From positions 190,008 to 254,007 of the forward strand of contig JAFROX010000006.1 in the NCBI GenBank assembly GCA_017429475.1: 64,000 nt of DNA, written 5' to 3'. The first letter of the stretch is position 1. Each line of letters starts with the position of its first letter. The position numbers were made by a program, and so were the translations under genes. The notes beneath the pieces were generated by a model. The model did not search any database, was not told the origin of the DNA, and saw nothing but the letters and a program-made list of their open reading frames with translations. Shown in pieces: positions 1-64,000 of this stretch. The DNA comes from Bacteroidales bacterium. GTDB taxonomy: Bacteria; Bacteroidota; Bacteroidia; Bacteroidales; UBA932.

Positions 1-312
1 GCGGGTATTCCCCACGTGACCTCAATGGGGGCCGGCGCCAAATACGACGCCACCAAGGTCCGTATGACTGATCTCAGCAAGTCCCGCAACTGCCCGCTGG
101 CCTTCATCGTGCGCAAGAAACTCCGCAAGATGGGCATCGAAAAAGGCTTCCCGGTGGTGTATTCCGAGGAACTTCCGGACAACGACGCCATCGTCGAGAC
201 GAAGGGTGAGACCAACAAGAAATCCCAGGTCGGTACCATTTCCTATCTGCCCGCAGTGTTCGGCTGTATCTGCGCCCAGGCTGCCATCACCCATATCATA
301 GATATGGATTAG
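1..312 (+). CDS. tcdA: TcdA, tRNA threonylcarbamoyladenosine dehydratase (C-terminal part)
   Basis: The reading frame is open from the first base, so the 5' end of the gene lies outside the window and 103 C-terminal residues are seen. They match the end of the ThiF/E1-like enzyme TcdA (YgdL/CsdL), which uses ATP to cyclise t6A37 of ANN-decoding tRNAs to ct6A. Typical stretches are the SMGAG turn near the start, the VRKKLRKMGI helix and the VVYSEE strand. The Gly/Ala/Cys-rich tail (LPAVFGCICAQAAI) is also usual. It precedes prfA by 46 bp, with a promoter between them, so prfA need not depend on it. Confidence 0.85.
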   Translation, partial: AGIPHVTSMGAGAKYDATKVRMTDLSKSRNCPLAFIVRKKLRKMGIEKGFPVVYSEELPDNDAIVETKGETNKKSQVGTISYLPAVFGCICAQAAITHIIDMD

Positions 313-332
313 CAAAATCCCGAGATTTTGCG

Positions 333-340
333 TATTTTTG
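333..340 (+). promoter_or_regulatory. prfA promoter, -7 box
   Basis: TATTTTTG fits the Bacteroidota -7 consensus TAnnTTTG and ends 18 nt before the prfA start codon. No clear -33 TTTG is seen at the usual spacing. Confidence 0.55.
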
Positions 341-358
341 CACGCTAATCCCGATTCA

Positions 359-1444
359 ATGGCAGAAAATACTTTACTTTCGAAACTGGCCGACCTCGAG
401 GCCAAATACAAATCTTTGGAGGAACAGATCTCAAGCCCCGAAGTTATAGCTGATATGAAGAAGTTCGTTCAGCTGAACAAGGAATACAAGGAGCTCGAGC
501 CTATCGTTGCTGCAGGAAAGCAATATTCCAAAATGGTGGACGACCTGCAGGCTGCGAAGGATATCCTTATGAACGAGAAGGATGAGGAGCTTAAAGAGAT
601 GGCCCGCGAAGAGGTCAGCAACATCGAGCCCAGGCTTCCCGAGATGGAAGAGCAGATCAAGGTGCTGCTCATCCCCGCAGACCCTCAGGATTCCAAGGAT
701 GCCATCATCGAGATCCGCGGCGGTACAGGCGGCGACGAGGCTGCCATCTTTGCCGGAGACCTTTTCCGTATGTACAGCAAGTTCTGCGAGAAGAAGGGAT
801 GGAAGATTGAGGTCAACAGCCAGTCCGAAGGCGCAATGGGCGGCTTCAAGGAGATCGTGGCCAAGATTTCCGGCGACAAGGTCTATGGCACGATGAAGTA
901 CGAGAGCGGCGTTCACCGCGTTCAGCGCGTGCCCCAGACCGAGACTCAGGGCCGCGTGCATACCTCTGCCGCGTCTGTGGTAGTGCTTCCGGAAGCCGAC
1001 GAATTCGACATAGAACTCAATATGAGCGATATCCGCAAGGATACCTTCTGCTCATCAGGTCCCGGTGGACAGGGCGTGAACACCACATATTCAGCCATCC
1101 GCCTGACCCATATCCCCACAGGCATCGTGGTACAGTGCCAGGACGAGCGCTCCCAGCTCAAGAACCTCGACAAGGCGATGGCCGAGCTGCGTACCCGCCT
1201 CTACAACCTCGAATACGAGAAATATCTCAACGAGATATCATCTACCCGTAAGACAATGGTCTCTACTGGAGACCGCTCCGCAAAGATCAGAACGTACAAC
1301 TATCCCCAGTCCCGCGTGACAGACCATCGCATAGGCTACACTATGTACAATCTTCCTGTGTTCATGGATGGAGATATCCAGGAGCTGATAGACCAGCTGC
1401 AGATTGCAGAGAATGCAGAAAGACTGAAGGCTGCGGGCGAATAA
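359..1444 (+). CDS. prfA: Peptide chain release factor 1
   Basis: 361 residues, the usual RF1 length. RF1 reads UAA and UAG in the ribosomal A site and triggers peptidyl-tRNA hydrolysis. The catalytic loop SGPGGQGVN is present. The anticodon-like PxT motif reads PQT within HRVQRVPQTETQGRVHTSA, in place of the PAT of E. coli. The ATG at 359 was chosen because it starts the conserved N-terminal helix and sits 18 nt after a -7 box; a frame extension upstream would begin inside that promoter. First gene of a tight run with uvrB, relA and uvrA. Confidence 0.96.
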   Translation: MAENTLLSKLADLEAKYKSLEEQISSPEVIADMKKFVQLNKEYKELEPIVAAGKQYSKMVDDLQAAKDILMNEKDEELKEMAREEVSNIEPRLPEMEEQIKVLLIPADPQDSKDAIIEIRGGTGGDEAAIFAGDLFRMYSKFCEKKGWKIEVNSQSEGAMGGFKEIVAKISGDKVYGTMKYESGVHRVQRVPQTETQGRVHTSAASVVVLPEADEFDIELNMSDIRKDTFCSSGPGGQGVNTTYSAIRLTHIPTGIVVQCQDERSQLKNLDKAMAELRTRLYNLEYEKYLNEISSTRKTMVSTGDRSAKIRTYNYPQSRVTDHRIGYTMYNLPVFMDGDIQELIDQLQIAENAERLKAAGE

Positions 1445-1456
1445 GCCTGCGCAGTG

Positions 1457-3460
1457 ATGCAGTTCAAGATACAATCGCCCTACAAGCCCACCGGCGACCA
1501 GCCGGAGGCCATCGAGCAGATATGCAGCGCTTTCCGCTCGGGGGTGGACTGTGTCACGTTGCTTGGAGTCACCGGAAGCGGCAAGACCTTCACGATGGCC
1601 AACGTGATCGAGCAACTTCAGCGGCCGGCGCTTATCCTGAGCCACAACAAGACCCTCGCAGCCCAGCTCTATGGAGAGTTCAAGTCGTTCTTTCCCGAGA
1701 ATGCGGTGGAATATTTCGTAAGCTATTACGACTACTATCAGCCGGAGGCATACCTGCCCACTACTGACACATACATCGAGAAAGACCTCAGCATCAACGA
1801 AGAGATAGACAAGCTCCGTCTTAGGGCTACTTCCGCACTGCTTTCCGGACGCCGGGACGTGGTGGTGATCTCATCGGTATCCTGCCTTTACGGCATCGGC
1901 AATCCCGATGACTTCCACGACAGCACGATAGTGGTGGCGCGCGGACAGAAGATCAGCCGCAACAAGTTCCTATACAGCCTTGTGGATGCCCTCTACAGTC
2001 GCAATGAGACTGAATTCAAGCGCGGAACCTTCCGTGTCAAGGGCGACAGCATCGACATTTTCCTGGCCTACGGGGACCTCGCGTGCAGGGTGGTGTTCTT
2101 CGGCGACGAGATAGAGTCGGTGGAGCTCATCGACCCCATCAGCGGTGCTACCGTCGAATTCCTCAACGAGATCACGATATACCCGGCCAACAACTTCGTC
2201 ACGACGAAGGAACGCACCAGGCAGGCCATCAACGAGATTCAGGACGATATGATGGAGCGGGTGTCGTATTTCAACGAAATAGGCCGCGGCCTCGAGGCCA
2301 AGAGGCTTAAGCAGAGGGTGGAGTATGACATCGAGATGATCAAGGAAATAGGATATTGCCCCGGCATCGAGAACTATTCCCGCTATTTCGACCGCCGCAA
2401 GCCCGGGCAGAGACCTTTCTGCCTCATTGATTATTTTCCCGAAGATTTCGTAACTTTCATAGACGAAAGCCACGTGACCATCCCGCAGGTGCGGGCGATG
2501 TACGGAGGAGACCGCGCGCGCAAGGAAACCCTGATCGAATATGGATTCAGGCTTCCCGCAGCCGCTGACAACCGTCCGCTCAAGTTCGACGAGTTCGAGA
2601 ACATACTCGGCCAGAAACTGTATGTGAGCGCCACTCCGGGAGACTACGAACTGGAAAAGTGCGGAGGTCTTGTGGTTGAGCAGGTGGTTCGTCCTACAGG
2701 ACTGCTGGACCCTCCGATAGAGGTGCGGCCCACTAAGAACCAGATAGACGACCTGCTCGAAGAGATAGAGATACGCAGCGAGAAGGACGAGAGGGTGCTT
2801 GTGACCACGCTTACCAAACGGATGGCGGAAGAGCTTGAGAAATACCTGACCAGGATGGACGTGCGCAGCCGCTACATACACTCTGATGTGGACACGCTCG
2901 AAAGGGTGGAGATCATAGAAGACTTCAAGGCAGGCCGCTTCGACGTTCTGGTGGGTGTGAACCTCCTCCGCGAAGGACTGGACCTTCCGACTGTGTCGCT
3001 GGTGGCAATACTGGACGCGGACAAGGAAGGTTTCCTGCGCAGCGAACGTTCGCTCACCCAGACTGCCGGCCGAGCCGCCAGGAACATAAACGGCAAGGTG
3101 ATAATGTATGCCGACACAGTCACCGAGTCGATGCAGCGCACCATCGACGAAACCAACCGTCGGCGGGCAAAGCAGCAGCGCTACAACGAAGAGAACGGCA
3201 TCACGCCCCATCAGGTCGGCATCAAGGCGTATAACGCACTCGTGCGTACAGATACATACCAGAGGGAGGACGATATCCGCAAACAGGCAAGATATTTGGA
3301 GGAGGATCCCGTCGTCAGCAAGATGGACGAAACCCAGCTGAAGGCTGCCATCGCAGCTGCCAAGAAGAGGATGGAAGATGCCGCCGCGCAGCTTGATTTC
3401 CTCGCGGCAGCCCAGGCCCGTGACGAAATGAATGCACTCAAACTGTTGCTGGAGAAATGA
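1457..3460 (+). CDS. uvrB: UvrABC system protein B
   Basis: 667 residues. UvrB is the helicase-like damage-verification subunit of nucleotide excision repair; it is loaded by UvrA and recruits UvrC. Visible are the Walker A motif GVTGSGKTF, the DNA-clamping beta-hairpin region YYDYYQPEAYLP, the DESH helicase motif II, the motif VI region TAGRAARN, and a C-terminal UVR domain (about 630-665) that contacts UvrC. A GTG lies one codon upstream; the ATG at 1457, 12 bp after prfA, is preferred. Its TGA overlaps the relA start by 4 bp, which suggests translational coupling. uvrA follows relA, so both early NER subunits share this unit. Confidence 0.97.
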   Translation: MQFKIQSPYKPTGDQPEAIEQICSAFRSGVDCVTLLGVTGSGKTFTMANVIEQLQRPALILSHNKTLAAQLYGEFKSFFPENAVEYFVSYYDYYQPEAYLPTTDTYIEKDLSINEEIDKLRLRATSALLSGRRDVVVISSVSCLYGIGNPDDFHDSTIVVARGQKISRNKFLYSLVDALYSRNETEFKRGTFRVKGDSIDIFLAYGDLACRVVFFGDEIESVELIDPISGATVEFLNEITIYPANNFVTTKERTRQAINEIQDDMMERVSYFNEIGRGLEAKRLKQRVEYDIEMIKEIGYCPGIENYSRYFDRRKPGQRPFCLIDYFPEDFVTFIDESHVTIPQVRAMYGGDRARKETLIEYGFRLPAAADNRPLKFDEFENILGQKLYVSATPGDYELEKCGGLVVEQVVRPTGLLDPPIEVRPTKNQIDDLLEEIEIRSEKDERVLVTTLTKRMAEELEKYLTRMDVRSRYIHSDVDTLERVEIIEDFKAGRFDVLVGVNLLREGLDLPTVSLVAILDADKEGFLRSERSLTQTAGRAARNINGKVIMYADTVTESMQRTIDETNRRRAKQQRYNEENGITPHQVGIKAYNALVRTDTYQREDDIRKQARYLEEDPVVSKMDETQLKAAIAAAKKRMEDAAAQLDFLAAAQARDEMNALKLLLEK

Positions 3461-5580
3461 TGCAGGACAATATAGACAAGATATGCTCGTACTACAGCGA
3501 GAATGACGCAGCGATGATCCGCCGTGCGTATGACCTTGCCTGCACCACTCTCGAGGGCAAGCTCCGCAGCAACAACCATCCTTTCATCGAGCACCCGCTT
3601 TCAGTCGCAGGAATCGTGGCCAAGGAGCTGGGACTCGGCGCCGATGCGGTTGCAGTGGTGTTCCTCCACGAGGCTACCCGCCTGGAAAACGCCACTCTAG
3701 AGACAGTGAAGGGGTCTTTCGACAAGGCCGTCATAGATATGGCGGTCAGCCTCAACAAGATTTCCGAGATCAAGCCCAAGGACACCCGCCTCGAAGCAGA
3801 CCGCTACCGCAAGTTGATAGCCTCCTATTCCAGCGACCCCAAGGTGTTCCTCATCAAACTTGCCGACCGCCTCGAGATAATGCGCAACCTCAGCATTCTG
3901 CCCAAGTCCGACCAGGCCCGCAAGAATGCTGAGACAATCCTGCTCTATGTTCCTCTGGCCCATCAGACAGGAGTCTACAATGTCAAGAGCGAACTCGAGG
4001 ACCTCTGGCTGAAGTATGCCGACCCGGAGCAGTTCAGGGCCATCTCCAACCAGCTGAAGGCAGGCGAGAAGGAGCGCGAGGCGCTCGTCCGCGAGTTCGT
4101 ACGTCCCCTCGAGGACAAGCTCAGGCAGAAAGGTATAAAATATACCCTCAAGGCCCGCACCAAGAGTGCCTACTCTATCTGGCGCAAGATGCAGGTCCAG
4201 GACATCCCTTTCAGCAAGGTATATGACGTATTTGCCATTAGGTTCATCATAGACGCGCCTCTCGAAAAGGAGAAGGACCTTTGCTGGGAAGTCTATTCCC
4301 TGGTGACGGAAGAATACGAGCCCGACACCAGCCGTCTCCGCGACTGGATAACGGTACCCAAGCCCAATGGCTACCAGTCTCTCCAGATTACCGTCAAGAA
4401 TGCCCGCGGCCAGTTCCTCGAGGTGCAGATCCGCACCGAAAGGATGGACTACGAGGCCGAACTCGGCAGCGCCGCGCATTGGTCGTACAAGGGGGTCAAG
4501 AAAGAAGAGAGCCTCAGACACTGGCTGGATATGGTTCACGGCCTCATCAGCGGAAACGCTCAGGATAGCTACGAGCAGGTGGATTCCGTCATCAACCAGG
4601 ATGTGTTCGTCTTCACACCCAACGGTGAACTGCGGCAGCTCAAGGCAGGCGCCACGGTGCTTGACTTCGCCTTCGACATCCACTCCAACATAGGCCTCAA
4701 GTGCGCCGGGGCGAAGATAGGCAGCAAGATGGTCTCCATCAAGGAGAAACTCAAGACAGGCGACGTGGTGGAGATACTCACCAACAAGAACCAGAAGCCC
4801 AGCGCAGGCTGGCTGGATTTCGTGGTGACATCGAAGGCCCGCACCAAGATCAAGCAGCGTCTCAAGGAAGAGGAGAACAAGATGGCCCGTGAGGGCAAGC
4901 AGCTCCTTGAACGCAGGCTGAAGAACTGGAAACTGGAGCTGCCAGACGACGGTCTGACATATCTCGTAAAGAAATACAAGTTCCGCACTGCCAACGAACT
5001 GTTCTCCGCCCTCGGGTCCGGAACCGTCGATGTGGCCGAAATCAAGTCCTTCATCCTTGAGAGAGCCGCACATATGCAGGAGGCCGTGGAGAGCCACGTG
5101 ACCCACGCCCTGCGCAAGACGGAGTCTTCGGACTACCTCGTGATAGGCGACAACAGCAAGCTCAAGAACGTGGACTACAAGATGGCCCGCTGCTGCAACC
5201 CCGTCTATGGCGACGAGGTATTCGGCTTCGTGACCATAAACGACGGCATCAAGATCCACCGTATGTCCTGCCCCAACGCATCGAGGCTGCTGACCTTGTA
5301 TCCCCACCGTGTGCAGAAGGTGCGCTGGAAGGACGATGCCAGCACCAACAGTTTCCAGACCACTCTGCGCTGCATAGTGGAGTCTGACTCCGCGGTGAAC
5401 GAAGTAATCTCGACAATCAGTATGTTCAAGGCTTCGATCCGTGCATTCTATGCGAAGGATGCGCGCAACGGCGAGAAGGAGGTCACGGCGACCATCTTCG
5501 TCCCGGGCAACCTCGAACTCGACAAGATAATGGCTTCCCTCAAGAAGCTCAAGGATTTAAGACAAGTGACAAGGCAGTAG
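3457..5580 (+). CDS. relA: RelA/SpoT family (p)ppGpp synthetase, hydrolase domain degenerate
   Basis: 707 residues in the long RSH layout: HD hydrolase region (about 25-180), synthetase (about 215-345), TGS (about 382-445), helical region and C-terminal ACT. The synthetase looks complete, with VPKPNGYQSLQ and VQIRTERMDYEAELGSAAHW. The hydrolase does not: the HDxxED metal/catalytic signature reads H71-E72-A-T-R-L, and the LADRLHNMR motif reads LADRLEIMR. By family knowledge it should be a synthetase-only, RelA-type enzyme, so a separate SpoT-type hydrolase is expected elsewhere in the genome. It overlaps uvrB by 4 bp and its stop codon abuts the uvrA start. Confidence 0.9.
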   Translation: MMQDNIDKICSYYSENDAAMIRRAYDLACTTLEGKLRSNNHPFIEHPLSVAGIVAKELGLGADAVAVVFLHEATRLENATLETVKGSFDKAVIDMAVSLNKISEIKPKDTRLEADRYRKLIASYSSDPKVFLIKLADRLEIMRNLSILPKSDQARKNAETILLYVPLAHQTGVYNVKSELEDLWLKYADPEQFRAISNQLKAGEKEREALVREFVRPLEDKLRQKGIKYTLKARTKSAYSIWRKMQVQDIPFSKVYDVFAIRFIIDAPLEKEKDLCWEVYSLVTEEYEPDTSRLRDWITVPKPNGYQSLQITVKNARGQFLEVQIRTERMDYEAELGSAAHWSYKGVKKEESLRHWLDMVHGLISGNAQDSYEQVDSVINQDVFVFTPNGELRQLKAGATVLDFAFDIHSNIGLKCAGAKIGSKMVSIKEKLKTGDVVEILTNKNQKPSAGWLDFVVTSKARTKIKQRLKEEENKMAREGKQLLERRLKNWKLELPDDGLTYLVKKYKFRTANELFSALGSGTVDVAEIKSFILERAAHMQEAVESHVTHALRKTESSDYLVIGDNSKLKNVDYKMARCCNPVYGDEVFGFVTINDGIKIHRMSCPNASRLLTLYPHRVQKVRWKDDASTNSFQTTLRCIVESDSAVNEVISTISMFKASIRAFYAKDARNGEKEVTATIFVPGNLELDKIMASLKKLKDLRQVTRQ

Positions 5581-8367
5581 ATGGAGCAGGAAGGGTGCAT
5601 ATTCATCAAGGGCGCGAGGGCCAACAACTTGAAGAACTTCGACCTTTCTATTCCGAGAGGAAAGTTCGTCGTGGTCACAGGCATCTCCGGCTCCGGCAAG
5701 TCTTCCATCGCCTTCGACACCATATATGCGGAAGGTCACAGACGTTTTGCGGAGAGCCTTTCTTCGTTCGCACGCCAGTTCCTCGGCAGGATGAGCAAGC
5801 CTGCTGTGGACTACATCACTGGAATACCCCCTGCAATCGCCGTGGAGCAGAAGGTGAACACCACCAACCCCCGCAGCACCATAGCCACTACCACCGAGGT
5901 CTATGACTATCTGAGGCTGCTGTTCGTCAATGCAGGCCGCACCTATTCTCCGGTCAGCGGCCGGGAAGTGGTCTGCGACACTGCCAAGAGCGTGCTGGAT
6001 TATCTCCTGACTCTCGAGAGCGGCACCGTGGCCCTGATAGCTTCGATGATCGACTGCGAACCATCCAAGACCGTCGAGATGATGCTTTCTCTCAAGGAAG
6101 ACGGCTTCTCCAGGCTTGTGGACCTTCGAAACGGCACTTTCTTCAAGATAGACGAACTCCTCGCCTCAGGGCAGGCGACTGATCTCAACGACAAGGCCCT
6201 GCTCATCGACAGGGTGACCGTGGCCGACGATGAGGATTTCCGCTCCCGCGTGCTCGATTCCGCACAGACTGCCTTCTCCAAGGGAAAGGGCTACATCTAC
6301 GCCGGCCCGGCCGGCAAGATGCAAAGCTTTTCGAACATCTTCGAGGCCGACGGCATAGTCTTCGAGAAACCTACCGAGAATTTCTTCAGCTACAACAGTC
6401 CGCTGGGTGCCTGTCCGGTATGCGGCGGATACGGAAAGATACTCGGCATCGACGAAGCGCTCGTGATTCCCAATCCGACACTCAGCGTCTATGAAGGTGC
6501 CGTGGCCTGCTGGAGAGGCGACGTGATGGGCTATTGCCGCGACCGTCTGGTGGAGAACGCCTATCTGTTCGACTTCCCAATCCACAAGCCGTACAAGGAC
6601 CTCACCCGCGAGCAGAAGGACCTGCTCTGGAACGGCAACGAATATTTCGACGGCATCAACACCTTCTTCGACTGGGTGCGCAAGAACCGCTACAAGATAC
6701 AGTACAAATATATGCTCAGCCGCTACACCGGCAAGACCGTGTGCCGTGCCTGCGGCGGATCCCGCCTGCGTAAGGAGGCTCTGTATGTCAAGGTAGGCGG
6801 CAAGAACATCTCCGAGGTTATGGATATGCAGATCAAGGACCTGCAGAAATACCTCGATTCGCTCGACGTGCTGCTGACCGACTATGAGAAAGAGAAGGTT
6901 GCGGTGCCTCTCAAGGAACTCAGGATGCGTGTGGGCTATATGATGGACGTAGGCCTGGGCTACCTGACGATGTCCCGTCCGTCCAATACCCTCAGCGGAG
7001 GCGAAAGCCAGCGCATCAACCTCGTCAGTTCTCTCGGAAACAACCTCGTGGGCTCCCTCTACATACTTGACGAACCGAGCATAGGCCTGCATTCACGCGA
7101 CACCGAAAAGCTGATCGGCGTGCTGAAGCGTCTCCGCGACCTGGGCAATACTGTTCTGGTGGTGGAGCACGACGAACAGATAATCAAGGCAGCAGACCTG
7201 CTGATCGACGTAGGACCTTTCGCCGGCATCTATGGCGGCCAGATTGTCTATCAGGGACTCCCTGACGGCAGCGGCGTCTACAACGGCGACTCGATCACCA
7301 TCGACTATCTGCAGGGCCGCAGGAGCAGATATCTCCCCGAAGCCAAGAGACCCTGGAAATATTCCATCGAGATCTGCGGTGCGGCGGAGAACAACCTGAA
7401 GAACATTTCAGTGAGGTTCCCGCTCAACTGCCTCACCGTCGTGACCGGAGTGAGCGGAAGCGGAAAATCATCGCTTGTAGGGGATATCCTTTATCCTGCC
7501 GTTTACCGTCACATCAACCAGATAGGAGAGAGGCCCGGCGCATACCGCGAGCTCAAGGGTGACCTGAACAGGATCACTTCCATAGAATATGTGGACCAGA
7601 ACCCCATAGGCAAGAGCAGCCGTTCGAATCCGGTGACCTACCTGAAGGTATACGACGACATCCGCAAGCTGTTCTCAGAGCAGCCCTATGCCAAGATGAA
7701 CGGCTTCGGCCACTCGCATTTCTCCTTCAACATCGAGGGAGGTCGCTGCCCTGACTGCCAGGGCGAGGGCGTCATCCGCATCCAGATGCAGTTCATGGCC
7801 GACGTGACGATGGTGTGCGAGAGCTGCGGAGGCCACAGGTTCATGCCCGAGATACTCGAAGTCAAGTATCAGGACAAGAATATCGACGACGTGCTGAATA
7901 TGAGCGTCAGCGAAGCCGTCGAGTTCTTTTCTTCGCAGGAAGATGCGGCGGCAAAGAGGATAGCCGAGAAATTGCAGCCGCTGGTGGATGTGGGCCTTGC
8001 ATATCTGAAGCTTGGACAGAGCAGCAGCACGCTCAGCGGCGGAGAGAGCCAGCGCATCAAGCTCGCTTCGTTCCTGGGCAAGGATTCTTCATTGAAAGAC
8101 CATATCCTGTTCATCTTCGACGAGCCGACCACCGGCCTTCATTTCTATGACATAGAGAAGCTTCTCAAATCGTTCGACGCCTTGATTGCGAAAGGGCACT
8201 CCATAATTGTGGTCGAACACAATATGGACGTGATAAAGGCTGCCGACTGGCTGATAGAACTGGGACCCGACGCAGGTGACGAGGGTGGAGAACTGATATT
8301 CGAGGGAACGCCGGAAGAACTTGTGAAACATCCCGAATTTCCTACCGGCAAGGCTCTTCAGGAATAG
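5581..8367 (+). CDS. uvrA: UvrABC system protein A
   Basis: 928 residues, two ABC ATPase halves. UvrA scans DNA as a dimer and hands lesions to UvrB. Walker A motifs are GISGSGKSS and GVSGSGKSS; signature motifs are TLSGGESQRIN and TLSGGESQRIK. The second zinc module (CRACGGSRLR) and the third (CPDCQGEG...CESCGGHRF) are complete. The first module keeps only its second Cys pair (CPVCGGYG); the usual upstream CxxC pair is absent. This may be a lineage trait or mark a second UvrA type. The ATG directly follows the relA stop, and there is no intergenic space. Confidence 0.93.
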   Translation: MEQEGCIFIKGARANNLKNFDLSIPRGKFVVVTGISGSGKSSIAFDTIYAEGHRRFAESLSSFARQFLGRMSKPAVDYITGIPPAIAVEQKVNTTNPRSTIATTTEVYDYLRLLFVNAGRTYSPVSGREVVCDTAKSVLDYLLTLESGTVALIASMIDCEPSKTVEMMLSLKEDGFSRLVDLRNGTFFKIDELLASGQATDLNDKALLIDRVTVADDEDFRSRVLDSAQTAFSKGKGYIYAGPAGKMQSFSNIFEADGIVFEKPTENFFSYNSPLGACPVCGGYGKILGIDEALVIPNPTLSVYEGAVACWRGDVMGYCRDRLVENAYLFDFPIHKPYKDLTREQKDLLWNGNEYFDGINTFFDWVRKNRYKIQYKYMLSRYTGKTVCRACGGSRLRKEALYVKVGGKNISEVMDMQIKDLQKYLDSLDVLLTDYEKEKVAVPLKELRMRVGYMMDVGLGYLTMSRPSNTLSGGESQRINLVSSLGNNLVGSLYILDEPSIGLHSRDTEKLIGVLKRLRDLGNTVLVVEHDEQIIKAADLLIDVGPFAGIYGGQIVYQGLPDGSGVYNGDSITIDYLQGRRSRYLPEAKRPWKYSIEICGAAENNLKNISVRFPLNCLTVVTGVSGSGKSSLVGDILYPAVYRHINQIGERPGAYRELKGDLNRITSIEYVDQNPIGKSSRSNPVTYLKVYDDIRKLFSEQPYAKMNGFGHSHFSFNIEGGRCPDCQGEGVIRIQMQFMADVTMVCESCGGHRFMPEILEVKYQDKNIDDVLNMSVSEAVEFFSSQEDAAAKRIAEKLQPLVDVGLAYLKLGQSSSTLSGGESQRIKLASFLGKDSSLKDHILFIFDEPTTGLHFYDIEKLLKSFDALIAKGHSIIVVEHNMDVIKAADWLIELGPDAGDEGGELIFEGTPEELVKHPEFPTGKALQE

Positions 8368-8369
8368 GA

Positions 8370-9251
8370 CTATTCGTCTTCTTCGTCAATCACCATATAC
8401 CGCTGGTTTCCGAAAAAGCTCATCGCCTTGGCCAGCAGTTCCACCATTGCCTTGTTCCCCTTCTGGTCGTAATAGAAGGCGATCAGCTCCATATACATCG
8501 TCAGTATGGTGGCATCTTTCTTCACTACCATCGCCGAGGTGTCAAGGTTGAGGCCCTGGGCTGACATCATCGAGGCAAGGCTGTCCTGCATGAATATTTC
8601 GCCTTTGTGGAAGACGTTGAGGTAGAAGAGTATCTTGCCGTCCTCCTCATAGACGGGGACGAAACCACCCTTGAAGCAGAGCGGATATATGGGCAGGCCT
8701 GCGGCGTGGGCCACGGCGAAATAAAGCACCGAGATGGCGACGGGATTGCCGCGCCTGTTCTCTATGACATTTATGAACAGGGAATTGTCTTCAGAAAAGG
8801 AGAACGGGTCGGTGGTGGTGAAACGGTATCTGTTGTAGAAGATGTGGTTCAGGATGCGGGCGTTCTCGACGGCCGTCTTGTCTTCCGACGTCTCGCTCAT
8901 TATCTCGCCGATGAGCGGAATCAGGTCGTCATAGAAAGCGGCCCTCTTGTAGCCCGGGGTGAGCAGCGCGCTTATCAGATATGCTCCCTCCAGAAGCGTG
9001 GCTTCCTCCTTTTTGGCAAGGGCAGCATACTGCTCGAGCTGGTCCAGCACCGAAGCGGCGCTGTAATAGATGTATTTGCGGTTGATGATGTCCCTGCGGG
9101 CCTCGTCCTCGGTCTTAATAGCCATATTTCGCAGCGCATCCAGCAATTCGGGACCGCCCTGCCGGATCTTGCGGTCCAGCGCGGAGGCAACCTGAAGGTC
9201 AGGATCGTCGAACAGGTCGACCAAATATTCGAGGTCTTTGGTGTCAGCCAT
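8370..9251 (-). CDS. SirB1-family transglutaminase-like protein
   Basis: 293 residues. The central region (DNSLFINVIENRRGNPVA followed by SVLYFAVAHAAGLPIYP) matches SirB1/YchA proteins, which combine a transglutaminase-like fold with helical repeats. Their biochemical role is not settled. No signal peptide is visible, so a cytoplasmic protein is expected. It is the last gene of a minus-strand run: its ATG overlaps by one base the stop of the nucleoside phosphorylase. It converges with uvrA, leaving 2 bp and no room for a separate terminator. Confidence 0.75.
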   Translation of the reverse strand: MADTKDLEYLVDLFDDPDLQVASALDRKIRQGGPELLDALRNMAIKTEDEARRDIINRKYIYYSAASVLDQLEQYAALAKKEEATLLEGAYLISALLTPGYKRAAFYDDLIPLIGEIMSETSEDKTAVENARILNHIFYNRYRFTTTDPFSFSEDNSLFINVIENRRGNPVAISVLYFAVAHAAGLPIYPLCFKGGFVPVYEEDGKILFYLNVFHKGEIFMQDSLASMMSAQGLNLDTSAMVVKKDATILTMYMELIAFYYDQKGNKAMVELLAKAMSFFGNQRYMVIDEEDE

Positions 9252-10126
9252 TATGCAGTGAGGGAATCAAGTGCGTAAACAATCAGTTTTTCTATGTACG
9301 GCTTGTAGTCGGGAATGCTTTCGAGCCTGAAACGGTTGGCTATGGCGCAGCATATCGTGGCGGCGTGATGCCCCAGCAGGGTGGCGGTGCCTACGATGGC
9401 CGAATTCTCCATTTCGATGTTGGTCATCTTTACACCTTTGTATTCGAACTGCTCGAGTTTCGGGATGAAGTCCGGGATGGTGAGCCCCATACGGATGGAG
9501 CGTCCCTGAGGGCCGTAGAACCCGGGAGCTGACATCGTGATGCCTTTCGCGCAATCAGGAAACTTGTCGAGGATTTCCTTGCTCGACCATACGCAGTAGG
9601 GGGTGGCAAGGCGCTTGTCCCAGCCCATATGTTTCATAAAGGCTTTCTCCATTCCGCTGTCGCTGATATCGGGACCGCCTTCATACCAGTTGAGGAGTCC
9701 GTCGATGCCGATGCCGACTTCCGAAAGCACGAATCCGCCGAGAGGGATGTCCGGACGGACGCAGCCGCAGGTGCCGATGCGCAGGATGTTGAGAGCCTTG
9801 CGCTCGGCTTTCTGCTCCCTCGTCGAGAAATCAATGTTTACCAGGGCGTCCAGCTCGTTCATCACAATGTCGATGTTGTCCGTGCCGATGCCGGTGGACA
9901 TCACTGTGATGGCCTTGCCGTGATATTTGCCGGTGATGGTGTGGAACTCCCTCGAGGCTTTGTCGCAGACTATGCTCTCTTCGTCGAAGTACTGTGCCAC
10001 GGCAGGGACGCGGTTCTGGTCACCGACCAGTATTATGGTGTCGGCCAGGTCTTTCGGCAGGATGTGAAGATGGAATACGGATCCGTCGCCGTTGATTATC
10101 AGTTCTGATTCAGCTATCCTTCTCAT
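9251..10126 (-). CDS. Nucleoside phosphorylase (uridine phosphorylase-like)
   Basis: 291 residues of the PNP/UDP phosphorylase superfamily: phosphorolysis of a nucleoside to base and ribose-1-phosphate. Family stretches are ILVGDQNRVPAVAQYF, the phosphate-binding STGIGTDNIDIVMNEL, the RIGTCGCVRPDIPLGG strand-turn, and NIEMENSAIVGTATLLGH, which carries the ribose-binding MEN. The most similar known type is uridine phosphorylase, but substrate cannot be fixed by eye. The start at 10126 was chosen because it forms an ATGA overlap with the stop of the DUF4293 gene; a longer frame extends upstream only as an out-of-frame read through that gene. Confidence 0.88.
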   Translation of the reverse strand: MRRIAESELIINGDGSVFHLHILPKDLADTIILVGDQNRVPAVAQYFDEESIVCDKASREFHTITGKYHGKAITVMSTGIGTDNIDIVMNELDALVNIDFSTREQKAERKALNILRIGTCGCVRPDIPLGGFVLSEVGIGIDGLLNWYEGGPDISDSGMEKAFMKHMGWDKRLATPYCVWSSKEILDKFPDCAKGITMSAPGFYGPQGRSIRMGLTIPDFIPKLEQFEYKGVKMTNIEMENSAIVGTATLLGHHAATICCAIANRFRLESIPDYKPYIEKLIVYALDSLTA

Positions 10127-10596
10127 TTCGATGCTTTGGGCGGGATTTTCCCGTTCTTCTTGTTCTTGCGTATGATGTTGTATGCGATGACTTCCGATTC
10201 GTCTCGCCAGATGTATCTGATGGCTATCAGCAGAAGCACTATGCATACGAAGGGGAAGAGGGACGGAACAGTGAAAGTATATATTCTCTTGAATTCGAAG
10301 AAATATACCAGTATCCAAATCTGGTATGCCAGGAGAAGCAGTATGTTGATTATGCAGATGCGTATCTGCAGTATCCTGGCCTTATAGTAGAAGATTGCAA
10401 TTACGCAGAGCGCCATCGTCACGAAAGTGAAGATGATGAATTGGGACCGGTTGACGAACTTGATGGCGTAACGGGTCAGTTCGCCGGGCGTGTCTCCTGC
10501 GTCAGACACCATCACATAGCACATATCCGCGCTGAACATAGAGACGAGAAGTCCTGCGCAGATAAGCAATAGTAAGGTTTGGAACCGTTGCCACAT
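10123..10596 (-). CDS. DUF4293 family four-helix membrane protein
   Basis: 157 residues with four hydrophobic segments (about 5-25, 52-70, 78-97, 108-128) and a Lys/Asn-rich cytoplasmic tail. The opening WQRFQTLLLL and overall layout match DUF4293, a Bacteroidota-only family of unknown function. A TAAATTTG -7 box ends 17 nt before its start codon. The downstream nucleoside phosphorylase overlaps it by 4 bp. Confidence 0.75.
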   Translation of the reverse strand: MWQRFQTLLLLICAGLLVSMFSADMCYVMVSDAGDTPGELTRYAIKFVNRSQFIIFTFVTMALCVIAIFYYKARILQIRICIINILLLLAYQIWILVYFFEFKRIYTFTVPSLFPFVCIVLLLIAIRYIWRDESEVIAYNIIRKNKKNGKIPPKASK

Positions 10597-10613
10597 AATA
10601 GTGCTGTTTGTTA

Positions 10614-10621
10614 CAAATTTA
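10614..10621 (-). promoter_or_regulatory. -7 box upstream of the DUF4293 gene
   Basis: On the minus strand the sequence is TAAATTTG, a full match to TAnnTTTG, with 17 nt to the ATG at 10596. It separates the DUF4293-phosphorylase-SirB1 unit from the TPR gene upstream. Confidence 0.55.
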
Positions 10622-10641
10622 ATAAAAAAACTCTCAGGAGA

Positions 10642-12645
10642 CTATTGTTGCTGCTCCGTGCAGTACTTTTTGATGACGCTGTAGGCGTCTGCGATGCCCA
10701 GTTCGCCGGCCTTGCTCATATCGAGGCAGCCCTTCTCCTTGTCCTTGAGGAAGATCAGCACAAGGCCGCGGTTGTAGTATGCCTCGGACAGGTAGGGATA
10801 GAGCTCGAGGGCCTTGGTATACTGGCTGATCGCCGTCAGCATATCCTCGCTCAGGCAGAACAGGTTGCCGAGATTATAGTATGTGTAGGGGAAGTCCGGG
10901 GCCACTTCAGCCGCCTTCATAAAGTCGCTGATCGCAGCCGAATAGTCGTATGTGCGGATGGTGCTGTTGTCGGAAACGGTAACCCTCGTGCTGGCCGTAT
11001 TGTCCAGCGACAGTACTCGGATGTTGTTGTCCATCGACGAAATGAAGTCGGTCATATCTGCTTGCAGGACGCCTCTGTTGATGTAGACGAACTCGTTGTC
11101 GGGCTCCAGCGTGCCGGCTTCGTTGTAGCAGGCCATCGCGGTGTTGAACTGGTTCTGGCTGTTTTCCAGGATGGCTTTCGCGAACAGGTTCCCGGCAGTC
11201 TTGTTGGTAATGACTTCGTGGTTGACAGCCGCCAGCCGGGAGGATGTGTTCTCCACGAGGTTGTCCTTGTCCGTGGTCAGGGCTATCTCAAGCGGCACTC
11301 CCTTGTAGAATTCGTCAAGCTTTTCGTACTGCAGCCTGCGGGACAGGGCTGTCAGGTCGCTGATCTCGGTCTTGCCTGCGATTGCGAACCTGTACAGCGG
11401 CTTGAGTCCGATGTCTACGTCGCGGTACTGCAGCAGTTCGTTGTCGAAGTTCTTCTTGGCGAAGTCTGCGTCGAAATCGATAAGGTGGCTGTAGCCCTGT
11501 GTGGTGTCGGCGAAAGCGTCGTAGCCTTCCTTGGTGGATGTGTTCTGCTGGTATTCGCGGATTTTCACGCGGGCCGTATCATAGTCCCGCTGCGAAGCGG
11601 CCCACTGCCCCAGCATATTGCGGGCATAGGCACGGTTCATATATGCTTTGGCAAAGTCGGGATAGAGCTCGATGGCTTTGCTGTAGTCGTCGATGGCATT
11701 TTCGTAGCGGCGCATCTCAAGGAAGACTGCAGCGCGGTTGAAATATGCCAGCACGTTTTCTGAGTTTATGTTGATGACGCGGTCGTAGTCGTCCAGCGCC
11801 CTCTCGAAGTCGCCTATCTGCGAGTAGATCAATGCTCTGTTGTAGAGCGTCAGGGCATTGCCGGGGTCGTCCCTCAGCACTTTCCCTAGGTCTTCCAAGG
11901 CTCCGCCTATGTCTTTGTTGTCATATTTCATCAAGCCTCGGTTGAAGTAGGCCAGGGTGTTGGTGCTGTCCAGTTGGATGGCTGTGTCCAAGTCGTTGAT
12001 GGCATCCTCGAACTGCTCCCTCAAAGCATAGATGCGGGCGCGGCGCACAAAGGCTTCCGCATCGTGACGGTTTAGCTTGATGGCCTGGTTGTAGTCCTCG
12101 AGCGCCTTGGTGGTGTCGCCCAGGAAAAGGTGGCTGGCACCCCTGTTGATATATGCTGAAGCGTCTTCAGGTTCGTTCCGGATATATCTGTTGAAGTCTT
12201 CCACCGCCTTCTCGAACTGCTGTGACATAAAGTAAACCACGCCGCGGCTGAAATAGAGGCCGGTGTAGCCGGGACGCAGACCTACTGCAGTCGCAAGGTC
12301 CTCGAGAGCTTCGTCGTATTTGCCGCTCTGGCTGCGGGCGATTGCGCGGTAGTGATAGCCCAGGGTGTATATGGGGTTCTTCTGAAGCGTCAGGTCGAAG
12401 TCTTTCTCGGCGCCCGTGTAGTCGCCGAGGTCATACTTTGCGATGCCACGGAAGAAAAATGCCTCGTAGTCCGTGGTGTCCAGCCTTGAAAGCACGTTGA
12501 AGCTTGCGATGGCATCTGCATATTTGCCGTCGGCAAGGGCCCGCCGCCCGCGCATATAAAAATGATCGGGATTGTACTGGGCTGCTGCATTTATGCAGGA
12601 CAGTATTCCGATCAGGACGAGCAGTATGTGTCTTCTCGAAAGCAT
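10642..12645 (-). CDS. Large TPR-repeat periplasmic protein
   Basis: 667 residues. A Sec signal peptide (about 1-22, cleaved after INAAA) is followed by about ten consecutive tetratricopeptide repeats, recognisable as AYFNRGxxxxxxGxxxxAxxDYxxAIxLxP, up to about residue 360. After a less regular middle part, two or three more repeats follow near the C-terminus (about 500-655). TPR solenoids bind partner proteins; the partner is unknown. The ATG at 12645 is used; the GTG one codon earlier is less likely. It overlaps the M28 peptidase stop by one base (TGATG), so both are probably co-translated. Confidence 0.8.
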   Translation of the reverse strand: MLSRRHILLVLIGILSCINAAAQYNPDHFYMRGRRALADGKYADAIASFNVLSRLDTTDYEAFFFRGIAKYDLGDYTGAEKDFDLTLQKNPIYTLGYHYRAIARSQSGKYDEALEDLATAVGLRPGYTGLYFSRGVVYFMSQQFEKAVEDFNRYIRNEPEDASAYINRGASHLFLGDTTKALEDYNQAIKLNRHDAEAFVRRARIYALREQFEDAINDLDTAIQLDSTNTLAYFNRGLMKYDNKDIGGALEDLGKVLRDDPGNALTLYNRALIYSQIGDFERALDDYDRVININSENVLAYFNRAAVFLEMRRYENAIDDYSKAIELYPDFAKAYMNRAYARNMLGQWAASQRDYDTARVKIREYQQNTSTKEGYDAFADTTQGYSHLIDFDADFAKKNFDNELLQYRDVDIGLKPLYRFAIAGKTEISDLTALSRRLQYEKLDEFYKGVPLEIALTTDKDNLVENTSSRLAAVNHEVITNKTAGNLFAKAILENSQNQFNTAMACYNEAGTLEPDNEFVYINRGVLQADMTDFISSMDNNIRVLSLDNTASTRVTVSDNSTIRTYDYSAAISDFMKAAEVAPDFPYTYYNLGNLFCLSEDMLTAISQYTKALELYPYLSEAYYNRGLVLIFLKDKEKGCLDMSKAGELGIADAYSVIKKYCTEQQQ

Positions 12646-13589
12646 CACAGTGTCGAGTATTTGTATATGATGTCAAAAATCAGGGCAGTGCGCTTGCGCA
12701 GCATCTCAAAGTCTATGATGTCCACAGTGTCGCTGGGCTTGTACGTGTGGTCGTGGAAGGCTGAGGTGAACAGCAGGGAGGGAATTCTCCTGTTTCTGAA
12801 AGAATACTGGTCTCCCGTGCGGTATATCATTTCCGTAAAGGCTTTGCTGCCGTAGAACGAGTAGTCAATATCCATGCCGAAACGGTCGCTGAAGTTGCTG
12901 TAGCGTATTATGCCCTGCAGCCGGTCAGGCAGGGTCTCTTCCCCGAGGACGATGAGATAGTCGGGTCGGTTGCGGTGGACGGGTACGAGCGTAGTGCCCA
13001 GCATATCCATATTGATTGCGCACACTATCTTCTCGGCAGGGAAGGGAAGGTGCCTCACGAAATAGTCGCTGCCCAGCAAGTCCAGTTCCTTGCCGTCGTA
13101 TGCTACGAACACGAGATTGCGGTTAGGCCCGGCACCGTCGGCCCTCATCTTTGCGAAAACCCGTGCTAGGTCGAGCAGGGCGGTCACGCCTGAAGCGTTG
13201 TCGTCAGCTCCGTTGTAGGTGTTGCCTCCAAGTACTCCGAGGTGGTCGTAGTGCGCTCCGATTATGATATATTCATCGCTCATTCCATTGGCGGGAACCA
13301 CTCCGACCACATTCCTCACGGCCAGGGTGTCCTTGGCCCTGAATGACTGGGTGTAGTTCCAGTTGAAAGGTTTGAGCCCGTATTTGCGGAAGCGCTCGCG
13401 GATGAACTGCTCAGCGCTTTGCTTGCCCTTGCTTCCGGTGGCCCTGCCCTCCGTCATATCGTTGGCAAGGTATTCCAGAGTCTCGTACAGTTCCTCCTTG
13501 CCGATCATCGCCTCATAGCGGAGCGTGTTCTGTCCAGACGCGATGAGCACTTGGGCGAATAACAGCAGGGAAAGGAGGATTTTTCGCAT
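12645..13589 (-). CDS. M28-family metallopeptidase, secreted
   Basis: 314 residues with a signal peptide (about 1-20) and the M28 aminopeptidase fold. Zinc-ligand motifs are GAHYDHLG (H113, D115), YNGADDNASG, NMDMLG and FHDHTYKPSD. At the catalytic position, where aminopeptidases usually have Glu-Glu (GEE), this protein reads GKE (K167-E168). The metal-ligand Glu is kept, but the general-base Glu appears replaced by Lys. It may be a subfamily with another activity or a reduced one. It is the first gene of a two-gene unit with the TPR protein. Confidence 0.85.
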   Translation of the reverse strand: MRKILLSLLLFAQVLIASGQNTLRYEAMIGKEELYETLEYLANDMTEGRATGSKGKQSAEQFIRERFRKYGLKPFNWNYTQSFRAKDTLAVRNVVGVVPANGMSDEYIIIGAHYDHLGVLGGNTYNGADDNASGVTALLDLARVFAKMRADGAGPNRNLVFVAYDGKELDLLGSDYFVRHLPFPAEKIVCAINMDMLGTTLVPVHRNRPDYLIVLGEETLPDRLQGIIRYSNFSDRFGMDIDYSFYGSKAFTEMIYRTGDQYSFRNRRIPSLLFTSAFHDHTYKPSDTVDIIDFEMLRKRTALIFDIIYKYSTL

Positions 13590-13667
13590 AAAAACAATTC
13601 AATCGTGTAAAAGTAAGAAATTCATCATTTTTTATGCCTAAATTCGCCACCTGAATTAAGAATTATT

Positions 13668-14600
13668 ATGAAAAAGATATATATCGTTGTTTTCTCCATA
13701 TTGTCCAGCCTTGCGTGTATGGCGCAGGACCTGCCGGTCATCGACAGTGCGGTCCGCATCAGACTTCCTCTGGACACCCTTGACACCCAGGACAAATATA
13801 CCCGCGTAATCCTTTTCGACGACAATACCTGGTCATATCTGGACCTCGGGCATCCGAAGATCGACACTTCAAGTCTCTTCGACGAGTATTGGACAAACAC
13901 CGAGATGCACGCATACAGTTCATATCCTGCCAGCCTTATTCCTGAAGAATTCGAGCTGCTTCTGGCTGATTCTCTCAACAATTACTGCCCTCCGATCCAG
14001 GGAAAGGTGTTCAGCGGCTACAAGGTGCGCCGTGGCAGTTCCCACCAGGGGACCGACATTCCCCTGAACGTAGGTGATACTGTACGTGCCGCATTTGACG
14101 GCGTAGTGCGATATGTGGGCACGACCAAGCAAACAGGAGGCTATGGCAACCTTGTCGTAATCAGGCATTCGAACGGCCTCGAGACCTACTATGGCCATCT
14201 GTCGAAGACTCTCTGCGAACCGAACGACCCTGTCAAGGCCGGTGACGTGATCGGCCTGGGCGGAAGCACCGGACGCAGCACCGGGCCGCATCTCCATTTC
14301 GAGACAAGGTACAAGGGCCAGACCTTCGACGCTGAGCGCGTGATCAATTTCGAGACCGGTGCGCTGCGCGATTCCGTGCTCACCCTCAAGAAACACTATT
14401 TCAGCATTTATTCCCACTATGGCCAGAGCGACAATGAGTCTCAGGCCGCTTCAGACCGTATAATCTATACCGTCCGGAAGGGTGACACCCTCAGCGGCAT
14501 CGCCAAGAAATACGGCACCACCGTATCGGCAATCTGCAAGCTTAACAACATATCTTCCAAAAAGACGCTGAGGATAGGGGAGCGCCTGATCGTACGATAG
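13668..14600 (+). CDS. M23 peptidoglycan endopeptidase with LysM domain
   Basis: 310 residues: signal peptide (1-19), an uncharacterised N-terminal region (20-110), an M23 lysostaphin-type domain (about 115-225) and a C-terminal LysM domain (267-309). Zinc ligands H126 and D130 (SHQGTD) and H208/H210 (PHLHFE) are all present, so the endopeptidase should be active on peptide cross-links. LysM would hold it to glycan strands. The pnuC gene starts 6 bp downstream, probably in the same transcript. The start ATG follows an A/T-rich leader (AATTATT) of the kind usual in this phylum. Confidence 0.9.
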   Translation: MKKIYIVVFSILSSLACMAQDLPVIDSAVRIRLPLDTLDTQDKYTRVILFDDNTWSYLDLGHPKIDTSSLFDEYWTNTEMHAYSSYPASLIPEEFELLLADSLNNYCPPIQGKVFSGYKVRRGSSHQGTDIPLNVGDTVRAAFDGVVRYVGTTKQTGGYGNLVVIRHSNGLETYYGHLSKTLCEPNDPVKAGDVIGLGGSTGRSTGPHLHFETRYKGQTFDAERVINFETGALRDSVLTLKKHYFSIYSHYGQSDNESQAASDRIIYTVRKGDTLSGIAKKYGTTVSAICKLNNISSKKTLRIGERLIVR

Positions 14601-14606
14601 CTTCTT

Positions 14607-15221
14607 ATGGATTTCCTTTCGTTGTCCGATATCTGGGGCTGGATTGAGCTTGTAGCTACGATCCTGGGTATCCTGTATGTGATCAAGGAGGTCCAGCAGA
14701 GGGTGTCGATGTGGTATTACAACATCTTCTGCGCACTGGCATACGTTGCCATCGGCATCCATCAGTACCTGTGGGGGTCTGTGTGCCTGAATGTCTATTA
14801 CATCATAATGGCTTTTCTGGGCATCTACCGTCTGACGAAGGACAAGGCTTCGGTGGCGGAGGGCTCCTCAGGCGAAAAGGACAAAACCATAGTCGTGCGT
14901 CCTTTGTCCGGCCGTACGCTTGTGATCTCACTGGCGGTGTTCGCGGTTGCCGCTACCGTACTCTTTTTCGTATTCAGGTCTCTCGGTGATCCCCAGCCGG
15001 TTCTGGACTCAGTGACGATGACCCTGAGCATCGTCGGCACATACTGGCTGACGAAGTCCTACATCGAGGTCTGGTTCATCTGGATCATCTCGGATATCCT
15101 GCAGATTGCAATGTATGCATTGCAGGGTATGCCGGCCCCGGCGTTTATGTTCGTGGTCTACCTCGCCGCCAGCGTGTACGGCTACTTTCACTGGCGCAAG
15201 AATATGACGGCCATAGAATAA
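14607..15221 (+). CDS. pnuC: PnuC-family nicotinamide riboside transporter
   Basis: 204 residues with about seven hydrophobic segments. The family is recognised from the N-terminal SDIWGWIELVATILGILYV and the C-terminal WFIWIISDILQIAMYALQG with a final YGYFHWRK. PnuC proteins carry nicotinamide riboside (or, in relatives, other vitamins such as thiamine) down its gradient, trapped by phosphorylation. A charged loop of about 25 residues sits in the middle. No kinase partner (nadR or thiN) lies next to it, so the substrate is inferred from family only; the other pyridine-salvage genes in this window are compatible with nicotinamide riboside. Confidence 0.8.
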   Translation: MDFLSLSDIWGWIELVATILGILYVIKEVQQRVSMWYYNIFCALAYVAIGIHQYLWGSVCLNVYYIIMAFLGIYRLTKDKASVAEGSSGEKDKTIVVRPLSGRTLVISLAVFAVAATVLFFVFRSLGDPQPVLDSVTMTLSIVGTYWLTKSYIEVWFIWIISDILQIAMYALQGMPAPAFMFVVYLAASVYGYFHWRKNMTAIE

Positions 15222-15227
15222 AGCCGT

Positions 15228-18200
15228 TTATCTCTTCCATTCAGCTTTGCGCCAGCTGCGTCCTGTCACGACGGGAGCCGAGGCCCTTTGCTGTGTCCGG
15301 ACGGCCGTGCGGGATGCGGCCGGGGCGCTGGCAGACGTCTTCCTGTTGATGGCATCGTATGCCACGAAGTCTTCGTAACTGCCGCTGGTGCCATAAGCCA
15401 GTTTGTGGATCCTGGTCCAGATGGCATAGCGTGAGGGAGCGTTGAAGCGTCCGACATTGTTGTCCATAATGCTGGTCAGTGAAGGACGCCATGCTCCGGT
15501 CGCGTGCGTGTCACCGCCTTCGAATACGCCAAGTTCATCATACTTGTAGCGCTCGTCGGCAAGGAATGCGGCCCATTTCACTTTTGCGGGGTCGGAGATA
15601 ATGTCGATGTTGGCGTACCAGCCGTAAGCGGAGTAGCTCTCGATCTGTTCTTTCCTGTCTTTCGGAAGGGGACCGGTATAATCGTAATAATATTCGTCCA
15701 GCAATTTTCCGAATCCGTGACCGCACTCGTGACGGAGCACGACACCTGTCCTCTCGAAGCTGTCGTCGAGCTTGGCGAAGTAGACAAGGGACGGGCCACT
15801 TGCATACTTGTTCTTATCCCATTTGTCGGGATCATACATATAGGCAGTGCCGGCGTAATACCTGAAGTCAGGCTGGTTGCCGCAGATGAGCACCAGGACT
15901 TCCTGCATACGCTCATCGTCCTTGACGGCCTTGCGGGCCATCTCGAAGCACTTCGGGTCGTTACCTGTTATCTGAGATCCGCCGACAAGGGCCGATCCGA
16001 GGCTCTGTCCGCCGCGATCGAAACCTTCCGTTGCGGAAACCGTCGTGACGAAATAGATGTTGAAGAGGTTGCGGAACGGCCTGTATGGCTCTATGGCGAA
16101 GAATTCTTCGACGACGGCTTTCATATCATTCTGATATTTGCCGCTTGCGACTTCCCTGTCTGAATATGCGTCACCCATCACGACGAGGTCTATGCCGCGC
16201 CCTTCGGAGGCTGTCTGGTAGACGGTCACTTCGCCTTCGGCGGAATAGTCGCTTGAGATATAGAAGTCCGGTTCGGGCAGATCCTTGTAGTCATAGGGCT
16301 CCATTATGTCCCAATACTGGCTCCAGTCCGCATTGTTGGTGTATATCGAGAGTGTTCTTGAAGGCACATAGAACTTCATTTTGGGTGAATCGGTCATCTG
16401 CAGGTCGCCACGGAAAGGAGGAATGAGGCTGCGGAAGTAAACAGCCTCCAAAGAAGAGCAACCCTGTATGGGATTCCATCCTCCGAAATTCCTGAGGTTC
16501 GCTGACAGGGTCAGGGTCTTCAGGGACGTGCAATAAGCAAAGGCGTATGCGCCGATGGAAGTGACCTGGTCGCCCATCGTCACGGAACGGAGGTTCTCCC
16601 TTCCGTAGAACAGTTTATCCCCGATCCTCGTGACCTCGTCGGGGATGACATAATCTGCATCGATATTGGGCAGCAGAACCATCAGTTCATTGTCTTTGTT
16701 CATAAGGCCCTTATGGTCGGACGTGGCGTATTTGCCGTTCAGGCTTTCCAGATTGTCACATCCGTCGAAAGCCATTCCTATGCTTTCCATCGATTCAGGG
16801 ACAGTCAGACTCCTGAGTTTCTTGCATCCTTCGAAGGAATAATTCTCAATGTGCCGGATTCCCTCGGGTATTGTATAAGATGACTCATCCTTTCCGGCGA
16901 AGAAGGTCAGACTCATAGGGGCCCAAGCGCAATCGCGGTCGTAGAGGAATTTGCGGTCGGCGGAGATGAAATGGCTGTCTCCAAGAAGATTCCTCAGCTC
17001 GAAACACTCCTTGAAAGCGTAATGCGCCATTTCCTTGACCGATGCCGGAATCGTGACGGATTCCAGCCCGGAAGCCAGGAAACACATATCACCTATTGTT
17101 TCCAATCCTGCTGGAAGCACGATTGACTTCAGTTCCGGGGTTCTCGCGAATACTCCTTCGGTAAGCTTGACTACGCCTGAAGGAATTTCGTATGAAGAGA
17201 CACCTGCCGCTGCGAAACCGTACAGCACTCCGTCGATGATGACAAGGCGGCCGTCTTCAGAAACGTGGTGTCCGGTGAAACGTTCAAGGTTGGCTTTTTG
17301 CCAGCTTGAGAAACAGTAAGATCCGACTTCTTTCAGACTGGCGGGAATCCTGAATTCAGTGATGTTGTCATTAAACTTCATCATATTATTTGCAATGGTT
17401 TCCACGCAGTCGGGAATAAGGATGCCGGTCAGCCTTGGTCCTTCTTCTTCGTCACTTACCAGCTGGCCGAATTCCTTGACGGGGCCGCTGAACTGGAGAA
17501 CGCCATATCCTCTGGATGTGTTGTATTGATTGGATTTAAGTGTGGCAGATCCCTGGTTGTTGACGTTGGTCAGGGCTTTTCCGTCGGAGGTAGTATACCA
17601 GATTTCGTTGTCGGCAGGCATTTCTCCTTCAGGGAACCCCTGGCCGCCCTGGATGCAGGTTACCATACATTTGGCGGAGAAATCGCCGCTCTGCGCTGTG
17701 ATGGTGCAGGTGCCGGAGCCGACGGCAGTCACCACTCCCTTAGGGTCGACTGTCGCCACTTTGGGGTCGTCGGAGATCCAGGCGACTGACTTGTCGGTAG
17801 CGTCGGCAGGTGATACGGTTGCCACAAGAGTCAAGGTCTCGCCTACATATATGGAGGCTTCCTTCAGGTCGAGGCTGATGCCTGTAACCGGTATGCGGAC
17901 GGGATTTACTGTCACCTGGCATACGGCGCTCTTGCCGCCGGCCGATGCGGTGATGTTGGCTGAGCCTTCGCCGACAGCTTTCACGACACCGTTGGATACG
18001 GTAGCCACGCTGGTGTTGGAACTTGACCAGGTGACTTCCTTGTCGCTGGCATTTGAGGGCGAGACGGTGGCGCTGAGGCTGATTGTTCCGCCTACCTCAA
18101 GGGCGACTGAGGTCTGGCTCAACGATACGCTGGAAACTGGTACTACCGGATCTTCGGGAGGAGTACATCCGATTACGAAACCGAGGGTGAGAACTGCCAT

Positions 18201-18239
18201 TATCAAAGATATGGACAAAGAGGTCGAAAGCTTTTTCAT
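15228..18239 (-). CDS. Surface lipoprotein: Big_2 x2, BspA-type leucine-rich repeats, M64 (IgA-peptidase-like) metalloprotease
   Basis: 1003 residues. A lipoprotein signal ends in the lipobox FVIGC, and the mature protein begins CTPPEDP, acidic as in exported Bacteroidota lipoproteins. Two Big_2 domains follow (about 35-115 and 118-195), then a set of LRR_5/BspA-like repeats (about 255-620, e.g. VTRIGDKLFYGRENLRSVTM), then an M64 domain (about 660-950) with the zinc motif HECGHGFGKLLDEY near residue 837. Family knowledge: M64 includes the Clostridium IgA protease; other substrates are likely. Big_2 and LRR parts are adhesion or binding modules, so the whole probably binds and cuts a surface or host protein. 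Start ATG 18239 is preferred to an upstream TTG. Confidence 0.9.
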   Translation of the reverse strand: MKKLSTSLSISLIMAVLTLGFVIGCTPPEDPVVPVSSVSLSQTSVALEVGGTISLSATVSPSNASDKEVTWSSSNTSVATVSNGVVKAVGEGSANITASAGGKSAVCQVTVNPVRIPVTGISLDLKEASIYVGETLTLVATVSPADATDKSVAWISDDPKVATVDPKGVVTAVGSGTCTITAQSGDFSAKCMVTCIQGGQGFPEGEMPADNEIWYTTSDGKALTNVNNQGSATLKSNQYNTSRGYGVLQFSGPVKEFGQLVSDEEEGPRLTGILIPDCVETIANNMMKFNDNITEFRIPASLKEVGSYCFSSWQKANLERFTGHHVSEDGRLVIIDGVLYGFAAAGVSSYEIPSGVVKLTEGVFARTPELKSIVLPAGLETIGDMCFLASGLESVTIPASVKEMAHYAFKECFELRNLLGDSHFISADRKFLYDRDCAWAPMSLTFFAGKDESSYTIPEGIRHIENYSFEGCKKLRSLTVPESMESIGMAFDGCDNLESLNGKYATSDHKGLMNKDNELMVLLPNIDADYVIPDEVTRIGDKLFYGRENLRSVTMGDQVTSIGAYAFAYCTSLKTLTLSANLRNFGGWNPIQGCSSLEAVYFRSLIPPFRGDLQMTDSPKMKFYVPSRTLSIYTNNADWSQYWDIMEPYDYKDLPEPDFYISSDYSAEGEVTVYQTASEGRGIDLVVMGDAYSDREVASGKYQNDMKAVVEEFFAIEPYRPFRNLFNIYFVTTVSATEGFDRGGQSLGSALVGGSQITGNDPKCFEMARKAVKDDERMQEVLVLICGNQPDFRYYAGTAYMYDPDKWDKNKYASGPSLVYFAKLDDSFERTGVVLRHECGHGFGKLLDEYYYDYTGPLPKDRKEQIESYSAYGWYANIDIISDPAKVKWAAFLADERYKYDELGVFEGGDTHATGAWRPSLTSIMDNNVGRFNAPSRYAIWTRIHKLAYGTSGSYEDFVAYDAINRKTSASAPAASRTAVRTQQRASAPVVTGRSWRKAEWKR

Positions 18240-18288
18240 AAGGCTCAAGATATGTTTCGACTAAAATACGGATTTTTTCTGAATAGAT

Positions 18289-18296
18289 TATATTTG
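18289..18296 (+). promoter_or_regulatory. -7 box upstream of the phosphoesterase gene
   Basis: TATATTTG matches TAnnTTTG and ends 20 nt before the ATG at 18317. A weaker mirror-image box (TATTTTAG on the minus strand, 18261-18268) could serve the divergent M64 gene. Confidence 0.5.
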
Positions 18297-18316
18297 TGTC
18301 AAATGACTGCAGGCAA

Positions 18317-18820
18317 ATGGCATATATAGGTCTTATTTCAGATACGCACGGTCACTTTGACGACAAGTTGCGCAAGTTTCTCGATCCGGTCGACGTGGTG
18401 TGGCACGCGGGGGATTTCGGAACGGGCGAAGTCGCGCAGGAGATTGCGGCCTTCAAGCCTCTGGTGGGTGTCTATGGCAACTGCGACGGCTATGACGTGC
18501 GGAGTTTCCATTCAGGGGTGGAGTGTTTCGAGCAGGATGGTATGGGTGTGCTGATGACTCACATCGGCGGCTACCCGGGACACTATGACTTGCGTGCCCT
18601 GCGTCTTATAGAGATGGTCCGTCCACAGATTTTCGTCTGCGGCCATTCTCACATTCTGAAGGTGGTCTATGACAAGCACTACGATATGATGGTCCTCAAT
18701 CCGGGCGCCTGCGGCGTCGAGGGCTTCCATCTGGTGCGCACTGCCCTCCGTTTCCGCATAGAGGACGGCAAGCTCAAGGATATGGAGGTGGGCGAGTGGC
18801 CCAAGTTTACCAAGTCGTGA
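18317..18820 (+). CDS. YfcE/MJ0936-family metallophosphoesterase
   Basis: 167 residues, a compact calcineurin-like phosphoesterase. All metal-binding blocks are visible in order: SDTHGH near the N-terminus, HAGDFG, GNCD, THIGGYPGH, and GHSHILK, then the family-typical LNPGACG. Relatives hydrolyse phosphodiesters in vitro; the natural substrate is unknown. The ATG at 18317 places SDTHG at the usual distance from the N-terminus; an upstream GTG lies inside the promoter. The 3' end overlaps the convergent CYTH gene by 14 bp. Confidence 0.85.
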   Translation: MAYIGLISDTHGHFDDKLRKFLDPVDVVWHAGDFGTGEVAQEIAAFKPLVGVYGNCDGYDVRSFHSGVECFEQDGMGVLMTHIGGYPGHYDLRALRLIEMVRPQIFVCGHSHILKVVYDKHYDMMVLNPGACGVEGFHLVRTALRFRIEDGKLKDMEVGEWPKFTKS

Positions 18821-19280
18821 AAGGGTGATTTGACAGATAGGAGTTGTAATAACGCCTGTCGCCGGTGACTTCCTGGCCGAGCCATGCGGGTTTGCTGATG
18901 GGCTCGTCTACGGCGTCAAGTTCGATTTCTGCGATTACGAGGCCGGCGTTGGCTCCTTCGAAAACGTCGATCTCCCAGGGATGGTGTCCGTTCAGGCTGC
19001 GGACAAGGTGGCGCGTCTTTTCGATGGGCGTCGGCTCTGCGAGTTCCATCAGTGCATTTGCGTCTTCAAGCGGAATTTCCATTTCCCATTCAAATCGGGA
19101 GAGGCCGTTGTCGTCGGAAGGGCCCTTTACTGTGATGTAGGCCTCGCTGTCCTTCAGACGCACGCGCACGGTCCGGCCTTTCGATGAATTCAGGTAGCCC
19201 TGAACGATGTGGTGCGATTCATAGACTTCCCCGAGGAAATCTCCCTTCACCAGAAACTTGCGTTCTATTTCCTGTGCCAT
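18807..19280 (-). CDS. CYTH-domain protein (triphosphate-tunnel family)
   Basis: 157 residues opening with the EIERKFLV signature of CYTH proteins, followed by charged strands such as RTVRVRLKDSEAYITVKG and FEWEMEIP. Family members bind triphosphates in a tunnel of Arg, Lys and Glu residues; many bacterial ones are inorganic triphosphatases. Which substrate this one uses is not visible. The ATG at 19280 is fixed by the signature and by a -7 box 17 nt upstream. It is convergent with, and overlaps, the phosphoesterase gene. Confidence 0.85.
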   Translation of the reverse strand: MAQEIERKFLVKGDFLGEVYESHHIVQGYLNSSKGRTVRVRLKDSEAYITVKGPSDDNGLSRFEWEMEIPLEDANALMELAEPTPIEKTRHLVRSLNGHHPWEIDVFEGANAGLVIAEIELDAVDEPISKPAWLGQEVTGDRRYYNSYLSNHPFTTW

Positions 19281-19297
19281 AATAATACTCTTTGGCG

Positions 19298-19305
19298 CAA
19301 AGATA
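19298..19305 (-). promoter_or_regulatory. -7 box of the CYTH gene
   Basis: Reads TATCTTTG on the minus strand, a full TAnnTTTG match, 17 nt before the ATG at 19280. It lies in the 37-bp gap after the serpin gene. Confidence 0.55.
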
Positions 19306-19317
19306 AAACCGGAAATG

Positions 19318-20583
19318 TCATTTACCAGAGAAGCGGCCGGCGAATATGATGGAGCCGGAACCCCATTCATCAATCACGTACAAGAACGGCTGGTCTGCGT
19401 GGAAGACGATGTGCTGCCCGGGTTGGAGTGGTCCGGCGCTTCCATACCATCCTGTCATCGATACGGCAGCAGCCTCAGTCCTTTCTTCATCCACCTTTAT
19501 AACGGCATCCTGCTTTATCAGGCTGAGAAAGAAAGCAGTCTCAGACAAGGCGCTGAAATCTGCCTTTGGACTGAATGCAGCAGGCATTCCCATGTCCGAG
19601 AGGATCTGATTGAGCTCGATTTCGTATTTTGTCTCGAACTTGGGTAGCCAGACATCCACTTCGCACCTAACGAAGTTGCCGCCGTGCGTTAGATTATACC
19701 AGTCGGTGCTTTTCAGGGCCTCAGTCACATCGGAAAGTGTCTTGCCATCGGCAGGCAATATTACCCTCATACTGAAAGCAGCATTGCCGTAAGAGAGCCG
19801 TAAGATCCTGTACTCATCATTCTCATAATAAAAAGCAGAGCGTTCGTCCTTCATCATTGGAACTTTTTTTACAGATCCCTCCGAGGTGGTGAATTTTTCA
19901 CTGGCAGTGTTTTCTTTTGGAAACTTATCCTGCCACTGGCTGTTGAAATACAGAGCATTGAGGAGATAGGCGACAGCTTGAGGAGATACATCATCCAGAA
20001 CCTTGGGTATGAGCCCTTTGGTCTTTTCTGAGCACCAACCGTTGATGGCTTTCAATGTGCTGGCGGGATCGCTGAAGTCCAGATTGGCGGCTTCGGCCTG
20101 GTAATACTTGCCGATAGTGCTCTTATAGCTGTCGAGGACAGGGTGTTTCTGATTGACAAAGATGGAGTTGGCGATGTTTATCTTGGTCCTTTTGTCCAGA
20201 GAAGGCAGCTGTTGCATCATAGACTGACCGAATTCGTTCACGGCGTCTGCTTCGCCGGCGCCGTAGCCGAGTACCTTGCAGATTTCATCGGCAGTCTGAC
20301 CCTGGGCTCCATCGAGAATCATTCCGAGCAGGAGTTGCAGGCTGATAGGCGATATTATGAAATCCCCCTTCTCTGTTCTGCTCACGCGGTCGATGAAGTC
20401 AAAAGCGAAAGTATTGCCTTGCCTTGCAAATTCTTTCGACTTGGTGGACAGTTGGACTTCCTTGAATGGATTGTTGGCCAAATCTTCTGGATCCACATAT
20501 TCTTCCCCACCTTCAATCTTGTTGCAGGAAATGGTTCCCAAGACAATGGCAGCAATAGCGGCAATGACAGCAAATCGTCTCAT
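19318..20583 (-). CDS. Serpin (serine/cysteine protease inhibitor) lipoprotein
   Basis: 421 residues. A lipoprotein signal ends with the lipobox GTISC, then a linker rich in Glu/Asp (EGGEEYVDPED), then a full serpin fold. The reactive-centre hinge reads EERTEAAAVS (366-375), close to the inhibitory consensus EEGTEAAAAT except for Arg in place of the hinge Gly. The short small side chains after it suggest an inhibitory serpin. It ends with the family-typical HADQPFLYVI and FAGR. Serpins trap proteases covalently; in gut Bacteroidota a surface serpin would blunt host or competitor proteases. The start ATG 20583 opens the signal peptide; upstream frame extension is not needed. Confidence 0.9.
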   Translation of the reverse strand: MRRFAVIAAIAAIVLGTISCNKIEGGEEYVDPEDLANNPFKEVQLSTKSKEFARQGNTFAFDFIDRVSRTEKGDFIISPISLQLLLGMILDGAQGQTADEICKVLGYGAGEADAVNEFGQSMMQQLPSLDKRTKINIANSIFVNQKHPVLDSYKSTIGKYYQAEAANLDFSDPASTLKAINGWCSEKTKGLIPKVLDDVSPQAVAYLLNALYFNSQWQDKFPKENTASEKFTTSEGSVKKVPMMKDERSAFYYENDEYRILRLSYGNAAFSMRVILPADGKTLSDVTEALKSTDWYNLTHGGNFVRCEVDVWLPKFETKYEIELNQILSDMGMPAAFSPKADFSALSETAFFLSLIKQDAVIKVDEERTEAAAVSMTGWYGSAGPLQPGQHIVFHADQPFLYVIDEWGSGSIIFAGRFSGK

Positions 20584-20622
20584 AATTATGCTTATTAATA
20601 TCGTTTCTTGATATATAACACA

Positions 20623-20630
20623 CAAACTTA
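20623..20630 (-). promoter_or_regulatory. -7 box of the serpin gene
   Basis: TAAGTTTG on the minus strand matches TAnnTTTG; it lies 39 nt before the serpin ATG. No convincing -33 element was found. Confidence 0.45.
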
Positions 20631-20760
20631 CAAAATACTGCTCGCACTTACATAAAATTTGATGAGTAGTAAGAAATACAAACAGTGACAGCGTATCAAA
20701 GGGCGGAAGGTCGCAGGAAAGCATAGGCTCGGAGGTAACTCGCCCGTGTCAGGGAAAAAT

Positions 20761-20812
20761 GGAGCAGGGCAATCGGCCTTGGAAGGCATCCTGGGGCAGG
20801 TGAGTCTGCTCC
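20761..20812. repeat. 52-bp inverted-repeat element, copy A
   Basis: Begins GGAGCAGG and ends CTGCTCC, so the ends are inverted repeats. Copy B has the same length and termini and shares the internal block CTGGGGCA at the same offset. Confidence 0.6.
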
Positions 20813-20832
20813 ACTGCCAGAAATAAGCCAGA

Positions 20833-20884
20833 GGAGCAGGCCAACCCCCTTCAGAGGCCTCTCTGGGGCATACTCGCCTGCTCC
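20833..20884. repeat. 52-bp inverted-repeat element, copy B
   Basis: Same length and end sequences as copy A, in the same orientation, 20 bp downstream. By hand alignment roughly two thirds of positions agree, with the ends fully conserved. Confidence 0.6.
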
Positions 20885-21137
20885 ATTTTGCCGCCGTGTC
20901 ACAGACCTGACTTGCGGCGACCTCCGTTGTACATTACTGGGGCGCTGCCCAAACCCCGCCGCTCTGTACTGCTATCAGCACTTCCCTGCCCGCACGGCCT
21001 CCGCTAGTGCCTGCAGCCGCAAGTTCGTCCTGCTGCGCAGAACTCGCATTCAATCGGTGCCCCCCTCTTTAATTACGATGGTGTACACGCCTTCCTGGGA
21101 GCGACTGCCGCCAACCTTGGCGGCACCCTCATTCCAG

Positions 21138-21293
21138 TGCTTTCCGCCAAAGTGTGACACGCGGACCCCCTCCACAGGTGCTTCCAGGGCCTATGGCCGT
21201 GTCACACTGGTCTTGCTAAGGGGGGGTGTGACACGCTCACCGCGTCTGTACGCATTCTGAGCCACTTGTCTGTGTCACACTTTGGCGGAAAGC
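21138..21293. repeat. 22-bp perfect inverted repeat enclosing about 110 bp
   Basis: The arm at 21138-21159 (begins GCTTTCCGCC, ends TGTGACAC) is the exact reverse complement of 21272-21293. Two more copies of the arm core, GTGTCACAC and GTGTGACAC, lie between them at about 21199 and 21226. Confidence 0.6.
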
Positions 21294-21577
21294 AGCCTTC
21301 AGGCGTCGGGACAAGCGGCTCGGAGGGCGCAGACACGCTCGGGCGGCGTCTTTCGCTGCGTTCGCCTGTCGCGACGAACTCGCCCTTATCGTCTGCATCT
21401 TTCGTTGTCGGCTGACTGTGTCTGCTAACGCTGCCCAGTCAGCCTCCACCTCAATCTGCGCCGAACGAGGCTCAGACATCGTCGCTCCCGGGCGGCTCAC
21501 TCCGCTCATCTGCTATTTCTCCCTCGCTCAAGCGCCCTTTACGCCGCTGTCCCACGCCACTGGCTGCTGCGTCCCGC

Positions 21578-21647
21578 GAAGTTATCCTCGGCGAAGCGAG
21601 GAGGGCCTTCCCCAGAGCCCCCCGCAGCGTCGCCGGGAGATAACTTC
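21578..21647. repeat. About 70-bp palindromic element, copy 1
   Basis: Starts GAAGTTATCC and ends GGAGATAACTTC; the outer 9 bp are perfect inverted repeats. The left half has a hairpin CTCGGCGAAGCGAG. Closely related to copy 2. Confidence 0.65.
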
Positions 21648-21834
21648 CTTTGCACTGCTGATGCATTAGCGCCGCCCACCTGCCGAACAATCGCAGCGCA
21701 AAAGCACCCCTTCCATATGAGTCGCTAGCGCTCCTTGCCGTGCGCAGCAAGGCCAAATCTCCTCACACCGCATTCCAATGTGCCCCACGATGCACGCAGC
21801 GCCGCCCTGCCAGGACTGCGAATTTCGGGTTTGA

Positions 21835-21903
21835 GAAGTTATCCTCGGCGAAGCGAGGAGAGACCGTCCATATCTCCCCGCAGCGTCGCCGGGAGATAAC
21901 TTC
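21835..21903. repeat. About 70-bp palindromic element, copy 2
   Basis: Same orientation as copy 1. Shares the left end through CTCGGCGAAGCGAGGAG and the right end from CCCCGCAGCGTCGCC onward; the middle differs. Confidence 0.65.
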
Positions 21904-21970
21904 ATTCGCACCGAGTCCCGCCACCGCTTCTGCGCCAGTCAAAGTGCAGTCGCATCGGCACCTACCCAAA

Positions 21971-22037
21971 GAAGTTATCCTAGGCAGACAAAAGGGATCC
22001 CATAGGAAGAGCTCCCTGCCTGGCTGGAGATAACTTC
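21971..22037. repeat. About 70-bp palindromic element, copy 3
   Basis: Keeps only the ends: GAAGTTATCC at the left and GGAGATAACTTC at the right. The interior is unrelated to copies 1 and 2, so the termini are the conserved part. Confidence 0.6.
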
Positions 22038-22561
22038 TTCAGCAACCCCGGCATTGCCTCTGCACGGAATGAACGAGAGTGCTTCCACGTTCATTCTGTG
22101 AGGCAGATTATGTAGAAACCGGGCAAAAACAGCGCACAGAATGAAAGAGAACGCCCCCACATCCATTCTGTGTCCACGAAATGGGATGGCGCACCCAAAC
22201 CCGACATTCGCATTCGCTAAGTACCACCTCCACAAGTGCTTGCAGAAGGGGTTGCGCGTCAATGCAGGGGAAAATCCTCCCGCATTCACAAGAGACCCCA
22301 TCCACGGACCTCTCCAAGGCAGGTGCCACACGAATGCGAATTTCGGATTTGCTCCAGCTGCCGCAGCCTGCCCCTAATGGGCGGAAGGTCGTAAGAAGAA
22401 ACACATGACGGGAATAGCAAGGCGCTTCAGCGCCGTGGCGGAGTGTGCGCAATGTCCGAAGGACACGAGCCACGGAGCCACCCGGGTTCTGCGAAGCAGG
22501 TTCCGGCATTTCCCCCTTGGGGGATGTCGCGAAGCGACAGGGGGTTAGACTTTCCGCACGA

Positions 22562-22590
22562 AAAAAGTCCTGCGAATTGCAGGACTTTTT
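22562..22590 (-). terminator. Rho-independent terminator after tRNA-Gly
   Basis: Twelve-bp stem AAAAAGTCCTGC / GCAGGACTTTTT with a 5-nt loop, starting 4 bp beyond the 3' end of the tRNA. The A/T-rich stem base gives a T run on both strands. Confidence 0.8.
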
Positions 22591-22593
22591 GAG

Positions 22594-22666
22594 AGCGGAA
22601 AACGGGTTTCGAACCCGCGACCTTCGGCTTGGGAAGCCGACGCTCTACCGACTGAGCTACTTCCGC
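22594..22666 (-). tRNA. tRNA-Gly (anticodon CCC)
   Basis: Minus-strand cloverleaf of 73 nt. The 7-bp acceptor stem is GCGGAAG paired with TTTCCGC. The D arm starts TAGCTCAG; the anticodon stem TCGGC/GCCGA holds the loop TTCCCAA, giving anticodon CCC (codon GGG). The T arm contains GGTTCGAAACC. CCA is not encoded. A strong terminator follows directly. Confidence 0.93.
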
Positions 22667-22698
22667 GGTTTGCTGTTGCAAATGTACTCCAATTAATG

Positions 22699-22706
22699 TA
22701 ATTTTA
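22699..22706 (+). promoter_or_regulatory. Possible galK promoter
   Basis: TAATTTTA differs from TAnnTTTG in the last base. A TTG at 22676-22678 is 20 bp upstream, the usual -33/-7 spacing. It is the best candidate in the tRNA-galK gap. Confidence 0.35.
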
Positions 22707-22752
22707 CAAGATGCGAATAGCGTAGAAACAAACCTAATAATACATAATCAAA

Positions 22753-23922
22753 ATGCTGAATCACAAATTAGTCCTCAGATGCTTCGAAAAGCAGTTCGGA
22801 CACAAAAAATGCAGCCTGTACACCTCTCCTGGCCGCATCAACCTCATCGGAGAACACACTGACTACAACGGCGGATTCGTACTTCCCGCTGCCATCGACA
22901 AAGCTATGTCTGTGGCCATCTGCAAGAACGGAACCGACACCATCAACGTATATTCAATGGACTTCAAGGCTAAATTGGCGATAGCCGTCAACGGCCCGAA
23001 ACCCGAAGAGCAGTGGGCCTGCTATATATATGGTGTGGTTGCAGAAATGAAGAAGCGCGGCGCCAACCCCGGAGGCTTCGACTGCGTGTTCGGAGGTGAC
23101 GTTCCCCTGGGAGCAGGTATGTCTTCATCGGCAGCCCTCGAGTCAGTGTTCGGCTATGCCATCAACGACCAGTTCAAGCTCGGCTTCAGGCGCGAAGACC
23201 TCGCCAAGATCGGCCAGATGACTGAGCACAACTATGTCGGCGTGCGTTGCGGAATCATGGACCAGTTCGCATCTCTGTTCGGCAAGGACGGTCACGTGAT
23301 CCGTCTGGACTGCCGCAGTCTCAAATACAAGAGATTCCCGTTCAATCCCCGCGGCTACAGGGTTGTCCTCATCGACACTATGGTGAAACATACCCTCGCT
23401 TCATCTGAATACAACGTTCGCCGCGCCCAGTGCGAAGAAGGCGTTGCAAGGATCGCCAAGGACCATCCCGGCGTGGAGCTGCTCCGCGACGTGACTCCCA
23501 AGATGCTCGAGAGCTACAAGGACAAACTGGACCCGATGGTATTCAAGAGATGCTCTTATGTGGTTTATGAAGACAAGCGCTTGCTCGACGGTTGCCGCGA
23601 TCTTGAGAAGGGAGACCTGAAGGCATTCGGCGCCAAGATGTTCGCTACCCACGACGGCCTCAGCAAGGACTACGGCGTGAGCTGCGAGGAGCTCGACTTC
23701 ATCGTCGACATCGCCCGCAAGAACGAAGGCGTCATCGGCGCCCGTATGATGGGCGGCGGCTTCGGCGGCTGCGTGATAAGCATCGTAAAGTCCGGTGCAT
23801 ACAAAGGTTACATCGAGGACGTGAAGAAAGCCTACATCAAGAAATTCGGCAAGGATCCGCGCGTGATCAACGTGGTCATCAGCGACGGCGCCAAGAAGTG
23901 GAATCTGAGAAAAATCAAATAA
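22753..23922 (+). CDS. galK: Galactokinase
   Basis: 389 residues, GHMP kinase family; phosphorylates alpha-D-galactose at C1 (Leloir pathway). The galactokinase signature GRINLIGEHTDYNGG spans 27-41, the ATP-binding GHMP motif reads GAGMSSSAALE, and the C-terminal motif reads MGGGFGGC. Length agrees with bacterial GalK. The mutarotase gene galM starts 2 bp after its stop, so the two steps that bring beta-galactose into the pathway are co-transcribed. galT and galE are not in this window. Confidence 0.95.
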   Translation: MLNHKLVLRCFEKQFGHKKCSLYTSPGRINLIGEHTDYNGGFVLPAAIDKAMSVAICKNGTDTINVYSMDFKAKLAIAVNGPKPEEQWACYIYGVVAEMKKRGANPGGFDCVFGGDVPLGAGMSSSAALESVFGYAINDQFKLGFRREDLAKIGQMTEHNYVGVRCGIMDQFASLFGKDGHVIRLDCRSLKYKRFPFNPRGYRVVLIDTMVKHTLASSEYNVRRAQCEEGVARIAKDHPGVELLRDVTPKMLESYKDKLDPMVFKRCSYVVYEDKRLLDGCRDLEKGDLKAFGAKMFATHDGLSKDYGVSCEELDFIVDIARKNEGVIGARMMGGGFGGCVISIVKSGAYKGYIEDVKKAYIKKFGKDPRVINVVISDGAKKWNLRKIK

Positions 23923-23924
23923 CT

Positions 23925-24947
23925 ATGGCAGAAATCAAACATTTCACTCTCACCAACAGCAAGGGCGAGAGCGTCGTATTGAGCAACTTCGGAGCCAGCA
24001 TCCTGGCAATCAACGTTCCTGACCGTGGCGGCCGCATCGACAACGTGGTTCTGGCCTATGCCAAGGACGAAGACTACTATGACGACGGTCCCTTTATGGG
24101 CAAGACTCCCGGAAGGTATTCGAACCGTATCGCGAAGGGCCACTTCACCCTCGACGGCAAGCAATATACCCTCTCCATCAACTGCGGCACCGAGCATCTG
24201 CACGGCGGCATCAAGGAAGAGAGCTATGCCAACCGCGTGTGGGATGCAGAGCAGAAGGGCAATTCAGTAGTGATGTCACTTTTCAGCCCGGACGGTGACG
24301 CGGGCTATCCCGGCAACCTCAAGGTCCAGGCTACCTACACCTGGGATGACGACAGCTGCCTTACTCTCGACTTCGTCGCCACCACCGATGCCAAGACAGT
24401 AGTGAACCTCACCAACCACGTCTATTTCGACCTCCGCGGTGCCAGCAACAAGCAAGGAGGCATACTCAACCACGTGCTGAAGCTCAACTGCAGCAGGTAT
24501 CTGCCGACCGACGACCAGCTGATCCCCACCGGCGAAATCGCTCCGGTTGCCGGAACTCCGATGGACTTCACCAAGGGCAGGATTGTGGGCAAGGACATCC
24601 ACGATTACAGTTTCCCTGCGCTCAAGTTCGGCAAGGGATATGACGCCTGCTGGGCTATCGATGGCTTCGACGGCAGCATCAAGCCGATCGCTGAACTGTG
24701 CGAGCCAGCCACCGGCAGGAAGATGGTTCTGAGCACCAACAAACCCGGCGTCCAGCTCTACACCGGCAACTATCTCGAAGGCTGCCCCGACGGCCCTGAC
24801 GGATATGTCTACAAGGAGAATGACGGCCTGGCCCTCGAGTGCCAGGACTTCCCGGACGCTCCCAACCATCCGAACTTCGGCTACAAGCCTCTGGAACCAG
24901 GCGAGACCTACCATCACACTATGAAATGGCAGTTCTCTGCTGAATAA
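23925..24947 (+). CDS. galM: Aldose 1-epimerase (galactose mutarotase)
   Basis: 340 residues. Interconverts alpha and beta anomers of galactose, supplying the alpha form to GalK. Family motifs: GRYSNRIAKGHFTLDG, the catalytic His in NLTNHVYFDL, and the catalytic Glu in LALECQDFPDAPNHPNF. The ATG at 23925 follows the galK stop after 2 bp; a longer frame would reach into galK without any family similarity. No signal peptide, so cytoplasmic. Ends shortly before a strong terminator. Confidence 0.95.
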   Translation: MAEIKHFTLTNSKGESVVLSNFGASILAINVPDRGGRIDNVVLAYAKDEDYYDDGPFMGKTPGRYSNRIAKGHFTLDGKQYTLSINCGTEHLHGGIKEESYANRVWDAEQKGNSVVMSLFSPDGDAGYPGNLKVQATYTWDDDSCLTLDFVATTDAKTVVNLTNHVYFDLRGASNKQGGILNHVLKLNCSRYLPTDDQLIPTGEIAPVAGTPMDFTKGRIVGKDIHDYSFPALKFGKGYDACWAIDGFDGSIKPIAELCEPATGRKMVLSTNKPGVQLYTGNYLEGCPDGPDGYVYKENDGLALECQDFPDAPNHPNFGYKPLEPGETYHHTMKWQFSAE

Positions 24948-24980
24948 GCCTTCCGGACTGACATTCTGAAAGCCAAATCA

Positions 24981-25022
24981 AGGGTGTCACCTTTAATAGG
25001 TGGCGCCCTTGATTGCTTTTTT
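24981..25022 (+). terminator. Terminator of galK-galM
   Basis: Eleven-bp stem (24981-24991 with 24999-25009, two G-T pairs), 7-nt loop TTTAATA, then a T-rich tail ending in six T. Directly after it begins the thrB promoter region. Confidence 0.85.
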
Positions 25023-25035
25023 GTAAGTGAGTTTT

Positions 25036-25043
25036 TATTTTTG
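25036..25043 (+). promoter_or_regulatory. thrB promoter
   Basis: TATTTTTG matches TAnnTTTG, 44 nt before the thrB ATG. A TTG at 25013-25015, inside the terminator tail, is 20 bp upstream and could be the -33 element. Confidence 0.5.
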
Positions 25044-25087
25044 CAACGTCATATAACCTGCCGGACTACGGCATTCAGTGATTTAGT

Positions 25088-26020
25088 ATGAGAAAAGTAA
25101 GAGTATTCGCACCTGCATCCATCGCAAATATGGGCTGTGGCTTCGACATCATAGGCCTTGCCCTTGACGAAGTTGGAGACATCATCGAAATCGTTCAAAG
25201 CGAAGGAGACGGCCTGACTATCACCAACAAGACAGACGTTCCGCTTCCCGAAGACATCGAGAAGAACGTGATAACACCGGTGGTGAGAGCTTTTCTCAAG
25301 AAGATTGGCAAGAAAGCCCAAATCGACGTCACTATCTGCGAGAAGATCTATCCCGGCAGCGGTATCGGATCCAGCGCGGCATCCAGTGCGGCGGCTGCAT
25401 ACGGTATGAACGAGCTCTACGGCTGCCCCCTGACTGAGGAGGAAGTTGTGGAGTGCGCGATGGAGGGTGAAAACCTCGCCTCCGGCGGCTATCACGCCGA
25501 CAATGCCGCTCCTGCAGTGATGGGCGGAATCATCCTCATCCGCGGCTACGAACCCCTGGACGTAGTGAAGATTTCCGTTCCCGGCAACTTCTACTGCGCT
25601 GTGATCCATCCCCGCATCGTGGTTACCACCAAGGAAGCCCGCGAGATTCTGCCCAAGCAGGTTCCCCTGCACACCGCCATAACCCAGTGGGGCAACGTCG
25701 GCGGTCTGGTGGCAGGCCTCTTCACCTCTGATATCGAGCTAGTCGGCCGTTCAATGAAGGATGTGATTGCCGAGCCGTACCGCAAGCAGTTCATCCCCGG
25801 CTTCGACGAACTCCGCGAGAAAGTCCTGGAGGCCGGCGCCCTTGCGATGAACATCTCCGGCTCAGGCCCTTCAGTTTTCGCACTCTGCAACCACAGGGAC
25901 AAAGCTGAAGCCGCAGGAAAGATTATGGGTGACCATTTCACTTCGCGCGGCATCGAGAATGAGGTTTATGTGGTGAAGGTTTCCAACAAGGGAGCCAAAC
26001 TGACAAGAGTTTCCATCTGA
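25088..26020 (+). CDS. thrB: Homoserine kinase
   Basis: 310 residues, GHMP kinase. Phosphorylates homoserine, the step before threonine synthase. Visible: the N-terminal VFAPASIANMGCGFDIIGLAL, the ATP loop PGSGIGSSAASSAAAA, and the C-terminal substrate region MNISGSGPSVFAL. Its TGA overlaps the thrC ATG by one base (TGATG), so the last two steps of threonine synthesis are translationally coupled. No threonine-rich leader peptide or attenuator was seen between the promoter and the start codon. Confidence 0.95.
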   Translation: MRKVRVFAPASIANMGCGFDIIGLALDEVGDIIEIVQSEGDGLTITNKTDVPLPEDIEKNVITPVVRAFLKKIGKKAQIDVTICEKIYPGSGIGSSAASSAAAAYGMNELYGCPLTEEEVVECAMEGENLASGGYHADNAAPAVMGGIILIRGYEPLDVVKISVPGNFYCAVIHPRIVVTTKEAREILPKQVPLHTAITQWGNVGGLVAGLFTSDIELVGRSMKDVIAEPYRKQFIPGFDELREKVLEAGALAMNISGSGPSVFALCNHRDKAEAAGKIMGDHFTSRGIENEVYVVKVSNKGAKLTRVSI

Positions 26021-27321
26021 TGATTTACTATAGCACAAGAGACAAGGAAAGGCTGCATCCCTACAGCCTCAAGGAAGCTGCGTTTATGGGACTTGCACCC
26101 GACGGCGGCCTGTTCGTGCCCGAGCGCATCCCTGCAGTCGATATGGCCGTGGTGGAGAGCAATGCGGCTGAGTCGTATGCAGAGATGGCCTGCTATCTGG
26201 CCGGCCTGTTCTTCGGCGAGGACGTGCCTGAGGCCGACCTGCGCAGGATGGTCTTCAATGCCTATAACTTCGACTGCCCGCTGGTGAAGGTGGGGGAGGG
26301 CAAGTTCACCCTCGAACTGTTCCACGGACCGACTTTCGCCTTCAAGGACTTCGGCGCCCGCTTTATGGGCGGAATGCTCGGACTGCTCAACCAGTCGGCC
26401 GAAGACCTGGTGGTGCTTACTGCAACTTCAGGTGACACCGGAAGTGCCGTTGCTGCCGGATTCTACAACGTGCCGGGCATCAAGGTTGTTGTGCTCTACC
26501 CGAACGGCAAGGTTTCCGACCTGCAGGAGAGCCAGATGACCACTCTGGGAGGCAACATCCGCCCCGTACGAGTAAACGGCAACTTCGACGACTGCCAGGC
26601 TCTCGTAAAGCAGGTTTTCAATGATTCTGCATTCCGTTCTCACGTCAACGTGACTTCGGCAAACTCCATAAACATTCTTCGCTGGATTCCCCAGTCATTC
26701 TACTATTTCTGCGGCTGGTGCCAGTGGAAGAAGGCGACGGGGGCTGAACTGCCCACCATCGTCGTGCCCAGCGGCAACTACGGCAACATCACCGCCGGTA
26801 TGCTGGCTCACGCGATGGGACTGCCCGTGAAGGGCTTCGTGGCCGGATCGAACGCCAACGATGTCGTGCCGGAGTATCTCCAGACAGGTGTCTACAATCC
26901 CCGCGAGAGCGTGCGCACCATCGCCAACGCTATGGATGTCGGCGCTCCGAGCAACTTCGAGCGTATGATGTATCTCTACGGTGAGGATTTCAACCGTCTC
27001 ACCGGCGAGCTGGCCGGCTTCAGCAATACAGACGCTGAGATCCGGGCAGGCATCAAGGAGATGTACGATAAGTTCGGCTATGTTTCCGACCCTCACAGTG
27101 CCGTGGGCTACAACGCCTCGAAGGCTTTTGGCATAGAGGGCTTCTGGCTGTCCACTGCCCATCAGGCCAAGTTCCGCGAGGTCATCGCCGACACCCTCGG
27201 CCGCGAATTCCCCATCCCCGAAGGCCTTCAGGTCGCTATGCGCAAGGAGAAGCACTTCCATCCGATGGACGTGTCAGTTGCCGCGCTGGAGGAATATATC
27301 GAGGAGTGCGTGAGGGGGTAG
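26020..27321 (+). CDS. thrC: Threonine synthase
   Basis: 433 residues, PLP-dependent fold type II. Converts O-phosphohomoserine to threonine. The N-terminus (YYSTRDKERLHPYSLKEA) and the PLP-lysine motif HGPTFAFKDFGARF (Lys109) are typical, as are TSGDTGSAVAAGF (phosphate binding) and VPSGNYGNITAGMLA. Length and motifs fit the short bacterial thrC type. No terminator is recognisable after the stop; accessory DNA starts within about 30 bp. Confidence 0.96.
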   Translation: MIYYSTRDKERLHPYSLKEAAFMGLAPDGGLFVPERIPAVDMAVVESNAAESYAEMACYLAGLFFGEDVPEADLRRMVFNAYNFDCPLVKVGEGKFTLELFHGPTFAFKDFGARFMGGMLGLLNQSAEDLVVLTATSGDTGSAVAAGFYNVPGIKVVVLYPNGKVSDLQESQMTTLGGNIRPVRVNGNFDDCQALVKQVFNDSAFRSHVNVTSANSINILRWIPQSFYYFCGWCQWKKATGAELPTIVVPSGNYGNITAGMLAHAMGLPVKGFVAGSNANDVVPEYLQTGVYNPRESVRTIANAMDVGAPSNFERMMYLYGEDFNRLTGELAGFSNTDAEIRAGIKEMYDKFGYVSDPHSAVGYNASKAFGIEGFWLSTAHQAKFREVIADTLGREFPIPEGLQVAMRKEKHFHPMDVSVAALEEYIEECVRG

Positions 27322-27351
27322 GGCCACGGACTCATACGCTCCTCTTCGACT

Positions 27352-27507
27352 TTCTCCATTTTCATTTTTCTTGAGAGAAGAAAGAGACACTCCCGATGCC
27401 TCCGCAAGGCTCTGCTGGGTGATGTCCTGCTTCAGCCTGACGAACTACAGATACTCGCTGATCTTGTTGAGACTAGCGGTATCGGAAAGTATGTATATAT
27501 CATCCAT
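27352..27507 (-). pseudogene. Broken XRE/HipB-like HTH regulator
   Basis: Reading leftward from ATG 27507 gives MDDIYILSDTASLNKISEYL, then an in-frame TAG (27447-27445), then FVRLKQDITQQSLAEASGV and SLSSLKKNENGE. The second part is a clear helix-turn-helix of the XRE type (QQSLAEASGVSLSSLKK). Similarity stops at about 27352 and nothing resembling the rest of a HipB-like protein follows before thrC. So the gene has both a nonsense codon and a lost C-terminus. Whether a toxin partner once existed cannot be told. Confidence 0.6.
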
Positions 27508-27530
27508 AATAGTTTATTTTTAGACTATTA
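27507..27530. promoter_or_regulatory. Palindrome at the start of the broken XRE gene
   Basis: TAATAGT (27507-27513) and ACTATTA (27524-27530) are perfect inverted repeats around a 10-bp T-rich centre. It abuts the pseudogene start codon, where an autorepressor operator would sit. Confidence 0.4.
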
Positions 27531-27608
27531 GATGTAGAATACCTTTCGTGAGCCCTGCGATTCCGTCCCCTCTTGATGTGCATTTGCTTATTTGACAATT
27601 ATTTGTTA

Positions 27609-27616
27609 TATTATTG
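27609..27616 (+). promoter_or_regulatory. Possible promoter of the 47/161-residue gene pair
   Basis: TATTATTG matches TAnnTTTG at all but one position, and a TTTG lies 22 bp upstream (27583-27586). A hairpin follows before the first gene. Confidence 0.3.
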
Positions 27617-27643
27617 GCGTACTAGTCTTTGCGGCTCTTCGGT

Positions 27644-27669
27644 AAGGCCGCAATCGTAATATCGGCCTT
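27644..27669 (+). other. Leader hairpin
   Basis: AAGGCCG (27644-27650) pairs with CGGCCTT (27663-27669) around a 12-nt loop, in the leader before the 47-residue gene. No T run follows, so it is not an ordinary terminator. Confidence 0.4.
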
Positions 27670-27747
27670 GGTCCCTGCAGGAAAGTGCGTTTCGGGAGGA
27701 TCGGGCATACAATAATTATCACTAACAATTATCAGGAGGTTTTTATT

Positions 27748-27891
27748 ATGAAAACGGGCAGAACTACGTCATTGACAATCGATGCAAAGAAGGTCTATTC
27801 AATGAGCTGTGCTACGACAGAACAGTTCCATTATGTAGAAAATTCACTTGAGAAAGTAAGGATCAATCTGTGGCCGATGTGTTATTTCTAA
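27748..27891 (+). CDS. Unknown 47-residue peptide
   Basis: Not recognised. The start ATG 27748 is supported by AGGAGG at 27734-27739, 8 nt upstream. That is a perfect Shine-Dalgarno sequence and very unusual in this phylum and in this window. The product is polar with two Cys (SMSCATTEQ and the C-terminal WPMCYF) and no signal peptide or membrane segment. The next gene starts 12 bp after the stop. A peptide that is modified or sensed is possible, but no modification enzyme is nearby. Confidence 0.5.
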   Translation: MKTGRTTSLTIDAKKVYSMSCATTEQFHYVENSLEKVRINLWPMCYF

Positions 27892-27903
27892 TATCCTGAG
27901 GCT

Positions 27904-28389
27904 ATGGCTACATTAAAAGACAAACTGACGCAATACGGAGTAATCCTCTGTCATTGCAGGGAAGAATATGGGATGAATTCTTCGGATATCAACAATGCAA
28001 TACAGGAGCCGATGTGGTTTGCGAACAAGTGGTGCGCCGCAGTCAGGAATGACGCATACGCAGCCTGGGTGCGGCTGCATCTCGGCGGGATGACAAGACT
28101 GAACCTTATCCAGCAGGGATACGTCTGGGCTGGATTCTACGGAGAGGTGAAGGCAAACTATAACCGGCCGAAAGACACAAAACCGGTCGAAAAGATAATG
28201 TGCACGATATCGCTCAATGTATCACCGGAAATATATGACATTTCATACAGGCTGACAGATGCCGGATATGTGCTGGATGAATTGGTGTCAGATATGATTA
28301 TGGAGATAGCGCGTGACGCCGACGGCATCTTGACGGAACACGAAATAGAAGCCTATGATGCAGGAGTCCGCTTCTGGAGAAGGTGCTGA
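27904..28389 (+). CDS. Unknown 161-residue protein
   Basis: Not recognised. A soluble-looking protein, rich in aromatic residues in the middle (LNLIQQGYVWAGFYGEV), with three Cys in the first 45 residues (LCHCREE, KWCAAV) and an acidic helix near the C-terminus (LTEHEIEAYDAGVRF). No signal peptide. It follows the 47-residue peptide by 12 bp and is followed after 47 bp by the first 121-bp double-hairpin repeat. Base composition is intermediate between the core genes and the AT-rich island. Confidence 0.6.
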   Translation: MATLKDKLTQYGVILCHCREEYGMNSSDINNAIQEPMWFANKWCAAVRNDAYAAWVRLHLGGMTRLNLIQQGYVWAGFYGEVKANYNRPKDTKPVEKIMCTISLNVSPEIYDISYRLTDAGYVLDELVSDMIMEIARDADGILTEHEIEAYDAGVRFWRRC

Positions 28390-28436
28390 TGCGACGGTAG
28401 TTTCATCGTTTTATTTGTTCGGAGTTGAACGTTGGT

Positions 28437-28557
28437 GTACAAGGTCTGCTTTTTTACAGCAGACCTTGTACGCTTTTATTTTGCTAATCACTGATTTACA
28501 GTCAGTTAAGATTTTGGGGTGTACAAGGTCTGTCACGTTTTTGCAGACCTTGTACGC
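28437..28557 (+). repeat. 121-bp double-hairpin repeat, copy 1
   Basis: Two hairpins whose four arms are all GTACAAGGTCTG(C) or its complement GCAGACCTTGTAC: hairpin 1 at 28437-28471, hairpin 2 at the right end of the element. They are joined by a T-rich spacer containing GATTTTGGGGT. Copy 2 at 42675-42795 has the same length, order and orientation and is identical over most positions. Each copy lies just 3' of a plus-strand gene. Confidence 0.8.
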
Positions 28558-28656
28558 ATAGGTGTCTCGGATTCAGCGACATTTTCGTAACTTTATGTGT
28601 CAAATTCTCAGAAGTTGAAGCATAATCGAAAATTAGATAGACAAAACATATAAGAT

Positions 28657-29367
28657 ATGACTATTCAGACTTGGCGGCGCATTGAAGACCGCTCTGCTCT
28701 GTTTATTTGTGGCGGATTACTGATTGCGGCAGTAATCTTATGTATTTATCTAATCTTCATTATAGCCCGTGCGTTCGTTACTGGATTGTGGCGTTATGAT
28801 GCTTGCGCAGATTTCTTCACTAATCTTAAGTTACTATTGGAGGATCACAAACTCCTTTTAAGTGCCTTCTTCTACTCCCTTACCTTGTTTGTGGCCAGTC
28901 ATACTCTCATCAAGTATATCGATGTGGAAACGAGCCGGTCTCTCGGAGAAATTCGTAGCAAATTCAATGATGAGCCAAAGAAGGTCATTCACCAGTTATT
29001 GCTTCAGGATGATGACTTGGCGAAAATCAAACAGTACCTTAAAGGAAAACTTGCGAACCTACAGTTCAAGGGAGCCGTACTTGACCTTCCCGAGGTCGAA
29101 ATCCTTGACTACCTGGGTACACTTGAGTTAGGCGCCATAATGTTGAAACGTGGCCTGTTGTCAAACGATGAGTTCTTCGACCAGTTCGGATACCGCTATG
29201 AAAACCTCAAGAAATCATCTTTGAATGAACTTGTCAGCACAGACGAAAAGTTCTATAATCCGCTATTGTATGCAATGTCAGTAGTTGATGATAAGAATGA
29301 TGAGATTCAGAAAAAAACTCAAAAAGCAAGCAAAGAAGAAGAAAAGGAAGCAATCAAGAGATTCTAA
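28657..29367 (+). CDS. Membrane protein with DUF4760-like region
   Basis: 236 residues. Two transmembrane segments (about 14-40 and 64-84) are followed by a cytoplasmic domain and a Lys/Glu-rich tail (QKKTQKASKEEEKEAIKRF). The stretch DLPEVEILDYLGTLELGAIM followed by RGLLSNDEFFDQFGY resembles DUF4760-type domains, in which a short helical pattern ends in a phenylalanine-glycine-tyrosine. Function unknown. It is the first gene inside the repeat-bracketed island. Confidence 0.55.
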   Translation: MTIQTWRRIEDRSALFICGGLLIAAVILCIYLIFIIARAFVTGLWRYDACADFFTNLKLLLEDHKLLLSAFFYSLTLFVASHTLIKYIDVETSRSLGEIRSKFNDEPKKVIHQLLLQDDDLAKIKQYLKGKLANLQFKGAVLDLPEVEILDYLGTLELGAIMLKRGLLSNDEFFDQFGYRYENLKKSSLNELVSTDEKFYNPLLYAMSVVDDKNDEIQKKTQKASKEEEKEAIKRF

Positions 29368-29774
29368 GTAAATCCATTTTTGTTTCGTAGTCCCGGTCGC
29401 TCTTCGCACAGACGTAAGTGCTGGTGATGAGGCCGGGGTTGTCTTTATAGGCGGCGCCACCATTCAGGCGTCGCGCCCTGCAAACACAAAGCTACTGGCA
29501 CATACTTTTTGTTACAAAAAATTTCGACGAAATGCTCTTTTCTGTCGACAAACCCTGTGCGCGAAACAATAGCAATTGACGATAACAAATTGTGCTGCTG
29601 TATTTTCAAAAAACTTTTCTTAACTTTAAAAAGTCCTTCGGGACGGATGTTTTTATGAAAGTGTTTCGTCTTTGGAGGTGAATAGATTACTAATTCTAAT
29701 AATCGAATTGTCCTACATTCTTCACTGTTTTTAAATGCGTCATTCTTTGGGCGAGAGTTGTATTATCTCATTAA
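29368..29774. other. Intergenic region without a convincing gene
   Basis: 407 bp. The first 130 bp are GC-rich against AT-rich surroundings and carry an open minus-strand frame of about 40 codons that ends inside the upstream gene. It reads GGAAYKDNPGLITSTYVCAK and could be a vestige of coding sequence. The remainder is AT-rich, with no clear promoter box before the DUF2971 gene. Confidence 0.4.
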
Positions 29775-30599
29775 ATGTGTCTTATTTCTAATAAAAAACG
29801 CGTGGATTACGATTTTGATCAAGATGGTCGTACCATCAAGGGGCAGTTGTATAAGTACTATCCTTTGAAAGAATACCATATTGAGGCCTTCTTAAATAAC
29901 AAACTATTCTTCGCCAAGCCTTTTACTCTAAATGACAGTTTTGATACTTCTGAGAAACTAATAGATCCATTCCCCAAGTTTAAAGAACTCATCAATTGGG
30001 ATAAAGACAAGGCGAGCCTCTTAGACTCCCATGGTATTTGTTCTTTTATTGAATCGGATTCTATTAAGAATAGTAAAATGTGGGCATTTTATGCCGATAA
30101 TTTTAATGGGTTTGCTCTGGAATTTGATAAAAAACAATTAGAAAATGACTATAATTTGTTGCGACCATTGCCAATGATGTATCTCAACAAACCAGTCGAT
30201 TTGGATAATTATAACATAGTGTTTCATATCCAAAATACTTTATTTAGTATCAAAGATATTCCTAATGACTATGATAGATTGTTAGACAGGATATTTCAAT
30301 GTATCCACCTTGAAAAGGATAAAAGAATATGGGCTAATGAAAACGAATGGAGAATGATAATTGGTAATGTTGCTATTAGTAATAAGTCATTTTTTAATAT
30401 ATCAGAGCACCCGAATGGATATTTCCTTTCCCTTAAGAATAATGCATATATTAGATTATATATCGGGTATCGTGTGCCGTACAAAGAGAGATGTTCACTT
30501 TCTGAGATTGCTGCCATTAAAGGAATAGATGTTTTCGTAGTTACTCCAAGAATATACAACAAGCAGTGGGATATGGAGATATCTTCATTGTTATCGTAA
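29775..30599 (+). CDS. DUF2971 family protein
   Basis: 274 residues, AT-rich codons. DUF2971 hallmarks in order: an N-terminal LYKYYPL with a following FFAKPFTLNDSFDT, then HGICSFIES, KMWAFYADNFNGFALEFD, and a C-terminal IWANENEWRMIIG. The function of the family is unknown; its members are often carried on islands and are sometimes found near defence genes. No signal peptide. It stands alone between a 407-bp gap and the leucine-rich repeat gene, 48 bp downstream. Confidence 0.75.
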   Translation: MCLISNKKRVDYDFDQDGRTIKGQLYKYYPLKEYHIEAFLNNKLFFAKPFTLNDSFDTSEKLIDPFPKFKELINWDKDKASLLDSHGICSFIESDSIKNSKMWAFYADNFNGFALEFDKKQLENDYNLLRPLPMMYLNKPVDLDNYNIVFHIQNTLFSIKDIPNDYDRLLDRIFQCIHLEKDKRIWANENEWRMIIGNVAISNKSFFNISEHPNGYFLSLKNNAYIRLYIGYRVPYKERCSLSEIAAIKGIDVFVVTPRIYNKQWDMEISSLLS

Positions 30600-30647
30600 A
30601 AATGGAAGTCTAATGATTAAATAGTAAACCTTTTCACAATTAACGAT

Positions 30648-32147
30648 ATGCGTGATTTATATAAAAGATACATTCAAGGAGATAAGGCGGTTATTCCATA
30701 TGGAGTAACCATTATTGAATCCAACGCTTTTGGATGCTGCGTTGGTCTTGTATCCGTTGAGATTCCCAATAGCGTAATAAGAATTGAAGATTTCGCCTTC
30801 CATGGATGCAAAGACCTTTCCTCTATTGAGATTCCCAATAGCGTGACGGAGATTGGAGATTTCGCATTTAAGGGATGTACTGGTCTTACATCGATTGAGA
30901 TTCCCGATAGTGTCAAGGCAATTGGAGTAGCTGCTTTTGAAAGTTGTTCAGCACTTTCTTTCGTTGAGATTCCCGACAGTGTGACGAAGATTAAACATTA
31001 CACCTTTGATGGATGTGCTAGTCTTTCATCCATCGAGATTCCTGATAGTGTTACGGAGATTGGATGTAACGCATTTAGGGGATGTGCTGGCCTTACCTCC
31101 ATCAAGATTCCCGATAGCGTGACTAATATTGATGGAAATATTTTGAGTTATTGTCCGAAAATAACTTCGTTGATTGTCTCTAAAGGTAACGAACATTACT
31201 ATTCAATAGACAATTGTATTTTAGCTGATGCTGGGAGGACCCTTATTATAGGGTGTTATAGCTCCATTATTCCCAATACCGTGACGAAGATTGGGAATTC
31301 CGCTTTTCGTGGCTGTTCTAGCCTCACTTCCATCGAGATTCCCAATAGCGTGACGGAAATAGGTTATGATGCTTTTGACGATTGTATTAGTCTTACATCC
31401 ATCGAGATTCCTGATAGTGTTACTGAGATTGGAAATAACGCTTTTAGTGGATGTTCCAGCCTTGCATCAATTGAGATTCCTAATAGCGTGACGGAAATGG
31501 GATCCGCTTTTATTGATTGTAATAGTCTTGTGTCCATCAATATTTCCAATAGCGTGAAAAGATTATATTACGCTTTTTTCGGATGTACTGGTCTTACCTC
31601 CATCAAGATTCCCAATAGTGTAACGGAGATTGGTAGTTCTGCTTTTGAGGGATGTGCTGGTCTTACCTCCATCAAGATTCCCAATAGTGTTACTGAGATT
31701 GGAGATCACGCTTTTAGTGGATGTTCCAGCCTTGCATCCATCGAGATTCCCAATAGCGTAACGGAGATTGGATATTCCGCTTTTAGTGGATGCACTAGCC
31801 TTACATCCATTGAGATTCCCGATAGTGTGACGAAGATTGGCGGTTCCGCTTTTGAGGGATGCACAGGCCTTTCAGCCATTGAGATGCCAAGGAGTGTTAC
31901 TGTAATTGGAAGATATACTTTTAGCGGGTGTATACTAAAGGCGTTAAGAGTATTTGTTAAAGATCCTGAAATAGTAGAATCTCTTCTTGATGATACTGGT
32001 TTGGCTTGTTCAAATTTATCTCTTTACGTACCAGTTGGGACTGGTTATGCATTTCGTCAACGCGAATTCTTCAAGAAATTCAAGGATGTCAAGGCAACAG
32101 GTAAGTGGCCATATGTGGAGCGGAAAATCAGTGAATTAACAGAATAG
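30648..32147 (+). CDS. BspA-like leucine-rich repeat protein without signal peptide
   Basis: 499 residues, almost all of it about 17 LRR_5 repeats of 22-23 residues with the pattern SIEIPNSVTEIGxxAFxGCxxLT. One longer unit near residues 165-215 breaks the series. A short capping domain ends the protein (about 435-499). LRR_5 proteins of this type are normally secreted or surface-bound adhesins, but here the N-terminus (MRDLYKRYIQGDKAVIPYGV) shows no signal peptide or lipobox. It may be cytoplasmic or have lost its leader. The repeats are alike also at the DNA level (about 69 bp), so unit number can change by recombination. Confidence 0.85.
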   Translation: MRDLYKRYIQGDKAVIPYGVTIIESNAFGCCVGLVSVEIPNSVIRIEDFAFHGCKDLSSIEIPNSVTEIGDFAFKGCTGLTSIEIPDSVKAIGVAAFESCSALSFVEIPDSVTKIKHYTFDGCASLSSIEIPDSVTEIGCNAFRGCAGLTSIKIPDSVTNIDGNILSYCPKITSLIVSKGNEHYYSIDNCILADAGRTLIIGCYSSIIPNTVTKIGNSAFRGCSSLTSIEIPNSVTEIGYDAFDDCISLTSIEIPDSVTEIGNNAFSGCSSLASIEIPNSVTEMGSAFIDCNSLVSINISNSVKRLYYAFFGCTGLTSIKIPNSVTEIGSSAFEGCAGLTSIKIPNSVTEIGDHAFSGCSSLASIEIPNSVTEIGYSAFSGCTSLTSIEIPDSVTKIGGSAFEGCTGLSAIEMPRSVTVIGRYTFSGCILKALRVFVKDPEIVESLLDDTGLACSNLSLYVPVGTGYAFRQREFFKKFKDVKATGKWPYVERKISELTE

Positions 32148-32169
32148 ACAATAATTCATTGCATTATTG

Positions 32170-32343
32170 ATGATGATACCACCTGGACGTCTTTTGGTAA
32201 AAAATCACAAACCATCTATTATTTCTATTAATGCTAGATTCGTACAAATATCTCAAAGTAGATATAATGCGGTTGTCCTGTATGGTTTATCAATTATTCA
32301 AGAAGATGTTCTTGTTAGTGTTTATGACTTTTCATCCATTTAA
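32170..32343 (+). CDS. Possible 57-residue ORF
   Basis: An open frame in the 381-bp gap before the sigma factor gene, starting with ATGATG and reading MMIPPGRLLVKNHKPS onward to a TAA. The product is not recognised. Base composition is like the neighbouring genes. The rest of the gap (32344-32528) is AT-rich with no clear feature. Confidence 0.25.
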   Translation: MMIPPGRLLVKNHKPSIISINARFVQISQSRYNAVVLYGLSIIQEDVLVSVYDFSSI

Positions 32344-32528
32344 AGATATGATGTCATTGTGTATAGTTTGATGGAATGCATCTGGTGTGTCGCATTATAA
32401 AATTGTGAGCACGTATTAAAGTGGATTTACAAAGTTCTAATTGAAAAGTAGATAGAAACTTTGGATAAACTTCTAAGCTATCCGAAAAAAGGCCGCTTTC
32501 AATTTGGCTGAAACATATAATGTAAACA

Positions 32529-33260
32529 ATGATTGATCCGCAGTATATAAGTAAAATTTTTGCTGGCGATAATGCTGCCTTTCAAAAACTCTACAGAGAA
32601 TGTAGACCTTTGTTTCTTGCGTATTTATCTAAACAATATCCTGATACAAAAGTGTCTCTGCCGAAGTTGTATCAAGATACGATAGTTGAACTATGGTCTC
32701 AAATATATGACCATAAGATTACAGAAGATACATTGAACTGTAAACTCTCTACATACATAATATCCATAGGAAAAAATAAATTAAAAGAAGAAACAAGGAA
32801 TCTGCTGAAGAATTCAAAGCTAAATGCTGGGGAACCTATTTACAAGAAACGCAAAGCGGTTATTGAGGTAATGGACAAGGATGAAGATTACATTAAGAAG
32901 TATCCCCTCCAAAGCAAGAAACAACAAAAAGAACTTGATACAAGAATAAATGATATTCTTTACAAAATCGAAAGTAAGCTCAGGCCAGTTTTTTTATCAG
33001 AAAGTGATCCAATGGTTTTGGAGGAGCTTCAACGTGAAAGACAAGAGAAAATAGAGTATATAACTCAAAAATATATGGAGATGAAATATCCATGTAATAT
33101 GTTATTAAGATACACGTGGTACGACAATATGACAGATAGTAAAATATTGGAAGCATTTGGTGGTTACTTTTCTAATACCGATGTCATTAAGTCCAGAAGG
33201 TATAAATGTCACAAGACTCTATTGAATATGTATAACGCCTGGAAAATATCCCATGAATAG
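32529..33260 (+). CDS. ECF-type sigma factor, divergent
   Basis: 243 residues. Region 2 is seen in AFQKLYRECRPLFLAYLSKQ, the acidic QDTIVELW helix and KLSTYIISIGKNKLKEETR (promoter -10 contact). Region 4 is seen near the C-terminus in CNMLLRYTWYDNMTDSKILE with VIKSRRYKCHKTLLNMY. The linker between them (about 100-190) is longer and more charged than in usual ECF factors. It is followed after 6 bp by a membrane protein that fits an anti-sigma factor, and then by a CHAT protease. Its targets are unknown; it may control its own operon. Confidence 0.75.
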   Translation: MIDPQYISKIFAGDNAAFQKLYRECRPLFLAYLSKQYPDTKVSLPKLYQDTIVELWSQIYDHKITEDTLNCKLSTYIISIGKNKLKEETRNLLKNSKLNAGEPIYKKRKAVIEVMDKDEDYIKKYPLQSKKQQKELDTRINDILYKIESKLRPVFLSESDPMVLEELQRERQEKIEYITQKYMEMKYPCNMLLRYTWYDNMTDSKILEAFGGYFSNTDVIKSRRYKCHKTLLNMYNAWKISHE

Positions 33261-33266
33261 ATTAAT

Positions 33267-34235
33267 ATGAACGAAATCAAACAATACGAAAGGATTCAAG
33301 AGTATCTTCTTGGCAGGATGTCTGACGAAGATCGAGTTGCATTTGAGCGAGAGTTGGATAAAGACGACACTTTGATTGAGCAACGCGAGTATTATATGCC
33401 GGATGAAGATTGTGCTTCATTTAATAGAGAGTTGGATAAGTACGATAATTTGATTGAACAGTGTGAGAATATATCGATGCTTGCTTCTTCTATTTTAAAA
33501 GCTAATCGAAAACTTGACCTTCAGATGGCTTTAGAAGAAATCGAGAAACAAGTATCAGAATCTTCTGCGCCAATAAAGGATGAAGCAGAAATGGAAGCGG
33601 AATTTCAGCAGATAGATCAAGAACTGAGGAAGATGGGAGTCTCCTTTGAAGAACTTAAACCAGATACTAGCCAAATTCAAACAAATCGAACAAAGAGACT
33701 ATTTAAAGCTATTGAACAATGGGTTATTCCGACTGAAAACAGTTCATCTAAGCCAACAAGAGGGAATCAGGCCTCATTCTCCTTATCCTATGTGAGTAGA
33801 ATGGCAATCAGTTTTGCGGTTGCAGCTTCCATAGCGCTGGCCATTGTCTTGCCTTATAATGCGACCAGAGCTTCATCCGGTTTTAATTACGCACCGTCTC
33901 GCCTTGAACCGCAAACCTTTAGGGGAAGTTCATACGATATTCTTGAGAACGCTGTTAATTCATACAATAACAACGATTATGGTGCCGCGTTGTCTTATCT
34001 GGAAGAAGCACAAAACGACTTAGAAGCGAACATATCGCGGCTTGGCGATAACGACTTTGATATCATTATCAAACAGAGTCTGATGGACGAATTGTATCAG
34101 GTTGAATGGTATCGTGCTCTCACCTTAATGAAAGACAAAAAGGTCAAGGAGGCTAAACGCTCTCTTCGTGATATATCTGAATCAAATAGTCCTTACGCAA
34201 ATGAAGCATCTCTAGCCTTAGAGCAGGTTTATTAA
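33267..34235 (+). CDS. Transmembrane putative anti-sigma factor with TPR-like periplasmic domain
   Basis: 322 residues. The N-terminal helical part has the pattern IQEYLLGRMSDEDRVAFERE, common in Bacteroidota proteins encoded after ECF sigma genes. A 26-residue unit is duplicated in tandem (18-43 and 44-69; both have D-E-D, F, RELDK and NLIEQ/TLIEQ). A single transmembrane segment lies at about 178-198, so the N-terminal 177 residues should be cytoplasmic. The C-terminal part (about 220-322) has a TPR-like pattern (NSYNNNDYGAALSYLEEAQN) and should be periplasmic. Role as anti-sigma factor is inferred from topology and gene order. Confidence 0.6.
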   Translation: MNEIKQYERIQEYLLGRMSDEDRVAFERELDKDDTLIEQREYYMPDEDCASFNRELDKYDNLIEQCENISMLASSILKANRKLDLQMALEEIEKQVSESSAPIKDEAEMEAEFQQIDQELRKMGVSFEELKPDTSQIQTNRTKRLFKAIEQWVIPTENSSSKPTRGNQASFSLSYVSRMAISFAVAASIALAIVLPYNATRASSGFNYAPSRLEPQTFRGSSYDILENAVNSYNNNDYGAALSYLEEAQNDLEANISRLGDNDFDIIIKQSLMDELYQVEWYRALTLMKDKKVKEAKRSLRDISESNSPYANEASLALEQVY

Positions 34236-34267
34236 TCAGTCGGTATCAACTGAATCCATTGTTTATT

Positions 34268-36880
34268 ATGATCCGGCATATAAACGCCATCTTTCTATGT
34301 GTATTCTTTCTTGCAGTTGTTTCCTGTAAGAGTAATAGACATTTTGATAAGGCCAACTATCTGGACTCTTGTAAAATATCAACGGATTCAATGATTCTTC
34401 CTGACTATTTGGAAGATTCATTATCAACCATTTCTTTTATAGATGGTACTGACTCTATCCTTTTATCGCATAGGTCCCACTTTCTCCACGATAACAACTT
34501 AAACTCTTGTGCACTCCTATTGCGTGGGTTGGCGAATAAGTACTTATTTTCAAAAGAAGACTCATTATTACTTGGCCACTATTATGCAAAGGGGGTGTGT
34601 GAAACAGGGGATGCAAAGGACGTTATTTCCTTGACTCTTAACTATGCGAAAATGCTCTCTTTTGAGCGTAGGAGATTAGTGGGGGAAGTATCCTTTCCGA
34701 TAGCTAAGGATATTAATGATACTTTAGCAGCGCAGTCTATCTTTCGAATTGTAGAAGGGATTATTGCGTCGAACGAGGAATCTGTTTCTGATTCTGATGC
34801 TAAAACTGTGGTGGAATGGTGCAAGATAGGACAGGTTTATGCCGAATCTGCCTTTAATGAAGGTGAGGCCAGTTATCACTATCTATTAGAGAAACTTACA
34901 TATTACAGTTGGAAGACGAAAGCTAGAGATTGGCAAGCATATGCCGACTCGCTATTTGCGTATAAAAGTCGGAGAGGCTCTGCCGAGATAGATTTTGAAG
35001 GGCCTTTCTATGATAGTTACTTGAATGCTTTGAAGGAAAGCAATTATGATAAGGCCGAGAGTATTCTTGATTACTATTCTCGGAGTTTGATTAATGTCGA
35101 TTCTGTATATGTTCCATTAAATCTATATCTTCCTGAACGACCACGGCGGGATTATCGTGCTCCCATTGATTCTTCAATGACAACATCCGAGATGGTTGTA
35201 GCTGAATTATCACGAGATATCCTATGGCCGATGATAAAAGGGTTATTAGGAGACAAATTGGATCTGGAAACCGTTTGTTGTTTTGAAAAGGCTAGATTGG
35301 GATATTTGAGGGGAGATTCGGATTACTCCAAATGGCTTAATCGCGCTTTTTATAGAGGAGTTACCCGGACTTTTCCGGCTACTGCGTACGAGTATATAGA
35401 CAATTATTTGCGCCCGGAGCATAAGTACAATCAAGGGATGATTGATTTACTCACTCGTCAGTATAACAACGATAACCCCAAAAGTGTTTATGATGCTTTA
35501 TTATTTGTCAAGGGCGCGAGCGAGATTATCCCACCTTCTATTTATCGAGACATTAAACAGCATTCTCCTCAGGAAATAGTTGATTATGTTGATTCAATTC
35601 GCGTTTACGATATTGACAGTCGTAATGGCATTGAACGCGATTTTTTGGAAAACGAGATTGGTGTCAACGTTAAGTCAATTCTACATGAAAGCATTTCTTC
35701 TTATTCAGATATTAAGTCTTGCTTAAAACCGACAGATGTCGCAATAGAGTTTTATGCCGCGCCCTCACTAGATCTCGCCGAAAACTACTCATATCGGGCC
35801 ACTGTACTATGCGCTGATTATGATGAACCAGCTATTGTTGAAATATGCTCAAATACCGCATTAAGGGATTTGTTGCTAAATAAAGAACTGTATTCTAAAG
35901 ACAGGGCCTATCAGGTTATTATAGCCCCATTAGAGAAGTATTTGGATGGGAAGAACACAGTTTATTTTTCTATGGACGGCCTTCTTTATTTATGTAATCT
36001 GCCTGCATTATTAACGCCTAAAGGAACACGCTTAGGACAAGATTATGTGTTTAAACAGTTGACTTCTACACGAGTGATACTATCCTTTTCGGACACGACA
36101 CCATGTAAATCGATAGCGCTTTTTGGAGGGATAGATTATGATGGAGATAGCCGGGAAGATAGAAACAATTCCAATCTATTATCGGTGAATCATGTGACAC
36201 CAAAGAGCCTATTGCGCTCTTTTAATCGAAGCGACTTTAGTCCATTGCCTTTTTCAAGACAAGAGATTGATGATATTTCGCAACAAGCCGCGTCCAACGG
36301 GTTAAGTGTTCAGTATTTTTCTGCTGAAGATGGAACAGAATGTGCGTTAAAAAACTTGTCTGGCAAGACAATATCTATCCTACATATAGCAACGCATGGG
36401 TTTTACTATTCCCAAAAGCAATCACAGGAGATTAGCTATCTAAATATGATTAATCAAGATGACAATCCTTTGAACAGATGTGGCTTGCTGTTGGCTGGGA
36501 GTAAAAATACCTGGAAAAATGGCAAGTCTTCGCCGGATAAAGAGGATGGAATTCTATTTGGCGAAGAAATAGCAAAACTCGACTTCACAAATGTCGATTT
36601 GGTTGTCCTTTCGGCATGTAAATCCGCATTAGGGGACATTAATAGTGAGGGGGTTACGGGTTTGCGACAAGCATTTAAAAGAGCCGGAGTGAGGTCTATC
36701 TTGATAACACTAAACAATGTTGATGACCAAGCAACCGCTTTTTTTATGCGAGCTTTTTATGAGAAACTATTCACTACCAAGGACAAGTATGAGGCATATG
36801 AATATGCCATTAACCAGATGAAATCATCAACTGAGTTTTCTTCAGCATCTTATTGGGCTCCTTTTGTGTTAATTGACTAA
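34268..36880 (+). CDS. CHAT-domain (caspase-like) protease lipoprotein
   Basis: 870 residues. A lipoprotein signal ends in the lipobox LAVVSC, so the protein should be anchored outside the cytoplasm. Residues about 30-480 look like a helical solenoid of TPR type, weakly conserved. The C-terminal CHAT domain (about 545-870) is clear: catalytic His in HIATHGFYY (His710), catalytic Cys in VVLSACKSALGDINSEGVTG (Cys784), and the typical GLRQAFKRAGVRSILITLNN with FFMRAFYEKL. CHAT proteins are caspase/separase-type cysteine proteases. The ATG at 34268 is preferred to a TTG three codons upstream. Third and last gene of the sigma operon; a terminator follows. Confidence 0.85.
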   Translation: MIRHINAIFLCVFFLAVVSCKSNRHFDKANYLDSCKISTDSMILPDYLEDSLSTISFIDGTDSILLSHRSHFLHDNNLNSCALLLRGLANKYLFSKEDSLLLGHYYAKGVCETGDAKDVISLTLNYAKMLSFERRRLVGEVSFPIAKDINDTLAAQSIFRIVEGIIASNEESVSDSDAKTVVEWCKIGQVYAESAFNEGEASYHYLLEKLTYYSWKTKARDWQAYADSLFAYKSRRGSAEIDFEGPFYDSYLNALKESNYDKAESILDYYSRSLINVDSVYVPLNLYLPERPRRDYRAPIDSSMTTSEMVVAELSRDILWPMIKGLLGDKLDLETVCCFEKARLGYLRGDSDYSKWLNRAFYRGVTRTFPATAYEYIDNYLRPEHKYNQGMIDLLTRQYNNDNPKSVYDALLFVKGASEIIPPSIYRDIKQHSPQEIVDYVDSIRVYDIDSRNGIERDFLENEIGVNVKSILHESISSYSDIKSCLKPTDVAIEFYAAPSLDLAENYSYRATVLCADYDEPAIVEICSNTALRDLLLNKELYSKDRAYQVIIAPLEKYLDGKNTVYFSMDGLLYLCNLPALLTPKGTRLGQDYVFKQLTSTRVILSFSDTTPCKSIALFGGIDYDGDSREDRNNSNLLSVNHVTPKSLLRSFNRSDFSPLPFSRQEIDDISQQAASNGLSVQYFSAEDGTECALKNLSGKTISILHIATHGFYYSQKQSQEISYLNMINQDDNPLNRCGLLLAGSKNTWKNGKSSPDKEDGILFGEEIAKLDFTNVDLVVLSACKSALGDINSEGVTGLRQAFKRAGVRSILITLNNVDDQATAFFMRAFYEKLFTTKDKYEAYEYAINQMKSSTEFSSASYWAPFVLID

Positions 36881-36917
36881 AAACGTTCTCGCTTTCTAAA
36901 CAATAAAGATATAGTTG

Positions 36918-36954
36918 AAGGAGGTGGCCTGAGCGGTTACCTCCTTTTCTTTTT
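36918..36954 (+). terminator. Terminator of the sigma/anti-sigma/CHAT operon
   Basis: AAGGAGGT (36918-36925) pairs with ACCTCCTT (36939-36946), followed by TTCTTTTT. It marks the three genes as one transcription unit. Confidence 0.75.
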
Positions 36955-37074
36955 GTCATATATGTATGTGAAAAATGAATGACCTCGAAATATTAAAGAA
37001 AGAAACAAACATTTTCGGTTACCAAACAAGAAAACCTACATAAAGAAAGTGAAGAACAAATTAAACTCACAGCA

Positions 37075-37398
37075 ATGGAAACAAGTAAGAACATTATCAA
37101 CGACTCAATGAAAGTTTACTCATCAACGAAAAGACAAGAGATGAGACACGTCTCTTCCATCAGTCAGATCTCCTTAATCTTTATGGATGGTTGCTCCATC
37201 AAAGAACTCTCCTATAATGAGGAATATGGTGACACCCGTCGTAAAGTTCGCAGAATCATAGAGAAGCGAGTTTGCCAGAACCTGCACAATAAGAAGCCTA
37301 ATCTCGAAGGTAATGACATGCGTTTCCGCGAAAGGAGGCAGTCTGCCAAGCAAGTTAAACGTATTTGCGGGAGAATCCCTTATGCTTTTTCGGCGTAA
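37075..37398 (+). CDS. Unknown basic 107-residue protein
   Basis: Not recognised. Very rich in Lys and Arg (e.g. RRKVRRIIEKRVCQNLHNKK and RERRQSAKQVKRICGR), which would suit nucleic-acid binding. The middle part (SLIFMDGCSIKELSYNEEYG) could hold a short helix-turn-helix, but this is only a guess. No signal peptide. Standing 88 bp before the PemK/MazF-like gene, it could be its partner, yet nothing proves it. Confidence 0.45.
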   Translation: METSKNIINDSMKVYSSTKRQEMRHVSSISQISLIFMDGCSIKELSYNEEYGDTRRKVRRIIEKRVCQNLHNKKPNLEGNDMRFRERRQSAKQVKRICGRIPYAFSA

Positions 37399-37421
37399 AG
37401 GTTATCGCCCACATAAAATTA

Positions 37422-37430
37422 CCCCCCCCC
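37422..37430 (+). repeat. Run of nine C in a promoter-sized gap
   Basis: The longest homopolymer of C noticed in the window, 57 bp before the start of the PemK/MazF-like gene. It is followed at once by the palindrome CCAATATTGG, which uses the last two C. Confidence 0.7.
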
Positions 37431-37486
37431 AATATTGGTTTACCAAAGCGGAAAAGTGACATATATAAGTAGAAATCAAAACAATC

Positions 37487-38152
37487 ATGGCAATGGAAAA
37501 AACATACGATGTAGGCGCAGCCAAGTATGCGGCCAAGAAACTCCTGCAATCCTGCAAAAGAGGCAATATTAACGACCCTAGGTTAACGAACTACTTATCT
37601 ACCATACTGATATTCGCAGAGGATAGATGTCTCCCAACACTAAAGGTTCGGATGCAAAGAGTAATCAATTGTACGGGTACTAAAGTGAAAAACTATTCAG
37701 ATATTTTTGAGGATATTCAGAAAATTGAAGCGCAAATAAGTAAGGCTAGCGAAAAGAAGAGAGTGATGGAGCGCCGCTATAATAGTGCGTGTCTTCACTA
37801 CAAACAGGAACTTAATAAGTCGGATCATTCAAAGTATCAAACTAAGTTGAACGTATATGATGTCATAAAAGTTCCCACGCAGGGTGGAATGCACTATTCG
37901 ATTATTTCAGAGGTAAATGACGATTATGTGACTTGTTTCCCAATGACAACAGCAAGTAAGAACAACTTAGATTTAATAGGAACAAAAAGTGTCTCTTTAT
38001 CAGGTTGTGGAGATAGTAGTTATAAGGGGATACGTCTCACGGCTTCAGCTACACGAGTTCCCCACGATCGTGCAATAAAAACATATATGGGCTCAGTGGC
38101 CAACAATTCTCAAATCTGCAAACAGTTAGCTAAAGTGGTTTCTTTCGCATAA
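37487..38152 (+). CDS. Coiled coil plus PemK/MazF-like domain protein
   Basis: 221 residues. The N-terminal half is helical with a likely coiled coil (about 65-115, e.g. DIFEDIQKIEAQISKASEKK). The C-terminal half reads YDVIKVPTQGGMHYSIISEV, YVTCFPMTTASKNN, RLTASATRVPHDRAI and MGSVANNSQICKQL. That order of strands resembles the PemK/MazF ribonuclease fold (substrate expected: mRNA), but the match is by pattern only and catalytic residues cannot be assigned. Preceded by a C9 tract. Confidence 0.45.
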   Translation: MAMEKTYDVGAAKYAAKKLLQSCKRGNINDPRLTNYLSTILIFAEDRCLPTLKVRMQRVINCTGTKVKNYSDIFEDIQKIEAQISKASEKKRVMERRYNSACLHYKQELNKSDHSKYQTKLNVYDVIKVPTQGGMHYSIISEVNDDYVTCFPMTTASKNNLDLIGTKSVSLSGCGDSSYKGIRLTASATRVPHDRAIKTYMGSVANNSQICKQLAKVVSFA

Positions 38153-38215
38153 GACAAGATAACTGTGGAAGCATTAAGAACGAGATATATCGTAACCAAC
38201 AAAAAAGATAAACAC

Positions 38216-38629
38216 ATGAAACACAAAACAATTATGAAACAAGTATTATTTATCGTCCTTTTTCTAGCAGCGACAATTGGCGCCTCAGCCCAGATCCAGT
38301 ACTATCCGACCTACAACAATCAACAACAGCGTGAAAGAGCACCTCAGTCAAGAACCGAAAGTTACCGTACCACAGCTTACAGGGTCGACTATCAGAATAA
38401 TGTCTATAAGATGCCAATCGTTGTAGAGATATCATCAAGCGGCTATGGCAGTGTTACTATGCGTGTAACTCAAAGATATGTGGATACTGGTTTGGGTGGC
38501 CGATGGGAAAAGATATACTCTGGTTCTAATGTTCAGAAATGTCAATCTCTGATCGGTAGCAATTCACTGGAATCACAATTTATGTATAAGGCCATCATCA
38601 ACGCGAACACCTGGTATTTCGATTTGTAA
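38216..38629 (+). CDS. Small secreted protein of unknown function
   Basis: 137 residues. A signal peptide is clear (MKQVLFIVLFLAATIGASA), with ATG at 38216 or, six codons later, at 38234. The mature part starts with a Gln/Tyr/Asn/Arg-rich stretch (about residues 26-50), then a compact region with VVEISSSGYGSVTMRVTQRY and ending in NTWYFDL. Not recognised. An extension upstream would begin with GTG and only delay the signal peptide. Confidence 0.6.
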   Translation: MKHKTIMKQVLFIVLFLAATIGASAQIQYYPTYNNQQQRERAPQSRTESYRTTAYRVDYQNNVYKMPIVVEISSSGYGSVTMRVTQRYVDTGLGGRWEKIYSGSNVQKCQSLIGSNSLESQFMYKAIINANTWYFDL

Positions 38630-38659
38630 GAAGGCTGACGTAGAACAAGAGAAAAGATT

Positions 38660-39202
38660 ATGGTAGACAATCTAAAACTTCCAAAGGAGCCTGCAGGCTC
38701 AATCCCCATCACCAGGCGAGATATTGCTCTTGGTATTCTTCTTAAACCCATCTACTCGGGAGATGGACTTTGTGCGAGATATATGGAAAACGATTCAGTT
38801 GTCAGTTTCCATCTGGTTAATAGAAGGAATGATTTCAATGCGGAATTTTCAATCAATGGGAAAACCAACCATAAGATATGGTTGTCTCAATTGAACCACA
38901 TTTATCTTGATGCGGGGAATTTGGATTATCATAGCGGCAAGATTCTCTACAAAAATGGTAATGAGCAAATTTTGGCTGGTATGAAGGTGGATGATTTTAT
39001 TAAGGCTACTGAAGGTAGAAAGTTTGTAGTCAAATTATGCACGGAGTATTATGCCATTGACTTCTGGAACCCCAAGTGTAATGCCTTAAGAAATGCGCGA
39101 GAGGTGAGAGACTACATTGCGGCCGCATTTGCTGAGGAAAGGTATGATGATGTTTATGGTATGACCAAAATTATGACGCTCTATAGTCTTATTGAGTGCT
39201 AA
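38660..39202 (+). CDS. Unknown 180-residue protein
   Basis: Not recognised. Soluble, mixed composition, with no signal peptide. Sequence features include an acidic, aromatic middle (NHIYLDAGNLDYHSGKILY) and a C-terminal helical segment (NAREVRDYIAAAFAEERYDD). It follows the secreted protein by 30 bp and precedes a tiny Cys-rich ORF by 21 bp, all on the plus strand, so the four genes from 38216 to 40063 may be one transcript. Confidence 0.55.
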   Translation: MVDNLKLPKEPAGSIPITRRDIALGILLKPIYSGDGLCARYMENDSVVSFHLVNRRNDFNAEFSINGKTNHKIWLSQLNHIYLDAGNLDYHSGKILYKNGNEQILAGMKVDDFIKATEGRKFVVKLCTEYYAIDFWNPKCNALRNAREVRDYIAAAFAEERYDDVYGMTKIMTLYSLIEC

Positions 39203-39223
39203 AAACGATTTCACATTACTATT

Positions 39224-39376
39224 ATGAAACAGAACAAAACCAACAAAGTCGCGAATATGATTCGCCAGTCAGGGAAGTCTAACACTATTCTTTGCCCACA
39301 GATGAGAGGATGTGGCAATGGATGGACTTGTGACAGATGTCCCAACTATGGTTGCCCTGCTAACGAGAGAAACTAA
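39224..39376 (+). CDS. 50-residue Cys-rich peptide
   Basis: Short ORF starting ATGAAACAG after an A/T-rich leader (ATTACTATT). Five Cys lie in the last 27 residues with spacing C24-x5-C30-x5-C36-x2-C39-x4-C44 (e.g. GCGNGWTCDRCPNYGCP). This suggests a small metal-binding knuckle or disulfide peptide. No signal peptide. It fits exactly between two genes of the same strand (21 bp and 18 bp gaps), which supports a real gene. No known family was recognised. Confidence 0.5.
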   Translation: MKQNKTNKVANMIRQSGKSNTILCPQMRGCGNGWTCDRCPNYGCPANERN

Positions 39377-39394
39377 CACTTGCAATAATACTCT

Positions 39395-40063
39395 ATGGAT
39401 CTTTTATCTTCAGTTGTTACCATACTCGGGCTTGCAATGTTGATTGCAGCCTTCGTGATATGGGTTACCAACAGCATCAAATCGCTCCACAATGCAATCA
39501 GAAAACTGGATGCCCTCATTAGAGAAAGCCCTTCTATGCAAGCTCCAGAAGCTGTGGCGGAGGCAGAGACCGCAGATGTGCACTTCACCGAGGCGGATGT
39601 GCGCAATGCCTTGAACTATCATCATCTGACCGTGGACGAATCTGATTCCGAGCCGAATGGGTATCTCTCGTTCTGCTCCAACCAGATGCGGTACGTTATC
39701 CTGACGAGCAGGCTTCCGTGCCTGTCGATCCGTTGCTACTTCTCAATTGAGCCCGAGAGCAAGGATTTTGACCTGATGGAGCAAATAGCCGGTGAGGTCA
39801 CGCTCGATTATATGTTCGTCAAGGTATTCGTGTCGCGGGAAGATGCCTCGTATTACTTGCGGGTCGATATGGTCGCCGACTCGTATGCGTCGTTCTGCAA
39901 CGTGCTGCCGTTATATCTTGACAGTATCTCCCGTGGACATCAGACAATAAACAATTTATATGATGAAAGGGCAGGCAAGAAGCAGCAGACTACTCAGAAT
40001 GCCTTGTATGCGGCTGCACTCGCTGCCCAGACCGACGCAGCTGGAAACCTCATCGCATCATAA
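39395..40063 (+). CDS. Membrane-anchored protein, YbjN-like pattern
   Basis: 222 residues. One N-terminal transmembrane segment (about 5-25), a short coiled part, then a domain (about 65-185) with alternating strands and helices: VRNALNYHHLTVDE, MRYVILTSRLPCLSIRCYF, YLRVDMVADSYASFCNVLPL. The pattern recalls YbjN-type (secretion-chaperone-like) domains, but the match is weak. A polar Ala/Gln/Thr-rich tail ends the protein. From here the base composition rises again towards that of the core genes. Confidence 0.5.
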   Translation: MDLLSSVVTILGLAMLIAAFVIWVTNSIKSLHNAIRKLDALIRESPSMQAPEAVAEAETADVHFTEADVRNALNYHHLTVDESDSEPNGYLSFCSNQMRYVILTSRLPCLSIRCYFSIEPESKDFDLMEQIAGEVTLDYMFVKVFVSREDASYYLRVDMVADSYASFCNVLPLYLDSISRGHQTINNLYDERAGKKQQTTQNALYAAALAAQTDAAGNLIAS

Positions 40064-40432
40064 TGTTCTCTTGCAAAGAATGCAGATTTCTTATAGCTTT
40101 GTAAAGCGACTCCGTGCCATTCGTCCAGGGGCGCGCACACTCACACCACACACCACTTTTGCAATGAATCAGATTGAGCGCATTCCGCTTGCGTTGAGGC
40201 CGTTGTCTCCGCAGGTATCGGCAGGGTCACCTCTTTCGGGCCCTTCATTTCCCGGTTTTTCATCAGGCTGCAGGACGGTATAAATAACCCTTCCTGAGCA
40301 TTGTCGTGCCTGTCGCAACCCTGGGCTTCGTATGCCGCAGGGCAGCGTCAGCCGTCGGCTCGCCTACACACATACTTACAGTACTAAAACTTATCTCAAA
40401 TTCACTTTCCTGATAAATAGCCCCCTCACACA
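40064..40432. other. Intergenic region, nothing recognised
   Basis: 369 bp of medium GC content. Open frames in it are overlaps of the preceding gene end. No tRNA, terminator hairpin or good -7 box was found. Confidence 0.5.
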
Positions 40433-41263
40433 ATGACACACAACAGATTATTTTCCATTGCTCTCTTGCTTATGGCCCTGTGCCTTCTGCCGCAGTGCCG
40501 TGACAGGAATGTGTCTTCCTCTCAAATTGTTGATGCAGTTCACTTGTCTATACCTGATGCGGATATCCGTGATGCGGAAGGATTGATGACTGCATACTCG
40601 CCGTTCCTCGATTTGCTGGACTCGATGTCGGATGATACGAATGATTTGATAAACCGGCTTGCATCGCAGGCTTATGCATATGAAACAATAAATGTTCTAT
40701 TAGACAGGTATGTTAGTGATAATACTGACTTGTCGGTCAGGAACGTTATTGATAAAGACATAATCCCACGGCTTCTCAATGTGACGGGGAAGTGGTTTTA
40801 TGATGAAGATGATCTCCCTCCGCTTATATGGCGAGACTTGTTCTATGTTTCTGCCAAGGATACTGATGATTACGCCGAGGGGTATTTTCATATAATGGTT
40901 TTTCCTCCAACAGAGGATGGTAAAGATAGTGAACTGCTTGTTGCTTTCCCCGAAAGTGCAGTGAGCTCTCCATTTCTCGCCTTTTCAAAGGTTGTCAATC
41001 CCGATACGTTGGAGGAAGACCGGGACAACTTGGTCACAATCCCGTTTGACCAATGGTTCGAAAGAGGTGAATATGATGAGGGATTTCCCGTATATGCCCG
41101 AGCCGGACAGGATATCGTTGATAAGATGCTGACGTATGACTTTATGTATATCATTTTCAGCAGAGGGCAGGATCCCAATGATACGGATATGTTGGAAACG
41201 GCAAGGCTGGCCTTGAGTTATTTCCGTCAGAAGTTTTATGAATATATCAATCAACAAGACTAG
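40433..41263 (+). CDS. Lipoprotein of unknown function
   Basis: 276 residues. Lipoprotein signal with lipobox LLPQC (about residue 22). The mature protein is acidic, with a possible helical N-terminal half and a C-terminal half rich in aromatic residues (FDQWFERGEYDEGFPVYARA). Not recognised. It is the first of three closely spaced genes (8 bp gap, then a 4 bp overlap): lipoprotein, multi-span membrane protein, and membrane-anchored protein, which may work together at the envelope. Confidence 0.65.
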   Translation: MTHNRLFSIALLLMALCLLPQCRDRNVSSSQIVDAVHLSIPDADIRDAEGLMTAYSPFLDLLDSMSDDTNDLINRLASQAYAYETINVLLDRYVSDNTDLSVRNVIDKDIIPRLLNVTGKWFYDEDDLPPLIWRDLFYVSAKDTDDYAEGYFHIMVFPPTEDGKDSELLVAFPESAVSSPFLAFSKVVNPDTLEEDRDNLVTIPFDQWFERGEYDEGFPVYARAGQDIVDKMLTYDFMYIIFSRGQDPNDTDMLETARLALSYFRQKFYEYINQQD

Positions 41264-41271
41264 TGTGACAT

Positions 41272-41823
41272 ATGAAAGATTTTAAAACCTATCTATCCTC
41301 GTCATCCTGCTTTCTTGTGGGGGTGGCGGCTGCTGCCATCGTGTTGTCAATGCTGCTGTGCTGGCTGCTGCCCTATGACAATGGCTATAACTGGATTGTC
41401 ATCGGCATTGCGGAACTGTGGCGGCTTGGCATCCTGATACTTTGCGGATGGGCGGGACAGATCCTTCGCAAGACCTGGCCCAATCCCACCAAGGGTTTGC
41501 GGATCGTGCTGCTCGTCGTCGCCATAGCGGCTGTCTTGCTGTATGCAGGCAATTGCGGTTATCCCCATAGCGGGTTCTTCATTTGTATGATGCTTGGCTG
41601 CGTCATATTGAGTTATCTGTGTCCTTTCGGATCGGTGAAGCAGCACGACATTGCAGAACTGATTGTGATATCGGCCGTGTTGGCGCTCCTGTATACCGCC
41701 TGCTTCGGCGTGGTGAGTCACCGCTGGGTGCAGATCCCCGCAGCCCTCGGCTTCCTGTACTACATCATCCTGCTTTCCCGCGAGGTGGGAAGCAATAAAC
41801 ATTTAAACAACCATAACTTATGA
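41272..41823 (+). CDS. Multi-span membrane protein of unknown function
   Basis: 183 residues with five hydrophobic segments (about 13-34, 41-61, 77-93, 100-116, 127-147) and a sixth, shorter one near 155-170. Short loops; the charged N-terminus (MKDFKTYLSSSS) should be cytoplasmic. Not recognised. Its TGA overlaps the start of the next gene (ATGA), which implies coupled translation. Confidence 0.6.
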   Translation: MKDFKTYLSSSSCFLVGVAAAAIVLSMLLCWLLPYDNGYNWIVIGIAELWRLGILILCGWAGQILRKTWPNPTKGLRIVLLVVAIAAVLLYAGNCGYPHSGFFICMMLGCVILSYLCPFGSVKQHDIAELIVISAVLALLYTACFGVVSHRWVQIPAALGFLYYIILLSREVGSNKHLNNHNL

Positions 41824-42653
41824 AACTAGTTATTATCATCATTGTTGTATTGGCACTAGTGGCCTTGCTGGTCTATCTTAACCGAAAGCCAACTGCGGTT
41901 AAGAGGCCTGTTGATCCGCAAAGTATTACAGTAGAAAGAATAACTCTTCGAGATGCGTTTGCGCGGATGTGGAAGGTGTTTGAGAATCCTCGGACTGACG
42001 ATATGGTACAGATTGACAAAATGTGTCAGATTATGATTGACAGAGCGGGGGAAAAAACCAGATACAAAGTGCTCTACATTTCGTTGGACACAATGGAATC
42101 ATACAACATAAAATATGTGAAGGAAAACACTGAGAGTGGCCTAACCACGTTATTCTACGATTATCCAGATGGGAAGGATTTGCTCGCTTCACAATTTCAG
42201 GAGATCACGAATTGTCCGCCTGATGGTATCGTTGAATACTTGGTGCTGGATGGCAAGCCAAGTGGCGAAATGGAGAAGGAATTAATAGAATTGCCATCAC
42301 CGATCCCTTATGAGTCTATACCATTGGAGCCTGCTTTGGAAAAGACCTGGGAAGTGCTTCAGGATACGAAGACAATGGATTTTACGGAGATTGAAATTGG
42401 TGATACCGGCTGTCAGATAAAGTTGGATGACGAGGCAACGCAACTTCGGTATTGTGTCGTATTCAGTTTCTTGGACAACCTGGAACGCCCGAATGTGCCG
42501 GACTTCATCAAAGAAAAATACAAAGGAGATCTGGTATATCTTTACTATGCCCATTCACCAAAAGGAAAGATACTACTGACTCAGCAGTTGCAGGAAGTGC
42601 TGGGATGCACCCTGAAGGATACTGTCAGCTATTACCACTGGGTGGTGAAATAA
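41820..42653 (+). CDS. Membrane-anchored protein with duplicated domain
   Basis: 277 residues: one N-terminal transmembrane segment (2-20), then two related domains of about 105 residues each (about 41-147 and 166-277). They can be aligned by eye: ITLRDAFARMWKVFEN with IPLEPALEKTWEVLQD, then DKMCQIMID with GDTGCQIKLD, RYKVLYISLD with RYCVVFSFLD, LTTLFYDYPDGKDLL with LVYLYYAHSPKGKILL. The domain itself is not a family I know. The second 121-bp double-hairpin repeat begins 22 bp after the stop. Confidence 0.6.
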   Translation: MKLVIIIIVVLALVALLVYLNRKPTAVKRPVDPQSITVERITLRDAFARMWKVFENPRTDDMVQIDKMCQIMIDRAGEKTRYKVLYISLDTMESYNIKYVKENTESGLTTLFYDYPDGKDLLASQFQEITNCPPDGIVEYLVLDGKPSGEMEKELIELPSPIPYESIPLEPALEKTWEVLQDTKTMDFTEIEIGDTGCQIKLDDEATQLRYCVVFSFLDNLERPNVPDFIKEKYKGDLVYLYYAHSPKGKILLTQQLQEVLGCTLKDTVSYYHWVVK

Positions 42654-42674
42654 TCGGGTTTATACCCTGCAAAT

Positions 42675-42795
42675 GTACAAGGTCTGCTTTTTTGCTGCAG
42701 ACCTTGTACGTTTTTATTTTTCTTTCCCTTGATTTACTGGGTGTTATGATTTTGGGGTGTACAAGGTGTGTCGTGCTTTTGCAGACCTTGTACGC
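42675..42795 (+). repeat. 121-bp double-hairpin repeat, copy 2
   Basis: Same layout as copy 1: hairpin GTACAAGGTCTGC/GCAGACCTTGTAC, T-rich spacer with GATTTTGGGGTGTACAAGG, and a second hairpin closing with GCAGACCTTGTACGC. Both copies are direct repeats 14.2 kb apart. The start of hairpin 2 has one arm change (GGTGTG for GGTCTG), so that stem is weaker here. Confidence 0.8.
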
Positions 42796-42937
42796 TACGG
42801 CTGGCAGGCAGAATGCTGCAAGGCAACATTGTGCCCCACTTTGCGAGGCCGGCCTTTTAGCCGAGCAAAGAAGGGGGTCAGGAGGGGCGCGGCCGTAAGG
42901 CCGTCGGTTGCCCTAGGCATTGCTGCCGGCAGCCGTT

Positions 42938-43072
42938 CCCGTCCACAAAAACCGCCTAAAACGTGGACGGCGACCGATTTCAGAGTCTCCCGTCCACAAA
43001 AAGTGGCTAAAACGTGGACGGCAGTCAATTTCAGAGGTTCCCGTCCACAAAAACCGCCTAAAACGTGGACGG
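42938..43072 (+). repeat. Three tandem 51-bp units, each with a hairpin
   Basis: Units start at 42938, 42989 and 43040 (the last is partial). Each begins with CCCGTCCACAAAAA and contains the inverted pair CCGTCCAC/GTGGACGG around a 16-nt loop. Between hairpins lies a stretch with TTTCAGAG. The 140 bp before the array (42796-42937) are GC-rich and hold no gene. Confidence 0.75.
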
Positions 43073-43082
43073 CGGACAGACA

Positions 43083-43115
43083 AACAGCCCCGCATCTTTT
43101 GGATGCAGGGCTGTT
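43083..43115 (-). terminator. Terminator of the aldolase gene
   Basis: AACAGCCC and GGGCTGTT form an 8-bp stem, continued after one mismatch by GCATC/GATGC, loop TTTTG. It lies 35 bp past the aldolase stop; on the minus strand the descending arm runs into TTTGTCTGT. Confidence 0.65.
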
Positions 43116-43149
43116 CTTATTGTGTGCTGTTCAGGAATATTGGCTTTGA

Positions 43150-44148
43150 CTAGGCTTTGCCGTTGCTTCCGAGAACGTTGATGATCTTGTGGATGTAGAG
43201 TCGCTTCATGCTGTCGCGGGCAGGACCGAGGTATTTACGAGGGTCGAATTCGGCCTTCTTCTCGTTGAGGACCTTGCGGACTGCAGCAGTCATAGCCAGA
43301 CGTGAGTCTGAGTCGATGTTGATCTTGCAGACTGCGCTCTTGGCTGCCTTGCGGAGCTGATCCTCGGGAATACCGATGGCTGCTTCGAGCTGACCGCCGT
43401 TTGCGTTGATGGTCTCAACTTCTTCCTGGGGAACTGATGATGAACCGTGGAGAACGATCGGGAAGCCGGGGAGTTCTTTCATAACACCGTCGAGCACGTC
43501 GAATGCCAGCGGCGGGGGAACGAGACGGCCGGTCTTGGGATCTTTGGTGCACTGCTCGGGTTTGAACTTGTAGGCACCGTGTGAAGTACCGATAGAGATG
43601 GCGAGAGAGTCGCAACCTGTCTTGGTCACGAAATCAACGACCTCTTCGGGACGGGTATATGTATGATGCTCAGCGCTTACCTCATCCTCAACTCCTGCGA
43701 GAACTCCGAGCTCACCCTCAACAGTAACGTCGAACTGGTGTGCGTATTCAACGACCTTCTTGGTCAGTGCTACGTTCTCGTCGTAAGGCAGGTGGCTGCC
43801 GTCAATCATAACTGATGAGAAACCGAAATCTACGCAGCTCTTGCAAGTTTCGAAGCTGTCACCGTGGTCGAGGTGAAGAACGATCTGGGGTTTCTCCCAG
43901 CCGAGTTCTTTAGCATATTCCACAGCACCCTGAGCCATATAGCGGAGAAGGGTCTGGTTTGCATAGTTGCGGGCTCCTTTGCTGACCTGCAGGATCACCG
44001 GACTCTTGGTCTCGGCTGCTGCCTGGATGATGGCTTGGAGCTGCTCCATATTGTTGAAGTTGAAAGCAGGGATGGCGTAACCGCCGTTGATGGCCTTCGC
44101 AAACATTTCGCGAGTGTTGACAAGGCCTAATTCTTTGTATGAAACCAT
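43150..44148 (-). CDS. fba: Class II fructose-1,6-bisphosphate aldolase
   Basis: 332 residues. Zinc-dependent reversible cleavage of fructose-1,6-bisphosphate to glyceraldehyde-3-phosphate and dihydroxyacetone phosphate. Visible motifs: zinc-ligand region HLDHGDSFETCKSCVD, the class II signature FGFSSVMIDGSHLPYDEN, VEGELG, LHGSSSVP, and the phosphate-binding NIDSDSRLA. The ATG at 44148 opens the conserved MVSYKELGLVNTREMF; the frame extends upstream only into the promoter and the divergent gmk gene. A -7 box (TAAATTTG) lies 27 nt upstream. Confidence 0.95.
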   Translation of the reverse strand: MVSYKELGLVNTREMFAKAINGGYAIPAFNFNNMEQLQAIIQAAAETKSPVILQVSKGARNYANQTLLRYMAQGAVEYAKELGWEKPQIVLHLDHGDSFETCKSCVDFGFSSVMIDGSHLPYDENVALTKKVVEYAHQFDVTVEGELGVLAGVEDEVSAEHHTYTRPEEVVDFVTKTGCDSLAISIGTSHGAYKFKPEQCTKDPKTGRLVPPPLAFDVLDGVMKELPGFPIVLHGSSSVPQEEVETINANGGQLEAAIGIPEDQLRKAAKSAVCKINIDSDSRLAMTAAVRKVLNEKKAEFDPRKYLGPARDSMKRLYIHKIINVLGSNGKA

Positions 44149-44175
44149 ATTATTGAGTAATAATTTATATCCGCG

Positions 44176-44203
44176 CAAATTTATAAATAAAATGATAAAT
44201 TTG
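44176..44203. promoter_or_regulatory. Divergent fba / gmk-nadD promoters
   Basis: TAAATTTG occurs on both strands: minus at 44176-44183 (27 nt before the fba ATG) and plus at 44196-44203 (18 nt before the gmk ATG). With the next base on each side they form a 9-bp perfect inverted repeat, CAAATTTAT/ATAAATTTG. Confidence 0.6.
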
Positions 44204-44221
44204 TAGACCAACATCTCTTTT

Positions 44222-45295
44222 ATGAGCAAGAAAGTCGTCATTTTTTCAGCCCCCTCAGGATCAGGCAAGACCACAGTGGTCAAGCATCTGATTTCCAAGT
44301 TTCCCCGCCTCGAATTCTCAATCTCCGCAACTTCGCGTCAGCCCCGCGGCGCAGAGGTGGACGGCAAGGATTACTATTTCCTGAGCCAGGAGGAATTCCA
44401 GGCCAGGATTGCCGACGACCAGTTCGTGGAATACGAGCAGGTCTATCAGGGGTCATACTACGGCACTCTGAAGAGCGAGGTGGAGCGCATCTGGAACAAT
44501 GGCAACATCATTCTTTTCGACGTGGACGTGAAGGGAGGAGTCAATCTCAAGAAGTATTTCGGGGATGATGCACTTTCTGTCTTTATCCAGGCCCCGTCAC
44601 CTGAGGAACTGCGCCGCCGTCTGGAGAAGCGCGGCACTGACAGCCCAGAGGCTATAGAGAAACGTGTGGCCAAGGCTGCCGAGGAGATGGAATATGCCGA
44701 CAAGTTCGACGTGGTGCTGATAAATGACGATCTGGATATGTGCCTTCGCAAGGCGGAGCATCTCCCGATATTCACCGACAGGAACGTTGCGCTTTATTTC
44801 GGCACTTTCAATCCGCTGCACATCGGCCACGTCAACATCCTTAAGTATCTGTGCGGCTGCGGACTGGACGAAGTTCGGATGATCGTGTCTCCTCACAGCC
44901 CTTTCAAGGCGGAAGCGGCGCTGAGCGACGACGAGCGCCTGGCCCGGGTGCGCGCCCAGATTGCCCGGCTCGGACTGGACGTCACTGTCAGCGATGTCGA
45001 ATATCAGCTGGAGCGCCCGTCATACACCATCAACACCCTTCGCCACCTGCAGGCCGCCGAACCTGACACGCACTTCATCCTTGTGATGGGTGCCGACAAT
45101 CTCGAGGGGTTCAAGCGCTGGAAGGACTGGCAGGAAATAGTCACCGACTTCGAAATTTGGGTTTATCCCCGTCCCGGCGTTGAAAATACCGAAGCACTCT
45201 GCAAGGACCTCCAGGCCAAACTCCTGGATGCCCCTCTCACCGACATCAGTTCCACCGAAATCCGCAACGGCAAGAAGACATCAGGATTAGAGTAA
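44222..45295 (+). CDS. Guanylate kinase-NadD fusion protein
   Basis: 357 residues, two enzymes in one chain. Residues 1-185 are guanylate kinase (GMP to GDP): P-loop SAPSGSGKTT (9-18), TSRQPRGAEVDGKDYYF, GSYYGT. From 188 on, nicotinate-nucleotide adenylyltransferase (NaMN to NaAD) starts with VALYFGTFNPLHIGH (189-203), followed by VSPHSPFK and the late motif ISSTEIR (342-348). The chain stops only nine residues after ISSTEIR, so the usual final helix of NadD is missing or very short. The frame is continuous, with no stop or start signal at the junction. Confidence 0.9.
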   Translation: MSKKVVIFSAPSGSGKTTVVKHLISKFPRLEFSISATSRQPRGAEVDGKDYYFLSQEEFQARIADDQFVEYEQVYQGSYYGTLKSEVERIWNNGNIILFDVDVKGGVNLKKYFGDDALSVFIQAPSPEELRRRLEKRGTDSPEAIEKRVAKAAEEMEYADKFDVVLINDDLDMCLRKAEHLPIFTDRNVALYFGTFNPLHIGHVNILKYLCGCGLDEVRMIVSPHSPFKAEAALSDDERLARVRAQIARLGLDVTVSDVEYQLERPSYTINTLRHLQAAEPDTHFILVMGADNLEGFKRWKDWQEIVTDFEIWVYPRPGVENTEALCKDLQAKLLDAPLTDISSTEIRNGKKTSGLE

Positions 45296-45305
45296 GCAGC
45301 CCCAC

Positions 45306-47297
45306 TTACGGCACCAGCACCATCTCGTCAAAGAGGTATGACGCTCCGCCGATGCGGTCGATGACGAAGAGGGCGTAGCGGATGTCGATGGAGATGTTGC
45401 GGCAGATTTCCGGGTCATAGACTTCGTCGCTCATCGTACCTTCCCACACACGGTCGAAGTTAAGGCCGATGAGGCGTCCGTCAGCGTTGATGACGGGACT
45501 GCCGGAGTTGCCGCCGGAAGTGTGATTCGTCGCAAGGAAGCAGACCGGAATGGTGCCGTCGACACCCCAGCGGCCATAGTCCTTGGCGGCATAGATGTCG
45601 CGCAGGCGCTGCGGGATGTTATAGTCGTAGATGTCCGGATTGTCCTTCTCCATTATGCCGTCGAGCGTTGATATGCACTTGTAGGTCACACCGTCGGCAG
45701 GCTCATAACCGGCCACCTTGCCATAAGCAATGCGGAGGGTGAGGTTGGCATCCGGATAGAACACCTTCTGGGGCTCGAAAGCCATCTGGCCGCGCATATA
45801 GGTGCGCATCAGCAGGTCGATCTGCTCGTTCAGGGCACTGCGCTGCGGAGCGATGCTGTCGCGGTAATGCTCGTAGAAACTCTGCGAGAACTCCAGGGCC
45901 TCGGCCTCGGAAGCGAACACGGCCTTGCGCCAGGCCTCGACACTGCCGAACTGAGCCATCTTGCGGTCGTAGTATGCCGGCCGCAGGTCATTTTTCATAT
46001 TCTCACCATAGGCCGCAATGACAAGGTCGAAGATCTCCTCGTCGATGGGCTGATAATAGTCTTTATAGAAAGCCTCGCTGTCGGTTTTGCCGCGGCGCAC
46101 GAAAGCCGGCCACTCGATGGCGGCGATGGCCTCGCTGTAGTTCTCGTATGCATAGGTGTATTTGTCAAGCAGCTGCTGCAGAGAGTCGAGTTTCTCCACG
46201 ACGCCTTCATATTCGGTACCGACGGCCCATCTCTTGAAACGCTCCTGATAGGCCTTCTTGTTGGCCACGGTCTTCATCTTGCGGATACCCTTTGCCTCGC
46301 CCTGCCACTTCTTCCACGCGTTGGCGACGGAAGATTTCTTGCTGGCATACTGGATTCGGATGGCGGGGCTCTGGTTCATATATTTGTTCATCACGTCGAG
46401 CCTCATATCGCGCAGCGCGATCTTGGTAGGGTTGGAGATTTCCGAGATGTAGTTCACGGCACCTGCGGTAACATATTCCTTGGTGGAGCCGGGGCAACCA
46501 TAGACGAAGGTGAAGTCACCTTCACGAACACCTGCGGTGGAAATCTCGAAGAACTTCTTGGGAGAATAGGGCACGTTGTCGGCTGAATAGTCGGCCGGCT
46601 CGCCGTCGGGACCTGCATATACCCTGAACATCGAGAAGTCGCCGGTGTGGCGCGGCCACATCCAGTTGTCAGTTTCGCCACCGAACTTTCCGATGGAGCT
46701 GGGCGGAGCACCTACGAAGCGTACGTCACGATAGACCTTGAAGATGTAGAGGAAATACTGGTTGCCGTAATACAATGCAGCCACTTGCGCCCTCAGGCCT
46801 TTTCCTTCAGCCACGGCAGCGTCGATGAGCTTCCGGGAATTGGCAGCGACGATGCTGTCGCGGGCCTCTTCGCCCATACTTGCAGTATATCCTGCCAGCA
46901 CCTTGTCGGTGACTTCATCCATCCTCACGAGATAGCTGACGGTCAGGCCGGGGCATGGGAGTTCCTGATCGCGGCTCATCGCCCAGAAACCATCGGTGAG
47001 GTAGTCGTGCTCCACTGAGCTGTGGCGCTGGATGTAACTGTAGCCGCAGTGGTGGTTGGTGATGAGCAGACCTTCGTTGGATATCATCTCGCCGGTGCAG
47101 CCTGAGCCGAACAGCACGACGGCATCCTTGAGTGACGAATGGTTGACGCTGTAGACGTCTTCGGCGCTGAGCTTGAAGCCCTTGGCCTGCATATCTCCAA
47201 TGACGGATTCAATCATGCTGGGGAGCCACATTCCCTCGTCGGCCATTGCCGCGAAAGATACTGTCAGCGCTGTGAGGATAGAAAGAAGTTTCTTCAT
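45306..47297 (-). CDS. S46-family dipeptidyl peptidase, DPP11-like
   Basis: 663 residues, shorter than the about 720 usual in the family. Signal peptide 1-19 (cut near AMADEG). The chymotrypsin-type double barrel is interrupted by a helical domain. Catalytic His is in TNHHCGY (His83) and catalytic Ser in GNSGSPV (Ser598). Arg616 in NFDRVWEGTMSD stands 18 residues after the Ser, the same offset as Arg673 to Ser655 of DPP11, which sets preference for Asp/Glu at P1; DPP7 has Gly there. It should release dipeptides in the periplasm for amino-acid feeding. It starts 1 bp after the rnhB stop. Confidence 0.88.
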   Translation of the reverse strand: MKKLLSILTALTVSFAAMADEGMWLPSMIESVIGDMQAKGFKLSAEDVYSVNHSSLKDAVVLFGSGCTGEMISNEGLLITNHHCGYSYIQRHSSVEHDYLTDGFWAMSRDQELPCPGLTVSYLVRMDEVTDKVLAGYTASMGEEARDSIVAANSRKLIDAAVAEGKGLRAQVAALYYGNQYFLYIFKVYRDVRFVGAPPSSIGKFGGETDNWMWPRHTGDFSMFRVYAGPDGEPADYSADNVPYSPKKFFEISTAGVREGDFTFVYGCPGSTKEYVTAGAVNYISEISNPTKIALRDMRLDVMNKYMNQSPAIRIQYASKKSSVANAWKKWQGEAKGIRKMKTVANKKAYQERFKRWAVGTEYEGVVEKLDSLQQLLDKYTYAYENYSEAIAAIEWPAFVRRGKTDSEAFYKDYYQPIDEEIFDLVIAAYGENMKNDLRPAYYDRKMAQFGSVEAWRKAVFASEAEALEFSQSFYEHYRDSIAPQRSALNEQIDLLMRTYMRGQMAFEPQKVFYPDANLTLRIAYGKVAGYEPADGVTYKCISTLDGIMEKDNPDIYDYNIPQRLRDIYAAKDYGRWGVDGTIPVCFLATNHTSGGNSGSPVINADGRLIGLNFDRVWEGTMSDEVYDPEICRNISIDIRYALFVIDRIGGASYLFDEMVLVP

Positions 47298-47298
47298 A

Positions 47299-47967
47299 TT
47301 ACTTGATGTTTAATTTCTTGAGGAATGACCGTCGGTGCTCCGGAGTGATGCCGAGGGTGGCGATGGCCTCGTAATGCTCTTTGGTTGGATAGGCCATGTT
47401 GCGCTCCCAGCCGTATCCGGGATACTTCTCTGCCATCCTGGTCATATACTCGTCACGGTATGTCTTGGCGAGGATTGATGCGGCTGAGATGGCGGGGATT
47501 TTCGCGTCGCCCTTGACTATGGTCAGATAGGGAATCTCTGTGCCGTCTGGGCCGTGGTATGGCTTGAAACGGTTGCCGTCTGCCAGGATCAGCTCCGGCA
47601 CGACCCCCATCTTCGCTATTGCAAGATGCATTGCCCTGATGGAGGCGTTGAGAATGTTTATCTCGTCGATTTCGGCGGCGGAAACGCTGGCTACACCCCA
47701 GGCTATGGCATTCTGCTCGATGATGGGGCGCATCTGCTCGCGGCGGCTCTTTGTGAGCTGCTTGCTGTCGGCCAGCCAGGGGTGTCGGAAGTCTTCCGGA
47801 AGTATCACCGCACCGGCAAAGACAGGGCCTGCCAGCGGTCCGCGGCCAGCCTCGTCACAGCCTGCGATGATGCTGTAGCGCACCTCTCCGAAAAGGGATT
47901 CCCCCTCGGGTCCGAGTACTTCGCGCAGTGCTTCCGCAGTGCTTTTACCGTTGCTTAGAGTGATCAT
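47299..47967 (-). CDS. rnhB: Ribonuclease HII
   Basis: 222 residues. Removes ribonucleotides from DNA and RNA-DNA hybrids. The signature GCDEAGRGPLAGPV (D38, E39) is followed by DSKQLTKSRRE, the active-site Asp in ILADGNR, and KGDAKIPAISAASILAKTYRD. The N-terminal 30 residues precede the conserved core, and the -7 box lies only 5 nt before the chosen ATG, so translation may start later or from a leaderless mRNA. The S46 peptidase gene follows directly. Confidence 0.92.
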   Translation of the reverse strand: MITLSNGKSTAEALREVLGPEGESLFGEVRYSIIAGCDEAGRGPLAGPVFAGAVILPEDFRHPWLADSKQLTKSRREQMRPIIEQNAIAWGVASVSAAEIDEINILNASIRAMHLAIAKMGVVPELILADGNRFKPYHGPDGTEIPYLTIVKGDAKIPAISAASILAKTYRDEYMTRMAEKYPGYGWERNMAYPTKEHYEAIATLGITPEHRRSFLKKLNIK

Positions 47968-47970
47968 ATT

Positions 47971-48007
47971 TACAAATATAGGTGATAATCTTTTTTGTAT
48001 ATTTGTA
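47971..48007. promoter_or_regulatory. Divergent rnhB / rhaB promoters in a perfect inverted repeat
   Basis: TACAAATATA (47971-47980) and TATATTTGTA (47998-48007) are exact reverse complements; each contains a TATATTTG -7 box, pointing left to rnhB and right to rhaB. The boxes end 5-6 nt from both start codons, which suggests leaderless transcripts or an operator function. Confidence 0.55.
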
Positions 48008-48011
48008 TACT

Positions 48012-49448
48012 ATGCGAAAATTTCTGGCAATAGACATCGGGGCTACGAGCGGACGCGGCATCCTGGGCGTCCTGGACGGCGGGAAACTGACCACCGAGGA
48101 GATTGCGCGCTTCCCCAACAGAATCATAAAGGAAGGCGGCCACTGGATGTGGGATATGCAGGCCTTGTACGAGGCTGTCATTGCAGCCCTGAAAACCGTG
48201 GCTGACAGGAAAATCGAGATAGAGTCCATCGGTATAGACACCTGGGGCGTGGATTTCGCCCTCTTCGGGAAAGACGGGAAACTGATGCGCAATCCCTATT
48301 GCTACCGCGACCCTTATACCGCCGGCGAGCCGGAGCGTTTCTTCCGTCAGGTGCCGGCCGAAAAAGTTTATGACATCACCGGCATCCAGGTGATGGACTT
48401 CAACAGCCTTTTCCAGCTTTCAGCCCTGAGAAGGGAGGATGACGCCGCACTGAAGGAAGCAGACAAGATACTGTTTATGCCCGATGCCTTGAGCTATATG
48501 CTCACCGGGCGGCAGGTGTGCGAATATACGATAGCCTCGACTTCGCAGATGCTGAACACCCGCACCAGGGAGTTCTCCGAAGAACTGCTGGAGGCCCTGG
48601 GCCTGAAACGCAGCTACTTCGCCGAGATGGTGCAGCCCGGAACCGCGATCGGCACTCTGACACCAGAAGTCCAGAGGCTGACAGGACTCGGTCCCGTGAC
48701 GGTCAAGGCTGTGGCAGGACACGACACTGCGAGCGCGGTGGCGGCAGTCCCTGCATCTGACGGCAACTTTGCCTATCTCAGTTCGGGCACCTGGAGCCTT
48801 ATGGGCATCGAAACGGCAGATCCCATCGTGACACGCGAGAGCCGGACGATGAACTTCACGAACGAAGGCGGCATCTGCGGCACCATTCGTTTCCTGAAAA
48901 ACATCTGCGGAATGTGGCTGCTTGAGCAGTGCCGTGCGGAGTGGGGCGACGTGGCCTATGACCTGCTGATCGAAGAAGCCCTTGCGGAAGAGCCCTTCGG
49001 CATCCTGATTAACCCTGACGACAGCCGTTTCAGCGCTCCATCAAGTATGACCGAAGCATTCTGCGACTATTGCAGAGCTACGGGACAGAAGGCTCCGGAA
49101 CGCAGGGGAGAATATACCCGCGCCATCTTCGACAGTCTCGCGCTGCGCTACCGCCAGGTGTTCGGCTGGCTCAGGGAGCTTGCGCCGTTCCCGATCGAGA
49201 AACTTCACATCATAGGCGGCGGAGCCCGCAACAGGCTGCTGAACCAGTTCACTGCCAACGCCCTCGGCGTGCCTGTCGTCGCCGGACCTGTGGAATGCAC
49301 TGCCATCGGCAACATAATGGTTCAGGCGGCAGAAGCCGGTTCCCGAGACATCATAGCCGCATCTGTCGCCACGGACAGTTTCTGTCCGCAGGATACACTG
49401 ACCTGGGATGCGGCGTACGAAAAGTTTTTACGGATAACTAAACACTGA
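48012..49448 (+). CDS. rhaB: Rhamnulokinase
   Basis: 478 residues, FGGY kinase family (called RhaK in Bacteroides). Phosphorylates L-rhamnulose at C1. Motifs: N-terminal phosphate loop AIDIGATSGRGILG, substrate region GIDTWGVDFAL, AGHDTASAVAAVP, and the late IGGGARNRLLNQF. The ATG at 48012 gives the usual N-terminus; an upstream in-frame ATG lies inside the promoter. First gene of the operon rhaB-rhaA-rhaT-rhaD. Neither the AraC-type regulator RhaR nor the lactaldehyde reductase known from Bacteroides is next to it. Confidence 0.95.
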   Translation: MRKFLAIDIGATSGRGILGVLDGGKLTTEEIARFPNRIIKEGGHWMWDMQALYEAVIAALKTVADRKIEIESIGIDTWGVDFALFGKDGKLMRNPYCYRDPYTAGEPERFFRQVPAEKVYDITGIQVMDFNSLFQLSALRREDDAALKEADKILFMPDALSYMLTGRQVCEYTIASTSQMLNTRTREFSEELLEALGLKRSYFAEMVQPGTAIGTLTPEVQRLTGLGPVTVKAVAGHDTASAVAAVPASDGNFAYLSSGTWSLMGIETADPIVTRESRTMNFTNEGGICGTIRFLKNICGMWLLEQCRAEWGDVAYDLLIEEALAEEPFGILINPDDSRFSAPSSMTEAFCDYCRATGQKAPERRGEYTRAIFDSLALRYRQVFGWLRELAPFPIEKLHIIGGGARNRLLNQFTANALGVPVVAGPVECTAIGNIMVQAAEAGSRDIIAASVATDSFCPQDTLTWDAAYEKFLRITKH

Positions 49449-49453
49449 ACGAT

Positions 49454-50710
49454 ATGAACGAACAATTGCTTGAAAAAGCGTATGCCATTGCTGCAGAAAG
49501 ATATGCAGAGGCAGGAATAGATACTGAAAAAGCACTGGCGAAGCTCCAGAAGATGGCCATCTCGCTGCACTGCTGGCAGGCCGACGATGTCCGCGGCTTC
49601 GAGTCGGCAGGAGGAGAAGACCTGACCGGCGGCATCCAGACCACCGGCAACTATCCGGGACGTGCCCGCAACGTGGATGAGCTCAGGGCAGACGTGCTCA
49701 AGGCCACCAGTATGATACCCGGCCATCACCGCCTTAACCTTCACGAGATATACGGAGAGTTCGGTCCCCGGAAGGTAGACCGCGACCAGGTAGGACCCGA
49801 GCACTTCAAAGGATGGATGCAGTGGTCCAGCGAGCACGGAATGCCGCTGGATTTCAATACCACTTCATTCTCCCATCCGAAAAGCGGCGACCTGTCGCTC
49901 TCAAATCCCGACAAGGGCATCCGTGACTTCTGGATTGAACATTCGAAGCGCTGCCGCAACATTGCCAACGAGATGGGCCGCAATCAGAACGACCCCTGCA
50001 TTATGAATCTGTGGGTCCACGACGGCAGCAAGGACATCACCGTCAACCGCTACAAATACCGCGAGCTGTTCCGCAGCAGCCTCGACGAAATCTTCGCTAC
50101 GAAGTATGATATGATGAAGGACTGCCTCGAGAGCAAGACCTTCGGCATCGGCCTCGAGAGTTACACTGTCGGTTCCCTTGAGTTCTGCGTGGGCTATTGC
50201 GCCCAGCACGGCAAGATATATACCATCGACACAGGCCACTATCATCCCACCGAAAGCGCTGCCGACAAGGTGTCTTCAGTCCTGCTTTTCGTGCCGGAAC
50301 TGATGCTTCACGTGAGCCGTCCCGTACGCTGGGATTCCGACCACGTGGTGATAATGAACGACGACATTATGGACCTCTGCAAGGAGATCATCCGTGCCGA
50401 CGCCCTTGACCGCGTACATTTCGGCCTTGACTATTTCGACGCTTCGATCAACCGTATCGGTGCCTATGTCATCGGTGCCCGCTCAGCCCAGAAATGTATG
50501 CTGCAGGCCCTGCTGGAGCCTGTTGCACGCCTCCGTGAATATGAGGAGAGTGGCCGCGGCTTCCAGCGCCTGGCCCTTCTCGAAGAGGAGAAGACATTGC
50601 CTTGGAGCGCCGTCTGGGATATGTTCTGCCTCCGCAACGAAGTGCCGGTAGGGGAGGATTTCATCCCTGAGATCGAAAAGTACGAAAGGGAAGTGACGAG
50701 CCGCAGATAA
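49454..50710 (+). CDS. rhaA: L-rhamnose isomerase
   Basis: 418 residues, the usual length (RhaI in Bacteroides). Interconverts L-rhamnose and L-rhamnulose with two divalent metal ions. Recognised from ISLHCWQADDVRGFE, GGIQTTGNYPGRARN, and the metal-site regions LWVHDGSKD, IDTGHYHPTE and SDHVVIMNDD. It starts 5 bp after rhaB and precedes the transporter by 12 bp. Confidence 0.96.
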   Translation: MNEQLLEKAYAIAAERYAEAGIDTEKALAKLQKMAISLHCWQADDVRGFESAGGEDLTGGIQTTGNYPGRARNVDELRADVLKATSMIPGHHRLNLHEIYGEFGPRKVDRDQVGPEHFKGWMQWSSEHGMPLDFNTTSFSHPKSGDLSLSNPDKGIRDFWIEHSKRCRNIANEMGRNQNDPCIMNLWVHDGSKDITVNRYKYRELFRSSLDEIFATKYDMMKDCLESKTFGIGLESYTVGSLEFCVGYCAQHGKIYTIDTGHYHPTESAADKVSSVLLFVPELMLHVSRPVRWDSDHVVIMNDDIMDLCKEIIRADALDRVHFGLDYFDASINRIGAYVIGARSAQKCMLQALLEPVARLREYEESGRGFQRLALLEEEKTLPWSAVWDMFCLRNEVPVGEDFIPEIEKYEREVTSRR

Positions 50711-50722
50711 CATTCATCCGTT

Positions 50723-51733
50723 ATGGAAATACTCATCGGACTTGTAATAATCGCAGTAGGTGCATTCTGCCAGTCGAGCAGCTACGTGCCCATCAACAAG
50801 ATAAAGGCCTGGAGCTGGGAGTCGTTCTGGGCGCTGCAGGGCGTTTTCGCCTGGCTTATATTCCCGCTGCTCGGAGCCTTGCTGGCTGTGCCAGCCGGTC
50901 ATTCCCTCTTCGAGGTCTATGCAGCCCATCCGACAGATGCACTGCTTGCAGCTTTCTTCGGCGTGCTCTGGGGCATCGGCGGACTGACCTTCGGGCTTTC
51001 GATGCGCTATCTGGGCATTGCGCTCGGCCAGAGCATCGCTCTCGGCACCTGCGCCGGTCTGGGAACCATCCTGACCCCGCTGTTCACCGGCCATCCCGGT
51101 GACCTGACCGGAGCCGTGATCACCGGCGTGGTGGTCACCATCCTTGGAATAGCGGTGATAGGCATCGCCGGCTCTATGAAGACCAGGGAACTTGCGGTGA
51201 AGGGAACCAGCGACACTGTGAAGGAATTCAACTTCAAGAAGGGTATCGCAGTTGCGCTGCTGGCCGGTTTTATGAGCGCCTGCTTCTCGATAGGCCTCGG
51301 TTTCGGCGAGAGCCTCTGCTGGCCGCAGACCAAAGAGATTTTCAGGACGCTGCCCGCAACGTTTATGGTAACTCTCGGAGGCGCCCTCACCAACCTCGTC
51401 TACTGCTTCCGCCAGAACTCGAAAAACCATACCTGGAGCGACTACCGCCAGAAATCGCTGTGGGGCAACAACCTGCTCTTCTGCGCCCTGGCCGGCCTGC
51501 TGTGGTACAGCCAGTTCTTCGGGCTCAGCCTCGGCAAGGGCTTCCTTGTGAACGCTCCGGTCCTGCTCACCTTCTCGTGGTGCATACTGATGGCCCTGAA
51601 CGTTACCTTCAGCAATGTCTGGGGCATTATCCTCAAGGAATGGAAAGGCTGCAGCCGCAAGACCATAGTCGTGCTGGTAATCGGCCTGGCAATACTCGTA
51701 TTCTCTTCATTCCTCCCGCAACTGATCGGATAA
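50723..51733 (+). CDS. rhaT: L-rhamnose/proton symporter
   Basis: 336 residues with ten hydrophobic segments, drug/metabolite-transporter fold (RhaP in Bacteroides). Family stretches: CQSSSYVPINKIKAWSWES, WGIGGLTFGLSMRYLGIALG, and WYSQFFGLSLGKGF near the end. It imports L-rhamnose with H+ across the inner membrane. No outer-membrane SusC/D pair lies nearby, so rhamnose may arrive through porins or products of another locus. It lies between isomerase and aldolase genes. Confidence 0.93.
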   Translation: MEILIGLVIIAVGAFCQSSSYVPINKIKAWSWESFWALQGVFAWLIFPLLGALLAVPAGHSLFEVYAAHPTDALLAAFFGVLWGIGGLTFGLSMRYLGIALGQSIALGTCAGLGTILTPLFTGHPGDLTGAVITGVVVTILGIAVIGIAGSMKTRELAVKGTSDTVKEFNFKKGIAVALLAGFMSACFSIGLGFGESLCWPQTKEIFRTLPATFMVTLGGALTNLVYCFRQNSKNHTWSDYRQKSLWGNNLLFCALAGLLWYSQFFGLSLGKGFLVNAPVLLTFSWCILMALNVTFSNVWGIILKEWKGCSRKTIVVLVIGLAILVFSSFLPQLIG

Positions 51734-51739
51734 TACGCT

Positions 51740-52555
51740 ATGAAATCTATACTTGACACACGGCCGGCGCTGACGGCTGAAATAATGAAAGTCGCTGAAG
51801 TGGCAGGCTACCTCTGGGAAAAAGGCTGGGCCGAGCGCAATGGCGGCAACATCACCATTAATGTGACGAACGAGGTGGGTTGCGGCTGCAGCCTTCCCGA
51901 CAAGGCTCTCGCAGGTCCCTTCGAGATAGGGGAGACCCTGCCCAACCTGAAGGGATGCTGGTTCTACTGCAAGGGCACGAACCGCCGTATGCGCGACCTT
52001 GCCCGTGATCCGATGGCGAACGGCTCGGTGATCAAGATAACGGAAGACTGCGCCCACTACTACATCGTGGCCGACGCCGTCGTGCCTCCGACTTCGGAGC
52101 TGCCGTCCCATCTTGCCGTTCACAACTGGCTCATCGGGAATGGCTCGTCATACAAGGCCTCCGTCCATACCCATCCTACGGAACTCGTCGCCTTGAGCCA
52201 CAACCGGGAGTTTCTCGGCAAGGATGTGCTGACGAAACTGTTGTGGAGCATGATTCCCGAGACCAGGGCTTTCTGCCCGAGGGGGCTGGGTATAGTGCCC
52301 TATATGATGCCCGGCTCGAAAGAACTTGCCTCGGCGACCATTTCGGCGCTGGAGGAAGATTACGACGTGGTGCTTTGGGAGAAGCACGGTGTATTCGCTA
52401 TAGGCGAGGATGTCATTGAGGCGTTCGATATGGTGGACACTCTCAACAAGAGCGCCCTGATCTATCGCGATGCGCGCGCGATGGGCTTTGTCCCCGAGGG
52501 TATGTCCGAAACGCAGATGTCCGAGCTGGCCAGAGCCTTCAACCTTCCGAAATAA
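51740..52555 (+). CDS. rhaD: Rhamnulose-1-phosphate aldolase
   Basis: 271 residues, class II aldolase/adducin family. Splits L-rhamnulose-1-phosphate into dihydroxyacetone phosphate and L-lactaldehyde. Visible: GGNITINVT near the N-terminus, the zinc-ligand HTHPTE, and WEKHGVFAIGEDV with the third His. Last gene of the operon; a region of strong hairpins follows. The fate of lactaldehyde is not encoded here. Confidence 0.94.
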   Translation: MKSILDTRPALTAEIMKVAEVAGYLWEKGWAERNGGNITINVTNEVGCGCSLPDKALAGPFEIGETLPNLKGCWFYCKGTNRRMRDLARDPMANGSVIKITEDCAHYYIVADAVVPPTSELPSHLAVHNWLIGNGSSYKASVHTHPTELVALSHNREFLGKDVLTKLLWSMIPETRAFCPRGLGIVPYMMPGSKELASATISALEEDYDVVLWEKHGVFAIGEDVIEAFDMVDTLNKSALIYRDARAMGFVPEGMSETQMSELARAFNLPK

Positions 52556-52560
52556 ACGAC

Positions 52561-52643
52561 GGACCCTCCAAATGGCTTTCGGGCAAATTGCTTGGCGAAT
52601 AGAATAATATTCGCTACGCAATTTCCCTTCGCCTGGAGGGTCC
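52561..52643. repeat. Nested cruciform after rhaD
   Basis: Outer arms GGACCCTCCA (52561-52570) and TGGAGGGTCC (52634-52643); inner arms AAATTGC/GCAATTT and GCGAATA/TATTCGC in the same symmetrical order. It starts 5 bp after the rhaD stop and may end its transcript, although no T run follows. Confidence 0.65.
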
Positions 52644-52660
52644 TCCGCATAGTGGCGACA

Positions 52661-52708
52661 GGGGTGCTGCGCAAGAGACTATTTTTCTAGTCTCCTAGCA
52701 GCAGCCCC
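52661..52708. repeat. Second long hairpin after rhaD
   Basis: About 21-bp imperfect arms, GGGGTGCTGC...GAGACTA and TAGTCTC...GCAGCAGCCCC, with loop TTTTTC. It lies 33 bp from the stop of the convergent S37 peptidase gene. GC-rich sequence of the same kind as at 22.5 kb surrounds it. Confidence 0.6.
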
Positions 52709-52741
52709 TGAGCCCCAAGGAGGGCCCGGCGGGTACAATGA

Positions 52742-54031
52742 CTATTCGTAAAGCCAGCCGGCGATTATGCCTTTGATTTCTTCCTGGGTGGCTTCGGGGA
52801 AGGTTCTGATGCGTGCCCTGTGGCTGCCGGCCGGGTCTATGTAGATGTGGATGTTCTCGCCGACAGGTTCGAATGCCCTAACTGCTGCCCACGGGTCGAA
52901 CTCTCCGTAGATGAAGAGCATCCGTGCGTCGGTAGTCTTGAGGAATTTCTTCATCTTGCGGCTGAGGGTTTTGTCGAAACGCAGGTTGCGTGCGTCTTCA
53001 GGCACGAAGATGCGCTCGAGATAGCCTTTTGCGGACTTGATGGTGAGAAGTTTCTTGAACGGCTTCACGTCGTAGCCGTAGTAGCCGAGTTCGTGGGCTG
53101 CCATTACGAAGAACGGAGTGGTGTCGGACTCCTTCTCCCAGTAGTCGGGGCCGCTTACCTGAACCATAAAGTCGAATATCTCCTTGTCGGATGCATCGCT
53201 TGCGGGAATGCTTGCCACAGGAGTCCCCCACTGCCAGAAAGCGAATGAAAATTCGAGAGCCATCATATCATATACCTCATTGATCGGGATGCGGTATTGA
53301 TAGCCTTTTTCTTTTACAAGCGATTCAAGCATCGGAGTGAGGGCTTCGCGGCGCTTCAGAAACTCTGTCTGGAACTCGCGAATGGCCTTGCGGTCCGACA
53401 TGCTGCCTGCGAATTCGGCGATGAAAGGCTCGTGGCGGCCATCCTCCCGGCTGCGGCAGAAAGGCCCTACATAGGGAACGGTGATGTCCACGTCATCGGG
53501 GAAGAATGCACGGAATATGGCTGAGTTCTGGCCTCCCTTGCTGATGCCGGTGCCAATCCATTTCCTGGGGAAGACGGTCTTTAGTTCGGTGATTACGCGG
53601 TGATAGTCGTTGGCCGCGTTCTCGGCAGTCAGGTATTCCCATCCGGCGTCCGGCTTCGACTCTAGGAAGTAGCGGTGCTCCACAACGACGTTGTTGAGGT
53701 TGAAAAGCACTGCGAGCTCATCCTTGTATGTGGCTCTAGCGGCATAGGCTGCTCCATAGCCTTCGGCCACGAAAACGCTTGAAGAGTCCCTGTCGGTGCA
53801 CCCTACGAATACTCGTTGCAGGAAAGTGCCTTTAGACGGGTCCTTGTGGCTTACCGGCTGTTCGAACCAGAGGAGGTACTTCTCGGGGAAGGCCTGGCCT
53901 CCGTCGATTTTCTCTACTTTGCGGACAGAGGGAAGCGCTTCGAAGAGAGCTTTGTAGTCCTGGGCGATGATTGTCTGCGGAAGAAGCAGTGCGACAGCGG
54001 CTAACACCGCGATGAATTTTCTCATTGTCAT
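52742..54031 (-). CDS. S37-family (PS-10) secreted peptidase
   Basis: 429 residues. Signal peptide 1-23 (ATG 54031, or 54025 two codons later). An alpha/beta-hydrolase peptidase of the S37 tripeptidyl-aminopeptidase type: nucleophile in GTGISKGGQNSAIF, followed by PDDVDITVPYVGPF; acid in IYGEFDPWAAV; His in AGSHRARI. Such enzymes release tri- or dipeptides from N-termini. It fits with the S46 and M28 peptidases in this window as periplasmic peptide-degrading capacity. Divergent from the OmpA lipoprotein gene, with a promoter on each side. Confidence 0.8.
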   Translation of the reverse strand: MTMRKFIAVLAAVALLLPQTIIAQDYKALFEALPSVRKVEKIDGGQAFPEKYLLWFEQPVSHKDPSKGTFLQRVFVGCTDRDSSSVFVAEGYGAAYAARATYKDELAVLFNLNNVVVEHRYFLESKPDAGWEYLTAENAANDYHRVITELKTVFPRKWIGTGISKGGQNSAIFRAFFPDDVDITVPYVGPFCRSREDGRHEPFIAEFAGSMSDRKAIREFQTEFLKRREALTPMLESLVKEKGYQYRIPINEVYDMMALEFSFAFWQWGTPVASIPASDASDKEIFDFMVQVSGPDYWEKESDTTPFFVMAAHELGYYGYDVKPFKKLLTIKSAKGYLERIFVPEDARNLRFDKTLSRKMKKFLKTTDARMLFIYGEFDPWAAVRAFEPVGENIHIYIDPAGSHRARIRTFPEATQEEIKGIIAGWLYE

Positions 54032-54057
54032 TGTGGTATGTTATTTGTCTTGATAGG

Positions 54058-54065
54058 CAAAACTA
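54058..54065 (-). promoter_or_regulatory. -7 box of the S37 peptidase gene
   Basis: TAGTTTTG on the minus strand matches TAnnTTTG, 26 nt before ATG 54031. Confidence 0.45.
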
Positions 54066-54098
54066 CTGTTTTTAATCGTAACAATCATATATTTTTCT

Positions 54099-54106
54099 TA
54101 ACTTTG
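54099..54106 (+). promoter_or_regulatory. -7 box of the OmpA lipoprotein gene
   Basis: TAACTTTG matches TAnnTTTG, 59 nt before the ATG. The long A-rich 5' leader (AACAACCAAATAATTAAAG) is typical of highly expressed genes in this phylum. Confidence 0.55.
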
Positions 54107-54165
54107 CTGGTTGGTGAACCATAATTATTCGAAAAACATTAACTAACAACCAAATAATTAAAGAA

Positions 54166-54846
54166 ATGAAAAAAGTTATCATCTCACTCATGTGCGCAAT
54201 CACTGTACTTTCAGGTTGCGGAAACATGTCAAACCTTTCTAAAGGCTCTCTGATCGGTGGTTCCGGCGGAGCAGCTGTAGGTGCTGGTATCGGTGCCCTT
54301 ATCGGCGAAGGTAAAGGCGCTGCAATCGGTGCTGCCATCGGTTCAGTAGTTGGCGCTGGTGCAGGTGCAATCATCGGCAACAAGATGGACAAGAAAGCTG
54401 AAGAGCTCGCAGCCATCGAAGGTGCAAGCATCGACACTCTTTCAGATGCCAACAACCTCAAGGCTATCAAGGTTACCTTCGACAGCGGAATCCTTTTCCC
54501 TCTCAACGGTACCGCTCTCAGCGATGCATCAAAGGACGCTCTGAAGAAATTCGCGACCACTATGTCAGATATGCCTGAGACCGACCTCACTATCCAGGGT
54601 CACACCGACAACACCGGTAGAAGGGAAGTCAATGACAGAATCTCTCTCCAGAGGGCTCAGTCAGTAAGGGATTATCTCAAGAGCTGCGGCATGAACGCAG
54701 ACCGCTTCACTGTAGAAGGTCTTGCTTATGACTACCCTGTAGCCACCAACGACACTGCAGAAGGCCGTGCACAGAACCGTCGCGTCGAGATCTACATCAC
54801 TGCCAACGAGCAGATGATCGCAGAGGCTGAGAAAGCTGCCAACTAA
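54166..54846 (+). CDS. OmpA-family lipoprotein with glycine zipper
   Basis: 226 residues, YiaD-like. Lipobox VLSGC (about residue 18), then a glycine-zipper stretch (about 28-74, with repeats of GxxxG such as GAAVGAGIGALIG), then an OmpA peptidoglycan-binding domain (about 100-215) with IQGHTDNTGRREVNDRISLQ and RAQNRRVEIY. It should tie the outer membrane to the cell wall. Codon choice and the A-rich leader suggest strong expression. The nicotinate phosphoribosyltransferase gene starts 26 bp after its stop. Confidence 0.9.
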   Translation: MKKVIISLMCAITVLSGCGNMSNLSKGSLIGGSGGAAVGAGIGALIGEGKGAAIGAAIGSVVGAGAGAIIGNKMDKKAEELAAIEGASIDTLSDANNLKAIKVTFDSGILFPLNGTALSDASKDALKKFATTMSDMPETDLTIQGHTDNTGRREVNDRISLQRAQSVRDYLKSCGMNADRFTVEGLAYDYPVATNDTAEGRAQNRRVEIYITANEQMIAEAEKAAN

Positions 54847-54872
54847 TCGACAACCTTTAATTCCCGACAGAA

Positions 54873-56351
54873 ATGTTCAATACCGCATATTGCTCTGACA
54901 AGTATCAGTACACGATGGGCAAATCCTATTTCGACAATGGGATGAAAGACAAGATTGCCGTCTTCAACCTGTTCTACCGTACCGCACCGGACAACAACAA
55001 CTGGGCTGTGGTATCAGGTGTCGAAGAGGTGCTCCAGATGATATCCGGTCTGGGCAAGATGGATGAACGTTTCTTCGAGAACCTTCTTCCCGGCGACGAC
55101 TGTGCGGAATACCGCAAGCTGCTCGCCTCAATGAAATTCACAGGCAACGTATATGCGATGAGGGAAGGCGAGATAGCCTTCCCTCGCGAGCCTGTGATTA
55201 CAGTCGAAGCTCCGCTCATCGAGGCGCAGGTGCTTGAGACTCCGATGCTTTGCATAATGAACCACCAGATGGCGGTCGCTACCAAGGCTTCGCGTGTCAC
55301 AAGGAGCACCAGCAAGCCTGTGAGTGAATTCGGCTCACGCAGGGCCCACGGTCCGTGGGCTGCGGTTTACGGCGGAAAGGCTGCCATCATCGGAGGCTGC
55401 GCCAACAGCTCCAACATCCTTTCTGCGGATATCTTCGGATTCCAGTCAAGCGGAACAATGGCTCACAGCTACGTCACTTCGTTCGGAGTTTCGGTAAAAA
55501 GTGAGTTCACCGCTTTCGACGTTTACATCAAGACGCATCGCGGTGAGGGGCTCATCCTCCTCATCGATACTTTCGATACCCTCAAGTGCGGCCTGCAGAA
55601 TGCCATCCGTGCATTCAAGGCCAATGGTATCGATGATTCATACCCTCAGGGCTACGGCATACGTCTCGACAGCGGCGACCTGGCATATCTGTCCCAGGAA
55701 TGCCGCAAGGCACTCGACGAGGCCGGCCTTTTGAAATGCAAGGTCTTTGCGACCAATTCCCTGGATGAATACCTCATCCCGGAACTGGAACGCCAGGGTG
55801 CGGCAATAGATTCTTACGGAGTGGGCGATGCCATCGCCACCAGCAAGCACAACCCTTGTTTCGGCAATGTCTACAAGCTTGTCCAGATTGACGGCCAGCC
55901 TGTGCTGAAACGCTCCGAAGACATTGTCAAGTTGATCAATCCAGGTTTCCAGATCACATACAGAATAATTCAGGACGGTGTCTTCAAGGCAGACGTGACT
56001 TGTCTGCGCGGAGGCCCCTTTGAAAAGAAACTTCTCGCAGGAGAAGAGATTACCATCCGTGCCGAGTTCGACGATACAAGGCACACCACCTACAAGGCCG
56101 GCAGCTATGAAGCCAAGCCGTTGCAGGTGCAGATGATCAGGGACGGTGTGGCTTCGGCCGATACCAGAAGCCTTCAGGAACGCAGGCAGTATTATCTCGA
56201 CAATCTGTCCGCACTGAACCCTACCCAGAAAAGGCTCATCAATCCCCACTACTACAAGGTGGATATATCCGATGACCTTTACGATATGAAGATGAATATT
56301 ATTAACACTATAATAAAAGAGATAGATGATTTCTGCCATAGCCAAGACTGA
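54873..56351 (+). CDS. pncB: Nicotinate phosphoribosyltransferase
   Basis: 492 residues, the long type. Makes nicotinate mononucleotide from nicotinic acid and PRPP (Preiss-Handler route). Motifs: YQYTMGKSYFDNGM at the N-terminus, EFGSRRAHGP (active site), GIRLDSGDLAYLS and GVGDAIATS. Its 3' end overlaps the pncA-like gene by 26 bp. Its product is the substrate of NadD, which is present in this window as part of the Gmk fusion. Confidence 0.94.
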   Translation: MFNTAYCSDKYQYTMGKSYFDNGMKDKIAVFNLFYRTAPDNNNWAVVSGVEEVLQMISGLGKMDERFFENLLPGDDCAEYRKLLASMKFTGNVYAMREGEIAFPREPVITVEAPLIEAQVLETPMLCIMNHQMAVATKASRVTRSTSKPVSEFGSRRAHGPWAAVYGGKAAIIGGCANSSNILSADIFGFQSSGTMAHSYVTSFGVSVKSEFTAFDVYIKTHRGEGLILLIDTFDTLKCGLQNAIRAFKANGIDDSYPQGYGIRLDSGDLAYLSQECRKALDEAGLLKCKVFATNSLDEYLIPELERQGAAIDSYGVGDAIATSKHNPCFGNVYKLVQIDGQPVLKRSEDIVKLINPGFQITYRIIQDGVFKADVTCLRGGPFEKKLLAGEEITIRAEFDDTRHTTYKAGSYEAKPLQVQMIRDGVASADTRSLQERRQYYLDNLSALNPTQKRLINPHYYKVDISDDLYDMKMNIINTIIKEIDDFCHSQD

Positions 56352-56922
56352 TTTGACTGCCATAGTCGTCATTGACATGCTCTATGATTTCATAGACGGT
56401 ACGATCTCGTGCGAAGGAGCCGAACTGGCGGCACGCAGGGCAGCGGCCTTCATCGAGAACAATCCCAAACTGAAAGCCTATTACGTGGTGGATACTCATC
56501 CATCTAACCATTGCTCTTTCAAGGAGTATGGTGGCACCTGGCCTGTCAACTGCGTTGACGGAACCCGCGGAGTCAGCCTCCACGCAGCTTTCTATTCGCT
56601 TACGAACACAGACAACAGGCCTCAGGTGGAAAACATCTACCGCAAGGGTATGCGTGCAGATGACGACCGTGATTCTGCCGTAGGCGCCGAGACTGCTTTC
56701 GGCAGCGAACTGTTCAAATCTCTTCCCAAGAAAGTGCTTGTATGCGGCAATGCCACTGAATATGGTGTCAAGGCCACTTGCGAAGACCTGATCGAGACGG
56801 GTCACGACGTGACCGTTGTGGAAGATGCCCTTGGATATATTGCCAGGGAAGGCCACGACGATGCGGTCGCCGCAATGAAGGAAAAGGGCATCAAGTTTCT
56901 CATTGCCGTCAAATATGATTGA
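56326..56922 (+). CDS. Nicotinamidase-like protein lacking the catalytic Cys
   Basis: 198 residues, isochorismatase-like hydrolase fold. The nicotinamidase pattern is good: D17 in VVIDMLYDF, metal-ligand region VVDTHPSNHCSF (D56, H58, H62), GGTWPVNCVDGT, and K107 in YRKGM. But the nucleophile position, usually TDYCVK, reads TEYGVK with Gly147. The nearest Cys is 152, one helical turn later. Linkage to pncB (26-bp overlap) argues for nicotinamide deamidation; the lost Cys argues for an altered or absent activity. The porin gene starts with a one-base overlap. Confidence 0.75.
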   Translation: MISAIAKTDLTAIVVIDMLYDFIDGTISCEGAELAARRAAAFIENNPKLKAYYVVDTHPSNHCSFKEYGGTWPVNCVDGTRGVSLHAAFYSLTNTDNRPQVENIYRKGMRADDDRDSAVGAETAFGSELFKSLPKKVLVCGNATEYGVKATCEDLIETGHDVTVVEDALGYIAREGHDDAVAAMKEKGIKFLIAVKYD

Positions 56923-59522
56923 TGAGGGGGCTCAGGCTCATATTGGCGATACTGGCGGCTGCGCTTTTTACCGCAACTGCCCAGGCGCGACATCTCTCCT
57001 TTAGCTTTTTTCCTGCCAGGGATACGGTGGATGCAGTTGCTGCGGACAGCACTGCCTCCAAGCCTTTGTATCAAGTTGACAGTGTTCTCCAGGCCAAGAT
57101 CGATGCTATCCTGGAAAGTATCTATGCCGAGCAGAACTATCTGATGTCGGCATCGGATACGTCTATCTATGTTCCCTGGCGAGATACGGTTGTCTATAAA
57201 ATCGACTCATCCCTTCTGGCCAAGATCGAAGCGCCGGCATCTCCAGCACAGCCTGCGGCAGCCGCACAGCCTGCAGATTCACTGGCAGCCGGACAGCCTG
57301 CAGATTCACTGGCTGCAGGGGTACCGGAGGCACTTCAAGACTCTATAGCCGCAGCAATACCGCCCCAGCAGCCCGAAGATACAGCAGTGACCTACACCGA
57401 GGAAGAAATACGGAGGGCGATGGTTATGGATACTCTCGCCACCAAGTTGCTGAGGGATTCGCTGGACAGGCTCTACAATGCCTTCTGGGAGATAGATACC
57501 GTGTCGATGCCGCTGATGGATTCCCTGATGGCTGCCTATAACGAAGCATTAGGATCCAACCTGCCGGATGCAAAGGATATCAAACGCGCCATCAAGAAAA
57601 ACAAGCAGGACTACCGGGACAGCGTAGTCAAGAACACCCCTCGCATCCTGGAGACTTTCGTGGTGCCGGATTCCCTCTACTACAAGTATATGCTGCAATG
57701 GACCCACAGCCAGTATACAAATGACATCACCCTGCAGGAGAGGGACACCTCGTACAACTATAATTTCTACGACAATCCTGCGATGAAGGACGACGCCGAT
57801 GCCATATATCTGGGCGTGCCCGGATCTGCCCTTCTGCGTACCAACTTCTTCAAGAGGGAGACGATCAAGGAGGCCTCGTTCTTCGATCCCTATATGGTGT
57901 ATTCCTACACGCCGGAAACACTTCCGATGTATAACACCAAGAGCCCGTTCACGCAGATGTCATACTGGGGCAACCCCTTCAGCAGCAAGCAGAAAGAAGA
58001 GTCCAGCATCGATCTGGTATCGACGCAGAACATAACGCCGGCCCTGAACCTTACCCTTATGTACAGGCAGTTCGGCGGCACGGGCGACCTCACCGGAGGA
58101 GAGGCTAACACCAGGACTTCGGAAATCGGACTGGACTATATCGGCAAGAAATACGAAATGAATGCCGCCTATCTGGCCGAGAGAGTCAAGAACGGAGAGA
58201 ACGGCGGTGTCGCCGACACCTATTGGGTGAGAGATACCCTGATCGACAACAAGGCAGTTCCCGTCAATCTGCAGGACGCCGACAACCTTCTCAAGAGAAG
58301 GACCGTATTCATCACCCAGAGCCTTTCCATCCCCCTGAACTTCTTCCGCAAGGATGCGGAAGAACTGTCTTTGGGAGAGGGAACGGCGGCATACATAGGC
58401 CACAGCCTCGAATTTTCTACATTTTCGAAGGTATATACCGATGCAATAAACACCACGGATCAGACCGGACGCGATTTCTACTTCAATCAGTTCAATATCC
58501 ACGAGACCGCCAGCTACGATTCTATAGCTGTCCGCAACTTTGACAACAAGTTCTTCCTGACTCTCCAGCCGTTCTCCAACGATGCCATACTGTCGAAGGT
58601 CACGGCAGGCGCCGGCTACCAGATGCTGAGCTACTATGGTTTCCGCCCCGAATATTATGTCACCGGCAACAAGCGTGAGAACTACCACAACACATATGTC
58701 TACGGCAAGGCCCAGGGTATGCTGAAGAAGTACATCGACTGGGATGCCTTCGGCAAGGTCTATATGTCTGGCTACTATCTCGGGGATTTCGAACTTGCGG
58801 CCAACCTCGCCCTGTCGGTATATCCGATCCCCAAGGGAATCCACCTGAAACTGCACGGCGAGACCAGCCTTCAGGAGCCGGGCTACTTCGAGCAGAACCT
58901 GTTCTTCAACCACCATCATTGGAACAACGATTTCGCCAAGACGTCAAGGACCAAGTTCGAGGCTTCCCTGGAGATCCCCCGTACGCAGACGAAACTGTCG
59001 GCAGGATACGCACTGGTCAACAATATGATTTACTATGACGAGACGTCGACCGTGCGTCAGTTCAATGAGCCTGTCAATGTCATCTCGGCCTCGCTGGAGC
59101 AGAACCTGCGGCTCTGGGCTTTCCATTTCGACCATAAGGCAGTCTACCAGATGACTTCGAAGGAAGAAGTTCTTCCGTTGCCCAAACTGTCGGTCAACGC
59201 CCGCTATTACGTTCAGTTCCCCATCGTGCGTGATGTCCTTGAAGTGCAGATAGGAGCGAATGCCATATTCTATACCAAGTATTTCATACCGAGTTACAGC
59301 CCGGACCTGGGCGTGTTCTATAACCAGCGCACCGACGAATGGGGCAACAACCCTTATATAGACCTCTTCGTGAACGCGCAGTGGAAGACCGCAAGTATCT
59401 TTGTCAAATATACTAACGCTTTCAAGGAATGGCCTGAAAAAGGCTTTTTCAGTGCAGCCAACTATATCCGTCCTGCGACGGCTTTCAAATTCGGCATATC
59501 GTGGCCGTTTTATGTAAGATAG
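56922..59522 (+). CDS. Putative outer-membrane porin (PF14121-like)
   Basis: 866 residues. Signal peptide (1-22, ending TATAQA). An N-terminal periplasmic region (about 25-260) is low in complexity, with a direct repeat of PADSLAAG and much Ala/Pro/Asp. The rest is beta-rich with alternating aromatic residues and ends in a strand, FKFGISWPFYVR, as expected for an outer-membrane barrel. It matches the Bacteroidota putative porin family, usually encoded next to a transglycosylase as here. ATG 56922 overlaps the previous stop (TGATG); the frame before it is only a TTG. Substrate unknown. Confidence 0.8.
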   Translation: MRGLRLILAILAAALFTATAQARHLSFSFFPARDTVDAVAADSTASKPLYQVDSVLQAKIDAILESIYAEQNYLMSASDTSIYVPWRDTVVYKIDSSLLAKIEAPASPAQPAAAAQPADSLAAGQPADSLAAGVPEALQDSIAAAIPPQQPEDTAVTYTEEEIRRAMVMDTLATKLLRDSLDRLYNAFWEIDTVSMPLMDSLMAAYNEALGSNLPDAKDIKRAIKKNKQDYRDSVVKNTPRILETFVVPDSLYYKYMLQWTHSQYTNDITLQERDTSYNYNFYDNPAMKDDADAIYLGVPGSALLRTNFFKRETIKEASFFDPYMVYSYTPETLPMYNTKSPFTQMSYWGNPFSSKQKEESSIDLVSTQNITPALNLTLMYRQFGGTGDLTGGEANTRTSEIGLDYIGKKYEMNAAYLAERVKNGENGGVADTYWVRDTLIDNKAVPVNLQDADNLLKRRTVFITQSLSIPLNFFRKDAEELSLGEGTAAYIGHSLEFSTFSKVYTDAINTTDQTGRDFYFNQFNIHETASYDSIAVRNFDNKFFLTLQPFSNDAILSKVTAGAGYQMLSYYGFRPEYYVTGNKRENYHNTYVYGKAQGMLKKYIDWDAFGKVYMSGYYLGDFELAANLALSVYPIPKGIHLKLHGETSLQEPGYFEQNLFFNHHHWNNDFAKTSRTKFEASLEIPRTQTKLSAGYALVNNMIYYDETSTVRQFNEPVNVISASLEQNLRLWAFHFDHKAVYQMTSKEEVLPLPKLSVNARYYVQFPIVRDVLEVQIGANAIFYTKYFIPSYSPDLGVFYNQRTDEWGNNPYIDLFVNAQWKTASIFVKYTNAFKEWPEKGFFSAANYIRPATAFKFGISWPFYVR

Positions 59523-60545
59523 ATGGAGTTCTTAAAGAAAACGCTGAGGATTGTGATCGCGGTTCTGATGCTGGCGGCGATTTACGTAGCCGTGCAGTTA
59601 CGCCATCAGGAGCAGGTGGCGCTGGGAGTTGCCGACCGTCCTGACGATGACGTACGGTGCTGCATCGCAATCAAGAGCACCATACAGTCCTTGAGTAGCC
59701 GTGACGTGGGCTTCAGCTATGAACTGCTGAATTACTATGCTGACGACAACGGCAAGGAGATATCCTTTGCCAGGTTCCGTGACACTTCTGTCTGGGACAG
59801 CCTGTCCCGCGGGGACATCGACCTTATAGTTTTCGACTATGACGATGATTCCGTCTCGGTGAAGGAGCACGCCGACGAGGTCCTGCTGACGGTGCCGCTG
59901 AGAGGCAATATCTGCGCTGCAGTCGGGCTAGACAAGGCACCCTTGCTGAACTCGTTCAATTTCTGGCTCAACACGTTCAAGTCGACCAGGACTTATTCCC
60001 TGATGTCCCAGCGGTTCTTCCGCTCATATCAGGTCGAATCCATCGCCAGCACAAATTCCCATTCGCTGTCTCCCTACGATGACATAATCAAGCGCTACAG
60101 TTCGTTCTCCGGACTGGACTGGGTACTGGTATCCGCTCTCGCCTACCAGGAGTCCAGGTATTATATGGGAACGCAGTCAGGCACCGCTCACGGCCTGATG
60201 CAGATCAAGCCGACGACAGCCAATCACTATGGCGTTCACGACGTATATGACCCCGAGCTGAACATCAAGGCCGGAACCCTGCATCTGCAATATCTGATGA
60301 GGCTCTACCGCGACGAGGGTATGGATTCGTTGAACGTGATAAAATTCGCCCTGGCCGCCTACAATGCAGGGGAGGGCCGCATAGAGCAGTGCCGTGCCCA
60401 CGCGGCCGAAGCCGGCTACAACAGCAACGACTGGGACCAGGTGGCGCTTTCCCTGTCCAGCCATCCTACATTCGTGGGCGAACAGACCATCAATTACGTG
60501 GATGACATTCTCTACCGCTACCGTCAATATAAGGAGTTGCTCTGA
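59523..60545 (+). CDS. MltF-like membrane-bound lytic transglycosylase
   Basis: 340 residues. N-terminal membrane anchor (about 8-25), a solute-binding-protein-like domain (about 43-175) and a C-terminal lysozyme-like SLT domain (about 185-335). The catalytic Glu is E210 in ALAYQESRYY, followed by GTAHGLMQIKPTTA and FALAAYNAGEGRI. It cleaves glycan strands to 1,6-anhydro ends. The gene begins directly after the porin stop and overlaps the permease start by one base. It fits the AmgK/MurU-type recycling genes downstream. Confidence 0.9.
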   Translation: MEFLKKTLRIVIAVLMLAAIYVAVQLRHQEQVALGVADRPDDDVRCCIAIKSTIQSLSSRDVGFSYELLNYYADDNGKEISFARFRDTSVWDSLSRGDIDLIVFDYDDDSVSVKEHADEVLLTVPLRGNICAAVGLDKAPLLNSFNFWLNTFKSTRTYSLMSQRFFRSYQVESIASTNSHSLSPYDDIIKRYSSFSGLDWVLVSALAYQESRYYMGTQSGTAHGLMQIKPTTANHYGVHDVYDPELNIKAGTLHLQYLMRLYRDEGMDSLNVIKFALAAYNAGEGRIEQCRAHAAEAGYNSNDWDQVALSLSSHPTFVGEQTINYVDDILYRYRQYKELL

Positions 60546-61789
60546 TGAATGTCTACCAGTTCATAGCGTCCGGAATCAGGAACAAGGCCGAAGGTGACGG
60601 AAAGATCAGCTCGATGAGCACCCGCATCGGCCTCGTCTCGGTCGCAGTGAGCATTTTCGTCATAATAGTGGCGCTCTGCGTCGTGCGGGGGTTCCGCAGT
60701 GAAATCCGTTTCAAGACATCAGGCTATATGGGCGACCTTGCCCTCGTGGTCCCGGGCCAGACCCCTATGAACGATGCATTCCCGTTCACCGACAGCATCT
60801 CCGTGCTCGACGGGATGCTCTCCAAAAGCTATGTGAAGCACATACAGCGGGTGGCCTATTCATCCGGCCTGGTCAGGGAAGGCGACGAGTTGCTCGGAAG
60901 CTATTTCAAGGGAGTTGACAGCCTCTACGATTTCAGTTTTTTCGCATCCTGCCTGGATGCGGGTGAACTTCCCGATTACGGAAGCACGCTTCCCTCCAAT
61001 GAAATCCTGATATCCAGGCGTATCGCCGACAAAATGGGCTATGAGGTCGGCAGCTCCGTGCCTGCCTTTTTCATCAAGGAAAAGGTGAACTTCAGGACAT
61101 TCAAGGTCTGCGGCATCTACGATGCCCAGCTCGAGGAACTTGACAACTCGATGATCGTGGCTGATATCAGGCACTGCCAGGCGGTCAACGGCTGGGAGCC
61201 TGACGAGGTTTCGACGATGGAGGTGGTCCTCGACAAACGGGCCAACATCGATCTATGCTACTCGGAACTCGAGGAATATGTGTTCTCCAACCTGACGGAC
61301 GACGACCCTTCGGTTTTCCTGCTGAGCGTGAAGCGCATCTTCTCCAACCTGTTCGACTGGCTGAACCTGCTGGACTACAACGTGGTGACCATCCTGATAC
61401 TGATGATGGCCGTAGCAGGCTTCAATATGATATCCACCCTGCTCATCATACTGTTCGAGAACATATCGTCGATAGGGCTTCTCAAGGCTCTTGGAATGAC
61501 ATCTGCTTCGGTGACGAAGGTGTTCCGCAACGTGGCTCTGAACATAGTGGGCAAAGGTCTCCTGTGGGGAAACATCGCCGCTCTGGCTGTCTGCCTGCTC
61601 CAGAAGTGGTTCCATATAATCAAGCTCGACCCCGTGAGCTACTTCGTGTCTTATGTGCCGATTGAGATAGACATTTGGCTCATTCTGCTGATAGATGCGA
61701 TATCGGTGGCAGTGATAATGTTGATATTGATGCTGACTTCGGCTTTCATCTCGAAAGTCGACCCGGCCAAAACCCTCAGGATGGAATGA
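60545..61789 (+). CDS. FtsX/LolE-type ABC transporter permease
   Basis: 414 residues. Four transmembrane segments: one at about 28-50 and three in the C-terminal FtsX domain (about 280-300, 325-350, 375-400). A periplasmic MacB_PCD-like domain lies between. The late motif ENISSIGLLKALGMTSASV is the coupling helix region typical of LolC/E and FtsX proteins. No ATPase gene is adjacent, so its partner is elsewhere. Lipoprotein release from the inner membrane is the likely role by family, but is not proven by context. Confidence 0.82.
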   Translation: MNVYQFIASGIRNKAEGDGKISSMSTRIGLVSVAVSIFVIIVALCVVRGFRSEIRFKTSGYMGDLALVVPGQTPMNDAFPFTDSISVLDGMLSKSYVKHIQRVAYSSGLVREGDELLGSYFKGVDSLYDFSFFASCLDAGELPDYGSTLPSNEILISRRIADKMGYEVGSSVPAFFIKEKVNFRTFKVCGIYDAQLEELDNSMIVADIRHCQAVNGWEPDEVSTMEVVLDKRANIDLCYSELEEYVFSNLTDDDPSVFLLSVKRIFSNLFDWLNLLDYNVVTILILMMAVAGFNMISTLLIILFENISSIGLLKALGMTSASVTKVFRNVALNIVGKGLLWGNIAALAVCLLQKWFHIIKLDPVSYFVSYVPIEIDIWLILLIDAISVAVIMLILMLTSAFISKVDPAKTLRME

Positions 61790-63243
61790 TGAAGGACAAG
61801 GAACATATGCTTTCCGGGCTTAAAGAAGCCTACCGCAGTATTTTCGGCTGTGCTCCGGACGCTGCCGCAAGAGTCAGCGCAGGAGGCAGCAACCGCAAGT
61901 ATGTCCGTCTCAGTTCCCCCGCAGGGAGCGCAGTGGCCACCATAGGCACGGTGAAGGCTGAGAACAAGGCGTTCATCTATATGTCGCGTCATCTTGCCGC
62001 ACAGGGACTGAACGTGCCCGCTGTCCTGTACGCTTCCCGCGACTGGATGTGCTATCTGCAGCAGGATCTGGGAGACACGTCGCTTGCCGATATTCTGGCT
62101 AAGGAAAGTGTCACCGGCCGTTACGGCGCCGCTTCAAAGGCTTTGCTGGCAGACGTCGTGAGCACCCTCGCCGACATTCAGTTCAAGGGGGCCCGCGATA
62201 TGGACTGGAGCGTGTGCTATCCTTCGGAGAGTTTCGACCGCAGGAGCGTGGAGTGGGATCTCTCGTATTTCAAATATTGCTTCCTCAAGCTCACTCAGTT
62301 CGAGATTGACGAGCAGGCTCTTCAGGACGATTTCGACGCTCTCGCCGACAAGGTGCTGAGCGTGCCGTGCGACTGCTTTATGTACCGCGACTTCCAGAGC
62401 CGCAACGTGATGATCCACGAGGGAACGCCCTGGTTCATAGATTTTCAGGGAGCCCGGCGCGGTCCTGCCCACTACGACCTCGTCTCTTTCCTATGGCAGG
62501 CAAGGATGAAATATCCCGCGGCTCTCAAGGCTTCGCTGACAGAGGTATATATGGATTCCCTGCAGGCGTACAGGGAGGTGGACAAGGACGCATTCCGTGC
62601 GGAGCTGCAGCATTTCGCCCTGTTCCGCACCCTTCAGGTTCTCGGAGCTTACGGCTTCCGCGGCCTTCACGAAGGGAAAGGACATTTCCTGCAGAGCATT
62701 CCTGCGGCCGTCAGGAATCTCAAGGAACTGGCGGGCGGCCTTCGCAGCGACTATCCTTACATCTACAAGATGGCCCGCGAGCTTGCAGCAGAACCGTCGT
62801 TGATGAATGTGCCCAGGATGGAAGAAGGCGTGCTGACCGTCGAGGTATGCAGTTTCTCCTTCAAGAAAGGTTTGCCTAAGGATTTCAGCGGCAACGGCGG
62901 CGGATATGTCTTCGACTGCCGCGGCCTGAACAATCCCGGGAGGTACAGGCAATACGACCATTCTACCGGACTTGACGCCGATGTGATAGAATTTATAGAG
63001 AATGACGGCGGAGCTGCCGAATATCTCTCGCACATATATCCGGTTGCCGACAAACACGTGGCTAAATACATCGAACGTGGCTTCAGCCACCTTATGTTCT
63101 CCTTCGGCTGCACAGGAGGCCAGCACCGCTCCGTTTACTGCGCCCACGCTCTGGCAGGGCATCTGGCTGAAATGTTTCCCGAAATAAAGGTCGTCGAGAG
63201 GCATCTGAGGCTTCCCGGCCGCTCGGAGGGCACAGTGCGATGA
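61786..63243 (+). CDS. AmgK-like sugar kinase fused to a RapZ C-terminal domain
   Basis: 485 residues. Residues about 1-330 are an aminoglycoside-phosphotransferase-type kinase of the COG3178 group: GGSNRKYVRLSS, the catalytic loop YRDFQSRNVMIHEG, the metal Asp in WFIDFQGARRGPAHYD. AmgK phosphorylates the anomeric carbon of MurNAc/GlcNAc. Residues about 350-478 are a RapZ-CTD: VEVCSFSFKKGLP, VFDCRGLNNPG, and FSFGCTGGQHRS (GCTGG from about 441). In RapZ of E. coli this domain binds glucosamine-6-phosphate. The ATG at 61786 overlaps the permease stop; 61789 is an alternative. The next gene is a MurU-like transferase. Confidence 0.82.
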   Translation: MMKDKEHMLSGLKEAYRSIFGCAPDAAARVSAGGSNRKYVRLSSPAGSAVATIGTVKAENKAFIYMSRHLAAQGLNVPAVLYASRDWMCYLQQDLGDTSLADILAKESVTGRYGAASKALLADVVSTLADIQFKGARDMDWSVCYPSESFDRRSVEWDLSYFKYCFLKLTQFEIDEQALQDDFDALADKVLSVPCDCFMYRDFQSRNVMIHEGTPWFIDFQGARRGPAHYDLVSFLWQARMKYPAALKASLTEVYMDSLQAYREVDKDAFRAELQHFALFRTLQVLGAYGFRGLHEGKGHFLQSIPAAVRNLKELAGGLRSDYPYIYKMARELAAEPSLMNVPRMEEGVLTVEVCSFSFKKGLPKDFSGNGGGYVFDCRGLNNPGRYRQYDHSTGLDADVIEFIENDGGAAEYLSHIYPVADKHVAKYIERGFSHLMFSFGCTGGQHRSVYCAHALAGHLAEMFPEIKVVERHLRLPGRSEGTVR

Positions 63244-63959
63244 AGGCTTTCATCTTCGCTGCCGGGCTCGGCACTCGGCTGAGGCCCCTGACGCTGGACC
63301 GTCCCAAGGCGCTGGTAGAGGTGGCCGGAAAGACTATGCTTGAGCGCACTTTCGACACTCTCAAGGAAGCTGGCTTCACAGATTTCGTCGTAAATGTCCA
63401 CCATTTTGCCGACCAGATAGTGGATTACCTGGAAAGGAATGACAATTTCGGTTGCAATGTGGCCATAAGTGACGAGCGTGAGATGCTGCTCGACACAGGC
63501 GGTGCCATCAAGGCGGCGCAGGATCTCCTGGGCGACGAACCTTTCCTTGTCCACAATGTCGATATAATCTCCAATCTGGATATCCGCAGTTTCGTTTCTG
63601 GCGGACTTGACGGCGCCTTGGCGAGGCTGGTGGTGAGTGACCGGCAGTCGAGCCGCAAGCTGTTATTCGACGCTGAAAACTGCATTTGCGGGTGGCACAA
63701 CGTCAAAACGGGAGAAACCAAGGGCCTTGCCGCTTCTGAGCCGGAACTTGTGAGCAGGGAACTGGCTTTCTCGGGAATCCATCTCATCAGCCCGGAGGTT
63801 TTCAGTCTGATGGACAGCTGGCCCGCAAAATTCTCCATCATCGATTTCTACCTGGCGCAAAGTTATAGCCGTAGCATTCTCGCTGCAGTTCCCGAAGGTT
63901 TCAAGTTGCAGGATATGGGAACCCCCGAAGCCGTCGCCGCATTCAAGGGCAGTCTATAA
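63240..63959 (+). CDS. MurU-like sugar-1-phosphate nucleotidyltransferase
   Basis: 239 residues, the short nucleotidyltransferase type. Signature FAAGLGTRLRPLTLDRPKAL and VEVAGKTMLERT, then DTGGAIKAA and the metal Asp in VHNVDIISN. MurU couples MurNAc-1-phosphate to UTP, giving UDP-MurNAc without de novo synthesis. Adjacency (ATGA overlap) to an AmgK-like kinase supports this reading over a mannose or glucose nucleotidyltransferase. The frame ends at 63959, overlapping the possible convergent gene by six bases. Confidence 0.8.
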   Translation: MKAFIFAAGLGTRLRPLTLDRPKALVEVAGKTMLERTFDTLKEAGFTDFVVNVHHFADQIVDYLERNDNFGCNVAISDEREMLLDTGGAIKAAQDLLGDEPFLVHNVDIISNLDIRSFVSGGLDGALARLVVSDRQSSRKLLFDAENCICGWHNVKTGETKGLAASEPELVSRELAFSGIHLISPEVFSLMDSWPAKFSIIDFYLAQSYSRSILAAVPEGFKLQDMGTPEAVAAFKGSL

Positions 63960-64000
63960 TACGCTTTCCAGCCATTCGGCGAAGCGGGCGGCGGAGAGAT
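63954..64000 (-). CDS. Possible 3' end of a minus-strand gene
   Basis: Read leftward from the window edge, the frame gives LSAARFAEWLESVL and a TAG at 63956-63954. It looks like a natural protein C-terminus, but 14 residues are too few for a family call. Confidence 0.3.
   Translation of the reverse strand, partial: LSAARFAEWLESVL

Follow-up and report, generated by a model that had tools for sequence, protein, structure and literature searches.

Three genes in immediate succession in a Bacteroidales genome, for an ECF-type sigma factor, a single-span membrane protein and a CHAT protease, raise the question of whether the protease controls the sigma factor by cutting the membrane protein. The original prediction had proposed such proteolysis from the letters of a 64,000-nucleotide window (the whole stretch of DNA analysed here, on contig JAFROX010000006.1). 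The gene trio that it described is borne out by the open reading frames (ORFs) and by profiles: all three ORFs are collinear on the + strand, with 6 bp between the sigma and anti-sigma-like genes and 32 bp between the latter and the CHAT gene. The CHAT ORF extends from a TTG at 34259; its ATG start is at 34268, from which residues are numbered. The features, in window positions, are the following:

32529..33260, +, ECF-type sigma factor gene, 243 aa (ORF, profile of relatives)
33267..34235, +, single-span membrane anti-sigma-like protein gene, 322 aa (ORF, helix prediction, relatives' family matches, model)
33801..33857, +, predicted membrane helix, residues 179-197 (174-199 in the structure model)
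33921..33923, +, codon of Arg219 in the conserved linker Arg-Gly/Ser, proposed P1 of a cleavage site (alignment, model)
33930..34229, +, outer TPR-like helical domain, residues 222-321 (profile, model, Foldseek)
34268..36880, +, CHAT protease lipoprotein gene, 870 aa from the ATG (ORF, PF12770)
34268..34327, +, putative signal peptide and lipobox ending at Cys20 (read from the sequence, from the pattern VVSC)
35906..36874, +, CHAT domain, PF12770 (Pfam)
36395..36397, +, codon of catalytic His710 (His in 91/91 paired CHATs)
36617..36619, +, codon of catalytic Cys784 (Cys in 91/91 paired CHATs)
36725..36727, +, codon of Asp820, proposed S1-pocket acid (by analogy with separase)
36917..36947, +, terminator-like hairpin, 13 pairs (hairpin scan)

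The hairpin lies where a terminator had been said to close the operon, but the scan found 2 such sites versus 2.6 in shuffles, a count that by itself proves nothing. The eight neighbouring proteins tested in the window comprise one DUF2971 protein, one with leucine-rich-repeat models and six without a family. No cas family occurs among them, and the statement that the operon works without any CRISPR part holds within the scope of these eight. The window CHAT is the only CHAT match in its own genome, a 2.03-Mb draft that is 80% complete.

Identification of the three proteins

The sigma factor is recognised through its relatives. By itself, the window protein is a weak match to Pfam Sigma70_r2 (E 0.19) and reaches 5.6e-5 with an NCBIfam sigma model, under that model's cut-off. 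A 24-row profile of this protein and its CHAT-linked relatives retrieves solved ECF sigma factors (best 2.5e-19) and is the means by which sigma regions 2 and 4 were found; 22 of the 24 rows match TIGR02937. The window protein is longer between these two regions than its relatives are.

The middle protein alone has no convincing family match, and a first search of genome contigs with it as the query found no relative. In its family alignment, 12 of 42 rows, the window row not among them, match an NCBIfam anti-sigma model, and the outer part of the profile matches TPR proteins. In the structure model of the window protein, the outer part consists of helical repeats (pLDDT mostly 90-97). A Foldseek search with this model returned nothing from the PDB at E≤0.001, and its partial matches are TPR-like peptide-binding domains. 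The predicted topology is that of single-span anti-sigma factors, with a cytoplasmic N-terminal part, one membrane helix and an outer domain. From this layout and the family matches of relatives, we infer that the protein binds and holds the sigma factor.

The third protein matches PF12770 with an E-value of 1.1e-47, and CHAT is the only Pfam domain in it to exceed the cut-off. Its His/Cys dyad is complete, as originally described, and consists of His710 and of Cys784, which keeps the number that it had been given; this dyad is preserved in all 91 paired CHATs. At a near-invariant Trp position (W in 89/91), the window CHAT, unlike its relatives, has Asn. Of the 91, 84 have a hydrophobic stretch at the N-terminus, a membrane helix at the C-terminus or both, so that most paired CHATs are predicted to be exported, and the placing of the protease outside the cytoplasm agrees with this predicted location. 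TPR-like repeats were detected by profile in the outer parts of the CHAT family as well. In a PDB search with a profile of the whole CHAT protein, TPR proteins dominated the matches, and the CHAT domain alone was used instead. It matched eight sequences; among these are chains labelled CHAT domain protein or TPR-CHAT, taken here to be type III-E proteins, with Ser in the Asp820 column.

Recurrence of the gene trio in Bacteroidota

Co-occurrence of the three genes in other genomes was a check named beforehand, and it was passed from CHAT to sigma factor, from the anti-sigma profile to CHAT, and in named genomes. A sigma factor lies within 5 kb of CHAT in 15 of 40 sampled CHAT loci of the phylum, whereas about 6% would be expected from the 370 sigma matches in 84.3 Mb. 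In the other direction, at least 61 of the 150 listed matches to the anti-sigma profile have a listed CHAT no more than 8 kb away. Of the remaining 89, the 60 strongest were fetched as stretches of 12-19 kb, and 44 of these 60 contain a CHAT, which gives a CHAT nearby in 105 of the 121 matches examined among the 150 listed. The 80 nearest named CHAT loci include 15 sigma/anti-sigma pairs at distances of up to 7.4 kb from the CHAT, and none of these 15 loci matches an earlier one at ≥90% DNA identity; three of the 80 (L301, L303 and L321) are identical to previously fetched loci (L036, L046 and L033), and none of the three is among the 15. Record titles place the named relatives in Bacteroidota, mainly in gut and rumen Bacteroidales. 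Hence, the trio is no one-off, and its linkage is more than chance.

CHAT genes occur in 148 of 296 sampled genomes of the phylum, not all of them adjoining a sigma factor. Among the 80 nearest named relatives of CHAT, 65 lack a sigma factor in the surrounding 5 kb, so the protease also serves other functions. This last count also fits a different explanation of the linkage, in which CHAT is an output and not the trigger: the sigma factor would be activated otherwise and would drive its own operon, in which CHAT would be an exported effector protease. The same can be said of 54 loci where the sigma gene and CHAT are at most 6.5 kb apart and are encoded on opposite strands, an arrangement possible for target genes. 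A two-box word is present upstream of both units in 9 of these 54 loci versus 24 of 427 mismatched pairs, a difference that A+T-richness may explain and that we do not find convincing. We consider this explanation unlikely; it leaves unexplained a linker arginine held at a near-fixed distance from the membrane and frequently lost in genomes without CHAT. Both properties of the arginine bear on the reading that we prefer, in which CHAT cuts the anti-sigma factor.

A conserved arginine in the linker beyond the membrane

Arg219 lies about 22-23 residues past the membrane helix, within a variable linker, with Gly/Ser next to it; the original prediction had not noticed it. The anti-sigma alignment has R in 90, K in 8 and M in 5 of 105 rows at this column, which ranks fourth in information among the 226 columns, the median pairwise identity being 19%. 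Three TPR proteins mistaken for anti-sigma factors (in L032, L060 and L065) were dropped. An R followed by G, S, A, N or T at 16-30 residues past the helix occurs in 54 of 72 non-redundant proteins, against a mean of 12 and a maximum of 23 in 1000 shuffles, and the linker R recurs in 12 of the 15 sigma-linked anti-sigma factors from named loci. Other single-span proteins encoded downstream of a sigma factor provide only five controls, of which one has the motif, versus 47 of 63 of the TPR type. In the structure model, the site falls in an unstructured linker ahead of the first TPR helix.

The arginine is frequently lost where CHAT is missing from the genome. The aligned R is present in 2 of 8 anti-sigma factors from CHAT-less genomes (both from one genus), versus 11 of 12 from CHAT-bearing genomes that have no CHAT nearby. 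A fixed rule (R plus a small residue in the zone) gives 2/8 for CHAT-less genomes, 10/12 with CHAT elsewhere in the genome and 75/89 with CHAT nearby; for any Arg in the zone, the proportions are 5/8 for CHAT-less genomes and 11/12 for CHAT-bearing ones with none nearby. Four of the six CHAT-less relatives without the aligned R have another Arg within about 7 residues. Four of seven proteins from CHAT-less genomes (L239-L242) were excluded as being without the anti-sigma TPR layout; their aligned letters are S, A, K and, in L242, R, and counting L242 raises the number that keep R to 3/9. The conserved Arg-Gly/Ser site looks like a place for a CHAT cut and gives the cleavage idea a concrete form, although the arginine could be recognised rather than cut.

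The cut might also be made by another enzyme, e.g., a C14 caspase or a trypsin-like envelope protease, with CHAT acting elsewhere in the same pathway. In the portion of PMC4626109 that concerns P1 preference, the clan CD proteases gingipain-R, MALT1 and separase accept Arg, and R is kept in 12 of the 17 anti-sigma rows (among 109) that have no CHAT in the stretch. A home-made profile places C14 caspase genes no more than 5 kb from CHAT in 8 of the 18 family loci and in 16 of the 80 named ones (five were checked with Pfam), but in none of the 40 phylum CHAT loci, and none is among the eight window neighbours tested. We judge another protease rather improbable. Very improbable, in our view, is a sensor complex in which CHAT and the anti-sigma factor bind without cleavage and a change of shape releases the sigma factor. 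The TPR-like repeats in the outer parts of both families, found by profiles (Pfam gives none in the window CHAT), would suit such binding, but the catalytic dyad is intact in 91/91 and the conserved residue sits in the flexible linker, outside the TPR domain.

A candidate acid for arginine recognition

If CHAT does cut after the linker arginine, Asp820 is a possible S1-pocket acid, in line with an Asp of separase. The two residues were equated by spacing from the Cys only and not structurally, and separase differs in being a eukaryotic cell-division protease. The candidate acid is Asp in 88 of 89 pairs with linker Arg and Glu in 14 of 16 with linker Lys or Met (the exceptions being one R/E row and two M/D rows), a pattern that amounts to 2-3 independent pairs, is not significant on the tree, and comes from a sample deliberately enriched for Glu-type CHATs in which 13 M, 3 K and 2 R rows received their linker class through visual reading of the aligned motif. 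Like CHAT, separase is a clan CD protease, and the relevant parts of PMC10317155 and PMC4626109 describe P1 Arg as bound by an invariant Asp of its catalytic pocket (for the pocket Asp, PMC10317155).

A proposed mechanism

We propose that the operon is an envelope-signalling switch. The cytoplasmic N-terminal part of the membrane protein would tether the ECF sigma factor to the inner membrane. The exported CHAT would respond to an activating extracytoplasmic signal, perhaps via the TPR-like parts, and would cut the anti-sigma factor after the linker Arg (Arg219 here), as the conserved site suggests, shedding the TPR domain. By analogy with RseA, the short stub could then be a substrate of an RseP-type site-2 protease, which would free the sigma factor. 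An RseP-type M50 protease (PF02163) is present in the same genome; the family is near-universal (14/14 control genomes). In the RseA/DegS/RseP system, the site-1 protease is a PDZ serine protease, unlike the caspase-clan cysteine protease that would act here. The two would share a membrane anti-sigma factor, a site-1 cut and a subsequent RseP-type protease. The RseA pathway is named in PMC10028731.

The gene linkage, predicted topology, dyad, linker site and frequent loss of the site without CHAT are computed features. Regulated proteolysis as originally predicted is partly supported by the co-occurrence, the predicted outside location and the linker site, while we infer cleavage, sigma binding and the direction of signalling (from CHAT to anti-sigma to sigma factor). 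Judged from these sequence features, the site-1 cut in the anti-sigma factor, on the outer side of the inner membrane, would probably be made by CHAT. If so, many members of the phylum would govern transcription by caspase-type regulated proteolysis across the inner membrane, some of the many bacterial CHAT proteases would acquire a function and a substrate, and the residue to be cut would be predictable in each partner. More tentatively, and with somewhat more doubt than confidence, we suggest a phylum-wide mode of envelope signalling in Bacteroidota: caspase-clan site-1 proteases (exported CHAT, joined in some families by a C14 caspase) would cut TPR anti-sigma factors beside the membrane with a separase-like preference for Arg. 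This would be a membrane-spanning counterpart of Craspase without CRISPR, possibly a reservoir of the CRISPR-linked sigma/CHAT module.

Comparison with known systems

The locus resembles that of Craspase in combining CHAT, a sigma inhibitor (whose role is assigned by homology only) and an ECF sigma factor. We rejected membership in the Craspase group, given the exported protease, the membrane-spanning inhibitor and the lack of Cas7-11 or any other cas gene among the eight neighbouring proteins. The signal peptide with lipobox and the membrane helix found here also set the locus apart from the Csx proteins, which are presumably without a membrane anchor. The proposed switch would nevertheless give a non-CRISPR setting to the protease, sigma-inhibitor and sigma arrangement known from Craspase.

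The relevant sections of PMC10028731 describe type III-E Craspase (Cas7-11-Csx29, Csx30 and CASP-sigma) as a single locus that combines a TPR-CHAT protease, a sigma inhibitor which this protease cuts and an ECF-like sigma factor. There, the protease is switched on by target RNA on the CRISPR complex and is not placed at a membrane, whereas the CHAT studied here is predicted to be exported and its partner inhibitor spans the membrane. The same sections place the cut of Csx30 between residues 427 and 429 rather than at a conserved Arg; deletion of Met427 stops the cut, and no single substrate residue is essential for cleavage (PMC10028731).

ECF54 sigma factors, in the portion of PMC8999054 covering them (section 3.3), are linked to CHAT-type proteins, with proteolytic control proposed. 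That portion describes them without a linker site and without an anti-sigma factor gene, whereas an anti-sigma-like gene is present here. In the CalpL-CalpT-CalpS system, cleavage of the anti-sigma factor by a protease frees an ECF sigma factor, as proposed here, but the parts of PMC11417357 and PMC11229360 concerned describe a CRISPR-linked Lon-type protease with a cyclic-nucleotide sensor, unlike a CHAT outside the cytoplasm. In the SAVED-CHAT cascade of type III CRISPR, a CHAT protease likewise starts a proteolytic cascade, according to the corresponding part of PMC11229360; it is activated by cyclic nucleotides, whereas the window protein has a signal peptide and CHAT as its only domain over the Pfam cut-off. 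At some of the loci collected in this analysis, CHAT occurs together with a caspase and a sigma factor, a further point of comparison with the SAVED-CHAT cascade.

The three genes and their products

The original prediction described an operon of three genes, and we found it as described, with intergenic gaps of 6 bp (sigma factor/middle protein) and 32 bp (middle protein/CHAT), a complete CHAT catalytic dyad (His710, Cys784) and a hairpin at its end. Terminator-like sites are no commoner in the window than in shuffles. The features are:

32529-33260, + strand: sigma factor gene (243 aa)
33267-34235, + strand: middle protein gene (322 aa)
34268-36880, + strand: CHAT gene (870 aa from ATG; the longest ORF starts at a TTG, 34259)
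36917-36947, 3' of the CHAT gene: terminator-like hairpin of 13 pairs followed by a T run

The eight neighbouring window proteins that were scanned comprise a DUF2971 protein, a leucine-rich repeat protein of the BspA type and six proteins without a family. None of the eight carries a cas family, and the claim that the operon has no CRISPR part holds to that extent. The BspA-type protein is encoded upstream of the operon, at 30648-32147 (LRR_5, E 2.7e-120).

Taken alone, the window sigma protein matches Sigma70_r2 at E 0.19 and an NCBIfam sigma model at 5.6e-5, short of that model's cut-off, and the middle protein has no convincing family in family-model searches. When relatives are included, sequence comparison makes the identity of both proteins clear. 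The 24-row sigma alignment matches solved ECF sigma factors (best E 2.5e-19) and 22 of its rows match TIGR02937 (sigma70-ECF). Twelve of 42 middle-protein rows, the window row not among them, match an anti-sigma model, and with its outer part the profile finds TPR proteins. We modelled the window middle protein with AlphaFold2 from the 42-row alignment (mean pLDDT 79.5, pTM 0.44). The model shows helices at the N-terminus, then a helix containing the membrane span (174-199), a segment without regular structure (200-221) and helical repeats (222-321, pLDDT mostly >90). We infer that this protein binds the sigma factor.

Within the N-terminal part of the window anti-sigma-like protein (33267-34235), SDEDRVAFERELDKDDTLIEQ and PDEDCASFNRELDKYDNLIEQ form an internal repeat, which by eye is absent from the other 26 rows of its alignment. 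At another locus (L236, 65-1036), a sigma-like start and an anti-sigma share one 323-aa ORF, in a genome with no CHAT match; this copy may be fused or in decay.

The CHAT protein matches PF12770 (E 1.1e-47), the only such match in its own 2.03-Mb draft genome (80% complete), and its sequence reads as a signal peptide closing in a lipobox (VVSC, Cys20). The catalytic His and Cys are kept in 91/91 CHATs paired with an anti-sigma match, three of these pairings involving false anti-sigma matches. A simple hydropathy rule finds an N-terminal hydrophobic stretch in 74 of the 91, a C-terminal membrane helix in 67, the two together in 57 and neither in 7; by eye, four of these seven resemble signal-peptide proteins. 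Together with the window lipobox, these counts agree with the original placement of the protease outside the cytoplasm, which remains a predicted location.

Co-occurrence of the three genes

Co-occurrence in other genomes, also expected from the original prediction, was recovered starting from either the CHAT or the anti-sigma. At the family level, CHAT relatives occur in 16/149 genomes and middle-protein relatives in 4/149 (own genome counted); G103 and G041 are among the four and have both on one contig. Of 296 genomes sampled from the same phylum, 148 have a CHAT. Among 40 phylum loci, hand-picked from the top of the CHAT list for spread over families, 15 have a sigma factor no more than 5 kb from the CHAT, as do 9 of the 18 family loci (20 taken) that have a CHAT ORF. 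Since there are 370 sigma matches in 84.3 Mb (20 of the genomes; rounded genome sizes, closely related profile), about 6% of 13-kb spans are expected to hold a sigma factor, and the binomial probability of 15/40 is ~2e-9.

We then used on the same 296 genomes a 22-row middle-protein profile built from CHAT-linked members, which gave at least 150 matches. Among the 150 matches listed, 61 have a listed CHAT no farther than 8 kb away, and 38 of these 61 fall among the 103 matches from genomes not used to pick profile rows. For the strongest 60 of the remaining 89 we inspected stretches of 12-19 kb, of which 44 contain a CHAT, and all 20 loci inspected out of the 38 have one. A sigma gene and the anti-sigma are no more than 6 kb apart in 53/60 and 14/20 of these loci, respectively.

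Another set consists of 80 named loci, the best 80 out of 564 CHAT relatives confirmed in GTDB genomes. By title they are nearly all from Bacteroidota (two Firmicutes, one unassigned). Within 5 kb of the CHAT, a sigma factor is present in 15 and both partners in 14; the nearest CHAT relative (45% identity, L243, MAG RUG12500) has the identical three-gene order. In the remaining 65 that distance contains no sigma factor, and short contigs are part of the reason. Clearly, some CHATs of this lineage have no sigma factor beside them. In L107, L113, L115, L118, L161 and similar loci (family f24), an opposite-strand CHAT gene stands between the anti-sigma and sigma genes.

A conserved arginine in the linker

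The alignment of 109 middle-protein matches has a linker column, close to the outer face of the membrane, where 90 of 108 rows have R, 10 have K and 5 have M (90, 8 and 5 of 105 without three false rows). It ranks fourth in information among 226 columns, at a median pairwise identity of 19%, and lies 19-27 residues past the helix (10th-90th percentile; median 23). Among 73 rows that share no more than 50% identity, the counts are R 57, K 8 and M 5, with G following in 31 rows and S in 27. The window has Arg219, followed by Gly-Ser. Arg plus a small residue occurs in the linker zone of 54/72 proteins, against a mean of 12/72 and a maximum of 23 in 1000 linker shuffles. It is also found in 12 of 15 sigma-linked anti-sigmas of the named loci, none of these loci matching earlier ones at ≥90% DNA identity.

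We checked 12 genomes without any CHAT match and compared 8 anti-sigmas from such genomes. The aligned Arg is kept in 2/8, both from one genus, against 11/12 anti-sigmas from CHAT-bearing genomes with no CHAT in the stretch (Fisher p 0.004, kinship ignored). A fixed rule (R followed by G, S, A, N or T, 16-30 residues past the helix) finds the site in 2/8 of the former, 10/12 of the latter and 75/89 anti-sigmas that have a CHAT in the stretch. Accepting every Arg of the zone gives 5/8, 11/12 and 80/89. The six CHAT-less relatives lacking the aligned Arg have K, K, V, G, T or Q, and four of them have another Arg within ~7 residues, before Pro in two. This frequent loss weighs most against the reading of CHAT as an output of the sigma factor, which we consider unlikely.

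A candidate S1-pocket acid

An acidic column lies 36 residues past the catalytic Cys of CHAT (Asp820 in the window); PDB chains named CHAT domain protein, which we take to be type III-E proteins, have Ser there. The pocket Asp of separase stands 41 residues after its catalytic Cys. An invariant Asp of the separase catalytic pocket binds the P1 Arg (PMC10317155). By analogy, we propose that the Asp820 column is the equivalent S1-pocket acid. The linker/acid combinations in 109 pairs, 21 of which came from searches directed at Glu-type CHATs, are R-Asp 88, R-Glu 1, M-Glu 11, M-Asp 2 and K-Glu 3, with 4 unclassified. Mapped on the CHAT tree, the pairs require at least four changes of linker class and three of the acid. 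Because this amounts to only 2-3 independent pairs, the pattern is only suggestive of a pocket that changes along with the P1 residue.

An anti-sigma sub-family (L086, L099, L108, L183, L204-L208, L217) has, where the Arg would stand, a conserved PGLPxxM-like motif (PGLAVVM in L086) with Ser or Gly after it; the paired CHATs have Glu at the proposed S1 position. L199 has a further such anti-sigma, paired with an Asp-type CHAT. At 36713-36727 the window CHAT itself has Asn four residues before Asp820, where 89/91 paired CHATs have Trp; near its C-terminus it has Ala in place of a Pro kept in 87/91.

A possible route to sigma factor release

The computation supports the gene linkage, predicted export, the dyad, the linker site, its frequent loss without CHAT and a genomic M50 protease, encoded in the window's own genome. 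The operon probably works as follows. A signal outside the cytoplasm would make CHAT active, and active CHAT would cut the anti-sigma after the linker Arg. The anti-sigma would thereby lose its TPR domain, and a second cut by an RseP-type protease would free the sigma factor. That CHAT and anti-sigma bind only, without cleavage, seems the least probable of the alternatives.

This route would resemble those of RseA/DegS/RseP and of Craspase, the type III-E CRISPR protease, of which the operon is not a member. In Craspase, Csx29 cleaves Csx30 between residues 427 and 429; deletion of Met427 stops cleavage, although no single residue is essential by alanine change (PMC10028731). Our literature search found only Craspase for CHAT with an anti-sigma factor; bioRxiv preprints and most subscription papers were outside its scope, and an earlier report of the linkage is possible. 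For CHAT with a sigma factor, the papers listed by the same search added one review sentence, placing CHAT, subtilase and carboxypeptidase proteins in the gene context of group ECF54 (PMC8999054). For this group the review mentions a proposal of control by proteolysis that needs no anti-sigma factor (PMC8999054).

Caspases in the neighbourhood

Another protease, such as a C14 caspase, could cut the linker site: C14 caspases lie within 5 kb in 8/18 family loci and 16/80 named loci. They do so in 0/40 phylum loci, however, and we regard this explanation as quite improbable. Caspase genes adjoin the sigma gene in L032, L037, L038, L042, L047, L250 and L312, in neighbourhoods ordered caspase, sigma, (anti-sigma), CHAT. 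The first five were tested and exceed the PF00656 cut-off, and the last two were called with a home-made profile. A simple rule assigns an N-terminal hydrophobic stretch to four of the five tested caspases.
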